A stretch of 48,766 nt of DNA from a virus (IMGVR_UViG_3300044609_000614:1-48766); one strand, 5' to 3'; positions 1-48,766 are shown, counted from the stretch's first letter. The notes: generated from the letters alone by a model not told the origin. Numbers and translations are program-made.

Positions 1-3000
1 GTTGCAGTTCCAGCAGGTATATAACCAAAAGTACCATTGATGGACTTTTTAGCATTTGCAGCAAGAACTGCAGTAGTATCATTAGTTACACTTGATATTT
101 TACCAATATATTCGTGAGAATTATTGACAAGTGTAGCAGAATAAATTAAATCATTACTTCCTAGTTGTGTTGTAAATGTAGTTGAACTTCCAGTAACTGT
201 GGTACTAGTAGTACTAGTAGAAATAGTACCAGTACCAGTTAATAGTACTAGGTTAATTGGAGTACTAGTTAATCCATTTACAGATTCTAATGCGGCAGCT
301 TTAGATGTATGTAAAGTGAAATTATTTGTAGTTACACTACCAACGAAATAATAAGAACCAGTACTAATTCCACCAATTGCATCAGTAGATGTATAGAGAA
401 CTGCATCACCTGAAGAGAATCCATGAGAAGTAATTCTAATAGTATTTTTCTCTACATTAACAGACTGTAGATAGAAGTAATGCGTTCCAATACCAGTAGA
501 TGTAAGATTAATTTTTGACGCAGCACCTAAACCATAATCAGTATAAAGTTCAATGGTTTGATCATTACCTACAGTTGAAGTAACTTTTACATAATAACTT
601 TCACCCGATAGAATACCACCGATACTTGATGCAGCACCAGAGTCATACTTAATTAAGTCACCATTAGATAATGCACCATTAGTTGTAACTACAATAGTAT
701 CTGCGGCAATATCTACTGCACCAGTTGGTGTAGCAGTTGCATCAAATGAATACTCAGTTACAGTGTGATTGGTTAATGATTTTACAGAAGCATTTGCATC
801 AGAGATGAAGTCAGATACTCCAGAAGATGCAATGAACTTTTTCTTCTGATTGATTAAATTAACATATAGTCTCTTTTCTACAGCATTTACAGTATATGAA
901 AATGCTGTAGTTGGATTTACACCACCTACATCAACATAATTTGCACTTAGAGAATCATTTGCAGTATAACCACTACCAGACTTAATGACAGAAATGGATA
1001 CTACTTTACCTGCGGTTACAGTAATATCAGCAACTGCACCTGAACCAGTACCACCTGTTAATGGTACATCAAAATAGATCTTAGTTCCAGTTGAAGGATT
1101 ATATCCATCACCTTGATTTGATAATACACCAGAATTAATTACTCCAGATTTATATCCGTTAGTTCCTTTTGTTACATCAATTGAACCATCAGCATCAGAA
1201 ACAACACCATGAACTTGAGTAATATTAGTAAAATCTGGTGTTTGATTTGGATCAACTACAATGTATTGTGAGATTGTATCAGACTGTAAAACATACGCAT
1301 TACTTACAGTCGTTAATGCAGTGATAGTAATGGTAATGTCATTTGCTGGAGATGCACCACCCAAGGAAGTTCCGAGGATAGTGAGTGTATTTCCAACAGA
1401 ATATCCAGTTCCAAATGCAGAGGCAGAAACTGAATATGTACCAGAGGTTACTGTTACGTTAAATGTTGCACCAGTACCACTACCACCACTTGCAGATACA
1501 CTTGTATAAGTATTTGTACCAGTTCCTGTACCAGAGAATGTAAATGCATTAATTGCACCCTCAGTATAACTCTCTGTTACGAAATCACCAGCTAATACCT
1601 CGGTTGCTGGTACTGTTTCAAAAATTTCTAATCTTCTATTTGGTTTTGTTACTGTGAAGTTATTAAATGTTCTACTTTGTGGAATAAGATCTGAGTTAAT
1701 CTTACCAGCAGAGTTTAACTGAACAATAGCACCTGGGACAGAGTTAGTAGAACTTGTTTTGTCAATAAAATAACCAAGTCTATTGTTTAAGAATGATCTA
1801 ACAGCAAGTTGTGTAGAAATTCTGCTGTTTGATGCACCCCCAATCTCATTATCTCCAAGTCCAATATCAGTAGAGAAAGAATCAATACTAACATTAGATA
1901 GAGATAGTTTAATGGAGGAAAGTTCACCTACGGTTACTTTCTGAGTAAAGTAAATATTACCAGTTCTGTTTTCAGCAGTAATTAAGTTTCTACCAGTAGT
2001 AGGATCATAAGGACCAACTACAAAGTCACCAAGTTCGTTTGTAGCAGAACAGTAAACTCGACCAGGGAGATCTTGAACCTGTTCATATCTTTTTTCAGTT
2101 TGACCACCATTTTGAGGTAGTGCGTTATAATCAATACCAGAACCAACATACTCAAAAGTATGTGATGACGCATTAATGATAGATGGTCTATGTAATCTAA
2201 TTCCCTTACCAATAAGAGAACTGAAAGATTGTACAATTTGACCAGTTACTGTACTCGAAATATTTGCTTGAGTCGTATATAGATCTTCTCTACTTACACA
2301 AGTACCTAATGTTACCGATTGAGGTGTTAGAGAATGATCTTGAATTGTCATTCCTGGCACAAAAAGATTCTGTACCAAATTACCAGACTGTGATACAAAA
2401 TCTACAGATACTACTAAACTACCAGGGGTACTAACAGTATTTGGTGTATAAGAGTAAACTGTACCAGAACAAGTAAAGATTCCGTTTACACCTGTTACTG
2501 TGGATGTAACATTAAAATTCTTTACTGTTCCTGCAGGAATAGTAATAGTTTGATATTTATTATGTGAGTATATAATACCATCAATAAAAAACTCTTCCTC
2601 GTTTCTGATTAACTTCTGTGTTCCTGAACCAACAGAAGTAATATCAACGATGTTTAAAAGAGAATCATCATGACACAGATAGAAAGTATCAACTGTAACT
2701 TGTTTTACATAATAAATTGTTTGGTCATCGAGACCACCAATGGTAGTATTTCCTTCATCGCTATATAAAACTGTACTACCATTTAAGAACCCATGTTCTG
2801 TGATGGTAAAAAGATTTGTGGTTGTATTTGGTGCAGTTGCAGAATTGAAAGATAATACAGTCGCTGGTGTTTTGTAATTACCAGTAATATCAGTATTACC
2901 ATCAAAAAACTTGGTAATGAAATGGTTTGTTGTTTCTCTACCAGTACCAACAACCGTAATTGCTTGTTTACTATTTACAAGACCCGCTTGAGAAATAAAT

Positions 3001-3977
3001 CCTCGGTCAAATGTAAATGTATTAGGAGAGTAACCTACAGATCTTAGACCATATCTACCAAAGTTAGTAGCAGAGTTGGTGATAGATGCATAACCACCAG
3101 ACTGTGTGTATACAGCGTTTGCACAGAAAATTTCAAAACAAGATACTAACTGTGCATATGCATCATTGATAAGTCTCCATGCAGTTCCACCAAATGATAA
3201 AATGGTGAAAGCATTCGCAACCATTGACTTACCTTGTTCTGGTGCAGCACCAGCAACAGGAGTTTCAGATTCCGCCTGAATTGTAGGAGTGTTTGGAGTG
3301 ATTACTTTATCACCATCAATAAGTACACCGTTTGCACCCAAGAATGAGATGAGTGAACAGTTCTGAATATATGGTGAAGTAGTAATTAAAGGTTTAGTAT
3401 TTGATAATCCAGTATAACCTACTCTACTTGTAGTTGTATCAGTTGGATCATCAAATGCAATCGCATAATCAAAAGTATAAGATGGAGCACCATTATTATC
3501 AAGTGCATCCCTAAGAGTAAAACCAGCAAGATATGATTTATTTCTTACACGAAAAACATCTTTTTTATTATTAAGGGGTCTAATAATTACAGATCTAAGA
3601 CTATCACCAATAACAGAAACATCATCTGGAACAATTACAGGATTATCCTCATAGTATTCACCAGAGGCAATCATAATTGTTACAGGCTTAGGCATGCCAG
3701 AAGCAATCTGACATGCTTTCTTGATAGTCTTTACTGGGGTATTTACACCATCTCCAGAATCATTACCATTTTTTGTAGATACAAAAATTCTATTACCACC
3801 CTGAGGATCGGATGGGTTGATTTCTAAAATAGTTTCTACACCGCTGACGTTTTTCTTAAAAAAGATTTTACCGTCAAATGTGTTTAAACCTAATTCACCT
3901 AATTGAAGATCTGAAACGGTGGGAATTTTCCCAGGTACTGCTGATCGTCTTAGACGAATATTAGTGCTCTTTGCCAT
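1..3977 (-). CDS. Large virion/tail-fibre-like structural protein, C-terminus beyond window
   Basis: Open frame from an ATG at 3977 to the left edge (about 1325 codons), so the C-terminus is missing. The start reads MAKSTNIRLRRSAVPGKIPT, a short basic leader also seen at the start of the next gene (IIKLRRTTT), typical of cyanophage tail-fibre or virion surface proteins. Residues 60-200 have a pectin-lyase-like pattern (stretches such as NRIFVSTKNGNDSGDG and PVTIMIASGEYYEDNPVIVP), suggesting a right-handed beta-helix. Later there are repeated modules of the type HGF..GD.V.Y...IGGL....YYV that are also found in the 6611-12220 gene. No catalytic motif was recognised. It is probably a distal tail or fibre component, but the exact role is inferred only from composition and neighbours. 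Confidence 0.75.
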   Translation of the reverse strand, partial: MAKSTNIRLRRSAVPGKIPTVSDLQLGELGLNTFDGKIFFKKNVSGVETILEINPSDPQGGNRIFVSTKNGNDSGDGVNTPVKTIKKACQIASGMPKPVTIMIASGEYYEDNPVIVPDDVSVIGDSLRSVIIRPLNNKKDVFRVRNKSYLAGFTLRDALDNNGAPSYTFDYAIAFDDPTDTTTSRVGYTGLSNTKPLITTSPYIQNCSLISFLGANGVLIDGDKVITPNTPTIQAESETPVAGAAPEQGKSMVANAFTILSFGGTAWRLINDAYAQLVSCFEIFCANAVYTQSGGYASITNSATNFGRYGLRSVGYSPNTFTFDRGFISQAGLVNSKQAITVVGTGRETTNHFITKFFDGNTDITGNYKTPATVLSFNSATAPNTTTNLFTITEHGFLNGSTVLYSDEGNTTIGGLDDQTIYYVKQVTVDTFYLCHDDSLLNIVDITSVGSGTQKLIRNEEEFFIDGIIYSHNKYQTITIPAGTVKNFNVTSTVTGVNGIFTCSGTVYSYTPNTVSTPGSLVVSVDFVSQSGNLVQNLFVPGMTIQDHSLTPQSVTLGTCVSREDLYTTQANISSTVTGQIVQSFSSLIGKGIRLHRPSIINASSHTFEYVGSGIDYNALPQNGGQTEKRYEQVQDLPGRVYCSATNELGDFVVGPYDPTTGRNLITAENRTGNIYFTQKVTVGELSSIKLSLSNVSIDSFSTDIGLGDNEIGGASNSRISTQLAVRSFLNNRLGYFIDKTSSTNSVPGAIVQLNSAGKINSDLIPQSRTFNNFTVTKPNRRLEIFETVPATEVLAGDFVTESYTEGAINAFTFSGTGTGTNTYTSVSASGGSGTGATFNVTVTSGTYSVSASAFGTGYSVGNTLTILGTSLGGASPANDITITITALTTVSNAYVLQSDTISQYIVVDPNQTPDFTNITQVHGVVSDADGSIDVTKGTNGYKSGVINSGVLSNQGDGYNPSTGTKIYFDVPLTGGTGSGAVADITVTAGKVVSISVIKSGSGYTANDSLSANYVDVGGVNPTTAFSYTVNAVEKRLYVNLINQKKKFIASSGVSDFISDANASVKSLTNHTVTEYSFDATATPTGAVDIAADTIVVTTNGALSNGDLIKYDSGAASSIGGILSGESYYVKVTSTVGNDQTIELYTDYGLGAASKINLTSTGIGTHYFYLQSVNVEKNTIRITSHGFSSGDAVLYTSTDAIGGISTGSYYFVGSVTTNNFTLHTSKAAALESVNGLTSTPINLVLLTGTGTISTSTTSTTVTGSSTTFTTQLGSNDLIYSATLVNNSHEYIGKISSVTNDTTAVLAANAKKSINGTFGYIPAGTA

Positions 3978-4021
3978 ATGGCCCCTCAATAATCTGCTAT
4001 ATAGCAGGGTTACTTATTTTT

Positions 4022-4029
4022 TATTTAGA
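4022..4029 (-). promoter_or_regulatory. Late-promoter-like box TCTAAATA before the fibre gene
   Basis: On the minus strand the box TCTAAATA lies about 45 bases before the ATG at 3977, just after the stop of the upstream gene. It departs from T4 TATAAATA at its second base. The leader holds a small perfect hairpin (CTGCT ATAT AGCAG). Plausible but not certain. Confidence 0.4.
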
Positions 4030-4030
4030 C

Positions 4031-5929
4031 TCAATAAGTGCCACCATCGATTGTAGCGGTCCACACTGGCGTTCCAGTTGCATCAACAGTTAGAATTTGA
4101 TATGAATCATTTACATCTGTACCAGTTCCAGGTGATGCCATGTTTGCAGCAGCAGTTACTAGAAGGGCGTTAGATCCATTACCGTAAATAATACCCTTTG
4201 TAGTAAATGTAGATGCACCAGTACCACCGTACTGAACTTCTAAATCATTGGTTAACTGTAAAGTTCCGATTGAGAAAGTTCCTAGAGTTCCTGTTGCGAC
4301 ATTGTTATTGAATGTTGCATCTGGAATAAAGGTGAAATCACCAGTATTCTTTCTGAAACCAAAGAAACCTGTCTTAGGAGTATTTGCACTTACATAGTTA
4401 AACTGAATACCACGATCAAATGCATCATCTGTTGCTTGTGTGAATGTTAACTCTTGTACTGACTGATTTGTACTTGCAGCAATACCAGAAGTTAAATTAT
4501 TACTTAGTGTAACTTCACTATAATTTACTGCAGGATTTAGTACGGTAGTAGAATTACCACCAGCATTTGCAGTGTGAATAGTGATACCAGCGTAATAAGA
4601 ATATTCTCTTACTCTGTAGTTATTAAAGATTTCAACTTTAATTCTATTGTTTACACTATCTACACCACCAGTTGCTACTGTACCAATTCTCTGTCTTGGA
4701 CTAATTGATCCATCAAATACTTCAGTACCAGCAGGAAAATTAGTTACACTTGTTACATTAAACTCTGCAACAATTTTACTTACTGTAGTATTACTTGGAA
4801 CTCCATTACCAGATTGTACAGATGAACCAACAACTAGGTCAGTTACGTTATCTAAAACTACAACTGGTTGACCACTTGCAGCTGCAGCAACTACAGTCTT
4901 GTTAGAAACTGTATCACCAAGAATGATTAATGGTTCGTTTACTGATACACTGGTAGAGTTTACTGTTGTAGTAGTACCAGTTACAGTTAAGTTACCACGA
5001 ACAATCAAGTTACCACCAGAATCACCGGCTGATGGATATGGATCTAATACAATACTTGTGGTATTAGGATCTGTATTATAAATTGTATTTCCAGTTACAC
5101 CTAACTTACCGAAGTTAACTACTGTAGAGGAAGATCCAATATTTAAATTGTTTGCAGCGCCAGCAAAATTTACTGTTGTTGCATTTGCATTGACTAGATT
5201 AAATGTTGCAGAAGTTGTAGTTAGATCTCCACCATTTACGGCAAGATCATCAGTAAGTGTTAATGCACCACTAAAACTAACTGTACCACCAACATTTAGG
5301 TTTCCAGCAATACCAACACCACCACCTACAACTAAAGCACCAGTAGTGGTACTTGTAGATGCAGTTGTAGCAGTAACTGATGTAATACCAGAAATTCCTA
5401 GAGTACCAGAAATTAGGGTATTACCAGTTGCTGATGCAACACTAAAAGTATTAGTACCTAAATTACCATCATTAACTAGGAAGAATTGGTTTGCACCACC
5501 AGTGAAAATTAAATCACCAGTTCCATTAGGATCAATTTCTAAATCTGCATTAGATCTAGTTGTGGAAATTACATTAGAAGTTCCACCTAGAATTTGAATA
5601 CCTTTATTGGTGTTATCACCAACTAGTAATTTGTCAATATAACCACCCTGATCAGTTACAATTGCACCACCATCAGTGTTTAAACTGGCGAGAGTATCAG
5701 TTACAAGTGTACCTGGGGTATGCTGTAGCAAATTAACATAGTAGGCACCACCCACTATGATTGGATTATTGGAAGGGGAAGATGGATCACCAATATAAAG
5801 TCTATTACCACTATTGGTAGATCTTATATTCCCACCTACATTATAAGCATACGCTAATTCACCAGTGTTTAAGTTAGAAGGTGCATTAGCGGTAGTAGTT
5901 CTTCTGAGTTTAATTATTGTTCCAGCCAC
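4031..5929 (-). CDS. Virion structural protein, fibre-like, beta-rich
   Basis: 632 residues. The start codon is GTG, sharing its G with the TAG stop of the upstream gene (TAGTG), so translation is probably coupled. The N-terminus (MAGTIIKLRRTTTANAPSNL) matches in style the start of the 3977 gene. The middle is Ser/Thr/Gly/Asn-rich beta sequence with repeated phrases such as GTLGISGITSV, VVGGGVGIAGNLNVGG and NLIVRGNLTVTGTTTTV, as in cyanophage fibre or neck-whisker-like virion proteins. No enzyme motif is visible. It lies in a run of structural genes 1-13405 on one strand. Role as a tail-fibre or surface protein is an inference. Confidence 0.75.
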   Translation of the reverse strand: MAGTIIKLRRTTTANAPSNLNTGELAYAYNVGGNIRSTNSGNRLYIGDPSSPSNNPIIVGGAYYVNLLQHTPGTLVTDTLASLNTDGGAIVTDQGGYIDKLLVGDNTNKGIQILGGTSNVISTTRSNADLEIDPNGTGDLIFTGGANQFFLVNDGNLGTNTFSVASATGNTLISGTLGISGITSVTATTASTSTTTGALVVGGGVGIAGNLNVGGTVSFSGALTLTDDLAVNGGDLTTTSATFNLVNANATTVNFAGAANNLNIGSSSTVVNFGKLGVTGNTIYNTDPNTTSIVLDPYPSAGDSGGNLIVRGNLTVTGTTTTVNSTSVSVNEPLIILGDTVSNKTVVAAAASGQPVVVLDNVTDLVVGSSVQSGNGVPSNTTVSKIVAEFNVTSVTNFPAGTEVFDGSISPRQRIGTVATGGVDSVNNRIKVEIFNNYRVREYSYYAGITIHTANAGGNSTTVLNPAVNYSEVTLSNNLTSGIAASTNQSVQELTFTQATDDAFDRGIQFNYVSANTPKTGFFGFRKNTGDFTFIPDATFNNNVATGTLGTFSIGTLQLTNDLEVQYGGTGASTFTTKGIIYGNGSNALLVTAAANMASPGTGTDVNDSYQILTVDATGTPVWTATIDGGTY

Positions 5930-6183
5930 TAGTAGTTGCCTCCGCTGATGGTAAGATTAGAATTTTCGAGAGTGTTAGTAGCGACCCATCGTTGTGTTGT
6001 TGAATTATACATTAATAACGAACCATCACCTAACTGACTAACATCCACATCTTCCAGCTGACTCAAAAGTCTGATCGCACTTTGATTTACACCTGGAACT
6101 TGTGCTCCTACGGCGTTTGGATCAGTATTTAATACTGCATTCAAACTAGGTGTTTGTTGAACTTTAATGCGTATGTCGTTCAT
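5929..6183 (-). CDS. Small virion-associated protein (84 aa), unknown
   Basis: 84 residues (MNDIRIKVQQTPSLNAVLN start). Its ATG overlaps the TAA stop of the 6183-6518 gene (TAATG) and its stop overlaps the GTG of the next gene, so it is part of a tightly coupled three-gene unit. The end (NSTTQRWVATNTLENSNLTI) resembles the 'LVYNSTTSKWVATNTL' pattern common in phage fibre proteins, where it precedes beta-rich shaft sequence. Likely a small structural or fibre-attachment protein; not identified more closely. Confidence 0.65.
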   Translation of the reverse strand: MNDIRIKVQQTPSLNAVLNTDPNAVGAQVPGVNQSAIRLLSQLEDVDVSQLGDGSLLMYNSTTQRWVATNTLENSNLTISGGNY

Positions 6184-6518
6184 TATGCAGTTACTCCTTC
6201 TGTGACGGTTACTATTCCTTCAGCGACTCTCATCTTTGACAAGAGAGTATCGGTAATAACAACATCATAAACGTACCTACCTGCTTGAAGTAACGAAGTC
6301 TGAGCACTGGTCATTTTCAGTTTAATGATTCCACGAGTTCTATCGAAGAATTCAACTGTAAATGGAAATGTTGTAGATGAATAATAACTTTTTTTCATTG
6401 AAGCGGCGGCGGTGTACCCAGTTAAATTAATTGGTACACCGTTGACATCAGTTAGAGTTATTGTAGCACTAAAGTCACAATATTGGTCTAGTATTAAATT
6501 GAAAACTGGTGTCGCCAT
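6183..6518 (-). CDS. Small structural protein, BppU N-domain-like fold likely
   Basis: 111 residues. The order of segments (an N-terminal FNLILDQYCDFSATITLTD, then NLTGYTAAASMK, then RGIIKLKMTSAQTSLLQAGR and YVYDVVIT) follows the pattern of the immunoglobulin-like N-terminal domain of baseplate upper proteins (BppU family), which attaches receptor-binding parts to baseplates. This is recalled family similarity, not a search result. It is the first gene behind a late promoter (6554-6561) and leads the unit running to the fibre genes, consistent with a role in fibre attachment. Confidence 0.6.
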   Translation of the reverse strand: MATPVFNLILDQYCDFSATITLTDVNGVPINLTGYTAAASMKKSYYSSTTFPFTVEFFDRTRGIIKLKMTSAQTSLLQAGRYVYDVVITDTLLSKMRVAEGIVTVTEGVTA

Positions 6519-6553
6519 TACCTACCACACTGTATAAACTAGGTCTCTTCATA

Positions 6554-6561
6554 TATTTATA
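6554..6561 (-). promoter_or_regulatory. T4-type late promoter TATAAATA
   Basis: Exact TATAAATA on the minus strand, about 36 bases before the ATG at 6518. It follows directly on the U-tract of the terminator at 6561-6589, so one transcript ends where the next begins. Confidence 0.75.
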
Positions 6562-6589
6562 AAAAAAGTCCCCCAGTATTGAGGGACTT
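6561..6589 (-). terminator. Rho-independent terminator after the 1869-aa gene
   Basis: On the minus strand AAGTCCC pairs with GGGACTT around a 10-base loop and is followed by seven Ts. It lies about 20 bases after the stop of the large structural gene. Confidence 0.8.
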
Positions 6590-6610
6590 ATAATAAACAG
6601 GGATATTAAA

Positions 6611-9600
6611 TTATGCTTGTGCCTCAGTCCAAGTTAGACGGGAAGATACCTGGAATGGGGAGTTAGCAGTGATCTGTGATGTATCTACAGGAGTAATTAC
6701 GACAGTTAGAATATCAGGTCCGTTTGGATACACGTTGTTACCACCTAGAATTGCGTTACCAATAAGAGCAAGATTACCAAGATCTTGTTCTGTATTGTTT
6801 AATGCCCTTCTTACAGGTGCAGAAGTTGTACCACCAGAAATATTAGCACCACCAGCAGCACGGAAGGAGAAGATAGTAGTTCCACCCTGAATTGTATCAC
6901 CGATAGCATGACGATAAAGTTGACTTAGGGCGGGAGCACCTACTGTGGTGAAGGTATCATTTGACAACTGACCATTCAATCTTAGTTGAACGATAGAGTC
7001 ATGTGTACAAAGAAGACCTACTGTTTTTAGAGTTAATTGCATTCTGTTGATTAGTTCACGGAAACCTAGAAGACCAGTAGTGCTGTTATCTACAGATGGT
7101 GCAAGTCTGATAGAAACTAGAGGAATTGGTGCAAGACTGAAGATTGTACCAATACCAGAACTGATTGTTAATGTACTGTAAGTAGTACCAGCACCAGATC
7201 CAGCAGGTGCAGCTGCATTTGCACTCATTAAAGCATTATATGTGTTTGCACCAGACTGTTGATAAATTGTGAGGATAGTTGTATTTTCTGGAACTGCACC
7301 AAAACCAGTTTGACCTTCAGGAATAGTAATTGGAGCACCAACATATAGTTTAGCAACATCAGTTGCACTAATGTTTCTAATAATGTTACTTCCTAGTACT
7401 AAGTTACCAGAGAATGTGGTATTACCACCGTTGGTAAAGGATAGGGTGTTAGAGTCAGCAGTGAAGAGGTATGCCTTATCACCGTCATATCTACCATCCA
7501 TGATTACTGAGGTGCCCCAGTGGAATAGTGATGGTGAGAAGGTTGGATTACCGAAGGTATTCACTTCATAACGGGCAGGTAAGTTACCAGCTCTGAAGTA
7601 TGCCTCAGTAAACTTGTTGTTGTGAATATATTCATGGAAGTACTTAACTTCACCATTTTGATCCTTGAATCCATAACGAATTTTACCAGCACCATACCAA
7701 GAATAATCTAGGTAGACCATCTGAATTCTATTGATATCTAGAACATAACCATGAATTCCATAACCATCTGCCTTATCTAGGTTCCACTCGTATTGTGGGG
7801 TCTTAGTATCAATCGTCTTAGTAACAATTGCATTGTTGATGGTTACACCACGATACTCAGGTTGTACATACATTTGTGATGCACTGTCAATCTGAGTGAT
7901 TAGATAACTTTGACCACGAATTACAACATAATCACCAGGGGTTAATTGTGTATTAAATCTGGCATTACCATCACCCTCAATGAGACAACTTCTGTTAGTT
8001 ACAGTAACTGTACCAGAAATTTGTTGAATAGAACTTCTTCTTACACAATAGAGGTTAGAACCATCATATTCGAAGAACATACCATTCTGAGTATCATATA
8101 GACCTGCACGTACAACAGCATCTGTCCAGTTAACTAGGTTAAACTTAGGGAATCCGTTTGCAATACTACTTGAAGCATTTGCAGGGAATGTAAGTGGAGT
8201 ACTTGCACCAGAAGATGTTGCAGCATTACTAATTGTGATTTCATTAGTTGCAGAGAATACATCTACAACTACTGTACTTGCAGGAATACCAGTGCCAGTG
8301 ACTGATGTTCCTGATTGAATGAAGTCAAGAATATTGGTAACTGTAAATGTTACACCAGTTGCAGTGGAGGTAACAGCATTATTGAGGAACACAATACCTT
8401 CTGCAGTTCTAATACTAGTAATTCTAGTATTAGAAGGAATACCAGTACCACTAATGGTCATACCAATTTGTAGAGACACAATATTGGTTGGTGTTACACC
8501 TGTAATTCTGTTTACTGGATTCGTAGGAGTTGCAACATTATTAATATTACCAGTAAATGTCTTATTGATACTACTAATAGTTGTACTACCGTTAGTTCTT
8601 GTCCCAGTTGCAGTATAAGTAATAAAGGTATATGTAAATGTGTAGTCATCAATAATTAATCCTACATCAAATGTTCCGTTATATGGGTTAGCACCTGTTG
8701 GTACTTGTGCCTCACTAATCTTAACCTGATAAGAACCATTTGGTTTTAGATAGTGTGGAGTCTTAGTTACAACAGTTGCAGTGCTACCGTTGGAAGTAAT
8801 TCTCTGTACATCAAATGGTGGATTGAAGTTAATGGATAGAGATACCTGAATACCTTTACCTGGCTGATAACGGAAGTATCTACGGGTCTGTCTAATGATA
8901 GTAGAGTTTGGTAGATTACCAGAGGTAATATTAACACCACCATCAAAAGGTCTGTGAGTAGTGATTGCATCAGACTTCACGTATAGACCAGTAGGTATGA
9001 AGTAACGGTTTAGACCATTTACTTGTGGATTATCAGATAGTGCAGAGTTAAATGTGCCTGGGTTAGTAGCAATAGTAACTGTGAATGTTGTGAGTGTTGG
9101 AGTTGCAAGAACAATCCAAGAACCATCAGTTTGACTAGTTGAGTTATAACCACTTAAACCAAGAGTACCACCAGTTACACCTACACCAGTTACTTGAACG
9201 TTTTGACCAGGAGTAAATCCATGAGAAGATGAGGTAGTAAATGTTGCAGTAGTACCAGCATATGTGGCATTAGTGATTCTATAAGTAGTCTCCAAATTAG
9301 GAGAAGACTTAAGTTTCATAATTGTATCACTCTTTACAGAGTCAATTTCAAGTGCATAGAAAGTTCCTGGAGCACCCTGTACTGATGTATAGAATTTAAA
9401 GATGTCACCTGGAGTGAAAGTAGAAAGGAACTTAGTTCTAACACCTCTTACGAAAAGATTTGCCTCATTAGCAGTTTTTGAGGTTGTGAAAATATAACCA
9501 TCACCAACTAAGAAAGAGTTGATTGAGTTAGTAGTAAATGTATGAGAAGAACCAGAACCTACTGAGTTAATATCAATATTAATATTTCTTTCTCTTGCTG

Positions 9601-12220
9601 CAGTAATTGTAGATGATAGTGAGAAATAATCCTTATCTCTTACAACTACAAAATAATCTGTGTTATCAACAAGTCCACCAATAGGAGAGTTACCAGATGC
9701 ACCTTTACTATAGGTTACTCTTACACCGTCAGCAAGTCTATGGTCAGCAATTCTAAACCAATGGTTAGATCCACTACCTTGACTCATCTGAGCAACATCA
9801 CCTGGATTAAAGGAGAATGTATTTGTAGGAATAGATGCAGAAGCAGTAGCAGTAAATGATCTGCTGTTACCAACATCTGCAACTGCATAGATATCATCAG
9901 CAGCTTTAGATGAATCTTGTTGTAAAATTTGTGTCCCTGAACCAACACTGGTTAAGTCTACAATTACAAATGCTTGACCACTATTTGCAAGTGTTTTAGC
10001 AACTGTATTGTTTTTATAAACAACTGCACCGTCAGTAGGTAGTTGAAGTGTTACAGAAGTTGCAGTTGGTGCTGGAGAAACGGCGACAGTATATACATCA
10101 TTAAAGAAATCATCAGATGCACCGTAAATCATAACTCTATCACCAGCAACAAAGTTTGCACCACTTGTGGTCATAGTAATTGTAGTTGCGTTTGCCGCCA
10201 GCGTTAGATTTAGACAAACTACATCATTTCTAAGAGGAACTCTAGTTGACTGATTTACGTTTGAAAGTCTTAGATAGTTAGATGATAAATCACCAGGGAA
10301 AGTAACAGTATCAGACTGACTAAAACCAACGGTTTTAATTTGATAATAGTTATTATCAGTTAAACCACCAATGAGTGTTCCACCACTAGAGTTGTACTGA
10401 ATAATTTGGTTGTTTGTTAGTGTGCCTGCAAGACCAGGAATACGAATTGTGTCTCTATTTCTATGTGTAGTAGTTCTAGTAAAACCATGAGAAACAGTAC
10501 CAATTGCAGTTAAGTTAATAACTGCACCACTAGTTCTATCCTTAACACGGAAATAATTTACACCTACTGGTTCAATAGTATAACGAGTATTTGTTACAAG
10601 TGGTGTAGCAGCAGTACCACCAGCGATATAAAGAACATAATCGTTATTGCTAAAACCATGGTTTTGAGCATAGAAACAGTTTGCTTCTGGTGTATCTACG
10701 ACTCTAACCGCGAAAACACCACCACCGTTACCAGTAGTAAATGATGGGGAAATTGCAGCACCATTTTGTGTGGTAGAAATACGGAAAGTATTAGTGGTTG
10801 TGTTTACAACCCAATACTTAACATAACCAGCACTAGAAGCAAATGGTGATCTGTTATGTGTAGATAGTGTAATACCAGTAACAGTAGAAGTACTACCAGA
10901 TGGTCTTACGAAAATAACTTGTTGACCAACTTGTAGTCCGTGGTTGTCAATCTGAATGTTTGTACTTGCAATTGATTGAATACCTTGAGCACGTACAACA
11001 CGGAAAGGACCATTACTAGAAGTACCCTGCGTTGTAATATCAATTTGAGTATTAGTTGCAGTTGTTGCTGCAAATGCAAGAGTATTTGGTGTTGTATTAG
11101 GATGTAGATGATAAACGTTCCAGTCTGCTAATCCTGCAGGAACCGTATTGTTTAAAGTTGTATAGAAAAGTACTCTTTGACCTGCAAGAAAACCATGATT
11201 ATTAATTGTTGCAATATTGTTTGCAACATCAACTGAACCTGCACTGAAATACTTTTCATTAGAACCAATAATATCATCAATAATTACTGGACGTGCTCTA
11301 TAGTCAAATGCGTTTTCACCAGCAGCACCTGGGTTAATAGTAGCACTCTTTTGTTCTATATCGTTAGATCTTACTTGTGCAGCATTAAAGCTGTACTTTT
11401 TGGTTGCAGTGGTATTTACAAGGTAAATTTCTGCACCAGGGTTTAGACCGTGTGGAAATACAGTGTTAATTGTGATTGTGGAAGGATCAGCAGCATTCGT
11501 CGTCACAGACGAAATGGACATTGAAGATCCAGTATAGAATGCACCAGGAAGAACAGATGTATAAATGGTCTGAATAGCACCAGATAATGTAGGAGTAAAG
11601 GATACTTTATAGATGAAAGTATTTGGTGTTGGTACAGATACAACTACATAACCACCTTCGAATGTTGGATCTGCAAGACCGTTAATTTCGAAAGGAATAC
11701 CGTTGCTTAGACCGTGGTTAGGAGCAGTAACTTCAACAGTCTTCTGACCAGCAGTTACGGTTACAGCAGTAACTACAATAGGAGTATCACCAGTTCTGGA
11801 ATAGAATGATGGAATATTATTCACCATTCTAAGTGTTTCCCACTTAGTAGACTGAAGACCATATTCAAAGTCAGTATCAATTAGAGATTCTGGGTTACTT
11901 ACGCGAAGTTTACCCACAGAATCCATTAAAGCATTATCTGGAGTGATAGCAGTGCTTTCTCCCTCAATATAAATTGAAAGATTGTCTGTCGCAGACATTG
12001 TACTTGTGTCTTTGATCAGAACAAAATCAGTTTCGTTTGTTAACTCGTTATAAACTGGATCACCAGCAAGACCCAAACTTGGCTCAGCAAAGTTATAAAG
12101 TAATGTATTGGTAGTTACGTTTGTAATGAGGAGAAGTCTTTCTCTTAGTACGTTAGATTTTAACGTTACAGTCTTTCTTGATGGATCGAAAGAATAATCA
12201 ATAATCTGTTTTTTTGCCAT
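6611..12220 (-). CDS. Giant virion structural protein (1869 aa), fibre-like, modular repeats
   Basis: 1869 residues, starting MAKKQIIDYSFDPSRKTVTL. The body is a series of Thr/Asn/Gly-rich beta modules. A recurrent unit has the form 'HGF or HGL..G..V.......PIGGL.DNT.Y.V......F.LS', for example around SPIGGLVDNTDYFVV and GTLIGGLTDNNYYQI; the same unit occurs in the 1-3977 protein. The last third (EWNLDKADGYGIHGYVLDI and AYFRAGNLPARYEVN) looks like a distinct globular part. No catalytic motif was seen. The gene is transcribed with 12239-13405 from the promoter at 13446 and ends at a terminator. Most likely a major fibre or baseplate-peripheral protein. Confidence 0.75.
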   Translation of the reverse strand: MAKKQIIDYSFDPSRKTVTLKSNVLRERLLLITNVTTNTLLYNFAEPSLGLAGDPVYNELTNETDFVLIKDTSTMSATDNLSIYIEGESTAITPDNALMDSVGKLRVSNPESLIDTDFEYGLQSTKWETLRMVNNIPSFYSRTGDTPIVVTAVTVTAGQKTVEVTAPNHGLSNGIPFEINGLADPTFEGGYVVVSVPTPNTFIYKVSFTPTLSGAIQTIYTSVLPGAFYTGSSMSISSVTTNAADPSTITINTVFPHGLNPGAEIYLVNTTATKKYSFNAAQVRSNDIEQKSATINPGAAGENAFDYRARPVIIDDIIGSNEKYFSAGSVDVANNIATINNHGFLAGQRVLFYTTLNNTVPAGLADWNVYHLHPNTTPNTLAFAATTATNTQIDITTQGTSSNGPFRVVRAQGIQSIASTNIQIDNHGLQVGQQVIFVRPSGSTSTVTGITLSTHNRSPFASSAGYVKYWVVNTTTNTFRISTTQNGAAISPSFTTGNGGGVFAVRVVDTPEANCFYAQNHGFSNNDYVLYIAGGTAATPLVTNTRYTIEPVGVNYFRVKDRTSGAVINLTAIGTVSHGFTRTTTHRNRDTIRIPGLAGTLTNNQIIQYNSSGGTLIGGLTDNNYYQIKTVGFSQSDTVTFPGDLSSNYLRLSNVNQSTRVPLRNDVVCLNLTLAANATTITMTTSGANFVAGDRVMIYGASDDFFNDVYTVAVSPAPTATSVTLQLPTDGAVVYKNNTVAKTLANSGQAFVIVDLTSVGSGTQILQQDSSKAADDIYAVADVGNSRSFTATASASIPTNTFSFNPGDVAQMSQGSGSNHWFRIADHRLADGVRVTYSKGASGNSPIGGLVDNTDYFVVVRDKDYFSLSSTITAARERNINIDINSVGSGSSHTFTTNSINSFLVGDGYIFTTSKTANEANLFVRGVRTKFLSTFTPGDIFKFYTSVQGAPGTFYALEIDSVKSDTIMKLKSSPNLETTYRITNATYAGTTATFTTSSSHGFTPGQNVQVTGVGVTGGTLGLSGYNSTSQTDGSWIVLATPTLTTFTVTIATNPGTFNSALSDNPQVNGLNRYFIPTGLYVKSDAITTHRPFDGGVNITSGNLPNSTIIRQTRRYFRYQPGKGIQVSLSINFNPPFDVQRITSNGSTATVVTKTPHYLKPNGSYQVKISEAQVPTGANPYNGTFDVGLIIDDYTFTYTFITYTATGTRTNGSTTISSINKTFTGNINNVATPTNPVNRITGVTPTNIVSLQIGMTISGTGIPSNTRITSIRTAEGIVFLNNAVTSTATGVTFTVTNILDFIQSGTSVTGTGIPASTVVVDVFSATNEITISNAATSSGASTPLTFPANASSSIANGFPKFNLVNWTDAVVRAGLYDTQNGMFFEYDGSNLYCVRRSSIQQISGTVTVTNRSCLIEGDGNARFNTQLTPGDYVVIRGQSYLITQIDSASQMYVQPEYRGVTINNAIVTKTIDTKTPQYEWNLDKADGYGIHGYVLDINRIQMVYLDYSWYGAGKIRYGFKDQNGEVKYFHEYIHNNKFTEAYFRAGNLPARYEVNTFGNPTFSPSLFHWGTSVIMDGRYDGDKAYLFTADSNTLSFTNGGNTTFSGNLVLGSNIIRNISATDVAKLYVGAPITIPEGQTGFGAVPENTTILTIYQQSGANTYNALMSANAAAPAGSGAGTTYSTLTISSGIGTIFSLAPIPLVSIRLAPSVDNSTTGLLGFRELINRMQLTLKTVGLLCTHDSIVQLRLNGQLSNDTFTTVGAPALSQLYRHAIGDTIQGGTTIFSFRAAGGANISGGTTSAPVRRALNNTEQDLGNLALIGNAILGGNNVYPNGPDILTVVITPVDTSQITANSPFQVSSRLTWTEAQA

Positions 12221-12238
12221 TTTGCTGTTCTTCCCTGT

Positions 12239-13405
12239 TTATGATAGTGCAATAATTAAAGCAATATTTGTGGCACCTACCAAACTTGTTAAAGCAGTAC
12301 CACCTTCTCTGATCTTACCAGTTACGTTGATGTCCCCGACGACATCAATTTTGTAAGCGGCATTTGGAGTTAAAGTATTAACACCTACACCTGTTGGTGT
12401 GATTGCTAACACGTTTTGTAAATTATTTAGTGAGGTTCCACTGGTTCCTGATGGAGCACCTCTGAAAATAATAGAACCACCAGTTGCAGAACCAGTACTT
12501 CTACCACCTGCGATGATAATATCAGCACCTGCAATGTTAGTACCAGAACCATCAGTACCTTTTAGTGTACTTCCACTAGGAGTATTGGATGCAGTTGCAT
12601 TACCAAAGGTAACTGAACTACTATTAATTAACTCAGTGGTAAGTCCAAAAGTATTATTAATAGTTAGATTATTATTTATTGTTGTTGCACCTTGAATTGT
12701 AGTTACACCACTGAAACTATCAACTACAAATCTATCAGCACCAGAACCATTTTGAATTCTGAAAAACTCAGTGTTAGTTACGTTGGAACCAACAAGAGTA
12801 ACGTTTGCTCTCAATGTAGTGTTATCAGTTACATCAAGTGTTCCAGTAATAGAAGTATTACCATTGAAACTATCAACTACAAATCTGTCGGCACCTGCAC
12901 CATTTTGAATTTTAAAGTATTCTGTAGCGACGGTTCCAGAACCAACAAGAGTTACGTTAGAATTAAGAGTTGTATTACCAGTTACAGATAATGTACCTTG
13001 TAGAGATGATGGAACACCACTTTCTACAATGAAACCATTTGTTTTGTGAATTGTTACCTTTGCACCACCATTTGCAACCAGTTTCCAAATACCAGTATCA
13101 GAGTTATCTCTAAAGATACCACTCGTAGTATTGTTTGCAAATGAAATTGATGGAGCATTTACAGTTCCATCAGTTGCCTTAAAATTTTGTACAGAAAGGT
13201 CTCCAGGTAGACTTACTCCACTTGGACCGATTGTTAGTTTTGAATTACCGTTTGAAACGAAATCAAATGTATTAGTACCGCTTTTGTATATACCTGTTGC
13301 TGTATCGCCCTGAAAAGTAATTGATGGTGCTGATACAGTACCAGCACCAAACCTAATACTTACTCCTTCAGCGATACCTCCACTAGTGACTCTTGTTAGT
13401 GCCAT
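12239..13405 (-). CDS. Virion structural protein (388 aa), fibre/tip-like with internal repeat
   Basis: 388 residues. The start (MALTRVTSGGIAEGVSIRFG) and phrases such as SITFQGDTATGIYKSGTNTF and SFANNTTSGIFRDN resemble phage fibre shafts and tips. A unit of about 51 residues occurs twice (NTTL..NVTLVGS....E.F.IQNG.GADRFVVDSF), visible in DNA as a 153-base direct repeat. The C-terminal NAAYKIDVVGDINVTGKI resembles the sequence just before intramolecular chaperone domains of fibres, but no chaperone domain follows; the protein ends soon after (NIALIIALS). It is the first gene behind a late promoter and is separated by 18 bases from the 1869-aa gene. Confidence 0.75.
   Translation of the reverse strand: MALTRVTSGGIAEGVSIRFGAGTVSAPSITFQGDTATGIYKSGTNTFDFVSNGNSKLTIGPSGVSLPGDLSVQNFKATDGTVNAPSISFANNTTSGIFRDNSDTGIWKLVANGGAKVTIHKTNGFIVESGVPSSLQGTLSVTGNTTLNSNVTLVGSGTVATEYFKIQNGAGADRFVVDSFNGNTSITGTLDVTDNTTLRANVTLVGSNVTNTEFFRIQNGSGADRFVVDSFSGVTTIQGATTINNNLTINNTFGLTTELINSSSVTFGNATASNTPSGSTLKGTDGSGTNIAGADIIIAGGRSTGSATGGSIIFRGAPSGTSGTSLNNLQNVLAITPTGVGVNTLTPNAAYKIDVVGDINVTGKIREGGTALTSLVGATNIALIIALS
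12696..13001 (-). repeat. 153-base direct repeat inside the 388-aa structural gene
   Basis: Two copies, roughly 12696-12848 and 12849-13001, each containing the same phrase on the plus strand (GAAACTATCAACTACAAATC) followed by CCATTTTGAATT. The encoded unit is IQNG.GADRFVVDSF plus flanks. Likely a tandem duplication of a fibre shaft module. Confidence 0.7.
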
Positions 13406-13445
13406 TAAAGTAACATCTCCGTCGCTTATGAGAATTCCTCTTGTC

Positions 13446-13453
13446 TATTTATA
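13446..13453 (-). promoter_or_regulatory. T4-type late promoter TATAAATA
   Basis: Exact TATAAATA on the minus strand, followed by G, about 41 bases before the ATG at 13405. It abuts the U-tract of the terminator at 13453-13477. Confidence 0.8.
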
Positions 13454-13477
13454 CAAAAAAAGCCCCAAAAAGGGGCT
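13453..13477 (-). terminator. Rho-independent terminator after tRNA-Thr
   Basis: Minus strand: AGCCCC pairs with GGGGCT around TTTTT, followed by a T-run. It ends the transcript carrying tRNA-Thr and lies directly before a late promoter. Confidence 0.85.
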
Positions 13478-13485
13478 AAAAGAAG

Positions 13486-13557
13486 AGCCTAATGTCAGAC
13501 TTGAACTGACGACCTACCGCTTACAAGGCGGTTGCTCTACCACTGAGCTAATCAGGC
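13486..13557 (-). tRNA. tRNA-Thr (anticodon TGT)
   Basis: Cloverleaf on the minus strand: acceptor GCCTGAT/ATTAGGC (one G-T pair), D arm GCTC/GAGC, anticodon stem ACCGC/GCGGT with loop CTTGTAA (anticodon TGT, codon ACA), T arm GTCAG TTCAAGT CTGAC. CCA is not encoded. The stop end of the next gene overlaps its 5' end by 10 bases. It stands apart from the main tRNA cluster. Confidence 0.92.
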
Positions 13558-13766
13558 ATATCTTCAGGATTTTCTAAATCTACTGGAAATAGACAAGGAT
13601 GACACTCTTCATCTATTAGATAAAATGATGTAGTATATAGATCTTCTGGATCATATCTTCTACTACCATCTGCAAGTTCGATCAGTCTTTGATCGTAAAT
13701 TGCCTCATCATCTAATTCATCAAATGTAAAAGGAACCTCATTGATGAAGTACATCTTCACTATCAT
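13548..13766 (-). CDS. Small hypothetical acidic protein
   Basis: 72 residues from the ATG at 13766 (MIVKMYFINEVPFTFDELDD). A longer frame to 13814 exists, but the late-promoter box at 13816-13823 would start the transcript inside it, and the internal ATG has a good ribosome site (CGAGGTACT before ATG), so the shorter form is chosen. The C-terminal half has SFYLIDEECHPCLFP; the two Cys are not in a recognised zinc pattern. The end of the gene overlaps tRNA-Thr by 10 bases, which is unusual. No family recognised. Confidence 0.6.
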   Translation of the reverse strand: MIVKMYFINEVPFTFDELDDEAIYDQRLIELADGSRRYDPEDLYTTSFYLIDEECHPCLFPVDLENPEDMPD

Positions 13767-13815
13767 AGTACCTCGGTTATACCAACAGTATCTTGTAGTG
13801 ATTCTATACTTCATC

Positions 13816-13823
13816 TATTTATC
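13816..13823 (-). promoter_or_regulatory. Late promoter GATAAATA
   Basis: GATAAATA on the minus strand between speD and the 72-residue gene. Expected start near 13810, so it would drive the small gene from the ATG at 13766 and then tRNA-Thr. Confidence 0.6.
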
Positions 13824-14169
13824 CCCTATCAAAACAGTTCGAACTATGTTCTTGAGGTTTAAACTCAGAAATGCAGTGCCACATGGCATGTTCGGGATTA
13901 CTCAATCCACAAGTATATATGTCAATTGCAGCACAACCTTTTTCAGGCCATGTATGAATTGAAATATGTGATTCTGATAGCAAAAGGATAAAAGTTACAC
14001 CTTGAGGTTTAAATTGATGAAAACAACAATCTAGGATAGTTGCACCAGCTTTAATAGCTGCTGTTCTCATTGTTTTATCGATAAAATCGACATCATTTAG
14101 TAATGAGTCAGAAACCCCGTAGATTTCTAATGTACAGTGTTTTCCTAGATTTGTCAATGGCCCACCCAA
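13819..14169 (-). CDS. speD: S-adenosylmethionine decarboxylase proenzyme
   Basis: SpeD makes decarboxylated SAM, the aminopropyl donor for spermidine synthesis; it is a known cyanophage-borne host gene. The bacterial short-form signature is clear: LSESHISIHTWPE, where autocleavage before the second Ser (residue 67 of the frame) forms the pyruvoyl group, with His72 and Cys87 as the expected catalytic partners. Length (about 112-116 residues) fits the class. There is no ATG near the N-terminus: the frame opens with TTG at 14169, or TTG at 14157 after GGTGGG. With a late-like box at 14181-14188 (start near 14175), the 14157 start is the better fit. Function is secure, start uncertain. Confidence 0.9.
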   Translation of the reverse strand: MGGPLTNLGKHCTLEIYGVSDSLLNDVDFIDKTMRTAAIKAGATILDCCFHQFKPQGVTFILLLSESHISIHTWPEKGCAAIDIYTCGLSNPEHAMWHCISEFKPQEHSSNCFDRG

Positions 14170-14180
14170 AATAGTAATGT

Positions 14181-14188
14181 TATTTATT
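14181..14188 (-). promoter_or_regulatory. Late-promoter-like box AATAAATA before speD
   Basis: AATAAATA on the minus strand in the 87-base gap between the 64-residue gene and speD. The same gap holds two AT-rich hairpins (GACCTTT/AAAGGTC and GGCCAAAA/TTTTGGTC) that may end the upstream transcript. Confidence 0.45.
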
Positions 14189-14256
14189 TGACCAAAAAAC
14201 CCCTTTTGAGTGTTTTGGCCAGGAAAATTTTTTTGGACCTTTTTTGTAACTAAAGG

Positions 14257-14451
14257 TCAATTTTGGTTTAGGTAAGAATACTCGTATGTGATGAGATCTT
14301 CTGACACTGTACTCCTAACAAACTCAAGAACATTCATAAAAGATTCTTGACTGTCACAATGTTCTTCTTTGTAGTCACACTCCGAACTAAAGAGTTTGAA
14401 GGTTCTAGATGATACATCTACAATAATCTTGGCTAAATAAGCATCGTTCAT
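14257..14451 (-). CDS. Small hypothetical protein (64 aa), early-promoter gene
   Basis: 64 residues from the ATG at 14451 (MNDAYLAKIIVDVSSRTFKL). The frame is open further upstream into the gp5-like gene, but a consensus sigma70 promoter at 14479-14507 places the transcript start near 14472, and AAGAG stands just before this ATG. The protein is acidic (CDYKEEHCDSQESF) with no recognised family. It is the first gene after the tail block and before speD, and appears to be expressed early, unlike its structural neighbour. Confidence 0.6.
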   Translation of the reverse strand: MNDAYLAKIIVDVSSRTFKLFSSECDYKEEHCDSQESFMNVLEFVRSTVSEDLITYEYSYLNQN

Positions 14452-14478
14452 AAGCACTCTTAACGTCTGACATAGACT

Positions 14479-14507
14479 ATTATACAGAGTATAGAGCCTC
14501 TTGTCAA
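14479..14507 (-). promoter_or_regulatory. Consensus sigma70 promoter TTGACA-17-TATAAT
   Basis: Minus strand: TTGACA at 14507-14502, exactly 17 bases, TATAAT at 14484-14479. Both boxes are perfect. It sits in the short gap after the gp5-like gene and points to the 64-residue gene and speD. Confidence 0.85.
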
Positions 14508-14512
14508 GGGCC

Positions 14513-16993
14513 TTAGGCAACCATGATCTTGAGTGGCTGTGTATCGAGTCCAAGAGCAAGGGAAGTCTCAGCTGTAAGGCCAACAGTACTCTCGTTCTTC
14601 AGACCGAGAACATCATAGGTGCTGATACCCAGTGTCTCATCGATACTGAAACCACCGCTCCAATAGGAGGATCCTACACCAGATTGCCAGTTGGTGGTCA
14701 GTGCTGCTGTACCAAAAATGGATCCACCAGCAAGTAAACTATTGTTTGCACCAGCAATAGTTGTATAACTTAATCCCGTAATAGTCTCACTGTTAAGACC
14801 AACCATAATGTTTCTACTCAAACCAATAACGTCTGTATATAAACCACCGATTATACTGGTAAAGTCAAGTCCAATAAAATTATTCTTGAAAAGAGAAAGA
14901 ACGTTATAAGATCCTAGTACAGCATGATTCTCTTCATTACAGAATGTACTGATAGTTCCAGTGTACATATCAATACTTCCAGAAGTTGATAGACCTAACT
15001 TAGATGCAGTTATAGCGAAACCATTGATCGCTTGTAGTCTGGAATCATTCTTATACTCACTTAGATGTTCACCAGTATAGGTAAATTTACTTTCCTTACC
15101 CACGTTCATACTCATCTCACCATTCACTTCTACGTGGTAGTTACCATTCACTTTTAAGTGATAGTCACCTTCGATAGTTACAGTGCATTTACCTCTGATA
15201 TTAACGTGTTCATCATCCATAACAACTGTATAGTTGTTTCCAGAGACAACGGTTTTCTTAGAACCATCATTGATATACTCTGTATATGAACCTTTGGTGT
15301 GGTGTTCTACATGTCTTTCATATCCTGGTGTAACATCACGTTCTGAGAACATTCCAGAACCATGATTGACAACAGTGTTGTAAGAATATATTGGTGCCCA
15401 CAGACCACCTAAGATTTCAGTTATACTAAAGTCTGCACATGAGAATGTACTAGGTGCGTATACAACTCCAGGTGTTCCTCCACCACAATTATCTGCACCA
15501 TTGTAATCAGACCAGTCAGTAATATCTGGTTCATCAGGTAATCGATTACAACCAATACCTAATAGATTCAATAAGAAACTGATGATACCTGCAATACTAT
15601 TAACAGCAGTTACAGACAGAGAACCTGCTTGAACTGCCTGACTACCTGCAGATACTGCAGGAACCATATCAGAGATACTTTTAATTAATCCAACTACACC
15701 AGCAATTACACTGGATACAGACATGATCGTATCAAATACATTATTGACACATGCTTGTAGAGAATCTACAAAACTTTCATATGCACCAATAAAATTACCA
15801 AGTAGATTGTTGATTGCATCATTAATAGTATTGAAGATTTGATCTACAATAGAATCAATAATAGAAACATCTAAAGTACAACCAATAGAATTCATAACAC
15901 GAAGAATTGCTTCTGCAATGATTCTTACTGTGTATGGAATCTTAGATTTAATTGCTTTTACAATTGAATTAAGTATTTCACTGATTAAACTTAACAGGTA
16001 AGACTTAATAGTATTTACTAACCAACTTACTAGATTACGAATGATACCCATCACTCGATTAATGTCTTTCTTGAAGTCAATAACTTTGTTAGTAACTTTA
16101 GAAATTAATTTACCTTTTTCTTTAGATTTATTGTCATGTACAACCTTAGATCCTTTCTTATGTTCTTTCGCTGTAGTTCCAAACACTCCTCTCTGAACAT
16201 CAATCAGTGAGTGAGTATTCTTTTTGATATAAGAAATCTTCTCTCCGTTGATAGTTACAATACCATTCGGAGGAAATTTACTTGTATCACCGATGGGAAT
16301 AAAGTTTTGCTCTACTGTTACATCCTGAGTCAATTTAGAATCATACTCATACATTTCAGCAGTTTTGAAATTATTGAACAGACTTGTAAGTGCTAGTTCA
16401 ATCTGCATGAACATGGTATTTTCTGGACCCTTGACACCATTGGCGATTGGTACACCAACGTTTTGTGCCATTGGGTTTGATTCACTAGTAACCTGTTCTG
16501 TTTTAAATGCAACTTCTTTTGGAGCGGTCTTAGTCTCAGTTGCAATACCTTGAATAGGTTGCGTTTTTGATTGTTCTTTGGTATCATTCTGATGTACCAT
16601 GAAAATATCACCAGGATTTTCAAAATCCTCAATCGTATTTGGAATTGCACCCTCTTCTTGTAGTTTAGCGAAGAGAGATCCAATTACAATTGGTTGTTGT
16701 GCATCATTACCATCAGCAAAAAATCCCACAACAAGACTTCCACCTTTCAATCCATTACCAGATTGACCCATTCCATTTACTGCTGCACTTGTAGTTGGTT
16801 GAAGTACAACAGCCCAAGGAAGTTTTTCTGTTGGTAAGATCTTTCTATCTTCAGAGTGATATCCAAAGATTCTCACCTTAACTCTTCCCAGTGCAGGATC
16901 ATCTTTGTCGGTACTGTTTTCTACAATACCGAACCACCATTTAAAAGAATCTTGTCCTACTGCATTAGTAGAATCAGTTACTGAAGGATTCAT
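14513..16993 (-). CDS. 5: Baseplate hub / needle protein, T4 gp5-like without lysozyme domain
   Basis: 826 residues. The N-terminal 110 residues form an OB-fold-like part (FKWWFGIVENSTDKDDPALGR, then GRVKVRIFGYHSED, then VVGFFADGNDAQQPIVIGS) as in gp5/VgrG hubs. Near residues 210-290 a segment with GDTSKFPPNGIVTINGEKI follows. A long helical region lies at 300-470. After about 550 the sequence has the triple-stranded needle pattern (VNIRGKCTVTIEGDYHLKVN, GNYHVEVNGEMSMNVGKES). The muramidase domain of T4 gp5 is not visible; wall-hydrolase domains occur instead in the 18324 and 21343 genes. Its ATG overlaps the stop of the gp27-like gene by 4 bases (ATGA), fitting the gp27-gp5 hub complex. Confidence 0.8.
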   Translation of the reverse strand: MNPSVTDSTNAVGQDSFKWWFGIVENSTDKDDPALGRVKVRIFGYHSEDRKILPTEKLPWAVVLQPTTSAAVNGMGQSGNGLKGGSLVVGFFADGNDAQQPIVIGSLFAKLQEEGAIPNTIEDFENPGDIFMVHQNDTKEQSKTQPIQGIATETKTAPKEVAFKTEQVTSESNPMAQNVGVPIANGVKGPENTMFMQIELALTSLFNNFKTAEMYEYDSKLTQDVTVEQNFIPIGDTSKFPPNGIVTINGEKISYIKKNTHSLIDVQRGVFGTTAKEHKKGSKVVHDNKSKEKGKLISKVTNKVIDFKKDINRVMGIIRNLVSWLVNTIKSYLLSLISEILNSIVKAIKSKIPYTVRIIAEAILRVMNSIGCTLDVSIIDSIVDQIFNTINDAINNLLGNFIGAYESFVDSLQACVNNVFDTIMSVSSVIAGVVGLIKSISDMVPAVSAGSQAVQAGSLSVTAVNSIAGIISFLLNLLGIGCNRLPDEPDITDWSDYNGADNCGGGTPGVVYAPSTFSCADFSITEILGGLWAPIYSYNTVVNHGSGMFSERDVTPGYERHVEHHTKGSYTEYINDGSKKTVVSGNNYTVVMDDEHVNIRGKCTVTIEGDYHLKVNGNYHVEVNGEMSMNVGKESKFTYTGEHLSEYKNDSRLQAINGFAITASKLGLSTSGSIDMYTGTISTFCNEENHAVLGSYNVLSLFKNNFIGLDFTSIIGGLYTDVIGLSRNIMVGLNSETITGLSYTTIAGANNSLLAGGSIFGTAALTTNWQSGVGSSYWSGGFSIDETLGISTYDVLGLKNESTVGLTAETSLALGLDTQPLKIMVA

Positions 16994-18324
16994 AGACCAT
17001 TATTACCTATAATTGTAATTTCCGTATTATCGGGATTGTAATCAGGATCACTTATATTCTTTCCACCGAATGAATCTCTGGTTAAAGTAATATAAGTACT
17101 TAATTCAGTTCTATTTAGAATGGTATGTTTCATGGAGTGAATAATATATTTACCTGTCAATCTCTTATCCTCCGCTCTCTTATTGTCCTCTTTCTTTTCT
17201 GGTGATGGAATAGAAACTTCGAGAGTGTTACCTGCTCTAAGATCCATATTTCCAGGAATAGAAATATGTAGTTTGTTATAGTCTAAGAAATGATATCTAA
17301 AAAGTGCTTTTGAAAATGCCTCGTTTAACTTGTCGTTGTTTTCTTCACTCAAATCTTTACCCCAGATTTGATTCAACATTGGTCTATAGATAACACGAGA
17401 TGGGTTCACATTTAATTTCAAAGGACCGCTATGATATGGTCTAGTAGTACCAAGATGTTCACTAGACTCGTAAAAAGTATCTACACTGTTCTTATAAATT
17501 TTCTTCTTTCTATTATTAAAGTCCAAACGAATTTCAGTGTGTGACAATGCACCCATTCTTACATCTTCCAAGATATCAAATACAGCTGTAGATGAGAACT
17601 GTTTGATTCTTCTAGACTCTAACTCAGGATTATTACCTGGAAGATTACCTTGTACATAAGTATAGGGTCTTCCAGCATTAACCGCTTGTTTCTTGATCAA
17701 CTCATCTATAGAGTAGAAATTATATCCATCAAAAGTTTCATAGAAAAGATAACCAACACTATCAGGATGTTTAGTTGATGAAGTTCTTTTTCCTAACCAA
17801 ACTGATAGATCAAAGATTCTCCAATTGGGCACTACCATATCAATAGGATATAAACTCTCATCAGAGAATACTTTTTTCTTACTCCTTAGTCTTTCAGCAA
17901 TAAGATCCTTAATTGCTTCTTCTGGTTTCTTACCATCAATTCTTTCAGACACCCTGACAATTTCATTTGCCATACCTTCAAATGACATTAAATGAATGAT
18001 ATATGCCTGTTGTTTCTCAGAGAGAACACGGGAGTCAATTCTAAAGATATGATATGGTAGTTTATAAATTTTGTCTCCAGAACCAATTTCAATAACTACT
18101 TTCTCCTGACCGACCAAAGGATAGTTTGAGATAATATTCTTCGCAACGTCAGCAATAACTAACTCTGCAGTGAGAGATGTTGTAACGATTGATTCATAAA
18201 GACTTAACTCCTGAACGAGTTCACGAATATCCACCGCTTTACCAGCAGACTCTCCTGTAAGAGGATATAATTCTACTTTCTTTAAAGCAAAATCTCCTGC
18301 AAATTGTTTAGTTAATCCTGCCAT
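16990..18324 (-). CDS. 27: Baseplate hub protein, T4 gp27-like
   Basis: 444 residues. The order (an N-terminal beta-rich half with ELVQELSLYESIVTTSLTAE, then KLPYHIFRIDSRVLSEKQQA, then a second half with YLFYETFDGYNFYSIDELI and LDYNKLHISIPGNMDLRAGN and a closing LTGKYIIHSMKHTI) follows the gp27/VgrG-N hub architecture, a ring that joins the tail tube to the gp5 needle. The start overlaps the stop of the tape-measure-like gene (TAATG) and the stop overlaps the gp5-like ATG. Assignment rests on this pattern and on gene order. Confidence 0.7.
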   Translation of the reverse strand: MAGLTKQFAGDFALKKVELYPLTGESAGKAVDIRELVQELSLYESIVTTSLTAELVIADVAKNIISNYPLVGQEKVVIEIGSGDKIYKLPYHIFRIDSRVLSEKQQAYIIHLMSFEGMANEIVRVSERIDGKKPEEAIKDLIAERLRSKKKVFSDESLYPIDMVVPNWRIFDLSVWLGKRTSSTKHPDSVGYLFYETFDGYNFYSIDELIKKQAVNAGRPYTYVQGNLPGNNPELESRRIKQFSSTAVFDILEDVRMGALSHTEIRLDFNNRKKKIYKNSVDTFYESSEHLGTTRPYHSGPLKLNVNPSRVIYRPMLNQIWGKDLSEENNDKLNEAFSKALFRYHFLDYNKLHISIPGNMDLRAGNTLEVSIPSPEKKEDNKRAEDKRLTGKYIIHSMKHTILNRTELSTYITLTRDSFGGKNISDPDYNPDNTEITIIGNNGL

Positions 18325-21300
18325 TATAGTCTACCAGTAAATTTAAATTTGTTTGCACTATCTACACTGAATTCTGGTGGTGCAAAAGCAGAAAAGTCTT
18401 GCGTCACAATAGAATTAAATTGTGTAGTACCACCACTAATAACTATATTATTTAACGGAGTTACTGGTTTGGTATTTTTAGAATACACCTGACTAATTTC
18501 ATCTATTGTCATACCAGAAACTTTAGGACCAGTTCCAGCAGCAGGTAATTCTGGAGCACCTCTTAATGCACCAGTCAAATCTTTAAAGTATCCTGTAATT
18601 TTAGTCCAATCAATTGTTTCTGATGAACTAGTTTCAGTTTCGGAAGGTGTAGTAGTACCATTAGACCCACTACTTGTATCATCAGAACTGGTTCCAATAG
18701 AACCAGATCCACCAAGTCTAATTCCCGCAGCAAAATTCCATATTGAACCTTCTTTGGGAGCACCTCCAGTAGTAGATTGGTGATATATATTTCCTGGTTT
18801 TTCCGATGCAATAGATACGTGAGTAATTGCACCACTTGGATAATTACCAAAAGTATTTTTATGTAAAACAATATCACCTGCTTTTAGGGCTGACTTACTT
18901 CTAATAACTGTTCCCATATCAGAACCAGCAAAAGATGCTGCCATATTTGGACCCCAAGATTGTTTTTCTGGATCTAAATCGCCTTTCTTAGTTACTTTAT
19001 TTGCTGCAGGATGACCAGCCATTCCTAATACCATTCTAACCCAAGATGCACATGGGGGTTTTGCTGGACCCTGTTTTCCTTCAGACACTGCTTTCTTAGC
19101 AGATTGAACTATCCCACCAGTCTGCATTTTATTATTACCAGCAGTATTAAAATAATGGTTTCCATGTTTAGTAACATTAACATTCTGTGACGGATCTTCA
19201 AATGCAGATCCTGCTCTAAATCCAGTAGCACCAATTAAATATTTTTTGTTTGGATGATTTCCAAGTTCTTTACTTAATTTGTCAGGACTCATACCAATTT
19301 CTAAAGCTTGCTGTGCAAGTTTCAGAGAACCTTCACCCCATTGTTTGTTAATACTTCCATTTCTTACTGGTTGATATTGTGCCCCATTACCACCATATAT
19401 GATACCTTTAATTGTTTTATCATTTGCACCAAAGAATCCTGGTGATTTTCCAGAATCTAAAATTCTCTTTCTGTTGAGAACAGAGTTAATAACTAAAGCC
19501 ATTCCAATCTTACCTTCACCAGCTGCTTCAGCTAAAGCAAGTTGTTTTAATAACGTTTGATCATCCGCTGATGATAAATCAACCTCCCCACCTAACTCTC
19601 CAACATCTCCAGTTGGAGATCCACCAGGACCACCTTTACCTTTTTTACCTTTCTTCTTAGAAGTATCTAACTGAATAACATTATTTAAAATATCAGCAAG
19701 TAATGCCCTCATAGACATTCCTTTATTTCTTCTTGCTTTATATTGTGCTTTCTTACCCTCAGAATCTTTTTCTGCTCTTAGTACATTTACTTTTTCTTCA
19801 CCAATAAGTTGTTTATCTTTTTTATCATCCTTCTTAATCTTTATCTTTGGAATATTAACACTACCACTCCCACGATTCATTGCAATACCAGAAGTTGCAA
19901 TGGAATCCATTCCAAAAATCTTGATTGAAGGACCAAGAACTGTTTTTAGAAGAGGAATAATTGCTACACCAAGAGGTCCAAAGCTTGTTACAACTTTGAA
20001 CATGGTTCCTAGAATTGCGGAACCAACAATCTTAAATGGTTCAATGAGTTTGGAACCAACAATACCCTCAGAACCAAACTCTTTTAATGGTACTACTGCT
20101 TCTGGTCCCGCTTCACCGATGATCGCCTTTGTTTCTCTAGTTACAATACCACCAGCAGCAAGTTTTGGTGGTTCTTTTGCAACATCAGAACCTCTCTTAA
20201 AGAAGTCATAGGTTTTATCACCAATGAAATCACCAAGCAATCCACCTACAACAGATCCTATTGCTGCACCAGCACCACCAGCGAGTATGTTTCCAATAAC
20301 AGGAACCACTGATCCTGCAGCAGTACCAATTATACCACCGATCCATCCACCTGCAGCTTGTCCAACACCAGTTGCAGCAGCTTTAAATATTGCCTTATCT
20401 AAAGGATCACCTAATGCAAGGTTAATACCTAAAGTAATCAGTGGACCCACTAGAGGTACTTTACCTAAAACTTTACCAGCAGTTTTTGCTGCAGCAGTAT
20501 TTAAAAGACCAGATGCTGCACCTGCAATCTTACCACCTGCTTTTGCAGCAAGTTTTGCAGCACCACTTAAAATACGGAATCCACCTTTACCAAATACTTT
20601 GAGGATTGCTCTAAACAAACCTCTCTTCAATCCATGTTTGAAGAGATTGGCGGTTGCTGGTAATGTTTTTAGGACACCTTGAATAGCAGGTATTAAACCA
20701 TTCTTAGCACCATCTATAAATGCTTTCCAAACATTTTGAATGGTCTTTCTATTCTTCCAGATGTTCTTAAGATCTGAAATAATCTTCCAAGGTTTGAATA
20801 GATAACGAAGTGCAAATAAACCTATAATTAACTTTAATACACCAAATACCTTAGATAGAATAGGTCCATCAATAATTTGATACAATCCATCTATAATATT
20901 ATTTACGGCAAATCCAGCTACTGCACTTGCTATATCAAATAATCCCTTTAAGAATTTAACAAATCCTAAAAGTGCCTCTTTATTTTTAGGGTCAGATATC
21001 CAATTAAGTGCTGCAAGACCTATCAATAGTTTTACTATTGCACCTAGACCAATAAAGTCTGCAACTTTTTTAGCAGTAGATTTTACTCCACTGACAAGTT
21101 TACCTGATCTACTTTCTGAAGATCTCTCTTCACTTAATCCTAATGCTCTCTCGGCACTTAATTTTCTTCTTTGTTGAGTTCTAAGATAAGTTTGATATTG
21201 TCTCTCGTGTAATTTAAAAAACTTTCCTACTACTACATCTATTTTTTTCAGTTCGGATAATTTTTTGCTTTCAACGCCAACATATCTACCAGAGTTAGAT

Positions 21301-21338
21301 CCAAAGAAACTTTTGTAGGATATTCTTGTAGTAGGCAT
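18324..21338 (-). CDS. Tape-measure-like virion protein with SleB-type and NlpC/CHAP-type wall-hydrolase domains
   Basis: 1004 residues. The N-terminal part (1-100) is basic and coiled, followed by hydrophobic helices (about 100-180 and 320-370) and the tape-measure hallmark GGIVTRETKAIIGEAGPEAV (residues 396-415). Residues 592-732 resemble the SleB/CwlJ cell-wall hydrolase domain (LALAEAAGEGKIGMALVINS, with Glu604 as likely acid). Residues 755-875 look like an NlpC/P60 or CHAP amidase/peptidase: Cys763 in PPCASWVRMVL, then SALKAGDIVLHKNTFGN and ITHVSIASE with His840. A linker at 906-927 (DWTKITGYFKDLTGALRG) is shared with the next gene, its paralogue. Probable role: tail tube length control plus local wall opening at infection. 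Confidence 0.7.
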   Translation of the reverse strand: MPTTRISYKSFFGSNSGRYVGVESKKLSELKKIDVVVGKFFKLHERQYQTYLRTQQRRKLSAERALGLSEERSSESRSGKLVSGVKSTAKKVADFIGLGAIVKLLIGLAALNWISDPKNKEALLGFVKFLKGLFDIASAVAGFAVNNIIDGLYQIIDGPILSKVFGVLKLIIGLFALRYLFKPWKIISDLKNIWKNRKTIQNVWKAFIDGAKNGLIPAIQGVLKTLPATANLFKHGLKRGLFRAILKVFGKGGFRILSGAAKLAAKAGGKIAGAASGLLNTAAAKTAGKVLGKVPLVGPLITLGINLALGDPLDKAIFKAAATGVGQAAGGWIGGIIGTAAGSVVPVIGNILAGGAGAAIGSVVGGLLGDFIGDKTYDFFKRGSDVAKEPPKLAAGGIVTRETKAIIGEAGPEAVVPLKEFGSEGIVGSKLIEPFKIVGSAILGTMFKVVTSFGPLGVAIIPLLKTVLGPSIKIFGMDSIATSGIAMNRGSGSVNIPKIKIKKDDKKDKQLIGEEKVNVLRAEKDSEGKKAQYKARRNKGMSMRALLADILNNVIQLDTSKKKGKKGKGGPGGSPTGDVGELGGEVDLSSADDQTLLKQLALAEAAGEGKIGMALVINSVLNRKRILDSGKSPGFFGANDKTIKGIIYGGNGAQYQPVRNGSINKQWGEGSLKLAQQALEIGMSPDKLSKELGNHPNKKYLIGATGFRAGSAFEDPSQNVNVTKHGNHYFNTAGNNKMQTGGIVQSAKKAVSEGKQGPAKPPCASWVRMVLGMAGHPAANKVTKKGDLDPEKQSWGPNMAASFAGSDMGTVIRSKSALKAGDIVLHKNTFGNYPSGAITHVSIASEKPGNIYHQSTTGGAPKEGSIWNFAAGIRLGGSGSIGTSSDDTSSGSNGTTTPSETETSSSETIDWTKITGYFKDLTGALRGAPELPAAGTGPKVSGMTIDEISQVYSKNTKPVTPLNNIVISGGTTQFNSIVTQDFSAFAPPEFSVDSANKFKFTGRL

Positions 21339-21342
21339 TTAC

Positions 21343-24249
21343 TTATGTGTTAGATAATGGGAAAGTAATATAAGGACTAGCACTACTATGAACTGTACTA
21401 AATTGACTTCCACCTGTAGTAGTTGTAACACCAGCATGTGTAGTTGATGGTTGATTTACAACTGTTGTGGTAGTTCTTCCACCCTGAGTTCTAGATGCAG
21501 CATTTGCTTGAGATTGAGCTTGATTTAAAGTTGTACCTGCAGTGTTTGGTTTTGCTGGTGCAGTCACGGATGGTTCAAGTTTTGTTTTGTCTCTATCTGG
21601 ATATGTAGATTTAACTTCTTTAGTCGATGAATCGCTATCACCACCAGAACCAGTACCTCTCAATGCACCAGTTAAATCTTTAAAGTATCCTGTAATTTTA
21701 GACCAATCAATTGTTTCTGAACTATCTTTTGTCTCTGTATCTTCACTATCTTTATCTGGAGTGTCTTTACTATCACCTCCACCACTAGTTCCAGATGGAG
21801 TTAACCCAGGTCCACCAAAAGTAAAGTGACCACCATGATCACCAGGACCACCATAAGGAGCCCAATTCCAACCATACTTAGATCCATTTTTCTTTATCCA
21901 TTCTTTAGAGGAACCATGAATATCCATTCCAATTCCATAAAGATGTTTTGATCTTGATGCACCCCCCACGTCAGTATTTTTTGATGGACTTCTTTTACTA
22001 CTTGCAATATCAGAACCTTTTACTATTCCACCAGAATCTCTCATCATTTTAGCAAATCCTTCTGCAGCTTCCTTACTGAAAACTACAGGTCTTGGTGGAT
22101 TGTGACCATCAGTAACACCTTTAATAGTGTAACCAGGACCAGTATCAGGAGTACCTTTAGTTGATATCACACCACCAGTGGCAAGTTTCATTATTGCTCC
22201 ACCATTCATAGCGGACATAACTCCATTACCAAACCTAGGGAATAAATCGAAGTTATATTTATCTAGTACTTTTGGTCCCCCAAGACCATCTACTGCATTC
22301 CTGTTTAGTACATACTCACCTCTCTCCAGTTTAGCATTAACAACATCACCTGATCCAGTACCAGGAATAAAAGTTCCAGATACCATTGGTTTCGCATCTG
22401 TAGTATTTGGAGTTATTGGAGATGCTGTAGGAACGTTTTTGTTGATCGGACCTTTAAACTCAGTGACTTTATTTGCTGGTTTTTGTGTTGCAGTTTCGCC
22501 TGCTTTTGCTTCTGGTTTTGCATTTGCATTCGGAGTTGCAGCAGCAGGAGTATTTTGTGGTTGTGGATTTGGTGGAGGATTTTCACCCTTACCATCACTA
22601 GTATTTTTAAAGATTAATGCATTTAGAATATCACCTAATAAACCACGTACAGAATCATCATTTGATTTCTGGAATCCTTCTTTACCTTCTTTCTCATCTC
22701 CCTTCTTTCTCTCTTTAATTGTAGGTGGTTTTCCAAATAATTTAGACAGATCACCCAATCCACCTAGACCACTTAGATCTGCTTTACCTAAGTTCTTGAG
22801 TGCAACATTAACAAGTGATTTCGGAATACCAAATGCTCCTGCAAGCATTCCAATTGCACCAGTAACCAGAGGTCCAACAACAGGAAACTTAGAAGCAATA
22901 CTTCCAATAAGACTGATTACACCAGCACCAATAACAGTGAATGGTAGTAGAAGTAGTTTGATGAATTGAGGTACAATTCTGTTTACATTACTTTGAAGTT
23001 CTTTAGTATCTACACCGATACTTGAACTACCAAGTTTAGATAATGGAATGATTGCTTCTGGACCTGCTTCACCAACAATTGCTTTGGTTGGGTTGGTTAC
23101 AATACCACCCTTTGCAAGTTTTGGTAGGTTCTCATCTTTCTTATTTGCATTATGAATATCACGACCAATCAGTGCAGCGTCAATACCTAATGATGCTGCA
23201 GTTCCAATTCCAGGTATGAATCCTGCGAGACCAGATAATACCTCCCCACCTGCACCCAGCCAGTCTCCCTGACGTGCTCTATCAATTGCGAAGAATCCAC
23301 TAGCAATTGCACCGATGAGAGGAATCTTTTTAATGAGACTTTTACCACCCGCTGCAGCAGCACCCTTAGCACCGATTTTTGCTGCACCCTCCGCAACTCC
23401 CTTTGTCCCCGCTGTTGCCGCTTTGGCACCCGCCTCAGTGGTTGCAGTGGTCGCTGCCTTGGTTGCGGTCTCTGCAGTTGTTTTGGTCGCTTCCTGACCC
23501 GCCTCCTTAGCGGCTGTAGACGCTGCTTTTGCACCATCATCTAGTGCTTCCTTAGCACCCTGTCCAAGTATATTTGGAAGTAAATTAGTGAAGAAATTTG
23601 TGAGTCCACTGAACAAACGCGGAATCATTTTAATTGCATTCACAACAATACTCATACCACCCACAAAAGGCAGTATGGTAAAGATACCTAGTATTCCTTC
23701 TAGTAAACCAAAGAATCTAGTTACACCACCACCATTAACTAATTTGTCAAGTCCTTCAAAGATTCTATCTACACCGAATCCTATTATACCTATGAAGAAC
23801 TTGACTATACCAGCAAAAAATTTAACTATTGCTGCAACTTTTTTCACGTTATTTGGATTAGAAATCCAATCCAATACCTTATAAAGGATAATATATTTTA
23901 TAATGTTTTTAAGAAAATTAAATACACCACCAAAGATATCTTTAGCTTTAGATATAATTTTATCTTTGGCAATATTTGGTTGTAATTTTTTCTTCTCTGA
24001 TTCTGATTCTTCTTGTAATCCAGTCTCTCTTTCTTTTCTGAGATTCTCTTTTCTCTCAGCATCAATTATAGCTTTATATTGCTTTTCGTATACTTTGAAA
24101 ATCTTCTCAAAATTATTTCTAATCGAAGTTAATCTTGAGAGTTGTTCTGATTGTATTTTTGCCTGTTGTTTTGCACTAGAAGATGATAGAAAGCTAAAGA
24201 AACTTCCTAGACTAAAGGACTTAGCATTGATAGGGGAACTTACCGCCAT
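21343..24249 (-). CDS. Tape-measure-like virion protein with M15-type peptidase domain
   Basis: 968 residues, paralogous to the preceding 1004-residue protein: compare LDWISNPNNVKKVAAIVKFF here with LNWISDPKNKEALLGFVKFL there, and the common linker DWSKITGYFKDLTGALRG. It has a long coiled N-terminus, an Ala/Thr/Lys-rich stretch (230-300), the GGIVTNPTKAIVGEAGPEAI motif (381-400) and a Pro/Asn-rich linker (550-620). Residues 700-815 carry an M15/VanY-like D-Ala-D-Ala peptidase pattern: SKHLYGIGMDI (His769, Asp776) and DHGGHFTF (His808), the expected zinc ligands. The ATG overlaps the stop of the small gp51-like gene (TAATG). Likely a tail lumen protein combining tape-measure and wall-opening functions; which of the two paralogues sets tail length cannot be decided here. 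Confidence 0.7.
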   Translation of the reverse strand: MAVSSPINAKSFSLGSFFSFLSSSSAKQQAKIQSEQLSRLTSIRNNFEKIFKVYEKQYKAIIDAERKENLRKERETGLQEESESEKKKLQPNIAKDKIISKAKDIFGGVFNFLKNIIKYIILYKVLDWISNPNNVKKVAAIVKFFAGIVKFFIGIIGFGVDRIFEGLDKLVNGGGVTRFFGLLEGILGIFTILPFVGGMSIVVNAIKMIPRLFSGLTNFFTNLLPNILGQGAKEALDDGAKAASTAAKEAGQEATKTTAETATKAATTATTEAGAKAATAGTKGVAEGAAKIGAKGAAAAGGKSLIKKIPLIGAIASGFFAIDRARQGDWLGAGGEVLSGLAGFIPGIGTAASLGIDAALIGRDIHNANKKDENLPKLAKGGIVTNPTKAIVGEAGPEAIIPLSKLGSSSIGVDTKELQSNVNRIVPQFIKLLLLPFTVIGAGVISLIGSIASKFPVVGPLVTGAIGMLAGAFGIPKSLVNVALKNLGKADLSGLGGLGDLSKLFGKPPTIKERKKGDEKEGKEGFQKSNDDSVRGLLGDILNALIFKNTSDGKGENPPPNPQPQNTPAAATPNANAKPEAKAGETATQKPANKVTEFKGPINKNVPTASPITPNTTDAKPMVSGTFIPGTGSGDVVNAKLERGEYVLNRNAVDGLGGPKVLDKYNFDLFPRFGNGVMSAMNGGAIMKLATGGVISTKGTPDTGPGYTIKGVTDGHNPPRPVVFSKEAAEGFAKMMRDSGGIVKGSDIASSKRSPSKNTDVGGASRSKHLYGIGMDIHGSSKEWIKKNGSKYGWNWAPYGGPGDHGGHFTFGGPGLTPSGTSGGGDSKDTPDKDSEDTETKDSSETIDWSKITGYFKDLTGALRGTGSGGDSDSSTKEVKSTYPDRDKTKLEPSVTAPAKPNTAGTTLNQAQSQANAASRTQGGRTTTTVVNQPSTTHAGVTTTTGGSQFSTVHSSASPYITFPLSNT

Positions 24250-24419
24250 TAGATTTTTTCTTTAGCTTTCTCGTTTTCTTGTTCAACAAATTCAACAAGC
24301 ATGGAAACGTAAATCTCACGTTCCCACGGTATCATGTCTTCTAATTCAGTTAAACTATACTTATGATGTTGCATCATTGCAAAATTAGTTCTGTAATAAT
24401 TTTCCAATGATTCATGCAT
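24249..24419 (-). CDS. Small tail/baseplate assembly protein, gp51-like position; -1 frame extension of gp26-like gene
   Basis: 56 residues from ATG at 24419 (MHESLENYYRTNFAMMQHHK), ending KAKEKI. Its stop shares the A of TAATG with the start of the tape-measure-like gene. The reading frame is open upstream to the slippery sequence at 24431-24440 in the end of the gp26-like gene, in the -1 frame, so it may be made mainly as the C-terminal part of a fusion. Internal phrase YSLTELEDMIPWEREIYVSM is amphipathic and ends acidic, as in gp51-type hub assembly factors and tail-assembly chaperones. Free expression is also possible: the ATG lies 6 bases after the gp26-like stop. Confidence 0.65.
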   Translation of the reverse strand: MHESLENYYRTNFAMMQHHKYSLTELEDMIPWEREIYVSMLVEFVEQENEKAKEKI

Positions 24420-24424
24420 CAAAC

Positions 24425-25138
24425 TTACGCGAAAAAATTTGCAAGACCCTCAATGACTACATCACTTTCAACACCAGTATTAGGATTATGTACCTTAACA
24501 GTATGCTTTAACTTAGGCATAGTTTCAAAGAACTTCTGCACCATCAGAAACTGTTCTGTGTTTAGAGATTCTAGGAAGTCAGTTACTTCTTTCTTGGTAA
24601 AATTCTTTACCTCATACACATCTTCACCTTCATAAATTTGTTCAATACAGGTGGATGCAATTTCAAACACATCATCAATCTCAGAATTACCATCACCAAA
24701 ATTGTTCTTGATGAACATATCTAGATTTGGATATTTCATGACCATACCAACAGAATCATTTAGTTTAATGTTCTTATCGTGATCATCAGATTTAGATACT
24801 TTAATCTCATCAATATTAATTACAACATCTACATATGTTTCATTGTCATCTGGGCATGGAAGACGAAGATTGATTTCTTCACCTACTGACTTACCACGAA
24901 TATTCAAGAAAAGATATTCGATATCAAACAATGCAAGTTCATCAATTTTAACTTTGCTAATCACACAATTTTTTAGGATTGTCTTAATCGCATTAGTGAT
25001 CTGTTTCTCATCTTCAGACTCCATTGCAATGAGAAGAATCTTTTCTTCTTTTACTAGGAATGGTCTGTATTTAATAGTCTGTCCAGTGGAAGGTAAATCC
25101 AACTCATATGTTGGTGAAACCAATTTAGGTAAAGGCAT
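24425..25138 (-). CDS. 26: Baseplate hub assembly protein, T4 gp26-like
   Basis: 237 residues. The N-terminus (MPLPKLVSPTYELDLPSTGQ, then IKYRPFLVKEEKILLIAMES) is the characteristic opening of the T4 base-plate protein family that includes gp26, which helps assemble the central hub. The middle contains VGEEINLRLPCPDDNETYVD. The last codons GCA AAT TTT TTC GCG TAA contain two overlapping slippery heptamers in frame, which suggests a -1 frameshift into the following small gene. A late promoter (25169-25176) and a strong ribosome site (AAGGAG) precede the ATG. Confidence 0.85.
   Translation of the reverse strand: MPLPKLVSPTYELDLPSTGQTIKYRPFLVKEEKILLIAMESEDEKQITNAIKTILKNCVISKVKIDELALFDIEYLFLNIRGKSVGEEINLRLPCPDDNETYVDVVINIDEIKVSKSDDHDKNIKLNDSVGMVMKYPNLDMFIKNNFGDGNSEIDDVFEIASTCIEQIYEGEDVYEVKNFTKKEVTDFLESLNTEQFLMVQKFFETMPKLKHTVKVHNPNTGVESDVVIEGLANFFA
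24431..24440 (-). promoter_or_regulatory. Candidate programmed -1 frameshift site A AAT TTT TTC
   Basis: Minus strand AAATTTTTTC in frame as (GC)A AAT TTT TTC. Both A AAT TTT and T TTT TTC obey the X XXY YYZ rule. A -1 shift bypasses the TAA and reads TTT CGC GTA AGT TTG ATG CAT GAA into the frame of the 56-residue gene without a stop. The position, just before the tape-measure genes, is where tailed phages place such shifts. Confidence 0.6.
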
Positions 25139-25168
25139 GATAACTCCTTATCATATAACAACTAATTT

Positions 25169-25176
25169 TATTTATG
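25169..25176 (-). promoter_or_regulatory. Late promoter CATAAATA before the gp26-like gene
   Basis: CATAAATA on the minus strand between the tail-tube-like gene and the gp26-like gene; expected start near 25163, 25 bases before the ATG, with AAGGAG in between. Confidence 0.7.
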
Positions 25177-25179
25177 AGG

Positions 25180-26025
25180 TTACTTTGGAAGTGAAGAACT
25201 CGGTGTGCCAGAGAATAGACTTGATCCAGGTTCTAGACTATTAACTAAATGATACTTATATTCAAATGTAACATTAACCCTTAACAACTGGGAAGAACCT
25301 GCAGATAAAGGTAGTGATGATACTGAAGTTGGAAATGCATCTATCAATCTGATTGAATAATTCGCCTTGGAGTTTGGGAAAAATATCTTTTTACCTCCAG
25401 CATTATTAACTTCAACTTGTTCATTCAATGTTCTACTAATATTATCAAGCATACTATCTATTTCAGTCACTCCTGTTTTAGATGTATTGTTTGCATAACC
25501 ATTACCAAATCTTTCAAACTTTACAATATAGATATCCGCAACATAATCATCAGGATACATCACTCTACCTATCTGATTACCAGCATTTTTAAATCCTGAA
25601 GTATTAGTTCCAGAAATTCCAGAGTCTGAGGTTGACATACCATAAATGAAGTTCAACCATGCATCAAAGATACTCTTTTGTTTTGATGCACCATCCATAA
25701 TAAATGAAACACTTACTTCACTGTAGATATTACTATGTGCATATTTAAAAGTTGGTGAACCATTAATTCTATACTCACCCGTTGCAATTTGCAAACCAGG
25801 AATATTAACTTCGTCGCAGTAATAAGATGCTCTTTCTATCCAATCATTTCCTCCAACTTCACCAATGTAAGATTGTAATTGTCCATTTGTTGATGGAGGA
25901 AAAATACCAATTCCATAAAAATTGCTAAGACCTACTCCATACCTTTTGAGTAAAGAGTTGAAATCTTTAACTTGTTGGGCTGTCCTTAAAGTTTCTCTAC
26001 TAAATTTTCCTTGTGCTAAGGCCAT
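25180..26025 (-). CDS. Tail-tube-fold baseplate protein, possibly gp54-like tube initiator
   Basis: 281 residues. Features of the tail-tube fold are visible: CDEVNIPGLQIATGEYRING, then FKYAHSNIYSEVSVSFIMDG, then KSIFDAWLNFIYG, then MYPDDYVADIYIVKFERFG; gp19-type tube proteins show the same order of a PG turn, a strand pair, an 'F..W...I' helix and a 'Y.DDY..D..I' strand. The extra length over gp19 (about 160-170 residues) and the place between hub assembly and head-completion genes suggest the baseplate tube initiator (T4 gp54) rather than the major tube protein. That specific call is an inference; T4 gp54 is about 320 residues. Confidence 0.55.
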   Translation of the reverse strand: MALAQGKFSRETLRTAQQVKDFNSLLKRYGVGLSNFYGIGIFPPSTNGQLQSYIGEVGGNDWIERASYYCDEVNIPGLQIATGEYRINGSPTFKYAHSNIYSEVSVSFIMDGASKQKSIFDAWLNFIYGMSTSDSGISGTNTSGFKNAGNQIGRVMYPDDYVADIYIVKFERFGNGYANNTSKTGVTEIDSMLDNISRTLNEQVEVNNAGGKKIFFPNSKANYSIRLIDAFPTSVSSLPLSAGSSQLLRVNVTFEYKYHLVNSLEPGSSLFSGTPSSSLPK

Positions 26026-26028
26026 TTA

Positions 26029-26514
26029 TTATTTCCTATGGAATTGTTCTACTGGTAAGAATATTGAAGTTTTCCAATCCTCATTATTTATTTCCATTAA
26101 TGGGGTTTCTAACCTATCAAATCTATAAGATCTCAGTGTCTTTTTAGGTAGTCGTATCTTCCCTCTTTCGAGAGAGATCAATACATCCATCCTTCCTCTA
26201 GTGGAAAGATAATGCAAGTTAGCACCGTAAAAACCTTCACCAGAAAGTCGTAAGACATATACCAAAGGAAATGTATCATAGATGTTTAACCTCTCCGCAT
26301 ATAGAGGACTATATTCGAAGAAGTACATACCACCAGTATTTGGAACCATCAAGTCTTGAAGAGAATGTATACTCTCAATGACTGTTCTCTTTTGTGCATA
26401 TTGTTGAATCTGTTCACGATACCAGGAATAACTTTGTGGTTTTCCCTCAGATATCTTTCTGATCTCTTCAAATATATTTGGTCTTATGGGACTTTTATCA
26501 GGAATAACGCTCAT
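26029..26514 (-). CDS. Conserved T4-like virion protein, possibly gp2-like DNA end protector
   Basis: 161 residues. The core MYFFEYSPLYAERLNIYDTF, then PLVYVLRLSGEGFYGANLHY, is a pattern I recall from marine T4-like phage proteins sometimes labelled DNA end protector (gp2), but the match is from memory and T4 gp2 is much longer (about 274 residues). In T4 genes 2 and 4 are neighbours, and this gene overlaps the gp4-like gene by one base, which supports the call. Alternative: an uncharacterised head or baseplate protein. No catalytic motif seen. Confidence 0.5.
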   Translation of the reverse strand: MSVIPDKSPIRPNIFEEIRKISEGKPQSYSWYREQIQQYAQKRTVIESIHSLQDLMVPNTGGMYFFEYSPLYAERLNIYDTFPLVYVLRLSGEGFYGANLHYLSTRGRMDVLISLERGKIRLPKKTLRSYRFDRLETPLMEINNEDWKTSIFLPVEQFHRK

Positions 26515-26954
26515 TACTTAATTCCTAAATGATCTTCTGTTAGAATTAAAAATTCCATCTGACGGTCTTTACAGAACTCTTTTGCTGCATCCCATTTAGC
26601 TTGGTTCTTTACATATTCAGAAACTTCATATAAGTATTTTTGTGTGACCTTGGACTTCTTTACAGGAGGATGCACTTGTTTTTTTGGTTTTACTTCTACT
26701 AAATACTTATTGATACTGCCGTTATCATCTAAAACTTTGATGTAAAAATCAACGAAGTATCTGTGAACTCTACCATCCAAAGGTGATCTATAGGGAACCA
26801 CAATTTCTTCAGATCCCCATTCAATTATTTTAGAACGAGTATCACAGTATTTCATAAACTTCAATTCCCAAGATGATCTGTAAATAATATTTGTATAATC
26901 ACCCTTGTATTTCGATGGGTTTTTAGGTTTATATCTACCTTTATAGGTATTCAT
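26514..26954 (-). CDS. 4: Head completion protein, T4 gp4-like
   Basis: 146 residues, close to T4 gp4 (about 150). Diagnostic sequence at the start: YKPKNPSKYKGDYTNIIYRS followed by SWELKFMKYCD and WGSEEIVVPY, then VHRYFVDFYIKV and KYLVEVKPKKQVHPP. The last resembles a PD-(D/E)XK nuclease core (D.....E.K), in line with the idea that gp4 trims DNA during head completion. Read from a late box at 26978-26985, divergent from gp48 on the other strand. Confidence 0.9.
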   Translation of the reverse strand: MNTYKGRYKPKNPSKYKGDYTNIIYRSSWELKFMKYCDTRSKIIEWGSEEIVVPYRSPLDGRVHRYFVDFYIKVLDDNGSINKYLVEVKPKKQVHPPVKKSKVTQKYLYEVSEYVKNQAKWDAAKEFCKDRQMEFLILTEDHLGIK

Positions 26955-26977
26955 AAAAGTAAAGTTCGTCTAGGAAC

Positions 26978-26985
26978 TATTTATT
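26978..26985 (-). promoter_or_regulatory. Late promoter AATAAATA in the gp4/gp48 divergent gap
   Basis: Minus-strand AATAAATA, 24 bases before the gp4-like ATG. The gap is only 34 bases and also has to serve gp48 on the plus strand, for which I see no clear late box (weak candidate CATAAAAG at 26952-26959). Confidence 0.5.
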
Positions 26986-26988
26986 CAA

Positions 26989-28104
26989 ATGACAGCAACT
27001 CCAACAAATCAATCTGGTAATCAGTCTGGAGGTAATTCTGGATTAACTCCATTAGCTTCAAAAGTATATCAACCTCCAGAAAGAGTACTTCCACAAACTA
27101 ATGGAGTTTCATTGAAACAATGGCCAAGACAACTGACAACCATTTATCCAGATCACATGGAATTTTTGGCCTATAAATATGTTTCTTATGCAGACTATTA
27201 TACAACTGCAGGAATCAGTATTTCAGGATCTTCTACAAACGCAACACCAACAACAGGTACTGCACCCACCACACAATCTGGACCTTCAACTGGAAATACT
27301 GCAAATACTAGCACTAGTTCAAATAGTGCAACTACTGCTGTAACTGCAGATTATGCAGGAAGACCTACCGCAAACCAAAGATTTATTCGTGGAACACCTC
27401 TAGATAGAATTCGTCTACCAGTTCCAAACACCATTCAATTTTCCGATGGGCCTAACTGGAGTACAGAACCTATTGGAATCATGGGAACACAACTAGGTGC
27501 AGTTGTAAAGAGTCTTGAGAGTGGTTCAGATCAGGTTGCAACAAACCTACAGAAAATGGCACAAGGACTACAATCCGAAATTGCATTAAAAGCAATCTCA
27601 GGAACTGGTCTCTTTGGTTCTGCAGAAGCAATCACACAGGGTATTGGTGGTAAGATTCAAAACCCATATACAGAACAGATCTTCAAAGGAATTGAACCAA
27701 GATCATTCTCATTCAATTGGAGACTAGTTCCAAGAAATAAAGAAGAACAAACTCAAATTGATGAGTTGATCAGAGCATTTAGATATAATTCTCTACCAGA
27801 TTATTCAGCAGAACTTACTCCAAATGGTCAAGCATCACCAGGAGATAATCTTAGTGATAGATGGTTAACTGTACCTAGTGTATGGAACATCAGATTCTTT
27901 AGTGGTGGAAATGAAATGAAATACATTCCACTATTAAAAGTCTGTGTCATTAAAAACATTTCTGTTAACTTCACACCAGATAATGTCTGGTCTACTCACT
28001 TGGTAGATGGAAAACAACCAGCACCTGTTGCATATGATTTATCAATTGAATTCCAAGAAGTAGAAATTATTACACGTACTGAAGTAGAAAAGGAAAGATA
28101 CTAA
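26989..28104 (+). CDS. 48: Baseplate tail-tube cap protein, T4 gp48-like
   Basis: 371 residues, one of only two plus-strand genes. After a low-complexity Thr/Ser/Asn segment (60-120) the conserved part has RLPVPNTIQFSDGPNWSTEP, SGTGLFGSAEAITQGIGGKI, FKGIEPRSFSFNWRLVPRN, IDELIRAFRYNSLPDYS and a terminal APVAYDLSIEFQEVEIITR. This is the pattern of gp48, which caps the baseplate hub and starts tube assembly with gp54. T4 gp48 is about 364 residues. The stop overlaps the ATG of gp53 (TAATG). Confidence 0.8.
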   Translation: MTATPTNQSGNQSGGNSGLTPLASKVYQPPERVLPQTNGVSLKQWPRQLTTIYPDHMEFLAYKYVSYADYYTTAGISISGSSTNATPTTGTAPTTQSGPSTGNTANTSTSSNSATTAVTADYAGRPTANQRFIRGTPLDRIRLPVPNTIQFSDGPNWSTEPIGIMGTQLGAVVKSLESGSDQVATNLQKMAQGLQSEIALKAISGTGLFGSAEAITQGIGGKIQNPYTEQIFKGIEPRSFSFNWRLVPRNKEEQTQIDELIRAFRYNSLPDYSAELTPNGQASPGDNLSDRWLTVPSVWNIRFFSGGNEMKYIPLLKVCVIKNISVNFTPDNVWSTHLVDGKQPAPVAYDLSIEFQEVEIITRTEVEKERY

Positions 28105-28730
28105 TGTACTTTAAAGAACTACCAGAAATACTTTACAGAGATTTTTTAAATCCATCAAAGTATAAACCAGTTAAAAACTTCTTTAGAAGAGTAAGAACTA
28201 AAGATGACTTAAACAGTCTTCTTACATACACTACATCTTACACAGTACAAGATGGAGAAACTCCAGAATTAGTTTCTCTTAGGTTCTATAATACTGTAGA
28301 ATATTATTGGGTGATTCTTCTCGTCAACAATATTATTGATGTTAAGAATGAGTGGCCAATGTCCACTCAAGAACTGAATGATTCTATCTATGAAAAGTAT
28401 GGTGATAACATCTATGCAACACGTTATCACGAAACAGTAGAAGTTAGAAACAGTTATGGACAAGTGATGTTAGAGTCTGGTATTATTGTGAATTCAAACT
28501 TCACCTTTGAATATACTGAGAACGGTGTTACCACTTTTCTTCCTAGTAGTGAGGTTGTTGTAGAAGTAACTAACTTCGAACACGAAGAAAGACTCAATGA
28601 AAGAAAGAGAGTTGTATATATTCCAAGACCAAATCAAATCAACAATATCATCAATCAATTCGAAACACTGATTAAATATGATACCAACTATGGTATGGAT
28701 GATCAGGAAAGAAGAATCGTAGATGTATAA
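28104..28730 (+). CDS. 53: Baseplate wedge subunit, T4 gp53-like
   Basis: 208 residues, about the length of T4 gp53 (196). The central motif TVEYYWVILLVNNIIDVKNE followed by WPMSTQELNDSIYEKYG is the LysM-like core typical of gp53, which joins wedges to the hub. It is coupled to gp48 and converges on the gp32 gene, with a two-way terminator between them. Confidence 0.85.
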   Translation: MYFKELPEILYRDFLNPSKYKPVKNFFRRVRTKDDLNSLLTYTTSYTVQDGETPELVSLRFYNTVEYYWVILLVNNIIDVKNEWPMSTQELNDSIYEKYGDNIYATRYHETVEVRNSYGQVMLESGIIVNSNFTFEYTENGVTTFLPSSEVVVEVTNFEHEERLNERKRVVYIPRPNQINNIINQFETLIKYDTNYGMDDQERRIVDV

Positions 28731-28732
28731 AA

Positions 28733-28756
28733 AAAGGGGGTCGTAAGACCCCCTTT
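28733..28756. terminator. Bidirectional rho-independent terminator between gp53 and gp32
   Basis: AAAGGGGGTC pairs perfectly with GACCCCCTTT around GTAA, with A-rich sequence before and T-rich after, so it can serve both convergent transcripts. Confidence 0.88.
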
Positions 28757-28762
28757 ATAGTA

Positions 28763-29677
28763 TCAGTCTTCCTCAGCGAGTCGAGCGAAGTAACTGAGAG
28801 TATCATCCTCTTCCTCTTCTTGAGTTGACTCAGTAGAAGTTAGTTGAGTGAATGACATAGAAGTACTTGGTGGAGTAAACTCAGTTGTGTTACCCACGAA
28901 CTCCATTTCTCCTTCATCAGTTTCTTGATCGATCCTACGTGAGGTTACTTTCTTTGTACCAAGAACATTGTTGAGACGTTCTTGAAGTTGTTCGTAGGTT
29001 TTGAAGTTGTTAGGTGAAACAAGTTCTTCTAGATTGTTGATCTGATTGTAAACTTTTTCTAGTTTGGAATCATCACCATCTAGAAAAGCAGAAGCACTTG
29101 CAAACTCAGACTTGTCATAGTTCCAATAACCATCTACCTTACGGATCTTGAGTTTGAAATCTGCACCTTCCCAAAAATCAAATGGGTTGATTGGAGTTTC
29201 ATCTGCAAATGCAGGTTGCATGGACTCTACAATCTTGTCCCAGATCTTTTTACCGAACTTGTAAAGAAAAACTTTACCTTCGTTATCAGGATTAGCAGGA
29301 TCACTTACAACATAGATGTTTGCATAGTAAGACAGTTTACGTTTCTGTTTACGTGCAATCTCTTTGTCAGCGTCACTACCACTGTTCCACAGTTGACGAT
29401 TGAGTTCACCGACTGGATCTTTTTGATTCAGAGTAGTCAGGGAGTTCTCAATGTACCAACCACCTGGACCTTGGAAAGCATGACTCCAGATCTGTGCATA
29501 TGGATTCTTACCATCTAGACCAGGAAGAAAACGAATTACCGCATAACCGTTACCAGACTTATCCAGTTGAGGTTTCCAGAGATTGTCGTCTGAAGACTCA
29601 TACTGAGTTTTGTTTAGTTCCTTGGTTAGGTTCTCGAAAGCGGTGCGAGAATTTTTCTTGAGATTTGCAAAAGACAT
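28763..29677 (-). CDS. 32: Single-stranded DNA-binding protein, T4 gp32-like
   Basis: 304 residues from the ATG at 29677 (MSFANLKKNSRTAFENLTKE), chosen because AGGAA stands before it and the sigma70 start would lie near 29734. The core GNGYAVIRFLPGLDGKNPYA, then YYANIYVVSDPANPDNEGKV and FLYKFGKKIWDKI, is typical of gp32. The C-terminus is acidic (STQEEEEDDTLSYFARLAEE), the expected docking tail for gp59 and the polymerase. The zinc site of T4 gp32 (one His and three Cys) is missing: the protein contains no Cys. T4 gp32 has about 301 residues. Confidence 0.92.
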   Translation of the reverse strand: MSFANLKKNSRTAFENLTKELNKTQYESSDDNLWKPQLDKSGNGYAVIRFLPGLDGKNPYAQIWSHAFQGPGGWYIENSLTTLNQKDPVGELNRQLWNSGSDADKEIARKQKRKLSYYANIYVVSDPANPDNEGKVFLYKFGKKIWDKIVESMQPAFADETPINPFDFWEGADFKLKIRKVDGYWNYDKSEFASASAFLDGDDSKLEKVYNQINNLEELVSPNNFKTYEQLQERLNNVLGTKKVTSRRIDQETDEGEMEFVGNTTEFTPPSTSMSFTQLTSTESTQEEEEDDTLSYFARLAEED

Positions 29678-29740
29678 TTGTATTCCTCGTATTGAATGTA
29701 TTAAACGTATTGACCTTATCCACAAAGTTCATACCAACCT

Positions 29741-29769
29741 ATTATATAGGTGAGTTTGAAATGTGTCAA
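29741..29769 (-). promoter_or_regulatory. Consensus sigma70 promoter TTGACA-17-TATAAT for gp32
   Basis: Minus strand TTGACA at 29769-29764, 17 bases, TATAAT at 29746-29741; both perfect. The -35 box overlaps the stop end of the DUF1825-like gene. Confidence 0.85.
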
Positions 29770-30089
29770 GTCATCTCTTTCTGGAGATGGTCATTGACTT
29801 TTTTTTCCAAGAGATCTAGCAGAGCAGGAACAGATTCTAACCATCCGTTCTCAATCATTTTGTTCTGTATTCTCCCTAGAATCTCTTTGGCATCATCACT
29901 GTCTGATAGAGTGAGTCTGAAGTAAAAAATTCTTTGTTTTTCAATTAAGTTGAGTATTCGGTTTAGAAGTTCGATCCTTTCATCAGAATCAAGAGACTGG
30001 TACTGGTTTGCATAAACACTAAGAATCTCATGAATTTGTTTCATTTCCAAAACTTCATTCCTAACAATTTCGGATTGAAAAAAACTCAT
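29766..30089 (-). CDS. DUF1825-like protein of cyanobacterial type
   Basis: 107 residues. The opening MSFFQSEIVRNEVLEMKQIH and the later IEKQRIFYFRLTLSDSDDAK match the pattern I recall for DUF1825, a small helical protein found in cyanobacteria and cyanophages (host form roughly 'MAFFDSEIVQEEAKEL...ALMDRYRVFMKRFELSED'). Function unknown. It is inserted between gp59 and gp32, which are adjacent in T4, with a 3-base gap to gp59; its own stop is overlapped by the gp32 promoter. Confidence 0.8.
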   Translation of the reverse strand: MSFFQSEIVRNEVLEMKQIHEILSVYANQYQSLDSDERIELLNRILNLIEKQRIFYFRLTLSDSDDAKEILGRIQNKMIENGWLESVPALLDLLEKKVNDHLQKEMT

Positions 30090-30092
30090 GAT

Positions 30093-30677
30093 TCAAACCT
30101 TTCGTAGGACTATTCCTTTATATTTAGATTTGTCTATCTGAAGAAAAGGAGAATACTTAAGTATCTTCCTCTTCAACTCTGGCCATATTACAGGATCGGC
30201 GATGCGCTTGTCAAGGTCTGGCACAAAGTTTAAGAGTTTGTTAAGAATTACTACAGTCTCCAAATGAATGTTCCCAGATAAGTATTCCTTTATGATTGGA
30301 GGATGAGTACTTTTAATAGAAAACCAAGAGTCTAGTTTCTCATACTTGTTAATCAGTTTGTCTATATCTTCTTCAAACAAATAAGAAATACTTTGTGTCT
30401 TCTTTTTCCAGGATTTGTAAACTTCTTCGTTACCCCTGTCTAGGATGTTTCCTATCCAAGTACTTTTGTCGTTTACAAATAGAGACACAAAGTATTCTAT
30501 GATTGTATTGTCATCGAACTTCGATGATATTTTTTTGAAAAAGTATTTATCTTTTCTCTTCTCAAAAGACTCTGGGTTGGATCTTGTTTTGCCGTTAAAC
30601 TTAAAAAAGTCATAGTTGTCTTTTGAAAAGTGCAACTTCAATGATAAGTATGTTTTATAAGTTTCGTACCCGTCCAT
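30093..30677 (-). CDS. 59: Helicase loader, T4 gp59-like
   Basis: 194 residues (T4 gp59 is 217). Shared features: N-terminal DGYETYKTYLSLKLHFSKDN, then KRKDKYFFKKISSKFDDNTI, then LFVNDKSTWIGNILD; T4 has KRRDKYFFQKLSEKY and ANQDAWIGDI at the same places. gp59 loads the gp41 helicase onto gp32-covered DNA. The gene order gp33-gp59-gp32 of T4 is kept, with one inserted gene. Gap of 1 base to gp33. Confidence 0.88.
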   Translation of the reverse strand: MDGYETYKTYLSLKLHFSKDNYDFFKFNGKTRSNPESFEKRKDKYFFKKISSKFDDNTIIEYFVSLFVNDKSTWIGNILDRGNEEVYKSWKKKTQSISYLFEEDIDKLINKYEKLDSWFSIKSTHPPIIKEYLSGNIHLETVVILNKLLNFVPDLDKRIADPVIWPELKRKILKYSPFLQIDKSKYKGIVLRKV

Positions 30678-30678
30678 A

Positions 30679-30945
30679 TTAAATAGGTAGTTTTGCTACG
30701 GATGTTTTACGAATGTAATTCATCTTCTGTGCATCTGCCTTAACTTTTTCTTTTAATGGTTTAGACAATAGTTTTGGTACTAGTTCTAAATCAATTTCAT
30801 TGTCCTCACAATAAGAAATGATTGCTTCAATGTAGTTGAGTGATCCTCTACTATCTTTTACAACCATTTCGACATCCATCGAAAATTTACTCATAGTTAA
30901 AAATTGTCCATCTAAAAATTCATCAAGTTTTTTGTTTTTGCTCAT
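30679..30945 (-). CDS. 33: Late-transcription coactivator, T4 gp33-like
   Basis: 88 residues. The central motif LNYIEAIISYCEDNEIDLEL followed by VPKLLSKPLKEKVKADAQKM matches the gp33 family (T4: 'LTYFEAVVHFCELNDFEPDY'), which links the sliding clamp to late-promoter RNA polymerase. Its presence fits the many TATAAATA boxes in the window. Shorter than T4 gp33 (112). The start overlaps the exonuclease gene by 23 bases. Identification rests on motif and on the 33-59-32 order. Confidence 0.8.
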   Translation of the reverse strand: MSKNKKLDEFLDGQFLTMSKFSMDVEMVVKDSRGSLNYIEAIISYCEDNEIDLELVPKLLSKPLKEKVKADAQKMNYIRKTSVAKLPI

Positions 30946-31609
30946 TCTGCGTTTTGTTCCATTCTTGAAGATACCCTAAAAATACTTTCATGTACTTCAT
31001 TATATCATACTCTTCAAAAACTTGAGTCGTTCCATCCTCACATGAAATAAGGACTACAAGTTTTTTGACTTTGATTCCTGTACGTTCATAATACATCATT
31101 GCATATGCACATGTCTGTGCAAAGTAATGTTCAATCCATTCACGTTTTTTCTCTTTCGTAGAAGTTTTAAAGTCAATGATTGCAAGTTCTCCATTGTATT
31201 CTGCAATGCAATCAACTCTTCCAGCTAACTCAAGTACATCACTATACAATGCACCTTCGAGTAAATGGATGTTAGAAATATTATTCAGAACATTAACCAT
31301 GCTCTTAAACATAAACCAAGGTAAAACCTTAGATTTATGTTCTTCTTCTACGAGATTATTATTTAGGTAGTCTTCAATAATGGAATGTAGGTGAGTACCT
31401 CTAGTAGCAGCTCTAGTAGAGATTCTATTTGCTTCTTCCTCACCTACCTTTTTTCTCCACTCTAAAATACTTGATTTAGATTTGACAGAAGTTACTGAGG
31501 TTACAGACTTTAAACGTTTGCCAGATGGAGTTACATAGTACCTAACTCCATCTACAATTTCATTATCTAAATCTGAATACCCGAGAGTATTCTCAATGTG
31601 GACAAACAT
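30923..31609 (-). CDS. PD-(D/E)XK exonuclease-like protein
   Basis: 228 residues. The nuclease core is plain: TRGTHLHSIIEDYL (His and Glu of the first motif), then AGRVDCIAEYNGELAIIDFK (Asp of GRVD and the IDFKT motif), then EWIEHYFAQTCAYAMMYYER. This arrangement is that of the RecB/Cas4/MGME1-like branch and is often called 'exonuclease' in cyanophages. A role in recombination or host DNA breakdown is inferred. It lies between PhoH and gp33 with a 2-base gap to PhoH. Confidence 0.85.
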   Translation of the reverse strand: MFVHIENTLGYSDLDNEIVDGVRYYVTPSGKRLKSVTSVTSVKSKSSILEWRKKVGEEEANRISTRAATRGTHLHSIIEDYLNNNLVEEEHKSKVLPWFMFKSMVNVLNNISNIHLLEGALYSDVLELAGRVDCIAEYNGELAIIDFKTSTKEKKREWIEHYFAQTCAYAMMYYERTGIKVKKLVVLISCEDGTTQVFEEYDIMKYMKVFLGYLQEWNKTQNEQKQKT

Positions 31610-31611
31610 AA

Positions 31612-32370
31612 TTAAAATCCTAGATTAATTTTACTGATGATGTAACTTCTAATGAGACCAGAACGAACAATATCTTCAATATTAAATTCTACAGATGCAA
31701 ACTCATCCATGGTCTGAATGATTCGCATGAAGTCATGAATACCATTTCTCTCGTTAGTACGAATGAGGTCACTTTGATTTACGTCACCTGAGAAAATAAT
31801 CTTACTATCTTCACCTACCCTAGTAATAATAGAATCTAGTTCGTGGAAGTTAAGATTCTGGCATTCATCTACAATGATGATTGCTTTATCTAGAGTAGTA
31901 CCACGAATGAAACTAGTTGACCAGAAAGAGATAGTTTCTTGACCTTTGAGATTACCATACAGCATTTCAAATGAAGCGTCGTCTGGCATCTCAAACATAT
32001 ATTTTACCATATTCTTGTATGGAATTTGGTAAAGAGATGACTTGTCTTCATGATCGCCAGGAAGAAAACCGATCTCGCGTGTTGCTACAAGGGAACGAAC
32101 AAGATAAACTTTTTCGTATGGAGTATGTTCATTTAGAACATCTTTGAGGGCGAGATATAAACTTACGAATGTTTTACCCGTACCTGCACATCCATACAAG
32201 AACAAGTTCTTATCTTCTGCATAACTTTGAAAAACTCTCTCCTGGGATGGAGTCAGAGGTTTGATATCAACCATCATATCTGAATTGATGGGTTTTTTGC
32301 GTCTCAGTTTTTTACTACTCATATCAGCAAAAGATTGTTCTTGATTGTTCTTTCTACGACGTGTCGGCAT
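31612..32370 (-). CDS. phoH: PhoH-like ATPase
   Basis: 252 residues. Walker A GCAGTGKT at residues 60-67, Walker B IIIVDECQN around 167, and the PhoH-specific LVRSLVATREIGFLPGD and IIFSGDVNQSDL. The N-terminal 30 residues are basic and probably disordered. PhoH-like NTPases are frequent in marine phages; a helicase or RNA-linked role is likely but their phage function is unknown. Strong ribosome site (AGGAGATACA) before ATG. Confidence 0.92.
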   Translation of the reverse strand: MPTRRRKNNQEQSFADMSSKKLRRKKPINSDMMVDIKPLTPSQERVFQSYAEDKNLFLYGCAGTGKTFVSLYLALKDVLNEHTPYEKVYLVRSLVATREIGFLPGDHEDKSSLYQIPYKNMVKYMFEMPDDASFEMLYGNLKGQETISFWSTSFIRGTTLDKAIIIVDECQNLNFHELDSIITRVGEDSKIIFSGDVNQSDLIRTNERNGIHDFMRIIQTMDEFASVEFNIEDIVRSGLIRSYIISKINLGF

Positions 32371-32378
32371 TGTATCTC

Positions 32379-32603
32379 CTAAATGTTTAGTCGGGAACCT
32401 GGGGTTTCGGTGTGAATCTTTTGTAGTACATCTTTGAATCCAGACGGTACTTTAAGACCCACACCACTAACGGCATTGATACCTTTAGTGTGAATTTGTT
32501 CTAGTTCTGGATGTTCGGCAAGAAACTTTTCTCTTTCTGCCATGTACATCCACTTTTCAAACCTTTCACCAGTTTCCTTATTTTGAAATTCATACGTTGG
32601 CAT
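32379..32603 (-). CDS. Small FmdB-like protein without zinc-binding cysteines
   Basis: 74 residues from the ATG at 32603. The opening MPTYEFQNKETGERFEKWM has the frame of FmdB/zinc-ribbon proteins ('MPTYEY.C..CG..FE') but both Cys pairs are gone; the protein contains no Cys at all. The tail EIEQIHT-type region is replaced by LEQIHTKGINAVSGVGLKVP. It overlaps the end of the 188-residue gene by 14 bases. Function unknown. Confidence 0.7.
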   Translation of the reverse strand: MPTYEFQNKETGERFEKWMYMAEREKFLAEHPELEQIHTKGINAVSGVGLKVPSGFKDVLQKIHTETPGSRLNI

Positions 32604-33156
32604 GTTCAATCTCCAATGTTTCTAAAAACCATTCTGGCGGTTTTGAAGGTGATTTCCATTTTGCAAAAGTAATCTTATCCCCTATATAATAATTCTTATA
32701 TGACTGGATACTATTTCCTTTCACTTTGTATTTATCGGGCATGGCGGGAGGGGGATCCTTCCAACCAAGTGGAGGTAAGTTAGAGGGAACCCTCTGCAGA
32801 TAAGACTTTAAGGATTCCGTTGAATGAAACTTACCGTACCGTCTTGTATATTCAATACAGCATTGCTCAAAGAGTTCGTAGAGCCACTTATAGTGGGAAG
32901 AAGAACTTCTAACCCAAACAGCAGAAGGATGATTGGTATGACAAGCTTTGTAAAGGTTTGATTCCCTTGGTTCATCGAGTCTGTATCGTTTGACTCTTCT
33001 CCCCCTGTTAGAAATATCATCATAGGGAATACCATCAAGAACACGATGAGCAGTTGAAAGAAGTTGTGCATACTCTACAATCATTTTTACTACATGTTTG
33101 TCACAGTGTTCTTGGGCACAAATGACTGGGTTGTAATTCAAATAGAAGATGTTCAT
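32590..33156 (-). CDS. Conserved hypothetical protein (188 aa)
   Basis: Opening MNIFYLNYNPVICAQEHCDK followed by HVVKMIVEYAQLLSTAHRVL is strongly patterned, with H/C residues (C13, H17, C18, H21) that could bind metal, and later KACHTNHPSAVWVRSS and NYYIGDKITFAKWKSPSKPP. I have seen this pattern in many cyanophages and some bacteria as an uncharacterised protein; no function can be assigned. The ATG overlaps the TGA of the 45-residue gene upstream. Confidence 0.8.
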   Translation of the reverse strand: MNIFYLNYNPVICAQEHCDKHVVKMIVEYAQLLSTAHRVLDGIPYDDISNRGRRVKRYRLDEPRESNLYKACHTNHPSAVWVRSSSSHYKWLYELFEQCCIEYTRRYGKFHSTESLKSYLQRVPSNLPPLGWKDPPPAMPDKYKVKGNSIQSYKNYYIGDKITFAKWKSPSKPPEWFLETLEIEHANV

Positions 33157-33290
33157 TTTTCAGTTTCTTTGAGACCGAATTCCTCTTTTAGTTTACTACG
33201 GACTTTTTGATAGAACTCCAAAATGTCATGATTGTTATTGTATACCAATCCACATTCTTTTGCTAGTTTCAGAACTTCTTCATTGTTCAT
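33153..33290 (-). CDS. Very small protein (45 aa)
   Basis: Starts with ATG at 33290 after GGAGAAACCG, ends with TGA inside ATGA shared with the next gene. Sequence begins MNNEEVLKLAKECGLVYNNN and ends with a basic helix (KVRSKLKEEFGLKETEK). The good ribosome site and the overlaps on both sides (11 bases with the upstream gene) support a real gene. Unknown function. Confidence 0.65.
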   Translation of the reverse strand: MNNEEVLKLAKECGLVYNNNHDILEFYQKVRSKLKEEFGLKETEK

Positions 33291-33465
33291 CGGTTTCTCC
33301 ATTCATCATTTTGAAATAAGCTTGATATGCTTTTTTTACTTTTAGAATTTCAGAGTCGTCTGGATCATCAATGTTTTTAATTGCGATTCGTAACCACTCC
33401 ATTAGAATTCTATTATCTTCTAGTAGACCGTAACAAACTTCCTGGTAATTAATCTCATCTACCAT
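33280..33465 (-). CDS. Small hypothetical protein (61 aa)
   Basis: Begins MVDEINYQEVCYGLLEDNRI and is helical and acidic overall (LRIAIKNIDDPDDSEILKVK). It overlaps thyX by 7 bases and the following 45-residue gene by 11 bases, as expected in a packed phage operon reading thyX, this gene, the 45-residue gene and the 188-residue gene. No family recognised. Confidence 0.65.
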   Translation of the reverse strand: MVDEINYQEVCYGLLEDNRILMEWLRIAIKNIDDPDDSEILKVKKAYQAYFKMMNGETDEQ

Positions 33466-34121
33466 TGCATCGCCTCAGAAATATCTGGGAACTGTTCTTT
33501 GAACACATCCCTGCATTGTTCTGCAATAATCATATGTTCTTTCTGAGTTCCATTTGCAGATCGAAGATCAATGTAATGTACCCACGAACGGCAAGAACCT
33601 GTCATGTAAATACGAGTTGGAGTGTTGATGGGAAGAACAGAACGAGCACATTCTTTTGCAACACCCTGAGAAAGCAACCTATTGTAGAGAAGTTTACTCT
33701 GGGTAAAGTGATCGTCAATTTCTTTTTCTAGTGCTTCCTTGAGAAACTCATCAAGATCATCTGTAGAATTTTGACGGTTCTTAGTATCTTGTCTACGAAG
33801 TTCTGGAACCTCAAGAGTTTCAGTTAGGAGATTTGTATCTGCATAACGTTGAGAAAACTCTTGGAATGTAAAAGACCTGTGACGAAGAATTTGAGCTGCA
33901 ATACCACGATTGGTATTGATTTCTAGAGTCATGTATGCATGTTCAAAAGGACTCCAGTGTTTGTGTTTGATACAGTAACGCAGAAGTCCTGCAGAAGTAT
34001 CAAAGTTAAGTTGGTTATTTGGGTTACTAACCCGAGTAATATAAGAGATTACTTCTTGTGCATTTTTTTCAATTAGTTCACCTGCACCTTGGGTGATTGC
34101 AACTAGTTTAACAGAACTCAC
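33459..34121 (-). CDS. thyX: Flavin-dependent thymidylate synthase
   Basis: 220 residues, the usual ThyX length. Makes dTMP from dUMP with FAD and methylene-tetrahydrofolate, feeding phage DNA synthesis. The ThyX signature is RHRSFTFQEFSQR at residues 80-92 (canonical RHRxxSxNExSxR; here Thr replaces the middle Ser and Phe-Gln replaces Asn). C-terminal NTPTRIYMTGSCRSWVHYID binds substrate. The start is GTG, preceded by AGGAGG at good spacing. A sigma70 promoter lies at 34150-34178. Confidence 0.93.
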   Translation of the reverse strand: MSSVKLVAITQGAGELIEKNAQEVISYITRVSNPNNQLNFDTSAGLLRYCIKHKHWSPFEHAYMTLEINTNRGIAAQILRHRSFTFQEFSQRYADTNLLTETLEVPELRRQDTKNRQNSTDDLDEFLKEALEKEIDDHFTQSKLLYNRLLSQGVAKECARSVLPINTPTRIYMTGSCRSWVHYIDLRSANGTQKEHMIIAEQCRDVFKEQFPDISEAMQW

Positions 34122-34149
34122 ACTATCCTCCTAGATTGGTCTTGTAATG

Positions 34150-34178
34150 ATTTTATCAGTCTTTTGGGCAACTGTCAA
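34150..34178 (-). promoter_or_regulatory. sigma70 promoter TTGACA-17-TAAAAT for thyX
   Basis: Minus strand TTGACA at 34178-34173 and TAAAAT at 34155-34150 with 17 bases between. The -35 box lies inside the end of the upstream 133-residue gene. Expected start near 34143, 22 bases before the GTG. Confidence 0.78.
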
Positions 34179-34557
34179 CCCATGGAGCGCAGATACGCAT
34201 TGGGGGAGCGAGGGACTTACATTCATCTGTGTAACAGACGGTTTCATCATTCTTTTCGTCCACGTATCTTGGTTTGTATTTTCTATCAGACTCTTCAATA
34301 ATTCTATCATACTCAGGTGTAACTCTTTCTAATGCTCTATCAACATCCCTTTTAATTCTACGATCTAGTTTTTCGGGATCTTTGATTATGAGTTCATTTA
34401 GAATGGTTTGTGGAAAATACTTTCTTTGTATCTCATCAAATACATCCCACAAACTAGTTTCGGATACTCCGCTACACTGAGAAAGTGTTGCAATGCTTAA
34501 AGACACTACAACACTTACTATGATTAGTTTATTTCTTTTTGATTTGTCTGAGTTCAT
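34156..34557 (-). CDS. Small exported or membrane-anchored protein, Cys-rich C-terminus
   Basis: 133 residues. N-terminal basic residues then a hydrophobic segment (KLIIVSVVVSLSIATLSQCS), which is a signal or anchor sequence; the LSQC is a poor lipobox because Gln stands before Cys. The middle is charged helix (RRIKRDVDRALERVTPEYDR) and the end has four Cys (VCYTDECKSL and RICAPWVDSCPKD). Probably faces the periplasm, where disulphides can form. Coupled to the next gene by ATGA. A lysis-related role such as a spanin cannot be excluded but there is no direct evidence. Confidence 0.65.
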   Translation of the reverse strand: MNSDKSKRNKLIIVSVVVSLSIATLSQCSGVSETSLWDVFDEIQRKYFPQTILNELIIKDPEKLDRRIKRDVDRALERVTPEYDRIIEESDRKYKPRYVDEKNDETVCYTDECKSLAPPMRICAPWVDSCPKD

Positions 34558-34841
34558 TTTTGAGGTGGTGCATCATACAATTTTGGACTTACCCTACCTT
34601 CACTTTGAACAAGTTTCTTTACAGTGTCTTTTCCAAACTTGTCATAATACATGTCAAAGATATTAACCCTTGCTGATGATTGAACAATGTCGTGCCAGAT
34701 ATTACCTTCCCACTCCATAGTAATTACATAGGCATTATTGGGAAGTCCTTTATGATTGTCTACGGACAAGTCCGCATTCTCTTTTAGAATACGGACTCCT
34801 TTTCTTGCCCACTGTTTGAGTTCATAATCTTCAAAGATCAT
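34554..34841 (-). CDS. Conserved hypothetical protein (95 aa)
   Basis: Start at the ATG at 34841 (MIFEDYELKQWARKGVRILK), which overlaps the stop of the upstream gene by ATGA; the longer frame from 34859 would overlap more and has no better ribosome site. Contains AYVITMEWEGNIWHDIVQSS and MYYDKFGKDTVKKL. Compact alpha/beta look, no recognised family. Confidence 0.7.
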   Translation of the reverse strand: MIFEDYELKQWARKGVRILKENADLSVDNHKGLPNNAYVITMEWEGNIWHDIVQSSARVNIFDMYYDKFGKDTVKKLVQSEGRVSPKLYDAPPQK

Positions 34842-35293
34842 GACCCACGACCACCCCAAACGATATCGGGATATGCCTCTTTAACAACATTCAAAGTAAT
34901 CTTATACTTCTTCTGCAGTTGTTTATCTTTTACTAGACAGACAACCTCTGCTTCATCCTTAGAAAGTCCCTCAAGCATCAGAATGAACATTCGTTCACGT
35001 GCTATGGACTGCAAACCATCATTACCACCTTTTAGAAAATTATAAAACTTACGATGCTCTTGAGTAAGTCGGGTGTGTTCAGTTCCCACTGGAGCATCAT
35101 TTGGTGTGTATGGTACTTCACCTTCTGGAATAAGGGTGATAAGGCTTGTGTCATAGTTCCAGATTAAAAGAGAAACTAGGGCGTCGTTACGATACTTTTG
35201 TAGTAGATCGATTTTTTCTTTTTTCGTCTTTGCATTAGAGATCTTTTGTAGAATCTCTGATTGCAGCAAATCAGATTGATATGGTTCAGTCAT
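34838..35293 (-). CDS. Conserved cyanophage protein, DUF6433-like
   Basis: 151 residues. The pattern NDALVSLLIWNYDTSLITLI, then PEGEVPYTPNDAPVGTEHTR, then FYNFLKGGNDGLQSIARERM and LVKDKQLQKKYKITLNVVKE is one I recall as DUF6433, common in T4-like marine phages, function unknown. It overlaps the RNase H gene by 8 bases and the next gene by 4, so it is in an operon with a replication gene. Confidence 0.7.
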   Translation of the reverse strand: MTEPYQSDLLQSEILQKISNAKTKKEKIDLLQKYRNDALVSLLIWNYDTSLITLIPEGEVPYTPNDAPVGTEHTRLTQEHRKFYNFLKGGNDGLQSIARERMFILMLEGLSKDEAEVVCLVKDKQLQKKYKITLNVVKEAYPDIVWGGRGS

Positions 35294-36173
35294 TGAAATC
35301 CTCCAGTTCAGTCATCAAAGAAAATAATTTGTTTCTATAGAAATAATCAAAATTAACTTTACTTCTTTTCTTAGAAATTAATTCTGCAAAAGAGTTAATA
35401 ATATTCTTTTCTATGTCTTCTGGTATTTGATCTAGATCAACCAGTTTTTTATTGCGATGATAGTTTCTTAGTTGTTCCTCATTGCAATATGTTTCGGGAT
35501 CTCGTTGGATCCACTTATCTATGTTTTTAATAGAGATGGGTTTCTGTCTCTTACCTTCTACAAAAGTGTCGTCAGGAGAAAGAAAGTTTGGAATACCATC
35601 ACTTCTATCTCCTTTGATGATGTGTTCTTTCACATACATCTTCGGGTCAATTCCAGTGACAAACTTCTTTTGCAGAGGGTTGAATTGAGAAACACTAGGA
35701 TACTTTTGTAACTGAATAAAATCTTTATCCCCTGAAAGAACTAGAGTTTTTTCAGGAGTTCTATTCTGTTTTTGCAAACTAATGTTTCTGATTGATTGGT
35801 ACTTACACAGAATGGCAATTACGTCATCTGCTTCTGCACCATAGACTTCGATAACAATAAAAGGAAAGTTATCTCGAATCTCATCTCGTATCTTATTTAG
35901 ACAATCAAAAATTTTGTTCCAATCGAACTTAGATTTTTGACGGTCTTTCTTTCTATTTTGTTTGTAGTATGGAAATACCTGTTTCCTCCAATAATGTTTA
36001 GAGTCATAACAAAGAATCATTTGACCGTATTCTTCAGTAAATTTTTTCTTGTATGACTTCAATGACGATAGAACCATGTGACGAACCATATCTTCGTCAA
36101 GTTCATCGTCATTGTTTTTCAATTGCATCATGAGGTTCGATATCATACACTGATTCATATCGACCAAAATCAT
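35286..36173 (-). CDS. rnh: Ribonuclease H / 5'-3' exonuclease, T4 Rnh-like
   Basis: 295 residues (T4 Rnh 305). A FEN-family nuclease that removes RNA primers from lagging-strand fragments. Acidic metal-binding residues are in place: MILVDMNQC at the start, MILCYDSKHYWRKQVFPYYK, VYGAEADDVIAILCKY, VLSGDKDFIQLQ and KGDRSDGIPN. C-terminal part is basic and helical. Read with the DUF6433-like gene. Confidence 0.9.
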   Translation of the reverse strand: MILVDMNQCMISNLMMQLKNNDDELDEDMVRHMVLSSLKSYKKKFTEEYGQMILCYDSKHYWRKQVFPYYKQNRKKDRQKSKFDWNKIFDCLNKIRDEIRDNFPFIVIEVYGAEADDVIAILCKYQSIRNISLQKQNRTPEKTLVLSGDKDFIQLQKYPSVSQFNPLQKKFVTGIDPKMYVKEHIIKGDRSDGIPNFLSPDDTFVEGKRQKPISIKNIDKWIQRDPETYCNEEQLRNYHRNKKLVDLDQIPEDIEKNIINSFAELISKKRSKVNFDYFYRNKLFSLMTELEDFND

Positions 36174-36175
36174 GT

Positions 36176-36403
36176 TTAATCCTCATCGTAATTTTCTTCT
36201 TCATCTTCGATATGAACGGAGAGTAGTTCACCATCAATGAAGTTTCCGTTTCTGTCAAAAAACTCTGGATGTAGATATTTTTTATATCCAGTGTCCTCAG
36301 AACTTGCCAGATACTCTCTCACAAACCATCCCAGAATACTACCCACTGCAAAAAATAATAATAAAAAGAGAGTGGTGAAATAGAGAAATACTGAATCTGA
36401 CAT
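36176..36403 (-). CDS. Small single-span membrane protein (75 aa)
   Basis: One hydrophobic segment at residues 6-27 (FLYFTTLFLLLFFAVGSILG) followed by an acidic tail ending EDEEENYDED. A strong ribosome site (AAAGGAG) precedes the ATG. 2 bases from the RNase H gene. Similar small membrane proteins are common in cyanophages; function unknown. Confidence 0.7.
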   Translation of the reverse strand: MSDSVFLYFTTLFLLLFFAVGSILGWFVREYLASSEDTGYKKYLHPEFFDRNGNFIDGELLSVHIEDEEENYDED

Positions 36404-36591
36404 TTTTTTACTCCTTTAGTGAGAACTGTTTCCCTTTCTCACAAGAGAAACGTTTACTGTCACAGTATAGACTTTTTTGAAAACTCTAAAACTCTTTTCG
36501 AAAAAATAATCTATTATATTATTTGACGTAGGGGTACTTGTTCTCTCCTTTAGTAAAGCTCTAACATTTTTATTTAGGTTGTTTTTGTCAA
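36404..36591 (-). other. Non-coding gap with orphan ribosome site and late-like box
   Basis: No open frame of use. On the minus strand it has CCTAAATA at 36571-36578 (late-like), then ACTAAAGGAG with no gene behind it, an AT-rich stretch, a hairpin (TTTCTC/GAGAAA, 36436-36451) and then a second ACTAAAGGAG that does serve the 75-residue gene. It looks like the remains of a deleted small gene or a long leader. Confidence 0.4.
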
Positions 36592-37332
36592 TCATATCGT
36601 GAACACTTTTACAATAATATGATTGGAATTGATTCTTCCAGTCGGTTTCTTCTCTTTGGAGTTAATTAGATTGCAAAGATTCTTGGTACTGTTGCGAGTA
36701 CAATTCATTGCAGTTTCCAGAATCTCTTCTGGTTTCCTAAGTGTCTTAGTCCAAGACTTATCTGTATTAAAATCAATGATGGTAGAACCTTTGATTTTTA
36801 GATAGTCACCAACATACAGAGTAAGTTCACGAGTTTTAGTATTGTAGAGACAAACTTGTTTGCAACCTACAATTTCAACAGGACTCAGTGAAGTATAAGA
36901 TGTACTACCAACAAGAACTGGTTCAGTATTGTACTTAACATTCTTGACCATTTTGTTGGGATCAATCTTCTTACGTCGTGAAGAACGTCGAGCGGCAGAT
37001 TTTTCCTGATGGTACTTCTCTACATCATGAATAATCTCTTCGAGAAGTTCAATATATTGACGAAGATGTGGACGAGAAAAATTACTATACGCCTCTACAA
37101 GAAAAGGATCACTCTTCTCGTATGCGAGTTGAGCAATCTCTTTTTCTTCTGCGATCTTTTTATTGTACTCTTTTACCTGTTCGATGGTCTTCTTATCGAA
37201 CCCACTAGAAATGAAGTGTTTGTAAAAACTAAACTTTGGTTTCTTCTTTTCGACAACACATTTATCAATAATAGTATCGATGAGATAGTTAGTCTCATGA
37301 ACGATGTTTTCACGTTTGTCGGTCAGACTCAT
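36592..37332 (-). CDS. Conserved hypothetical protein (246 aa)
   Basis: Charged helical first half (SDPFLVEAYSNFSRPHLRQY, then KYHQEKSAARRSSRRKKIDP), then a beta-rich part with VLVGSTSYTSLSPVEIVGCK followed by QVCLYNTKTRELTLYVGD and LKIKGSTIIDFNTDKSWTKT. I recognise it as a type common in T4-like marine phages but cannot assign a function. It overlaps the glutaredoxin gene by ATGA, so the two are co-translated. Confidence 0.7.
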   Translation of the reverse strand: MSLTDKRENIVHETNYLIDTIIDKCVVEKKKPKFSFYKHFISSGFDKKTIEQVKEYNKKIAEEKEIAQLAYEKSDPFLVEAYSNFSRPHLRQYIELLEEIIHDVEKYHQEKSAARRSSRRKKIDPNKMVKNVKYNTEPVLVGSTSYTSLSPVEIVGCKQVCLYNTKTRELTLYVGDYLKIKGSTIIDFNTDKSWTKTLRKPEEILETAMNCTRNSTKNLCNLINSKEKKPTGRINSNHIIVKVFTI

Positions 37333-37559
37333 TTTAGATTCTCCTTCAGGTACTGGCAGGTCTCTGTGTATCCACCCAATAGTATACCATCTTTCAAGAC
37401 CCGTGGGAACGTATGCGGTTCATCAAATTTGCTAATAAATTCTTCCCGTGTAAAATCTTCTCCTAATCGATAGGAGGTATACTCGATATTAAACTCATCA
37501 AAAAATTTCATTAAGAGTTTACAATAACGACAATTATCACGGGTGTAAACTTCAAACAT
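37329..37559 (-). CDS. Glutaredoxin
   Basis: 76 residues, typical glutaredoxin length. Active-site CRYC (Cys10, Cys13) in MFEVYTRDNCRYCKLL, the TFPRVL cis-Pro motif (residues 50-55) and GGYTETCQYL, the glutathione-binding GG.(T/S)(D/E) region. Likely reduces phage or host disulphides, for example those of ribonucleotide reductase during DNA synthesis. The cytosolic enzyme sits between small genes of unknown function. Confidence 0.9.
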   Translation of the reverse strand: MFEVYTRDNCRYCKLLMKFFDEFNIEYTSYRLGEDFTREEFISKFDEPHTFPRVLKDGILLGGYTETCQYLKENLK

Positions 37560-37561
37560 AA

Positions 37562-37735
37562 TTAACTCCTATGGTTATTCAAATAGTTAAGTTCTTCTTC
37601 AAGATCTTTAATTGTCTTGTCGTTATAAATTCCCTCTTTGTATACCTGATCTAAGATTTTGGGATTGTGATCAAGTTTGTCATAACGAGTGAATAGAATT
37701 TTTTTAATCAATAAATCCTTGTAATGACTAGACAT
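37562..37735 (-). CDS. Very small protein (57 aa)
   Basis: ATG at 37735, TAA at 37562, two bases before the glutaredoxin ATG; AGGAG inside its last codons is the ribosome site for glutaredoxin. Starts MSSHYKDLLIKKILFTRYDK and continues with a charged helix (YNDKTIKDLEEELNYLNNHR). Position 18 bases after the upstream stop and the continuous packing support a real gene. Function unknown. Confidence 0.6.
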   Translation of the reverse strand: MSSHYKDLLIKKILFTRYDKLDHNPKILDQVYKEGIYNDKTIKDLEEELNYLNNHRS

Positions 37736-37753
37736 TGGTTTAAAGATAGAGTG

Positions 37754-38023
37754 TTATGGTGTAGGATTTAAAATATCTTCATTCATTGTAATATCATAGT
37801 ACTCCCTGATTCTGGTTTCTAATTCTTCTGGGGTGTACTGTCTATCATAACCTTCACCTTCCCATAAAAGGATGGTTTCTTCTAATGCAGGATTAGGACA
37901 AATCCTTACTGTTGCATATGTTTTTTGATAGTAATCATCCTTGTAAACACTCATGACTAGTATGGAACTACTTGTTATGTCGTTTCCAAAATCAAAGAAT
38001 GGAGTTTCATTAGTAATTAACAT
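37754..38023 (-). CDS. Small hypothetical protein (89 aa)
   Basis: ATG at 38023 (MLITNETPFFDFGNDITSSS); a TTG three codons upstream is also possible. Contains KTYATVRICPNPALEETILL and an acidic C-terminus (TPEELETRIREYYDITMNED). First gene behind a late box at 38049-38056. No family recognised. Confidence 0.65.
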   Translation of the reverse strand: MLITNETPFFDFGNDITSSSILVMSVYKDDYYQKTYATVRICPNPALEETILLWEGEGYDRQYTPEELETRIREYYDITMNEDILNPTP

Positions 38024-38048
38024 ACTTTTCAATGTAAATTGTATTTAT

Positions 38049-38056
38049 TATTTATA
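38049..38056 (-). promoter_or_regulatory. T4-type late promoter TATAAATA
   Basis: Exact TATAAATA on the minus strand directly after the 3' end of tRNA-Ala, with a second ATAAATA just downstream. Expected start near 38043, 20 bases before the ATG at 38023. Confidence 0.72.
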
Positions 38057-38129
38057 TGGAAGTAAGGGGACTCGAACCCCTAACCTTCGCCTTGCAAAGG
38101 CGCTGCTCTACCAATTGAGCTACACCCCC
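38057..38129 (-). tRNA. tRNA-Ala (anticodon TGC)
   Basis: Acceptor GGGGGTG/TACTTCC (G-T pairs), D arm GCTC/GAGC, anticodon loop TTTGCAA giving TGC (codon GCA), T arm AGGGG TTCGAGT CCCCT, discriminator A. CCA not encoded. The first anticodon-stem pair is a mismatch (G-A). Sits between the porin gene and the 89-residue gene. Confidence 0.92.
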
Positions 38130-38130
38130 G

Positions 38131-38153
38131 AAAAGAGGAGGATAAACCTCCTC
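38131..38153 (-). terminator. Rho-independent terminator after the porin gene
   Basis: Minus strand GAGGAGG pairs with CCTCCTC around TTTAT, followed by TTTT. A late box (38155-38162) lies just before it so that a transcript from that box would begin inside the first arm. Confidence 0.8.
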
Positions 38154-38154
38154 A

Positions 38155-38162
38155 TATTTATC
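38155..38162 (-). promoter_or_regulatory. Late box GATAAATA overlapping porin stop, feeding tRNA-Ala
   Basis: GATAAATA on the minus strand. With T4 spacing the start would be near 38149, inside the terminator's first arm, so RNA from here could not form the full terminator and would continue into tRNA-Ala. Confidence 0.5.
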
Positions 38163-39042
38163 AGAACTTAAATCCTAGACCAGTGGTAAACACAGGGGAA
38201 TAAGTTCCATTAGTTGCACCGTAACTGTTAGCAGCATTAGTGGTAGGGAACTTCAGATCAGCGAAACCAACGAGAGAGTTGGTGATACGACCTTCAAGAC
38301 CAACAGCAAGAACTGCCTGACCCTTACTACCAACGGCAGATTGGAAGTTGGCATCAGAGTTGTTCACAAAAGGAACCTGATAACCAGCAGCAGCGTAGAC
38401 GTTTGCACGACTTACACCAGAAGCAGCACGAGAGATAGACCAGTCATAGGAGACCAGAGCACCACCAGCAGTACCGATGTTACCAGAAGGACCAGCGACG
38501 GCATTCAGGTAAGGACGGAGAGACACAGCATTCTGATTACTGAAAGTCTTCACGGCATAACGTGCCTGCAGAGTACCACCTGAAACGGTCTTCTGAGCAG
38601 ATTCACCAGCACCAGCAACACCTTGCTGATTTAGAAGAACACCTAGACCTAGGTAGTTACCTACGCCTTGTGCCTTTTGTGCAGCGGCAACCTCTAGAGC
38701 GGTTACACGAGCGTTAGTAGCACCAAGTTCCTTGGCGAATTCAGCGCGAAGTGCAGCAGCGAGTTGTGCGTCAGCTGCGGTCTGGAATTCACTGATGCGA
38801 TCAAGACATGCATTGGTTAGTGCAGCGAGTTCAGCACGGGTAGCAGGTTGTCCAGGTTGAAAAGTACCATTGGGATAACCAGCAACACAACCATAACGTG
38901 ATACTAGGTTTGAGATTGCCTGATAAGACCACTCAGTAGGTTGAACATCACGCAGTTGTGAAACACTGGTGACTTGTGCCATGGCAGGAGCAGTTAGAGA
39001 AACAGCAGCAACACCAGCAGCAATAAATGAACGAATCATCAT
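38161..39042 (-). CDS. Porin-like outer-membrane protein with SLH domain, cyanobacterial type
   Basis: 293 residues. Signal peptide MIRSFIAAGVAAVSLTAPAM ending AMA-QV. Residues 28-85 are an S-layer homology domain (VSQLRDVQPTEWSYQAISNL, GCVAGYPNGTFQPGQPATRA), as at the N-terminus of cyanobacterial porins (SomA type). A coiled link (90-120) follows, then a beta-barrel-like C-terminal part ending in Phe (GLGFKF), as outer-membrane proteins do. At about half the usual size of SomA-type porins (about 500 residues) it is short. Base composition is visibly more GC-rich than neighbours, suggesting acquisition from a host. It is flanked by a terminator and tRNA-Ser. Role at the host surface or in the virion is unknown. 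Confidence 0.8.
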   Translation of the reverse strand: MMIRSFIAAGVAAVSLTAPAMAQVTSVSQLRDVQPTEWSYQAISNLVSRYGCVAGYPNGTFQPGQPATRAELAALTNACLDRISEFQTAADAQLAAALRAEFAKELGATNARVTALEVAAAQKAQGVGNYLGLGVLLNQQGVAGAGESAQKTVSGGTLQARYAVKTFSNQNAVSLRPYLNAVAGPSGNIGTAGGALVSYDWSISRAASGVSRANVYAAAGYQVPFVNNSDANFQSAVGSKGQAVLAVGLEGRITNSLVGFADLKFPTTNAANSYGATNGTYSPVFTTGLGFKF

Positions 39043-39085
39043 AGTTTTACAGAATATAAACTTTAAAGTTTCCCTATACAGGGAA

Positions 39086-39172
39086 CGGAGAGAGAGGGAT
39101 TCGAACCCTCGGTGAAGTTACCCCCACACAGACTTTCCAGGTCTGCTCCTTAAACCACTCGGACACCTCTCC
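39086..39172 (-). tRNA. tRNA-Ser (anticodon GGA)
   Basis: 87-base class II tRNA. Acceptor GGAGAGG/TCTCTCC, anticodon stem CAGAC/GTCTG with loop CTGGAAA (GGA, codon UCC), long variable arm, T arm GAGGG TTCGAAT CCCTC, discriminator G. A hairpin with GTTCCC/GGGAAC follows it before the porin gene. Confidence 0.93.
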
Positions 39173-39345
39173 TAATCTTTTGGTCTGGGTTTGTTGCACT
39201 CATTACAATAGAATGAGAACCCAGACTTGAAACACTTTACCACTTGGTAGTGGTCCTTGTCAAGGGGGTATTCAATTTTACATTTTGAACAAGTCCTAGT
39301 CCCACCACCAGCAGAGGTTTGTGAGCGTTGCGAGGAACTGCTCAT
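39172..39345 (-). CDS. Small zinc-ribbon protein (57 aa)
   Basis: ATG at 39345 (MSSSSQRSQTSAGGGTRTCS). Four-Cys zinc pattern: TCSKC near residue 20 and YCNEC near residue 49, with EYPLDKDHYQ between; such small 'C..C...YC.EC' ribbons are often found in phages, alone or next to HNH nucleases. It overlaps the end of the 195-residue gene by 50 bases and ends at the edge of tRNA-Ser. Function unknown. Confidence 0.65.
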   Translation of the reverse strand: MSSSSQRSQTSAGGGTRTCSKCKIEYPLDKDHYQVVKCFKSGFSFYCNECNKPRPKD

Positions 39346-39883
39346 GATAGACCGTGCGACTTGGATTAGGTTTACCATCTTTCATGTCTTGGAGATACTG
39401 GATTATACCACGAACTACTGGGGTGTCTTGGAAGTATTCGTGCATTCTGTAACAATCGAACTTCTCATTGTATTCAATGAAGTCATGAAGAGGATCCATG
39501 TTACGACGGTATCCCCAGATGAATACATCTTCATCTTTGATACCTTCTTTGTTGATGATTTCTAATGGATAAAACTTTTGTCCATCTTCATCTTCCACAG
39601 CATCCTCTTCTCGTTCTTCAGTATTGAACTTGAAGTGAAGACCATCATAATACTTGTCATGCAACTTCTCGTCTGGTGCTACACGAACTCGCTCATTCTC
39701 TGCCATGATGTATTCCATGCGACCTTTCGCATCTTCGTTAGTCAAACGAAATACGATGTTGCCGACATAGTAATGCACAGGACCACCATAAAGATGGGAA
39801 GATTCTCGTCTCCTGAATGATAGATGAGTAATCTCAAATCCAGGATCTTCGTGTTCAGTTTCAACCAATCCTTGTGAAATCAT
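39296..39883 (-). CDS. Conserved hypothetical protein (195 aa)
   Basis: ATG at 39883 (MISQGLVETEHEDPGFEITH); a TTG two codons upstream also exists. The sequence SSHLYGGPVHYYVGNIVFRL and VFIWGYRRNMDPLHDFIEYN is typical of a compact soluble protein; acidic stretch EEREEDAVEDEDG in the middle. No recognised domain. 2 bases after the stop of the ribbon-helix-helix-like gene, so probably co-transcribed with it. Confidence 0.65.
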   Translation of the reverse strand: MISQGLVETEHEDPGFEITHLSFRRRESSHLYGGPVHYYVGNIVFRLTNEDAKGRMEYIMAENERVRVAPDEKLHDKYYDGLHFKFNTEEREEDAVEDEDGQKFYPLEIINKEGIKDEDVFIWGYRRNMDPLHDFIEYNEKFDCYRMHEYFQDTPVVRGIIQYLQDMKDGKPNPSRTVYHEQFLATLTNLCWWWD

Positions 39884-39885
39884 AA

Positions 39886-40047
39886 TCAATAACGTTCAGG
39901 GATTTTTTCGTATTGTTCCATGTGTGCTTTAATTGCCTCTATGATTACTTCTTGAATAGTAATCCCTCTTTCTTCTGCAAGACATGCAGCAAGATAGGCA
40001 GTTTCATCATCCAATTCAATTGTTTCTTCTACAAATTCTTCTTCCAT
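39886..40047 (-). CDS. Small ribbon-helix-helix-like protein (53 aa)
   Basis: ATG at 40047 (MEEEFVEETIELDDETAYLA). A short beta strand (EETIEL) followed by two helices (DDETAYLAACLAEERG and TIQEVIIEAIKAHMEQY) gives the ribbon-helix-helix layout of CopG-type DNA-binding proteins or antitoxins. The strand is acidic instead of basic, so DNA binding is uncertain. Lies directly after tRNA-Ser(TGA). Confidence 0.6.
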   Translation of the reverse strand: MEEEFVEETIELDDETAYLAACLAEERGITIQEVIIEAIKAHMEQYEKIPERY

Positions 40048-40065
40048 AATTTTGGAGGTAAACGA

Positions 40066-40150
40066 CGGAGGGAGGGGGAGTCGAACCCCCAAGGCTGTTA
40101 CACTCGACTGTTTTCAAGACAGGTTCCGTCGCCAATCGGATTGCCCCTCC
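40066..40150 (-). tRNA. tRNA-Ser (anticodon TGA)
   Basis: 85-base class II tRNA. Acceptor GGAGGGG/TCCCTCC, anticodon loop CTTGAAA (TGA, codon UCA) on stem CCTGT/ACAGT, long variable arm, T arm GGGGG TTCGACT CCCCC, discriminator G. Confidence 0.93.
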
Positions 40151-40402
40151 TTATTCTGTTTGACTTCTCATTGCAGCATTGATGTCCATTTGACGAATGA
40201 TATGAATTGGACTCTTTGCATACTTACGAAACTTCTTTAGTTCTTTCTTCAGTTCTTTAAGTCTCTTCTCACTTTCCCTACGATTAATTGCAGCCTCACG
40301 ACGACTTTCATCAATTTGAGATTGAACCTGTTCTTGTACGGATTGAATTACTTCGAGATCCTCATCAACAGTTTCAGATTGTACATCAATTACTTCTTCC
40401 AT
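40151..40402 (-). CDS. Small coiled-coil protein (83 aa)
   Basis: ATG at 40402 (MEEVIDVQSETVDEDLEVIQ); an ATG at 40411 would lie upstream of the start expected from the late box 40413-40420. Charged heptad-like helix (ESEKRLKELKKELKKFRKYA) through the second half. Ends one base before tRNA-Ser. With the late box the leader would be only about 5 bases. Function unknown. Confidence 0.6.
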   Translation of the reverse strand: MEEVIDVQSETVDEDLEVIQSVQEQVQSQIDESRREAAINRRESEKRLKELKKELKKFRKYAKSPIHIIRQMDINAAMRSQTE

Positions 40403-40412
40403 AAGGTTCATT

Positions 40413-40420
40413 TATTTATA
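40413..40420 (-). promoter_or_regulatory. T4-type late promoter TATAAATA
   Basis: Exact TATAAATA on the minus strand, overlapping the stop of the upstream small gene and abutting the 83-residue gene. Confidence 0.7.
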
Positions 40421-40571
40421 CGTTGTGTTTGGTTCTTAGTTCACGAATAAGTTTTTGGGTATACTTAATACCATCAGCAAACTGAATGTCTGCTGCGGTC
40501 TTAGCATTTTTTCGACTCAACTGTTCTGTGTGTTGAAGTCGATCTGTCAGATCATTAAAAAATTCACTCAT
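40416..40571 (-). CDS. Very small protein (51 aa), start uncertain
   Basis: ATG at 40571 (MSEFFNDLTDRLQHTEQLSR) chosen because a sigma70 promoter (40594-40622) places the transcript start near 40587. The frame is open further: an ATG at 40697 (MINENTPYKLAEIIRDTWPG) would give 93 residues, starting just after the psbA terminator, and would contain the promoter inside the gene. Neither start has a clear ribosome site. Helical, basic C-terminus. Function unknown. Confidence 0.5.
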   Translation of the reverse strand: MSEFFNDLTDRLQHTEQLSRKNAKTAADIQFADGIKYTQKLIRELRTKHNV

Positions 40572-40593
40572 ACCAATTTTATTCGGTGAGTAC

Positions 40594-40622
40594 ATTGTAG
40601 GGGATTTTCGGTTCCTTGTCAA
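40594..40622 (-). promoter_or_regulatory. sigma70 promoter TTGACA-17-TACAAT
   Basis: Minus strand CACTTGACA with -35 at 40622-40617, 17 bases, TACAAT at 40599-40594. Drives the small genes between psbA and tRNA-Ser. Confidence 0.75.
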
Positions 40623-40704
40623 GTGGTCATTGAAGAGACCCGGCCACGTGTCTCGGATAATTTCAGCAAGTTTGTATGGAGTATTCTCGTTAATCATAGG
40701 TACT

Positions 40705-40727
40705 AAAAAGGGGGTGGTGTCACCCCC
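40705..40727 (-). terminator. Rho-independent terminator after psbA
   Basis: Minus strand GGGGGTG pairs with CACCCCC around ACAC, followed by TTTTT, 23 bases after the psbA stop. Confidence 0.88.
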
Positions 40728-40749
40728 AGAATGAGTATTTTTTAAGTGA

Positions 40750-41829
40750 TCAACCAATTGCAGGTGCAGTGAGTGCCACAGGGGTCATCTCAGCAGCAGC
40801 AAGGTCAAGAGGGAAGTTGTGAGCATTGCGCTCGTGCATTACCTCAAAACCAAGGTTGGCACGGTTAACGATATCAGCCCAAGTTGGGATCACACGATTC
40901 TGACTATCAACAAGTGACTGGTTAAAGTTGAAACCATTCAAGTTGAATGCCATCGTGCTAACTCCAAGTGCAGCGAACCAAATACCAACGACAGGCCAAG
41001 CAGCCAAAAAGAAATGTAGGCTGCGACTGTTGTTGAAGGAAGCGTATTGGAAGATGAGGCGTCCGAAGTAACCGTGAGCGGCAACGATGTTGTAGGTTTC
41101 TTCTTCTTGTCCGAACTTGTATCCATAGTTTTGCGATTCAGTTTCAGTAGTTTCGCGCACTAGCGATGACGTGACCAGACTTCCGTGCATAGCACTAAAC
41201 AGACTGCCACCAAATACCCCAGCCACGCCAAGCATATGGAACGGATGCATAAGGATATTGTGTTCTGCTTGGAAGACGAGCATGTAGTTAAACGTTCCCG
41301 AGATTCCAAGAGGCATTCCATCGGAGAAGGAACCTTGACCGAAGGGATAAACAAGAAACACAGCAGTTGCAGCAGCCACGGGAGCAGAATAAGCAACGCA
41401 AATCCAAGGGCGCATACCCAGACGATAGGAGAGTTCCCACTCACGACCCATGTAGCTGAATACGCCAATGAGGAAATGGAAAACCACGAGTTGATAAGGT
41501 CCACCGTTATAAAGCCATTCGTCAAGTGAAAGTGCAGCCCAAATGGGATAGAAATGAAGTCCGATTGCATTTGAAGATGGAACAACTGCACCAGAGATGA
41601 TGTTGTTTCCATACATTAGAGAACCAGCAACTGGTTCACGAATACCGTCGATATCGACAGGGGGAGCAGCGATAAAAGCAACAATGAAACAGATAGTCGC
41701 AGCGAGAAGAGTTGGAATCATTAGGGTTCCGAACCAACCAACATAAAGACGGTTATTGGTTGAAGTTACCCACTCGCAGAATTGTTCCCAAATGTTACTT
41801 CCACCGCGTTGAGCGATAGCAGTAGTCAT
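40750..41829 (-). CDS. psbA: Photosystem II reaction centre protein D1
   Basis: 359 residues, full length. D1 turns over fast in light; a phage copy keeps photosystem II working during infection. Key residues are present at standard numbers: Tyr161 (TyrZ), His190, His198, His215, Ser264, His272, and Mn-cluster ligands Asp170, Glu189, His332, Glu333, Asp342 and Ala344. Residue 130 is Glu, the high-light (D1:2) type. The C-terminal extension after Ala344 is 15 residues. It is more GC-rich than neighbours, as expected of a host-derived gene. It has its own overlapping sigma70 and late promoters and its own terminator, so it is a single-gene unit. No intron. Confidence 0.98.
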
Positions 41830-41893
41830 AGTTTTAAAAGAACGTGAGGTTTATGAGAAAAAATGTGAAGGAATGTTTCGATTCCTTAACATT

Positions 41894-41901
41894 TATTTAT
41901 A
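41894..41901 (-). promoter_or_regulatory. T4-type late promoter TATAAATA at psbA
   Basis: Exact TATAAATA on the minus strand, 65 bases before the psbA ATG. It overlaps the -10 box of the sigma70 promoter at 41899-41927 by three bases. Confidence 0.7.
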
Positions 41902-41927
41902 ATACCACAGGGTCAAATCGGTGTCAA
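41899..41927 (-). promoter_or_regulatory. sigma70 promoter TTGACA-17-TATTAT at psbA
   Basis: Minus strand CACTTGACA with -35 at 41927-41922, 17 bases, TATTAT at 41904-41899. Expected start near 41892, giving a leader of about 60 bases. Confidence 0.75.
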
Positions 41928-41932
41928 GTGGC

Positions 41933-42604
41933 TTAGGGAATGATTTCTAAGCATCGTTGGTAGTACCTTTCCCTGTCAGCAAGGCCATTATACCCTCCAT
42001 TGACGATTTTTGTCACGGCCTTGACAGAGGGATTTGTATCACAGATCTTATTGAGACCAGCATTGAACCACCAAAAACCAGCAGAAGTCATTGGATAATT
42101 TTCTGCAACATACTTATATCCATCCATAACCTTAGGATCTTTTATAAAGTTTGCAAATCTTTGATAGTTTACTCTACCAGTAATCTGAATGTACCCAGCA
42201 CCTTTATATTTCTTTCCGTCTCCAGGTTGTGTGTTACCTAAATCCTTTCTTCCCTCATATGCACTTCCATCAGCAATCTCTTCTTTGTATCTTCCTCCAC
42301 CAGACTCATGTGATATCTGTGCAAGAAAATGTCTAATACGAGGAACAGTATTAATTTCAAATCTTTTCAGACAGTCATTCAATTCTTTTATCTCACTATC
42401 TTCAATTAAAGATTCGGAACACTTCCAGATGTATGCAAGTTGTTTTTTAGTTACATAGATCTCAGATTTTTTTCTGAAAATTTTTGCAAATTCTTTCTGA
42501 ACATCTAATGGTGTTTTCTTTTGTAAGAATTCAAATGCTTCTAAATGATTAGGATTTTTTTCATCAAAATGAAAGGCAGCATTTGTAAATTTAATATCTT
42601 CCAT
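41933..42604 (-). CDS. GH19 chitinase-like endolysin
   Basis: 223 residues. The C-terminal two thirds is a glycoside hydrolase 19 domain: [20 protein letters not shown] (Glu100, likely general acid), [36 protein letters not shown] and [20 protein letters not shown]. The N-terminal 80 residues are a separate helical part. No signal peptide, so release would need a holin, which I could not identify nearby. It would lyse the host at the end of infection. A late box and terminator precede it; the gene ends just before the psbA -35 box. Confidence 0.88.
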
Positions 42605-42616
42605 AATTTTTCCTAC

Positions 42617-42641
42617 AAAAAAAGGGAGGTTAAGACCTCCC
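42617..42641 (-). terminator. Rho-independent terminator after the peroxiredoxin gene
   Basis: Minus strand GGGAGGT pairs with ACCTCCC around CTTA, followed by seven Ts. It stands between peroxiredoxin and endolysin. Confidence 0.85.
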
Positions 42642-42642
42642 G

Positions 42643-42650
42643 TATTTATC
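42643..42650 (-). promoter_or_regulatory. Late box GATAAATA before endolysin
   Basis: GATAAATA on the minus strand. The expected start (about 42637) lies within the first arm of the terminator at 42617-42641, so RNA from this promoter lacks the full hairpin and can run on into the endolysin gene. Confidence 0.55.
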
Positions 42651-42659
42651 TCTATGAAC

Positions 42660-43157
42660 TCAAGATGCAGACTTTAGATATTCAAGTACTGCTTCAGGAG
42701 TTGTTTGTTCATATGGATCTTCTGAAATATTGTTATCAAGACCAGACTCTTCTGCAATCCACTCAACTTCTTTGTTGTTAACTACTGCAGCATAACGCCA
42801 TGATCGATTACCAAAACCTACGTTTTGTTTTTCGACTAGATAACCCATTCCAAATGTAAATGAACCATTACCATCTGGAATTAGTTGAACCTTTTCAATA
42901 CCCTGGTCTTTTGCCCAGGCATTCATTACAAAAGCGTCATTAACAGAAATGCAGTAAATAGCATCAATGCCAAGAGACCTGAATTCATCGTACTTTTCCT
43001 CAAATCCTGGTAGTTGATAAGCACTACATGTAGGAGTGAATGCTCCTGGTAGTGAAAAAATTACTACTCGTTTATCACCAAAAAGTTCATCAGTAGAACG
43101 AGTAACGAATTCACTGTTCTCACGAAAAATAAATTCAATAGAAGGAACTGTAGTCAT
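42660..43157 (-). CDS. Peroxiredoxin (Prx5-like)
   Basis: 165 residues. Peroxidatic Cys44 in [20 protein letters not shown], the P...(T/S)..C signature of the redoxin/Prx5 branch; Arg is found later in [33 protein letters not shown] is also typical. Reduces peroxides, plausibly guarding photosynthesis during infection. Lies in a short operon hli, 29-residue peptide, peroxiredoxin, ended by a terminator. Its reductant could be the glutaredoxin encoded at 37329, but that is an inference. Confidence 0.88.
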
Positions 43158-43158
43158 A

Positions 43159-43248
43159 TTAAAAAGTATCAGATAATTTGTTTAGTGAGTGTGCAAGTAG
43201 TACTAAAAATGCAATACTCGTAATAGTAAAAATAACTTCTGTCACCAT
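43159..43248 (-). CDS. 29-residue single-helix membrane peptide
   Basis: ATG at 43248 overlaps the hli stop (ATGGTGA) and TAA at 43159 lies one base before the peroxiredoxin ATG (TAATATG). Sequence MVTEVIFTITSIAFLVLLAH is a single hydrophobic span followed by a short polar tail (SLNKLSDTF). Size and shape are like the tiny one-helix subunits of photosystems and cytochrome b6f (PsbT, PsbM, PetN class), but it matches none that I recall. The perfect packing on both sides speaks for a real gene; expression needs proof. Confidence 0.5.
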   Translation of the reverse strand: MVTEVIFTITSIAFLVLLAHSLNKLSDTF

Positions 43249-43460
43249 ACACCAGGAATGATTTGACCAGTCAATGCATATGCACCTAGAGCAGCAATTA
43301 CTCCAATCATTGCAAGACGACCGTTTAGACGTTCTGCTTTTTCGTTATGAGTAACGTAAATACCTTTTTCCATTTCGTTTTCCACCTCAGAATCAATGTA
43401 CATTTGGGGTTCTTTGGCAAACATATTCTGTTGACCAAATTCGTTTGTTGTTACCGACAT
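43242..43460 (-). CDS. hli: High-light-inducible protein (Hli)
   Basis: 72 residues from the ATG at 43460 (MSVTTNEFGQQNMFAKEPQM). The chlorophyll-binding one-helix motif is intact: EKAERLNGRLAMIGVIAALG, then AYALTGQIIPGVW; Glu and Asn-Gly-Arg are the conserved pigment ligand region. Thylakoid membrane protein that protects photosystem II under stress and is a common cyanophage companion of psbA. First gene behind a sigma70 promoter and co-transcribed with the 29-residue peptide and peroxiredoxin. Confidence 0.93.
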   Translation of the reverse strand: MSVTTNEFGQQNMFAKEPQMYIDSEVENEMEKGIYVTHNEKAERLNGRLAMIGVIAALGAYALTGQIIPGVW

Positions 43461-43482
43461 ATTAAAAATTACAACAAACAAT

Positions 43483-43511
43483 ACTATATAGGATCTCGAT
43501 GGTCATGTCAA
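43483..43511 (-). promoter_or_regulatory. sigma70 promoter TTGACA-17-TATAGT for hli
   Basis: Minus strand CACTTGACA with -35 at 43511-43506, 17 bases, TATAGT at 43488-43483. The -35 box contains the TGA stop of the upstream 54-residue gene. Expected start near 43476. Confidence 0.78.
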
Positions 43512-43672
43512 GTGGCTTTGTCAGAATGTTTTGACAATTCTAATTTAATCCAATTGATCAATGCGTTGATCTCCATTCTTTTCTCTTCAGTAATATCAAA
43601 TTTTTTATTGAAGAGATAAAAGTCTAGTGCTTCAATAGCAACTTCTCTATCCCTTTGTGAAATTAAAGACAT
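43508..43672 (-). CDS. Very small protein (54 aa)
   Basis: ATG at 43672 (MSLISQRDREVAIEALDFYL), stop TGA within the hli -35 box. Mostly helical (EEKRMEINALINWIKLELSK). The ribosome site (CAGGGA) is formed by the second arm of the small terminator hairpin at 43673-43692, an odd arrangement in which the terminator would also hide the start site. Function unknown. Confidence 0.6.
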   Translation of the reverse strand: MSLISQRDREVAIEALDFYLFNKKFDITEEKRMEINALINWIKLELSKHSDKAT

Positions 43673-43692
43673 AAAAAAATCCCTGAATAGGG
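43673..43692 (-). terminator. Small terminator-like hairpin after tRNA-Gly
   Basis: Minus strand CCCT pairs with AGGG around ATTC, followed by A and seven Ts. Weak stem. It lies between tRNA-Gly and the 54-residue gene. Confidence 0.5.
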
Positions 43693-43694
43693 GA

Positions 43695-43766
43695 AGCGAA
43701 ATAGGGGATTCGAACCCCTGACATCTAACTTGGAAGGATAGCGTTCTACCACTGAACTAATTTCGC
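43695..43766 (-). tRNA. tRNA-Gly (anticodon TCC)
   Basis: Acceptor GCGAAAT/ATTTCGC, anticodon stem CTATC/GTTAG with loop CTTCCAA (TCC, codon GGA), T arm AGGGG TTCGAAT CCCCT, discriminator T. First (3'-most) member of the tRNA cluster. Confidence 0.93.
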
Positions 43767-43770
43767 ATGT

Positions 43771-43901
43771 GGGTGGTGAGGATCTATCATACTCACAATC
43801 GGGAAGGTCTCACTGATAGTAACGTTATTCCCAACACATAGACTCTTCTCGGTAAGAAGTTCTATACCTTTGATTTCTCAACGATATAGCGGGCACCACC
43901 C
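43771..43901 (-). ncRNA. Candidate structured RNA A between tRNA-Gly and the tRNA-like relic
   Basis: No open frame. GGGTGGTG at 43771-43778 is complementary to CACCACCC at 43894-43901. Inside, CTATCA (43784-43789) pairs with TGATAG (43814-43819) and, interleaved, GGGAA (43801-43805) with TTCCC (43828-43832), a possible pseudoknot; a hairpin CTTCT/AGAAG follows at 43845-43859. The inner stems are short, so chance matches cannot be excluded. The rest up to 43978 has two more hairpins (CGTG/CACG near 43921, GAAGA/TCTTC near 43959). Confidence 0.35.
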
Positions 43902-43978
43902 CTAATCTATTACATTAACCCGTGCTTGACCACGCGGTTTATTCTGTCACACCCTTTGAAGACCCGTCGATCTTCAAT

Positions 43979-44050
43979 ACCCCTGTCTAGGAATCGAACC
44001 TAGTTTCCTTGTGTGTTGTCCACCCGTCCTTACCAATAGACTACCAGAGG
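43979..44050 (-). pseudogene. tRNA-like element with defective anticodon arm
   Basis: Minus strand: acceptor CCTCTGG/ACAGGGG (last pair lost), D arm GTCT/GGAC with ATTGGTAA loop, perfect T arm CTAGG TTCGATT CCTAG. The anticodon region (GGGTGGACAACACACAAGG) gives only GTG/CAC around GACAACA and has no T at position 33, so no credible anticodon. Either a decayed tRNA or a tRNA-like RNA with another use. Confidence 0.55.
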
Positions 44051-44153
44051 ATAGGAGAAGAACCGAACATTTCCAGTCCTTCTCTTTACACTGCAAGCAT
44101 GATTCAATACAGTGTTTGGCGTCTTTCTAGGCTATCTGCCTAACGACTACCAA
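44051..44153 (-). ncRNA. Spacer with three consecutive hairpins
   Basis: No open frame. Plus-strand positions: GAGAAGAACC/AGTCCTTCTC at 44055-44084 (10 pairs with two G-T), ACACTG/CAGTGT at 44088-44115 with a 16-base loop, TAGGC/GCCTA at 44128-44142. Three arms in about 100 bases between tRNA genes could be a stable RNA or a very divergent tRNA-like fold. Confidence 0.3.
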
Positions 44154-44234
44154 TGTCGGTGAGAGGACTTGAACCTCCACGAACTAGTCACTGGAACCTA
44201 AACCCAGCGCGTCTACCAATTCCGCCACACCGAC
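44154..44234 (-). tRNA. tRNA-Leu (anticodon TAG)
   Basis: 81-base class II tRNA. Acceptor GTCGGTG/CACCGAC, anticodon stem CTGGG/TCCAG with loop TTTAGGT (TAG, codon CUA), variable arm, T arm GGAGG TTCAAGT CCTCT, discriminator A. Confidence 0.93.
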
Positions 44235-44241
44235 AATTTGG

Positions 44242-44313
44242 GAGCAGAGGTTGGAATTGAACCAACTACCTGAGGCTTATGAGACCTCTGTGCAACCGTT
44301 ACACTTCTCCGCA
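44242..44313 (-). tRNA. tRNA-Met (anticodon CAT)
   Basis: Anticodon stem GAGGT/GCCTC with loop CTCATAA (CAT), T arm GTTGG TTCAATT CCAAC, D arm GTGT/GCAC. The acceptor has six good pairs (GCGGAG/CTCTGC); pair 1-72 is T-T. CAT could also be tRNA-Ile2 with lysidine, but the body looks like elongator Met. Confidence 0.85.
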
Positions 44314-44324
44314 ATGATCCCCAT

Positions 44325-44353
44325 ATTATATATGGGGTGGTGAGGGTTGTCAA
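44325..44353 (-). promoter_or_regulatory. Consensus sigma70 promoter TTGACA-17-TATAAT for tRNA-Met/Leu group
   Basis: Minus strand TTGACA at 44353-44348, 17 bases, TATAAT at 44330-44325; both perfect. Expected start near 44318, five bases before tRNA-Met. Confidence 0.85.
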
Positions 44354-44496
44354 CCCCTCTGTGCAGGCTCGCCACCAATTTTGATTACGAGAAAATTGGA
44401 AACTCGGCGGGAGATTTAATCCCCATCCGCACCAGCAGGCATGTTTATTGTCTCTTATCCTGCGGAGACTAAAAGAGGGTCATTGACTCCACCACC
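44336..44496 (-). ncRNA. Candidate structured RNA B
   Basis: No open frame. GGTGGTG (44336-44342) can pair with CACCACC (44490-44496). Inside: perfect hairpin CCAATTTT/AAAATTGG around 9 bases (44375-44399), and an interleaved set GCAGG (44435-44439), GTCTC (44450-44454), CCTGC (44459-44463), GAGAC (44465-44469). On the minus strand this reads as an H-type pseudoknot with a 1-base first loop and an A-rich last loop. The sigma70 promoter above overlaps its left edge. Confidence 0.35.
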
Positions 44497-44729
44497 TAGT
44501 TTGTACTAACTAGGAAAAGTTTTGCGAGTTTTGACAACTCAGTGAAACTAAAAAATGTACATAAAAATAATACATCCCATAGTTTAAGTTTAATAGCAAA
44601 AGGTATTGTCAGTAAACCTCCAATACACTTTAATGCTAAACCACTTTTGAAATCTCCCCATAACATGATTTGATAACCAAATATGAGGAGAATATTTCCA
44701 ATGTATCTTAGTACATCAGTCTTAGACAT
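44496..44729 (-). CDS. Small membrane protein (77 aa)
   Basis: Two or three hydrophobic segments (YIGNILLIFGYQIMLWGDF, LALKCIGGLLTIPFAIKL, VLFLCTFFSFTELSKL), so a small integral membrane protein. A 7-pair hairpin (CCTAGTT/AACTAGG) overlaps its stop. First reading frame after the tRNA-Met promoter region. Holin-like in size and topology, but it lies away from the endolysin and no motif supports that; function unknown. Confidence 0.65.
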   Translation of the reverse strand: MSKTDVLRYIGNILLIFGYQIMLWGDFKSGLALKCIGGLLTIPFAIKLKLWDVLFLCTFFSFTELSKLAKLFLVSTN

Positions 44730-44777
44730 AAGGGGTTGCTCCCGACCAGTGCGCTTTTATAGTCATCCCGAGACTAT

Positions 44778-44972
44778 TTAATCTAGTTTATCTAGAGAAC
44801 TTTTCAGTTCTTTTTTTCGCAGTTTTTTGAGATCTTTCATCATACCTTTGATTTGTTGGTATGCATCTTCAGGTGAAATTTTATCACCAATTTCAAGACC
44901 AACTATTAATTGTACTTTATCTCCAAATCGAGCAAGTTCTCTTTCGAACTCAGTTAATGAATCATATACCAT
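44778..44972 (-). CDS. Small charged helical protein (64 aa)
   Basis: MVYDSLTEFERELARFGDKV, then GLEIGDKISPEDAYQQIKGM, ending KKLRKKELKSSLDKLD. Conserved type in cyanophages as far as I recall, no function. Three bases after the Cys-rich gene upstream; followed by a weak ATAGTC/GACTAT hairpin (44760-44777 region). Confidence 0.65.
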   Translation of the reverse strand: MVYDSLTEFERELARFGDKVQLIVGLEIGDKISPEDAYQQIKGMMKDLKKLRKKELKSSLDKLD

Positions 44973-44975
44973 AAT

Positions 44976-45182
44976 TCACACCTTTATTTTAGTACAGCAT
45001 CCACAACAACCGTGGACACCGTAATATTTAGATCCGTCTGGATCATACTGTTTCATCCAAGTTAAATTCGGATGACCAACACCACATTTACAAACATCTT
45101 CAACCAGTCCAGACATTCGAATTGTTTGATCAACTGCCCATTTTGGTTTTGGAAATTGTTTGAGAAATTCAGATCTTTTCAT
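44976..45182 (-). CDS. Small Cys-rich protein (68 aa), zinc-binding likely
   Basis: Contains VCKCGVGHPN near residue 31 and HGCCGCCTK near residue 58, enough Cys/His for a zinc site. Basic N-terminus (MKRSEFLKQFPKPKWAVDQT). Overlaps the 75-residue gene by 14 bases. Function unknown; similar small proteins occur in cyanophages. Confidence 0.65.
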   Translation of the reverse strand: MKRSEFLKQFPKPKWAVDQTIRMSGLVEDVCKCGVGHPNLTWMKQYDPDGSKYYGVHGCCGCCTKIKV

Positions 45183-45396
45183 TGTTCTCTGCGAGTGGTT
45201 TGAGACGAGGAAGAGTCATTACGTTAAAAGGAATGTGACCTTGTGATGCAAAGAACCACTCTCGAAATTCATCAAATAGACATTGTGCTTCTTCTTCATT
45301 ACCCAGACTAGTATGATACTCAATCACACTTTCGTATGTGTCAATGAGATTGACAACAAAATCTTTTACTTCAGATTCATTCATTTGCATCATCAT
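45169..45396 (-). CDS. Small helical protein (75 aa), paralogue of the 46947 gene
   Basis: ATG at 45396 with GAGGAAG upstream; a sigma70 promoter lies at 45455-45483. The part VVNLIDTYESVIEYHTSLGN followed by EEEAQCLFDEFREWF aligns without gaps to the 46947-47087 protein (about 12 of 36 identical). Two helices joined by a LG turn, a TPR-like hairpin. Function unknown. Confidence 0.65.
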   Translation of the reverse strand: MMMQMNESEVKDFVVNLIDTYESVIEYHTSLGNEEEAQCLFDEFREWFFASQGHIPFNVMTLPRLKPLAENNEKI

Positions 45397-45454
45397 CAGA
45401 GGTTTCTTCCTCACTTTCGGTAAGGATGGTCTCGGTCTTTTCGACCTTATGATA

Positions 45455-45483
45455 AGAATACCATGGGTGCCACGACATGTCAA
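45455..45483 (-). promoter_or_regulatory. sigma70 promoter TTGACA-17-TATTCT
   Basis: Minus strand CTTGACA with -35 at 45483-45478, 17 bases, TATTCT at 45460-45455. Drives the run of three small genes down to 44778. Confidence 0.7.
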
Positions 45484-45513
45484 GCATTATTTTGGAGAAA
45501 TTTAAATCGAGAA

Positions 45514-45586
45514 TACCCGTGGTCGGATTCGAACCGACCCTTGAACGATTTTAAGTCGTTTGCCTCTTCCGCTGGGCTACACGGGC
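45514..45586 (-). tRNA. tRNA-Leu (anticodon TAA), short variable loop
   Basis: 73 bases. Acceptor GCCCGTG/CACGGGT, D arm GCCC/GGC region, anticodon stem AACGA/TCGTT with loop CTTAAAA (TAA, codon UUA), only about five bases between anticodon and T stems, T arm GTCGG TTCGAAT CCGAC, discriminator A. Bacterial tRNA-Leu normally has a long variable arm, which is absent here. Confidence 0.88.
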
Positions 45587-45589
45587 AAG

Positions 45590-45606
45590 AAGAGGATAAA
45601 CCTCTT
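45590..45606 (-). terminator. Hairpin after the 98-residue gene
   Basis: Minus strand AAGAGG pairs with CCTCTT around TTTAT. Same plan as the terminator after the porin gene, but the following T-run is weak (CTTG). May instead separate mRNA from tRNA-Leu. Confidence 0.5.
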
Positions 45607-45612
45607 ATCCAA

Positions 45613-45909
45613 TCAACTGAAGGTGTACTTAACTTGATCTCCTACATTCTCAGTTGTGATATTAATGTTTCCTGTAATAGTATCCGTGTAGTATGCGATT
45701 GGAGGTTGAGTGGGAATGTTAAAAGTAATGGTATCGTCATTACTTTCTTTAGAAAAATCGGTGAAAGTAAATAACCAAGAATCAATTTCCGACAATGATT
45801 CAGCAATGTGTCTCAAGAGATGTGGATTCTCGGTCTCTGCACCATACTTAAGTGCAGTGCGTAATGCATCTTGGGCACGTTGCAGTTGATACTTTACTTC
45901 GTAATTCAT
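45613..45909 (-). CDS. Hypothetical protein (98 aa)
   Basis: Helical N-terminus (MNYEVKYQLQRAQDALRTAL), then an acidic helix (LRHIAESLSEIDSWLFTF), then beta-like NIPTQPPIAYYTDTITGNIN. Flanked by tRNA-Leu and tRNA-Asn. No family recognised. Confidence 0.65.
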   Translation of the reverse strand: MNYEVKYQLQRAQDALRTALKYGAETENPHLLRHIAESLSEIDSWLFTFTDFSKESNDDTITFNIPTQPPIAYYTDTITGNINITTENVGDQVKYTFS

Positions 45910-45927
45910 AATAAAAAACTAAACTAA

Positions 45928-45999
45928 CTGGAGTGGCAGGGATCGAACCTGCGACCAATCGGTTAACAGCCGACCGCTCTACCGCTGAGCTACACTCCA
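45928..45999 (-). tRNA. tRNA-Asn (anticodon GTT)
   Basis: Acceptor TGGAGTG/CACTCCA, D arm GCTC/GAGC, anticodon stem GTCGG/CCGAT with loop CTGTTAA (GTT, codon AAC), T arm GCAGG TTCGATC CCTGC, discriminator G. Confidence 0.93.
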
Positions 46000-46011
46000 A
46001 TGAATGAATAC

Positions 46012-46040
46012 AGTTTACTGTATTTGGTCTTGGTTGTCAA
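46012..46040 (-). promoter_or_regulatory. sigma70 promoter TTGACA-17-TAAACT for tRNA-Asn
   Basis: Minus strand TTGACA at 46040-46035, 17 bases, TAAACT at 46017-46012. It lies in the last codons of the 78-residue gene and points to tRNA-Asn and the 98-residue gene. Confidence 0.6.
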
Positions 46041-46251
46041 GGGCATTGACACCCCAATTTTCAGAAATCCAAACCTTAGTGTTCATAATATCTTGTTTGG
46101 CTTGTTCTTTGGTAAATGCATTTCCAGAGTCCATATGTGTAACTCCATCTTTGCATTCCCAAATTAACACCCAGTTCCAACGATTAGTTCTTTCGTTGAA
46201 CCAGATATTAGTACTTATTTTATTTGGATTGAGGTTAAACATATCAGACAT
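46015..46251 (-). CDS. Hypothetical protein (78 aa)
   Basis: Trp-rich small protein (WFNERTNRWNWVLIWECKDG, then TKVWISENWGV) with a central helix (FTKEQAKQDIMN). Beta hairpin then helix layout. Overlaps the 108-residue gene by 8 bases. Its last codons carry the tRNA-Asn promoter. Function unknown. Confidence 0.65.
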   Translation of the reverse strand: MSDMFNLNPNKISTNIWFNERTNRWNWVLIWECKDGVTHMDSGNAFTKEQAKQDIMNTKVWISENWGVNALDNQDQIQ

Positions 46252-46570
46252 TAATCAGTCTCTCTGGTGTGTTTTCTAAACAATCCTTTAGATCCTCATA
46301 TTTATCAAAGTTATGAGTACCAGTTTCTGACTGAACTTGCCAAACTTTTTTCTCATCCTCTGTTTCAAATACTTCAATGGAAAATTCGTGTTTTTCCAAA
46401 TCATACTTTTCTTCAAAGCGTTGCATGTCTTCCATAAAAGCAAGAACGCTGAAGTCTTCTAGACCTTCAATAGTTTCTGGTGGTTCGATATTCTCTAGAA
46501 CATCTTCTACATAAAACTCTGCGTCTTCTACGACTTCACTTGATTCTACATCAATGATTTGATCACTCAT
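46244..46570 (-). CDS. Acidic hypothetical protein (108 aa)
   Basis: Strongly acidic (EVVEDAEFYVEDVLENIEPP), then FSVLAFMEDMQRFEEKYDLE, then beta-like FSIEVFETEDEKKVWQVQS. Could mimic nucleic acid or bind a basic partner, but that is only from charge. Lies after tRNA-Pro. Confidence 0.65.
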   Translation of the reverse strand: MSDQIIDVESSEVVEDAEFYVEDVLENIEPPETIEGLEDFSVLAFMEDMQRFEEKYDLEKHEFSIEVFETEDEKKVWQVQSETGTHNFDKYEDLKDCLENTPERLINV

Positions 46571-46593
46571 TTTAATTCGGAATAAATTTCCAA

Positions 46594-46665
46594 TCGGGGC
46601 GGCAGGGATCGAACCTGCGACCTCTGGTTCCCAAAACCAGCATTCTACCGCTGAACTACGCCCCG
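46594..46665 (-). tRNA. tRNA-Pro (anticodon TGG)
   Basis: Acceptor CGGGGCG/CGCCCCG, anticodon stem CTGGT/ACCAG with loop TTTGGGA (TGG, codon CCA), T arm GCAGG TTCGATC CCTGC, discriminator A. Confidence 0.93.
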
Positions 46666-46689
46666 TTGATCTTATTTAGTTACTTTTGG

Positions 46690-46761
46690 TAGGACCGCAG
46701 AGAATTGAACTCCGTTCACACCGTTATAAGCAGTGGGCCTTAACCGATAGGCGACGGTCCC
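46690..46761 (-). tRNA. tRNA-Ile (anticodon TAT)
   Basis: Acceptor GGGACCG/CGGTCCT (one G-T), D arm GCCT/AGGC, anticodon stem CACTG/CGGTG with loop CTTATAA (TAT, codon AUA), T arm CGGAG TTCAATT CTCTG, discriminator A. A TAT anticodon for AUA is unusual in bacteria, which mostly use lysidine-modified CAT. Confidence 0.9.
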
Positions 46762-46766
46762 TTCAA

Positions 46767-46856
46767 CGGAAGTGGTTGGATTCGAACCAACGGATGCCCT
46801 TAAAGAACATCGGCGGATTAGCAATCCACTGCATTAAACCTCTCTGCCACACTTCC
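46767..46856 (-). tRNA. tRNA-Ser (anticodon GCT)
   Basis: 90-base class II tRNA. Acceptor GGAAGTG/CACTTCC, anticodon stem GTGGA/TCCGC with loop TTGCTAA (GCT, codon AGC), long variable arm, T arm GTTGG TTCGAAT CCAAC, discriminator G. Confidence 0.93.
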
Positions 46857-46859
46857 GAA

Positions 46860-46933
<74 letters not shown>

Positions 46934-46946
46934 AAAAAACCTAAAA

Positions 46947-47087
46947 CTAATTAGGCACTTTTTCTACAACTATTTCCCTCACTTCCTCGTAAAGACTAGT
47001 GGCTTCATTGTAATAACCAAGTTCAACCAACTCATGAATACGATCAATGTAGGAATCGAGAATTTCGTTTATAAACTCTTCAGTCAT
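46947..47087 (-). CDS. Very small helical protein (46 aa), paralogue of the 45169 gene
   Basis: ATG at 47087 (MTEEFINEILDSYIDRIHEL), chosen because a sigma70 promoter (47115-47144) starts transcription near 47110 and AGAGG precedes it. VELGYYNEATSLYEEVREIV aligns without gaps to the 75-residue protein at 45169 (YHTSLGNEEEAQCLFDEFRE). Forms two helices around a LG turn. Function unknown. Confidence 0.6.
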   Translation of the reverse strand: MTEEFINEILDSYIDRIHELVELGYYNEATSLYEEVREIVVEKVPN

Positions 47088-47114
47088 CTTGGAAACCTCT
47101 GTGTTGTTGAAATC

Positions 47115-47144
47115 ATTATAGACCATTGGGAGGAGGTCTGTCAA
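47115..47144 (-). promoter_or_regulatory. sigma70 promoter TTGACA-18-TATAAT
   Basis: Minus strand CCACTTGACA with -35 at 47144-47139, 18 bases, TATAAT at 47120-47115. Serves the 46-residue gene and probably the tRNA-Arg/Ser/Ile/Pro group behind it. Confidence 0.75.
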
Positions 47145-47184
47145 GTGGCGGTGGAGCGAAAGCTCCACCAGACCTATTTGATTG

Positions 47185-47547
47185 TTACACTCGATTATAA
47201 CATACTCTAGTGACCCCTTGCCCTGGATGGGCGATTGAAGAGAACGCACCATACGACAGGTCTAGGTCTCTGTCGCCAACATAAGGTCCACGATCATTCA
47301 CACGCACAATTACTGACTTTCCAGTTCGTTGATTGGTCACACGCAATCTAGTTCCAAAAGGAAGCCATCTATGTGCTACTGATTTTCCATATGCATTATA
47401 CCTTTCACCATTTGCGGTGGTGAGTCCGTGATAACCGTCACCTACACCATAATGTGATGCGAGGGTACATCCACTCGCTGCTTCTGCTTTTTGGGGCGTG
47501 AATCCAAGAAGTGTAGAAGCGATAAGAAGGGTTGAAATAAAACGCAT
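47185..47547 (-). CDS. Secreted RlpA-like double-psi beta-barrel protein
   Basis: 120 residues from ATG at 47547. Signal peptide MRFISTLLIASTLLGFTPQK ending AEA before ASG. The mature part is an RlpA-like domain: CTLASHYGVGDGYHGLTTAN, GERYNAYGKSVAHRWLPFGT, RLRVTNQRTGKSVIVRVNDR and GPYVGDRDLDLSYGAF; the conserved Asp of VNDRGP is present. RlpA family members cleave peptidoglycan or bind septal wall. No lipobox. In a phage it could help release or alter the wall; function in infection unknown. Host-type gene. Confidence 0.85.
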   Translation of the reverse strand: MRFISTLLIASTLLGFTPQKAEAASGCTLASHYGVGDGYHGLTTANGERYNAYGKSVAHRWLPFGTRLRVTNQRTGKSVIVRVNDRGPYVGDRDLDLSYGAFSSIAHPGQGVTRVCYNRV

Positions 47548-47666
47548 TAATTTGAATAGAACTCTACATCCCAATAGAGAAAGGGGTACACCTCCTTTTC
47601 AAGAGGCAATCTCCTGGGCTCTAACGACAGTATGCAAACTCTCATAATAAAAAAGATACTGTCAAG

Positions 47667-47739
47667 TGGAAACAACTGGACTTGAACCAGTGCTCTTTCG
47701 ATTATCAGTCGAATGCTTTACCAACTAAGCTATGTTTCC
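47667..47739 (-). tRNA. tRNA-Ile (anticodon GAT)
   Basis: Acceptor GGAAACA/TGTTTCC, D arm GCTT/AAGC, anticodon stem TTCGA/TCGAA with loop CTGATAA (GAT, codon AUC), T arm ACTGG TTCAAGT CCAGT, discriminator A. A TTGACA box overlaps its 3' end without a good -10. Confidence 0.92.
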
Positions 47740-47744
47740 ATGGT

Positions 47745-47881
47745 GAGGGGGGTATCTCACAATTGAGTTAGTGAGCGCACGTAAGTTATAGACCTAACTC
47801 ACATCAACTTACGGCTAGGGCAAGAATCCCCCTCCAATTCCAGTTTGCCTAACCCCTTCATCCTAAACTGGCAAAGAATTG
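47745..47881 (-). ncRNA. Candidate structured RNA C with H-type pseudoknot
   Basis: No open frame. A closing stem of nine pairs (GAGGGGGGT at 47745-47753 with ATCCCCCTC at 47826-47834, one G-T) encloses two interleaved perfect 8-pair stems: TGAGTTAG (47764-47771) with CTAACTCA (47794-47801), and CGTAAGTT (47780-47787) with AACTTACG (47806-47813). A second hairpin follows at 47835-47881 (CAATTC/GAATTG plus CAGTTT/AAACTG). On the minus strand the closing stem is followed by ACCA just before tRNA-Ile. This is the best RNA structure in the window. Confidence 0.55.
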
Positions 47882-47914
47882 AAGGCAGTCTACCATCATA
47901 TCACAGATGGTAAG

Positions 47915-47996
47915 TGGGTAGGGCTGGATTCGAACCAGCGCGGGCATAACCAACGGATTTACAGTCCGTCTCCATCAACCACTCGGACACCTACCC
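47915..47996 (-). tRNA. tRNA-Tyr (anticodon GTA)
   Basis: 82-base class II tRNA. Acceptor GGGTAGG/CCTACCC, anticodon stem CGGA/TCCG with loop CTGTAAA (GTA, codon UAC), variable arm, T arm GCTGG TTCGAAT CCAGC, discriminator A. Confidence 0.93.
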
Positions 47997-48009
47997 AAGT
48001 GTAGTTTTT

Positions 48010-48017
48010 TATTTATG
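48010..48017 (-). promoter_or_regulatory. Late box CATAAATA before tRNA-Tyr
   Basis: CATAAATA on the minus strand, expected start near 48004, 8 bases before tRNA-Tyr. A GACTGT/ACAGTC hairpin (48018-48035) lies just upstream. Confidence 0.5.
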
Positions 48018-48036
48018 ACTGTACTACAACAGTCTA

Positions 48037-48109
48037 TGGGTTTGGTGGGATTCGAACCCACGACTTACAGGTTAAAAGCCCGCTACTCTACCAACTGAGT
48101 TACAAACCC
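48037..48109 (-). tRNA. tRNA-Lys (anticodon TTT)
   Basis: Acceptor GGGTTTG/CAAACCC, D arm ACTC/GAGT, anticodon stem GCGGG/CCTGT with loop CTTTTAA (TTT, codon AAA), T arm GTGGG TTCGAAT CCCAC, discriminator A. Confidence 0.93.
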
Positions 48110-48127
48110 ATTAATTCAACTGAATTA

Positions 48128-48156
48128 ATAGTACCACTCAGATGGTGCCTTGTCAA
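48128..48156 (-). promoter_or_regulatory. sigma70 promoter TTGACA-17-TACTAT for tRNA-Lys
   Basis: Minus strand CTTGACA with -35 at 48156-48151, 17 bases, TACTAT at 48133-48128. Expected start near 48121, 12 bases before tRNA-Lys. Confidence 0.72.
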
Positions 48157-48178
48157 GGGGCATAAGAAAATATATTTT

Positions 48179-48766
48179 TTACTTAAAAATTCTACCCCAA
48201 CCGTCGTTGCCGTTTGGACACCACCTGCGAACAAGATCAGATCGTTTGTAGACGGCGCGAATACCTGTGTTTACTGGACCTGTATACCCATCGTTGAGAC
48301 TACCGTAGGGATCGTTAACCACATAGTCACCCTTTGGAGTTTTACCGATCACTACAACCATGTGCCCACCAGTAGGTGCAGATAGAGGACCGCGATGTAG
48401 GATACCAATAACAATAGGTCTGCCGTTAGATAGTTCACGATCAAGATCAGAAAAAGAAAGATTGTAACTGAAACGTGAAGTAATACCATACCCCTGTAGA
48501 ACACGGGTTTGAACTGAGTGATCAGTTGTATCACCGATTGCGAATACTTTCTTAACGTATTCATCATCGCCTTTCGGACCTTTTAACGTGCCTGGTTTAA
48601 AATATTCAAGACACATAGCACAAGCAGAACTGTTACAAGTACGGTGAGCATCTCGGTAATTATCGATTTGACTATAGAAAGGTACGTTTAGAATGGATGG
48701 AACTGGTGGTTTACTACGATACTTTTCAATCCACTCAGAATCTTTTTTACTACCTGAACCATCATC
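48179..48766 (-). CDS. C39-like papain-fold peptidase, 5' end beyond window
   Basis: 196 codons are visible; the frame runs off the right edge, so the start is missing. Domain signs in order: LNVPFYSQIDNYRDAHRTCN (Gln and catalytic Cys region, CNSSACAM), RELSNGRPIVIGILH, GGHMVVVIG (catalytic His) and VNDPYG (Asp/Asn). This is the Peptidase_C39_2 arrangement, often found in cell-wall or secreted cysteine peptidases. With RlpA-like and GH19 proteins it adds to the set of envelope-acting proteins here. Whether it is a virion or lysis enzyme is unknown. Confidence 0.75.
   Translation of the reverse strand, partial: DDGSGSKKDSEWIEKYRSKPPVPSILNVPFYSQIDNYRDAHRTCNSSACAMCLEYFKPGTLKGPKGDDEYVKKVFAIGDTTDHSVQTRVLQGYGITSRFSYNLSFSDLDRELSNGRPIVIGILHRGPLSAPTGGHMVVVIGKTPKGDYVVNDPYGSLNDGYTGPVNTGIRAVYKRSDLVRRWCPNGNDGWGRIFK

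Follow-up and report, generated by a model that had tools for sequence, protein, structure and literature searches.

T4-like phages are found everywhere in the ocean, with cyanophages as one of their major groups. In the window studied here, the 48,766-nucleotide sequence IMGVR_UViG_3300044609_000614 of a marine cyanobacterial virus, the gene for a gp26-like protein ends in a run of Ts and is overlapped in the -1 frame by a small open reading frame (ORF) usually annotated as gp51. Is this ORF a gene of its own, or is it read as the end of gp26? The comparison presented below makes it very probable that a programmed -1 ribosomal frameshift at T TTT TTC yields two tail assembly chaperones (TACs) from one gene.

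Layout of the proposed chaperone locus

The features of the locus are as follows, in the direction of transcription.

25180..26025, minus strand: tail tube protein gene, directly upstream of gp26 (Pfam Phage_TTP_2, 1.8e-16; phrog_45, tail tube, 3.5e-32)
24425..25138, minus strand: gp26-like protein gene, 237 aa, read here as the short form of the tail assembly chaperone (TAC-N, lambda G analogue)
24447..24451, minus strand: Shine-Dalgarno (SD)-like GAGGG, 9 nt before the heptamer, candidate upstream stimulator
24431..24437, minus strand: slippery heptamer T TTT TTC in the gp26 frame, its last base one codon before the stop
24425..24427, minus strand: gp26 stop codon TAA, bypassed by a -1 shift as read from the sequence
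24252..24431, minus strand: -1 frame extension, 60 aa, RVSLMHESLENYY...KEKI, usually annotated as gp51
24392..24430, minus strand: hairpin region, with a covarying 10-bp stem in most relatives and no strong hairpin in the window itself
21343..24249, minus strand: 968-aa ORF, probable tape measure protein, with weak tape measure matches

The 3' end of gp26 reads GCA AAT TTT TTC GCG TAA. From T TTT TTC, the -1 frame (RVSLMHESLENYY...KEKI) reads through 60 codons without a stop and ends at a TAA (24251-24249), which overlaps the ATG of the 968-aa ORF as TAATG (24247-24251). The sequence thus bears out the initial annotation, which had described an in-frame slip run at the gp26 end and a -1 frame open to the tape measure start; the 56-residue gene that it placed there is the portion of the -1 frame after a TTG or ATG (24249-24422). 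Through the TAATG overlap, the probable tape measure gene starts where the -1 frame ends; with the two coupled in this way, its translation may depend on the long product. Profile matches of the 968-aa ORF to tail length tape measure families were weak (phrog_10093, 1.7e-05; phrog_5448, 6.8e-05), and it also matched phrog_1200 (6e-33). The gene order is tail tube, gp26, extension, and probable tape measure, which places gp26 between the tail tube and a tape measure identified by weak matches. A peptidase M15-like stretch lies near residues 748-782 of the 968-aa ORF (Peptidase_M15_3, 0.00012). Weak Pfam hits, among them one of the small ORF to Stealth_CR2 (E 0.033), fell below the cut-off and were disregarded.

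Under the proposed mechanism, most ribosomes would end at the gp26 stop and release the short form of 237 aa; a minority would slip by -1 on the two Phe codons, pass the stop, and read 60 more codons, giving a gp26-gp51 fusion of 296 aa. If roles are divided as in lambda G/GT, the tape measure protein would be coated by the short form and tail tube subunits brought in by the extension, and both forms would depart before virion maturation. From the evidence assembled here we infer the occurrence of the shift, its rate, and the chaperone roles of both products.

Conservation of the slip site

To the first comparison set (80 IMG/VR relatives plus two isolates) were added isolates from the Straboviridae, Kyanoviridae, and Ackermannviridae and unclassified phages of Pseudomonas, Stenotrophomonas, Sinorhizobium, Agrobacterium, Delftia, Vibrio, and Desulfovibrio. 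A second set of 84 loci came from searches with the pf16 protein and from bacterial genome bins. Scans for close relatives by seed protein returned two loci for KVP40, two for DLP6, and none for the Desulfovibrio phage. Comparison of these sequences shows that the slip site is kept and that the -1 frame stays open. T TTT TTY lies in the gp26 frame in 100 of 103 loci of the first set and isolates. It is likewise in frame in all 84 loci of the second set, 1, 2, or 8 codons ahead of the stop, with a -1 frame that is open for at least 50 codons or is ended by the contig end (84/84). Among relatives with distinct complete extensions, a count that left out the NTTTTC branch described below, the gp26 end carries the heptamer without exception (132/132).

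TTT is the usual Phe codon, yet T TTT TTY, which is present at the gp26 end in 80/80 dereplicated first-set loci, is missing from the other 18,284 gp26 codon positions (0/18,284); in the second set, three loci carry one extra in-frame copy. Against the expectation from amino acids and codon usage, the fixed T has a log10 P of about -18 and the fixed TTT one of about -14; both values overstate significance because the sequences share ancestry. The codon ahead of TTT may be AGT, TCT, AAT, GAT, GCT, or GGT and is fixed only in its third base, T. The locus thus has an X XXY YYZ heptamer in the zero frame that is kept at synonymous positions, as is characteristic of programmed -1 frameshift sites, and the alignment came out as the initial annotation had anticipated, with the slip run conserved at synonymous sites and the -1 frame open. 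That annotation had proposed two overlapping heptamers. T TTT TTC is conserved and stands; A AAT TTT was rejected as a second slip site, since the codon preceding TTT varies and this heptamer is consequently unconserved among relatives.

The three of the 103 loci that do not carry T TTT TTY (CBA120, 2050H1, and Vibrio K357) show NTTTTC at this place, with the -1 frame open into a related domain; this may possibly be a different, one-tRNA slip site in the Ackermannviridae and Vibrio K357. NTTTTC was located at the gp26 3' end in L103, L102, L101, and L118-L132 (Ackermannviridae and Vibrio K357). The C-terminal domain of these loci is mostly unannotated, and in Kuttervirus it has no ATG near its start. 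In a marine pf16-related group (L154, L169, L181, L184, L190-L197, and L218), the gp26 stop lies 8 codons past the heptamer rather than 1, and the two frames consequently have a longer overlap.

One further sequence, L063 (a 236-kb contig, positions 3001-3894), encodes an in-frame gp26-gp51 fusion that has no slip site and reads TCT TTT TGG TTA GGA. It shows an apparent 2-nt loss in the slip run and has no second PF12322 copy, and a +1 shift at its slip run would meet a stop at once. The fusion is either a real variant or a sequence error; if real, at least one sequence does without the frameshift arrangement.

RNA signals and start codons

In the 45 nt that follow the slip codon, the RNA folds more stably than shuffled sequences with unchanged -1 protein and codon usage (mean z -3.27, n = 78; about 0 to -1.1 at other offsets). 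In the main cyanophage clade, a 10-bp stem (GUAUGGCUCA/UGAGUCAUAC) lies 6 nt downstream of the heptamer. Its two arms covary: double-change cells number 42, compared with 14.6 expected from shuffles and 1-13 when the pairing is slid as a control; at one pair, UA (29), GC (20), and AU (11) all occur, and a wobble position tracks its amino-acid-changing partner. Sequence comparison thus shows RNA pairing after the slip site to be under selection in the main clade. Different stems near the main-clade hairpin position were found in S-N03, S-CRM01, P-HM1, S-CAM4, and OLIVR6. The window and its close relatives L003-L005 have no stable hairpin at the usual spacing (window z there, +0.36), which rules out the hairpin as a feature of all these phages. 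Some 30 nt further downstream, the window has another hairpin, which appears unconserved across L001-L005. Structure at 5-9 nt downstream, seen in the main clade and not in the window or L003-L005, is no absolute requirement for frameshifting.

Upstream of the slip site, Glu codons are GAG at 57/68 positions against a background of 32%, a preference that creates GAGGG 9 nt ahead of the heptamer. Predicted anti-SD pairing at this site averages -7.4 kcal/mol, compared with -2.3 kcal/mol at control positions. We see about an even chance that in marine cyanophages these elements form a three-part, dnaX-like signal for the tail chaperone that has not been described before, comprising an SD 9 nt upstream, an invariant T TTT TTC, and a main-clade hairpin 6 nt downstream that hides the 'gene 51' start, with NTTTTC in the Ackermannviridae-like branch.

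Another way into the -1 frame would be transcriptional slippage, in which the polymerase and not the ribosome slips on the T6 run. Such a route would fit the retention of six Ts in nearly all relatives and the 2-nt deletion in the T run of L063. Efficient transcriptional slippage in bacteria normally requires longer runs, however, and it needs neither the T TTT TTY phase nor an upstream SD-like element nor a stem at 6 nt, each of which carries signs of selection. We consider slippage during transcription very improbable and ribosomal frameshifting the better account of the locus.

The distribution of start codons bears on whether the small ORF could instead be a gene in its own right (gp51), with translation beginning at its own start through reinitiation or coupling directly past the gp26 stop, as in the GenBank annotation. 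The window has TTG and ATG (TTGATG) 4-7 nt past the gp26 stop, where reinitiation could also yield a free small protein, and most of the main clade has an ATG or TTG 3-10 nt past the stop. Several records annotate the small ORF as its own CDS, and Sullivan et al. (2010) took it as a reduced gp51 (PMC3037559). Start codons have been lost in many relatives, however: in 42 of the 132 distinct complete extensions, the -1 frame is devoid of ATG, GTG, and TTG ahead of the conserved domain, so these extensions cannot start by themselves in the usual way. Where the main clade does have an apparent 'gene 51' ATG, it is buried in the stem of the hairpin; at about 24 nt from this ATG, the SD-like GAGGG is too distant for initiation but well placed for slipping. 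Separate lineages, among them P-HM1, P-SSM4, S-CAM4, and L001, have R-I-A-L or similar residues right after the shift, and from the sequence nothing except a shift would be expected to translate them. A separate gene also leaves the invariance of the heptamer without explanation, and in T4 gp51 the two domains are fused. We regard independent initiation as the sole route to the small domain as highly unlikely.

The two processes may coexist, with frameshifting supplying an essential long form and reinitiation some free small domain where an ATG or TTG is kept. This is compatible with the frameshift explanation, not exclusive of it, and many loci, including the window with its TTGATG, do keep a start codon past the stop. 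Start codons are nonetheless unconserved across the family, which as a whole cannot therefore require a free small protein, and we think joint production rather unlikely, if less so than either alternative above.

Predicted products and comparison with known systems

The window gp26 matches Pfam PF12322 (T4_baseplate, E 1.9e-72) and phrog_150 (1e-79); the -1 extension matches phrog_634, 'baseplate hub assembly catalyst' (4e-27), and the C-terminal end of phrog_150. T4 gp51 itself matches phrog_150 over residues 3-248, and PF12322 covers T4 gp26 as well as residues 1-201 of T4 gp51. Over 248 columns, the frameshift fusion and T4 gp51 align from one end to the other (hhalign E 6e-18), a comparison that shows the two to be homologous at the sequence level. 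The extension aligns to the last ~50 residues of T4 gp51, and the free small ORF matches the final part alone. Only the frameshifted product has the gp26-like N-terminal domain and the C-terminal domain in one chain, as in the T4 gp51 family. We read the -1 extension as the C-terminal domain of the long form (TAC-NC, lambda T analogue). Genomes with the slip site have one PF12322 copy; T4, CC31, Aes012, and Campylobacter WX1 have two, and their short copy ends without a slip site.

An AF2 model of gp26 (pLDDT 86) had as its best three VIA-align matches 3fgx, HK97 gp13 (2ob9), and YqbN (3klu), with Z-scores of 7.3-7.8 against 4.7 for the next. We take 3fgx and 3klu to belong to the tail assembly chaperone family. 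The matches span gp26 residues 1-95 and lend moderate support to a predicted TAC-N fold of the N-terminal part, although Z-scores below 8 over about 85 aligned residues are by themselves not decisive. Foldseek alone gave no match below E 0.8 for the gp26 model, and a sequence search of the PDB with gp26 gave none. In an AF2 model of the L063 fusion, the C-terminal domain was helical with low confidence (pLDDT 33-67); short extension rows could not be aligned to this fusion, which accounts for the low pLDDT, and we make no claim about its fold.

Sullivan et al. (2010) described cyanophage and vibriophage gp51 as being without its first ~200 residues (PMC3037559). Our analysis indicates that nothing is missing from this truncated-looking protein and that its first part is gp26, joined to it by frameshifting. 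A review by Atkins et al. (2016) treats T4 as an exception to the conserved G-T frameshifting of tail chaperones (PMC5009743). The initial annotation knew of no report of frameshifting in T4-like cyanophages; this has to be amended, because papers citing Vladimirov et al. (2022) credit that study with the idea. As cited there, Vladimirov et al. identified tail assembly chaperones in T4-like phages (PMC10885494, PMC12846349). One citing paper attributes to them poly-T slip signals in the TAC-N genes of T4-like phages (PMC12846349), and the other states that some T4-like phages use a short gene and a longer fusion gene, not frameshifting (PMC10885494). According to these citations, the concept is already in print; what the present analysis may add is the covarying hairpin, the SD-like element, and the absence of start codons in many relatives. 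None of the annotated isolate records examined has a joined CDS that marks the shift. The C-terminal extension was missed by annotation in Aeromonas P19, AsFcp_4, and S-CAM4 (L098, L088, and L108). The chaperone locus of the window is a well-supported, mostly unannotated case of known TAC frameshifting. Its recognition corrects a frequent annotation error and provides a well-defined site for tests on cyanobacterial ribosomes.

The initial annotation had drawn a parallel with lambda G/GT, and this holds for gene order and fold and for the way the fused product matches T4 gp51. Two-form chaperones of this sort serve tail building in lambda and in many other phages. Both loci run from tail tube through short chaperone and -1 extension to tape measure (a probable one in the window), with overlapping frames. 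They differ in the slip site (GGGAAAG in lambda, also -1, versus T TTT TTC here) and in the size of the short form, which at 237 aa is larger than that of lambda. The main clade further differs from lambda in having a covarying hairpin and, upstream, an SD-like element, and profile searches gave no sequence similarity to lambda G/GT. HK97 gp13 (2ob9) shares the fold of the ~85 N-terminal residues of the gp26 model (Z 7.6, rmsd 4.1 Å); its solved chain has 107 residues, whereas gp26 adds a part of ~150 residues.

The frameshift signal of Escherichia coli dnaX combines an internal SD ~10 nt upstream, an X XXY YYZ site, and a hairpin ~6 nt downstream. The cyanophage signal resembles it in how it would work, but the dnaX shift gives a shorter product, and the genes are unrelated.

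As cited, the study of Vladimirov, Gautam, and Davidson (2022) deals with the same matter, the TAC genes of T4-like phages. T4 itself has gp26 and gp51, baseplate hub assembly chaperones that both carry PF12322, and gp51 consists of a gp26 domain plus the same C-terminal domain as here. In T4, however, the two forms come from two genes, and the gp26 end has no slip site. T4 gp26 and gp51 can accordingly be placed as related genes that supply both forms without slipping.
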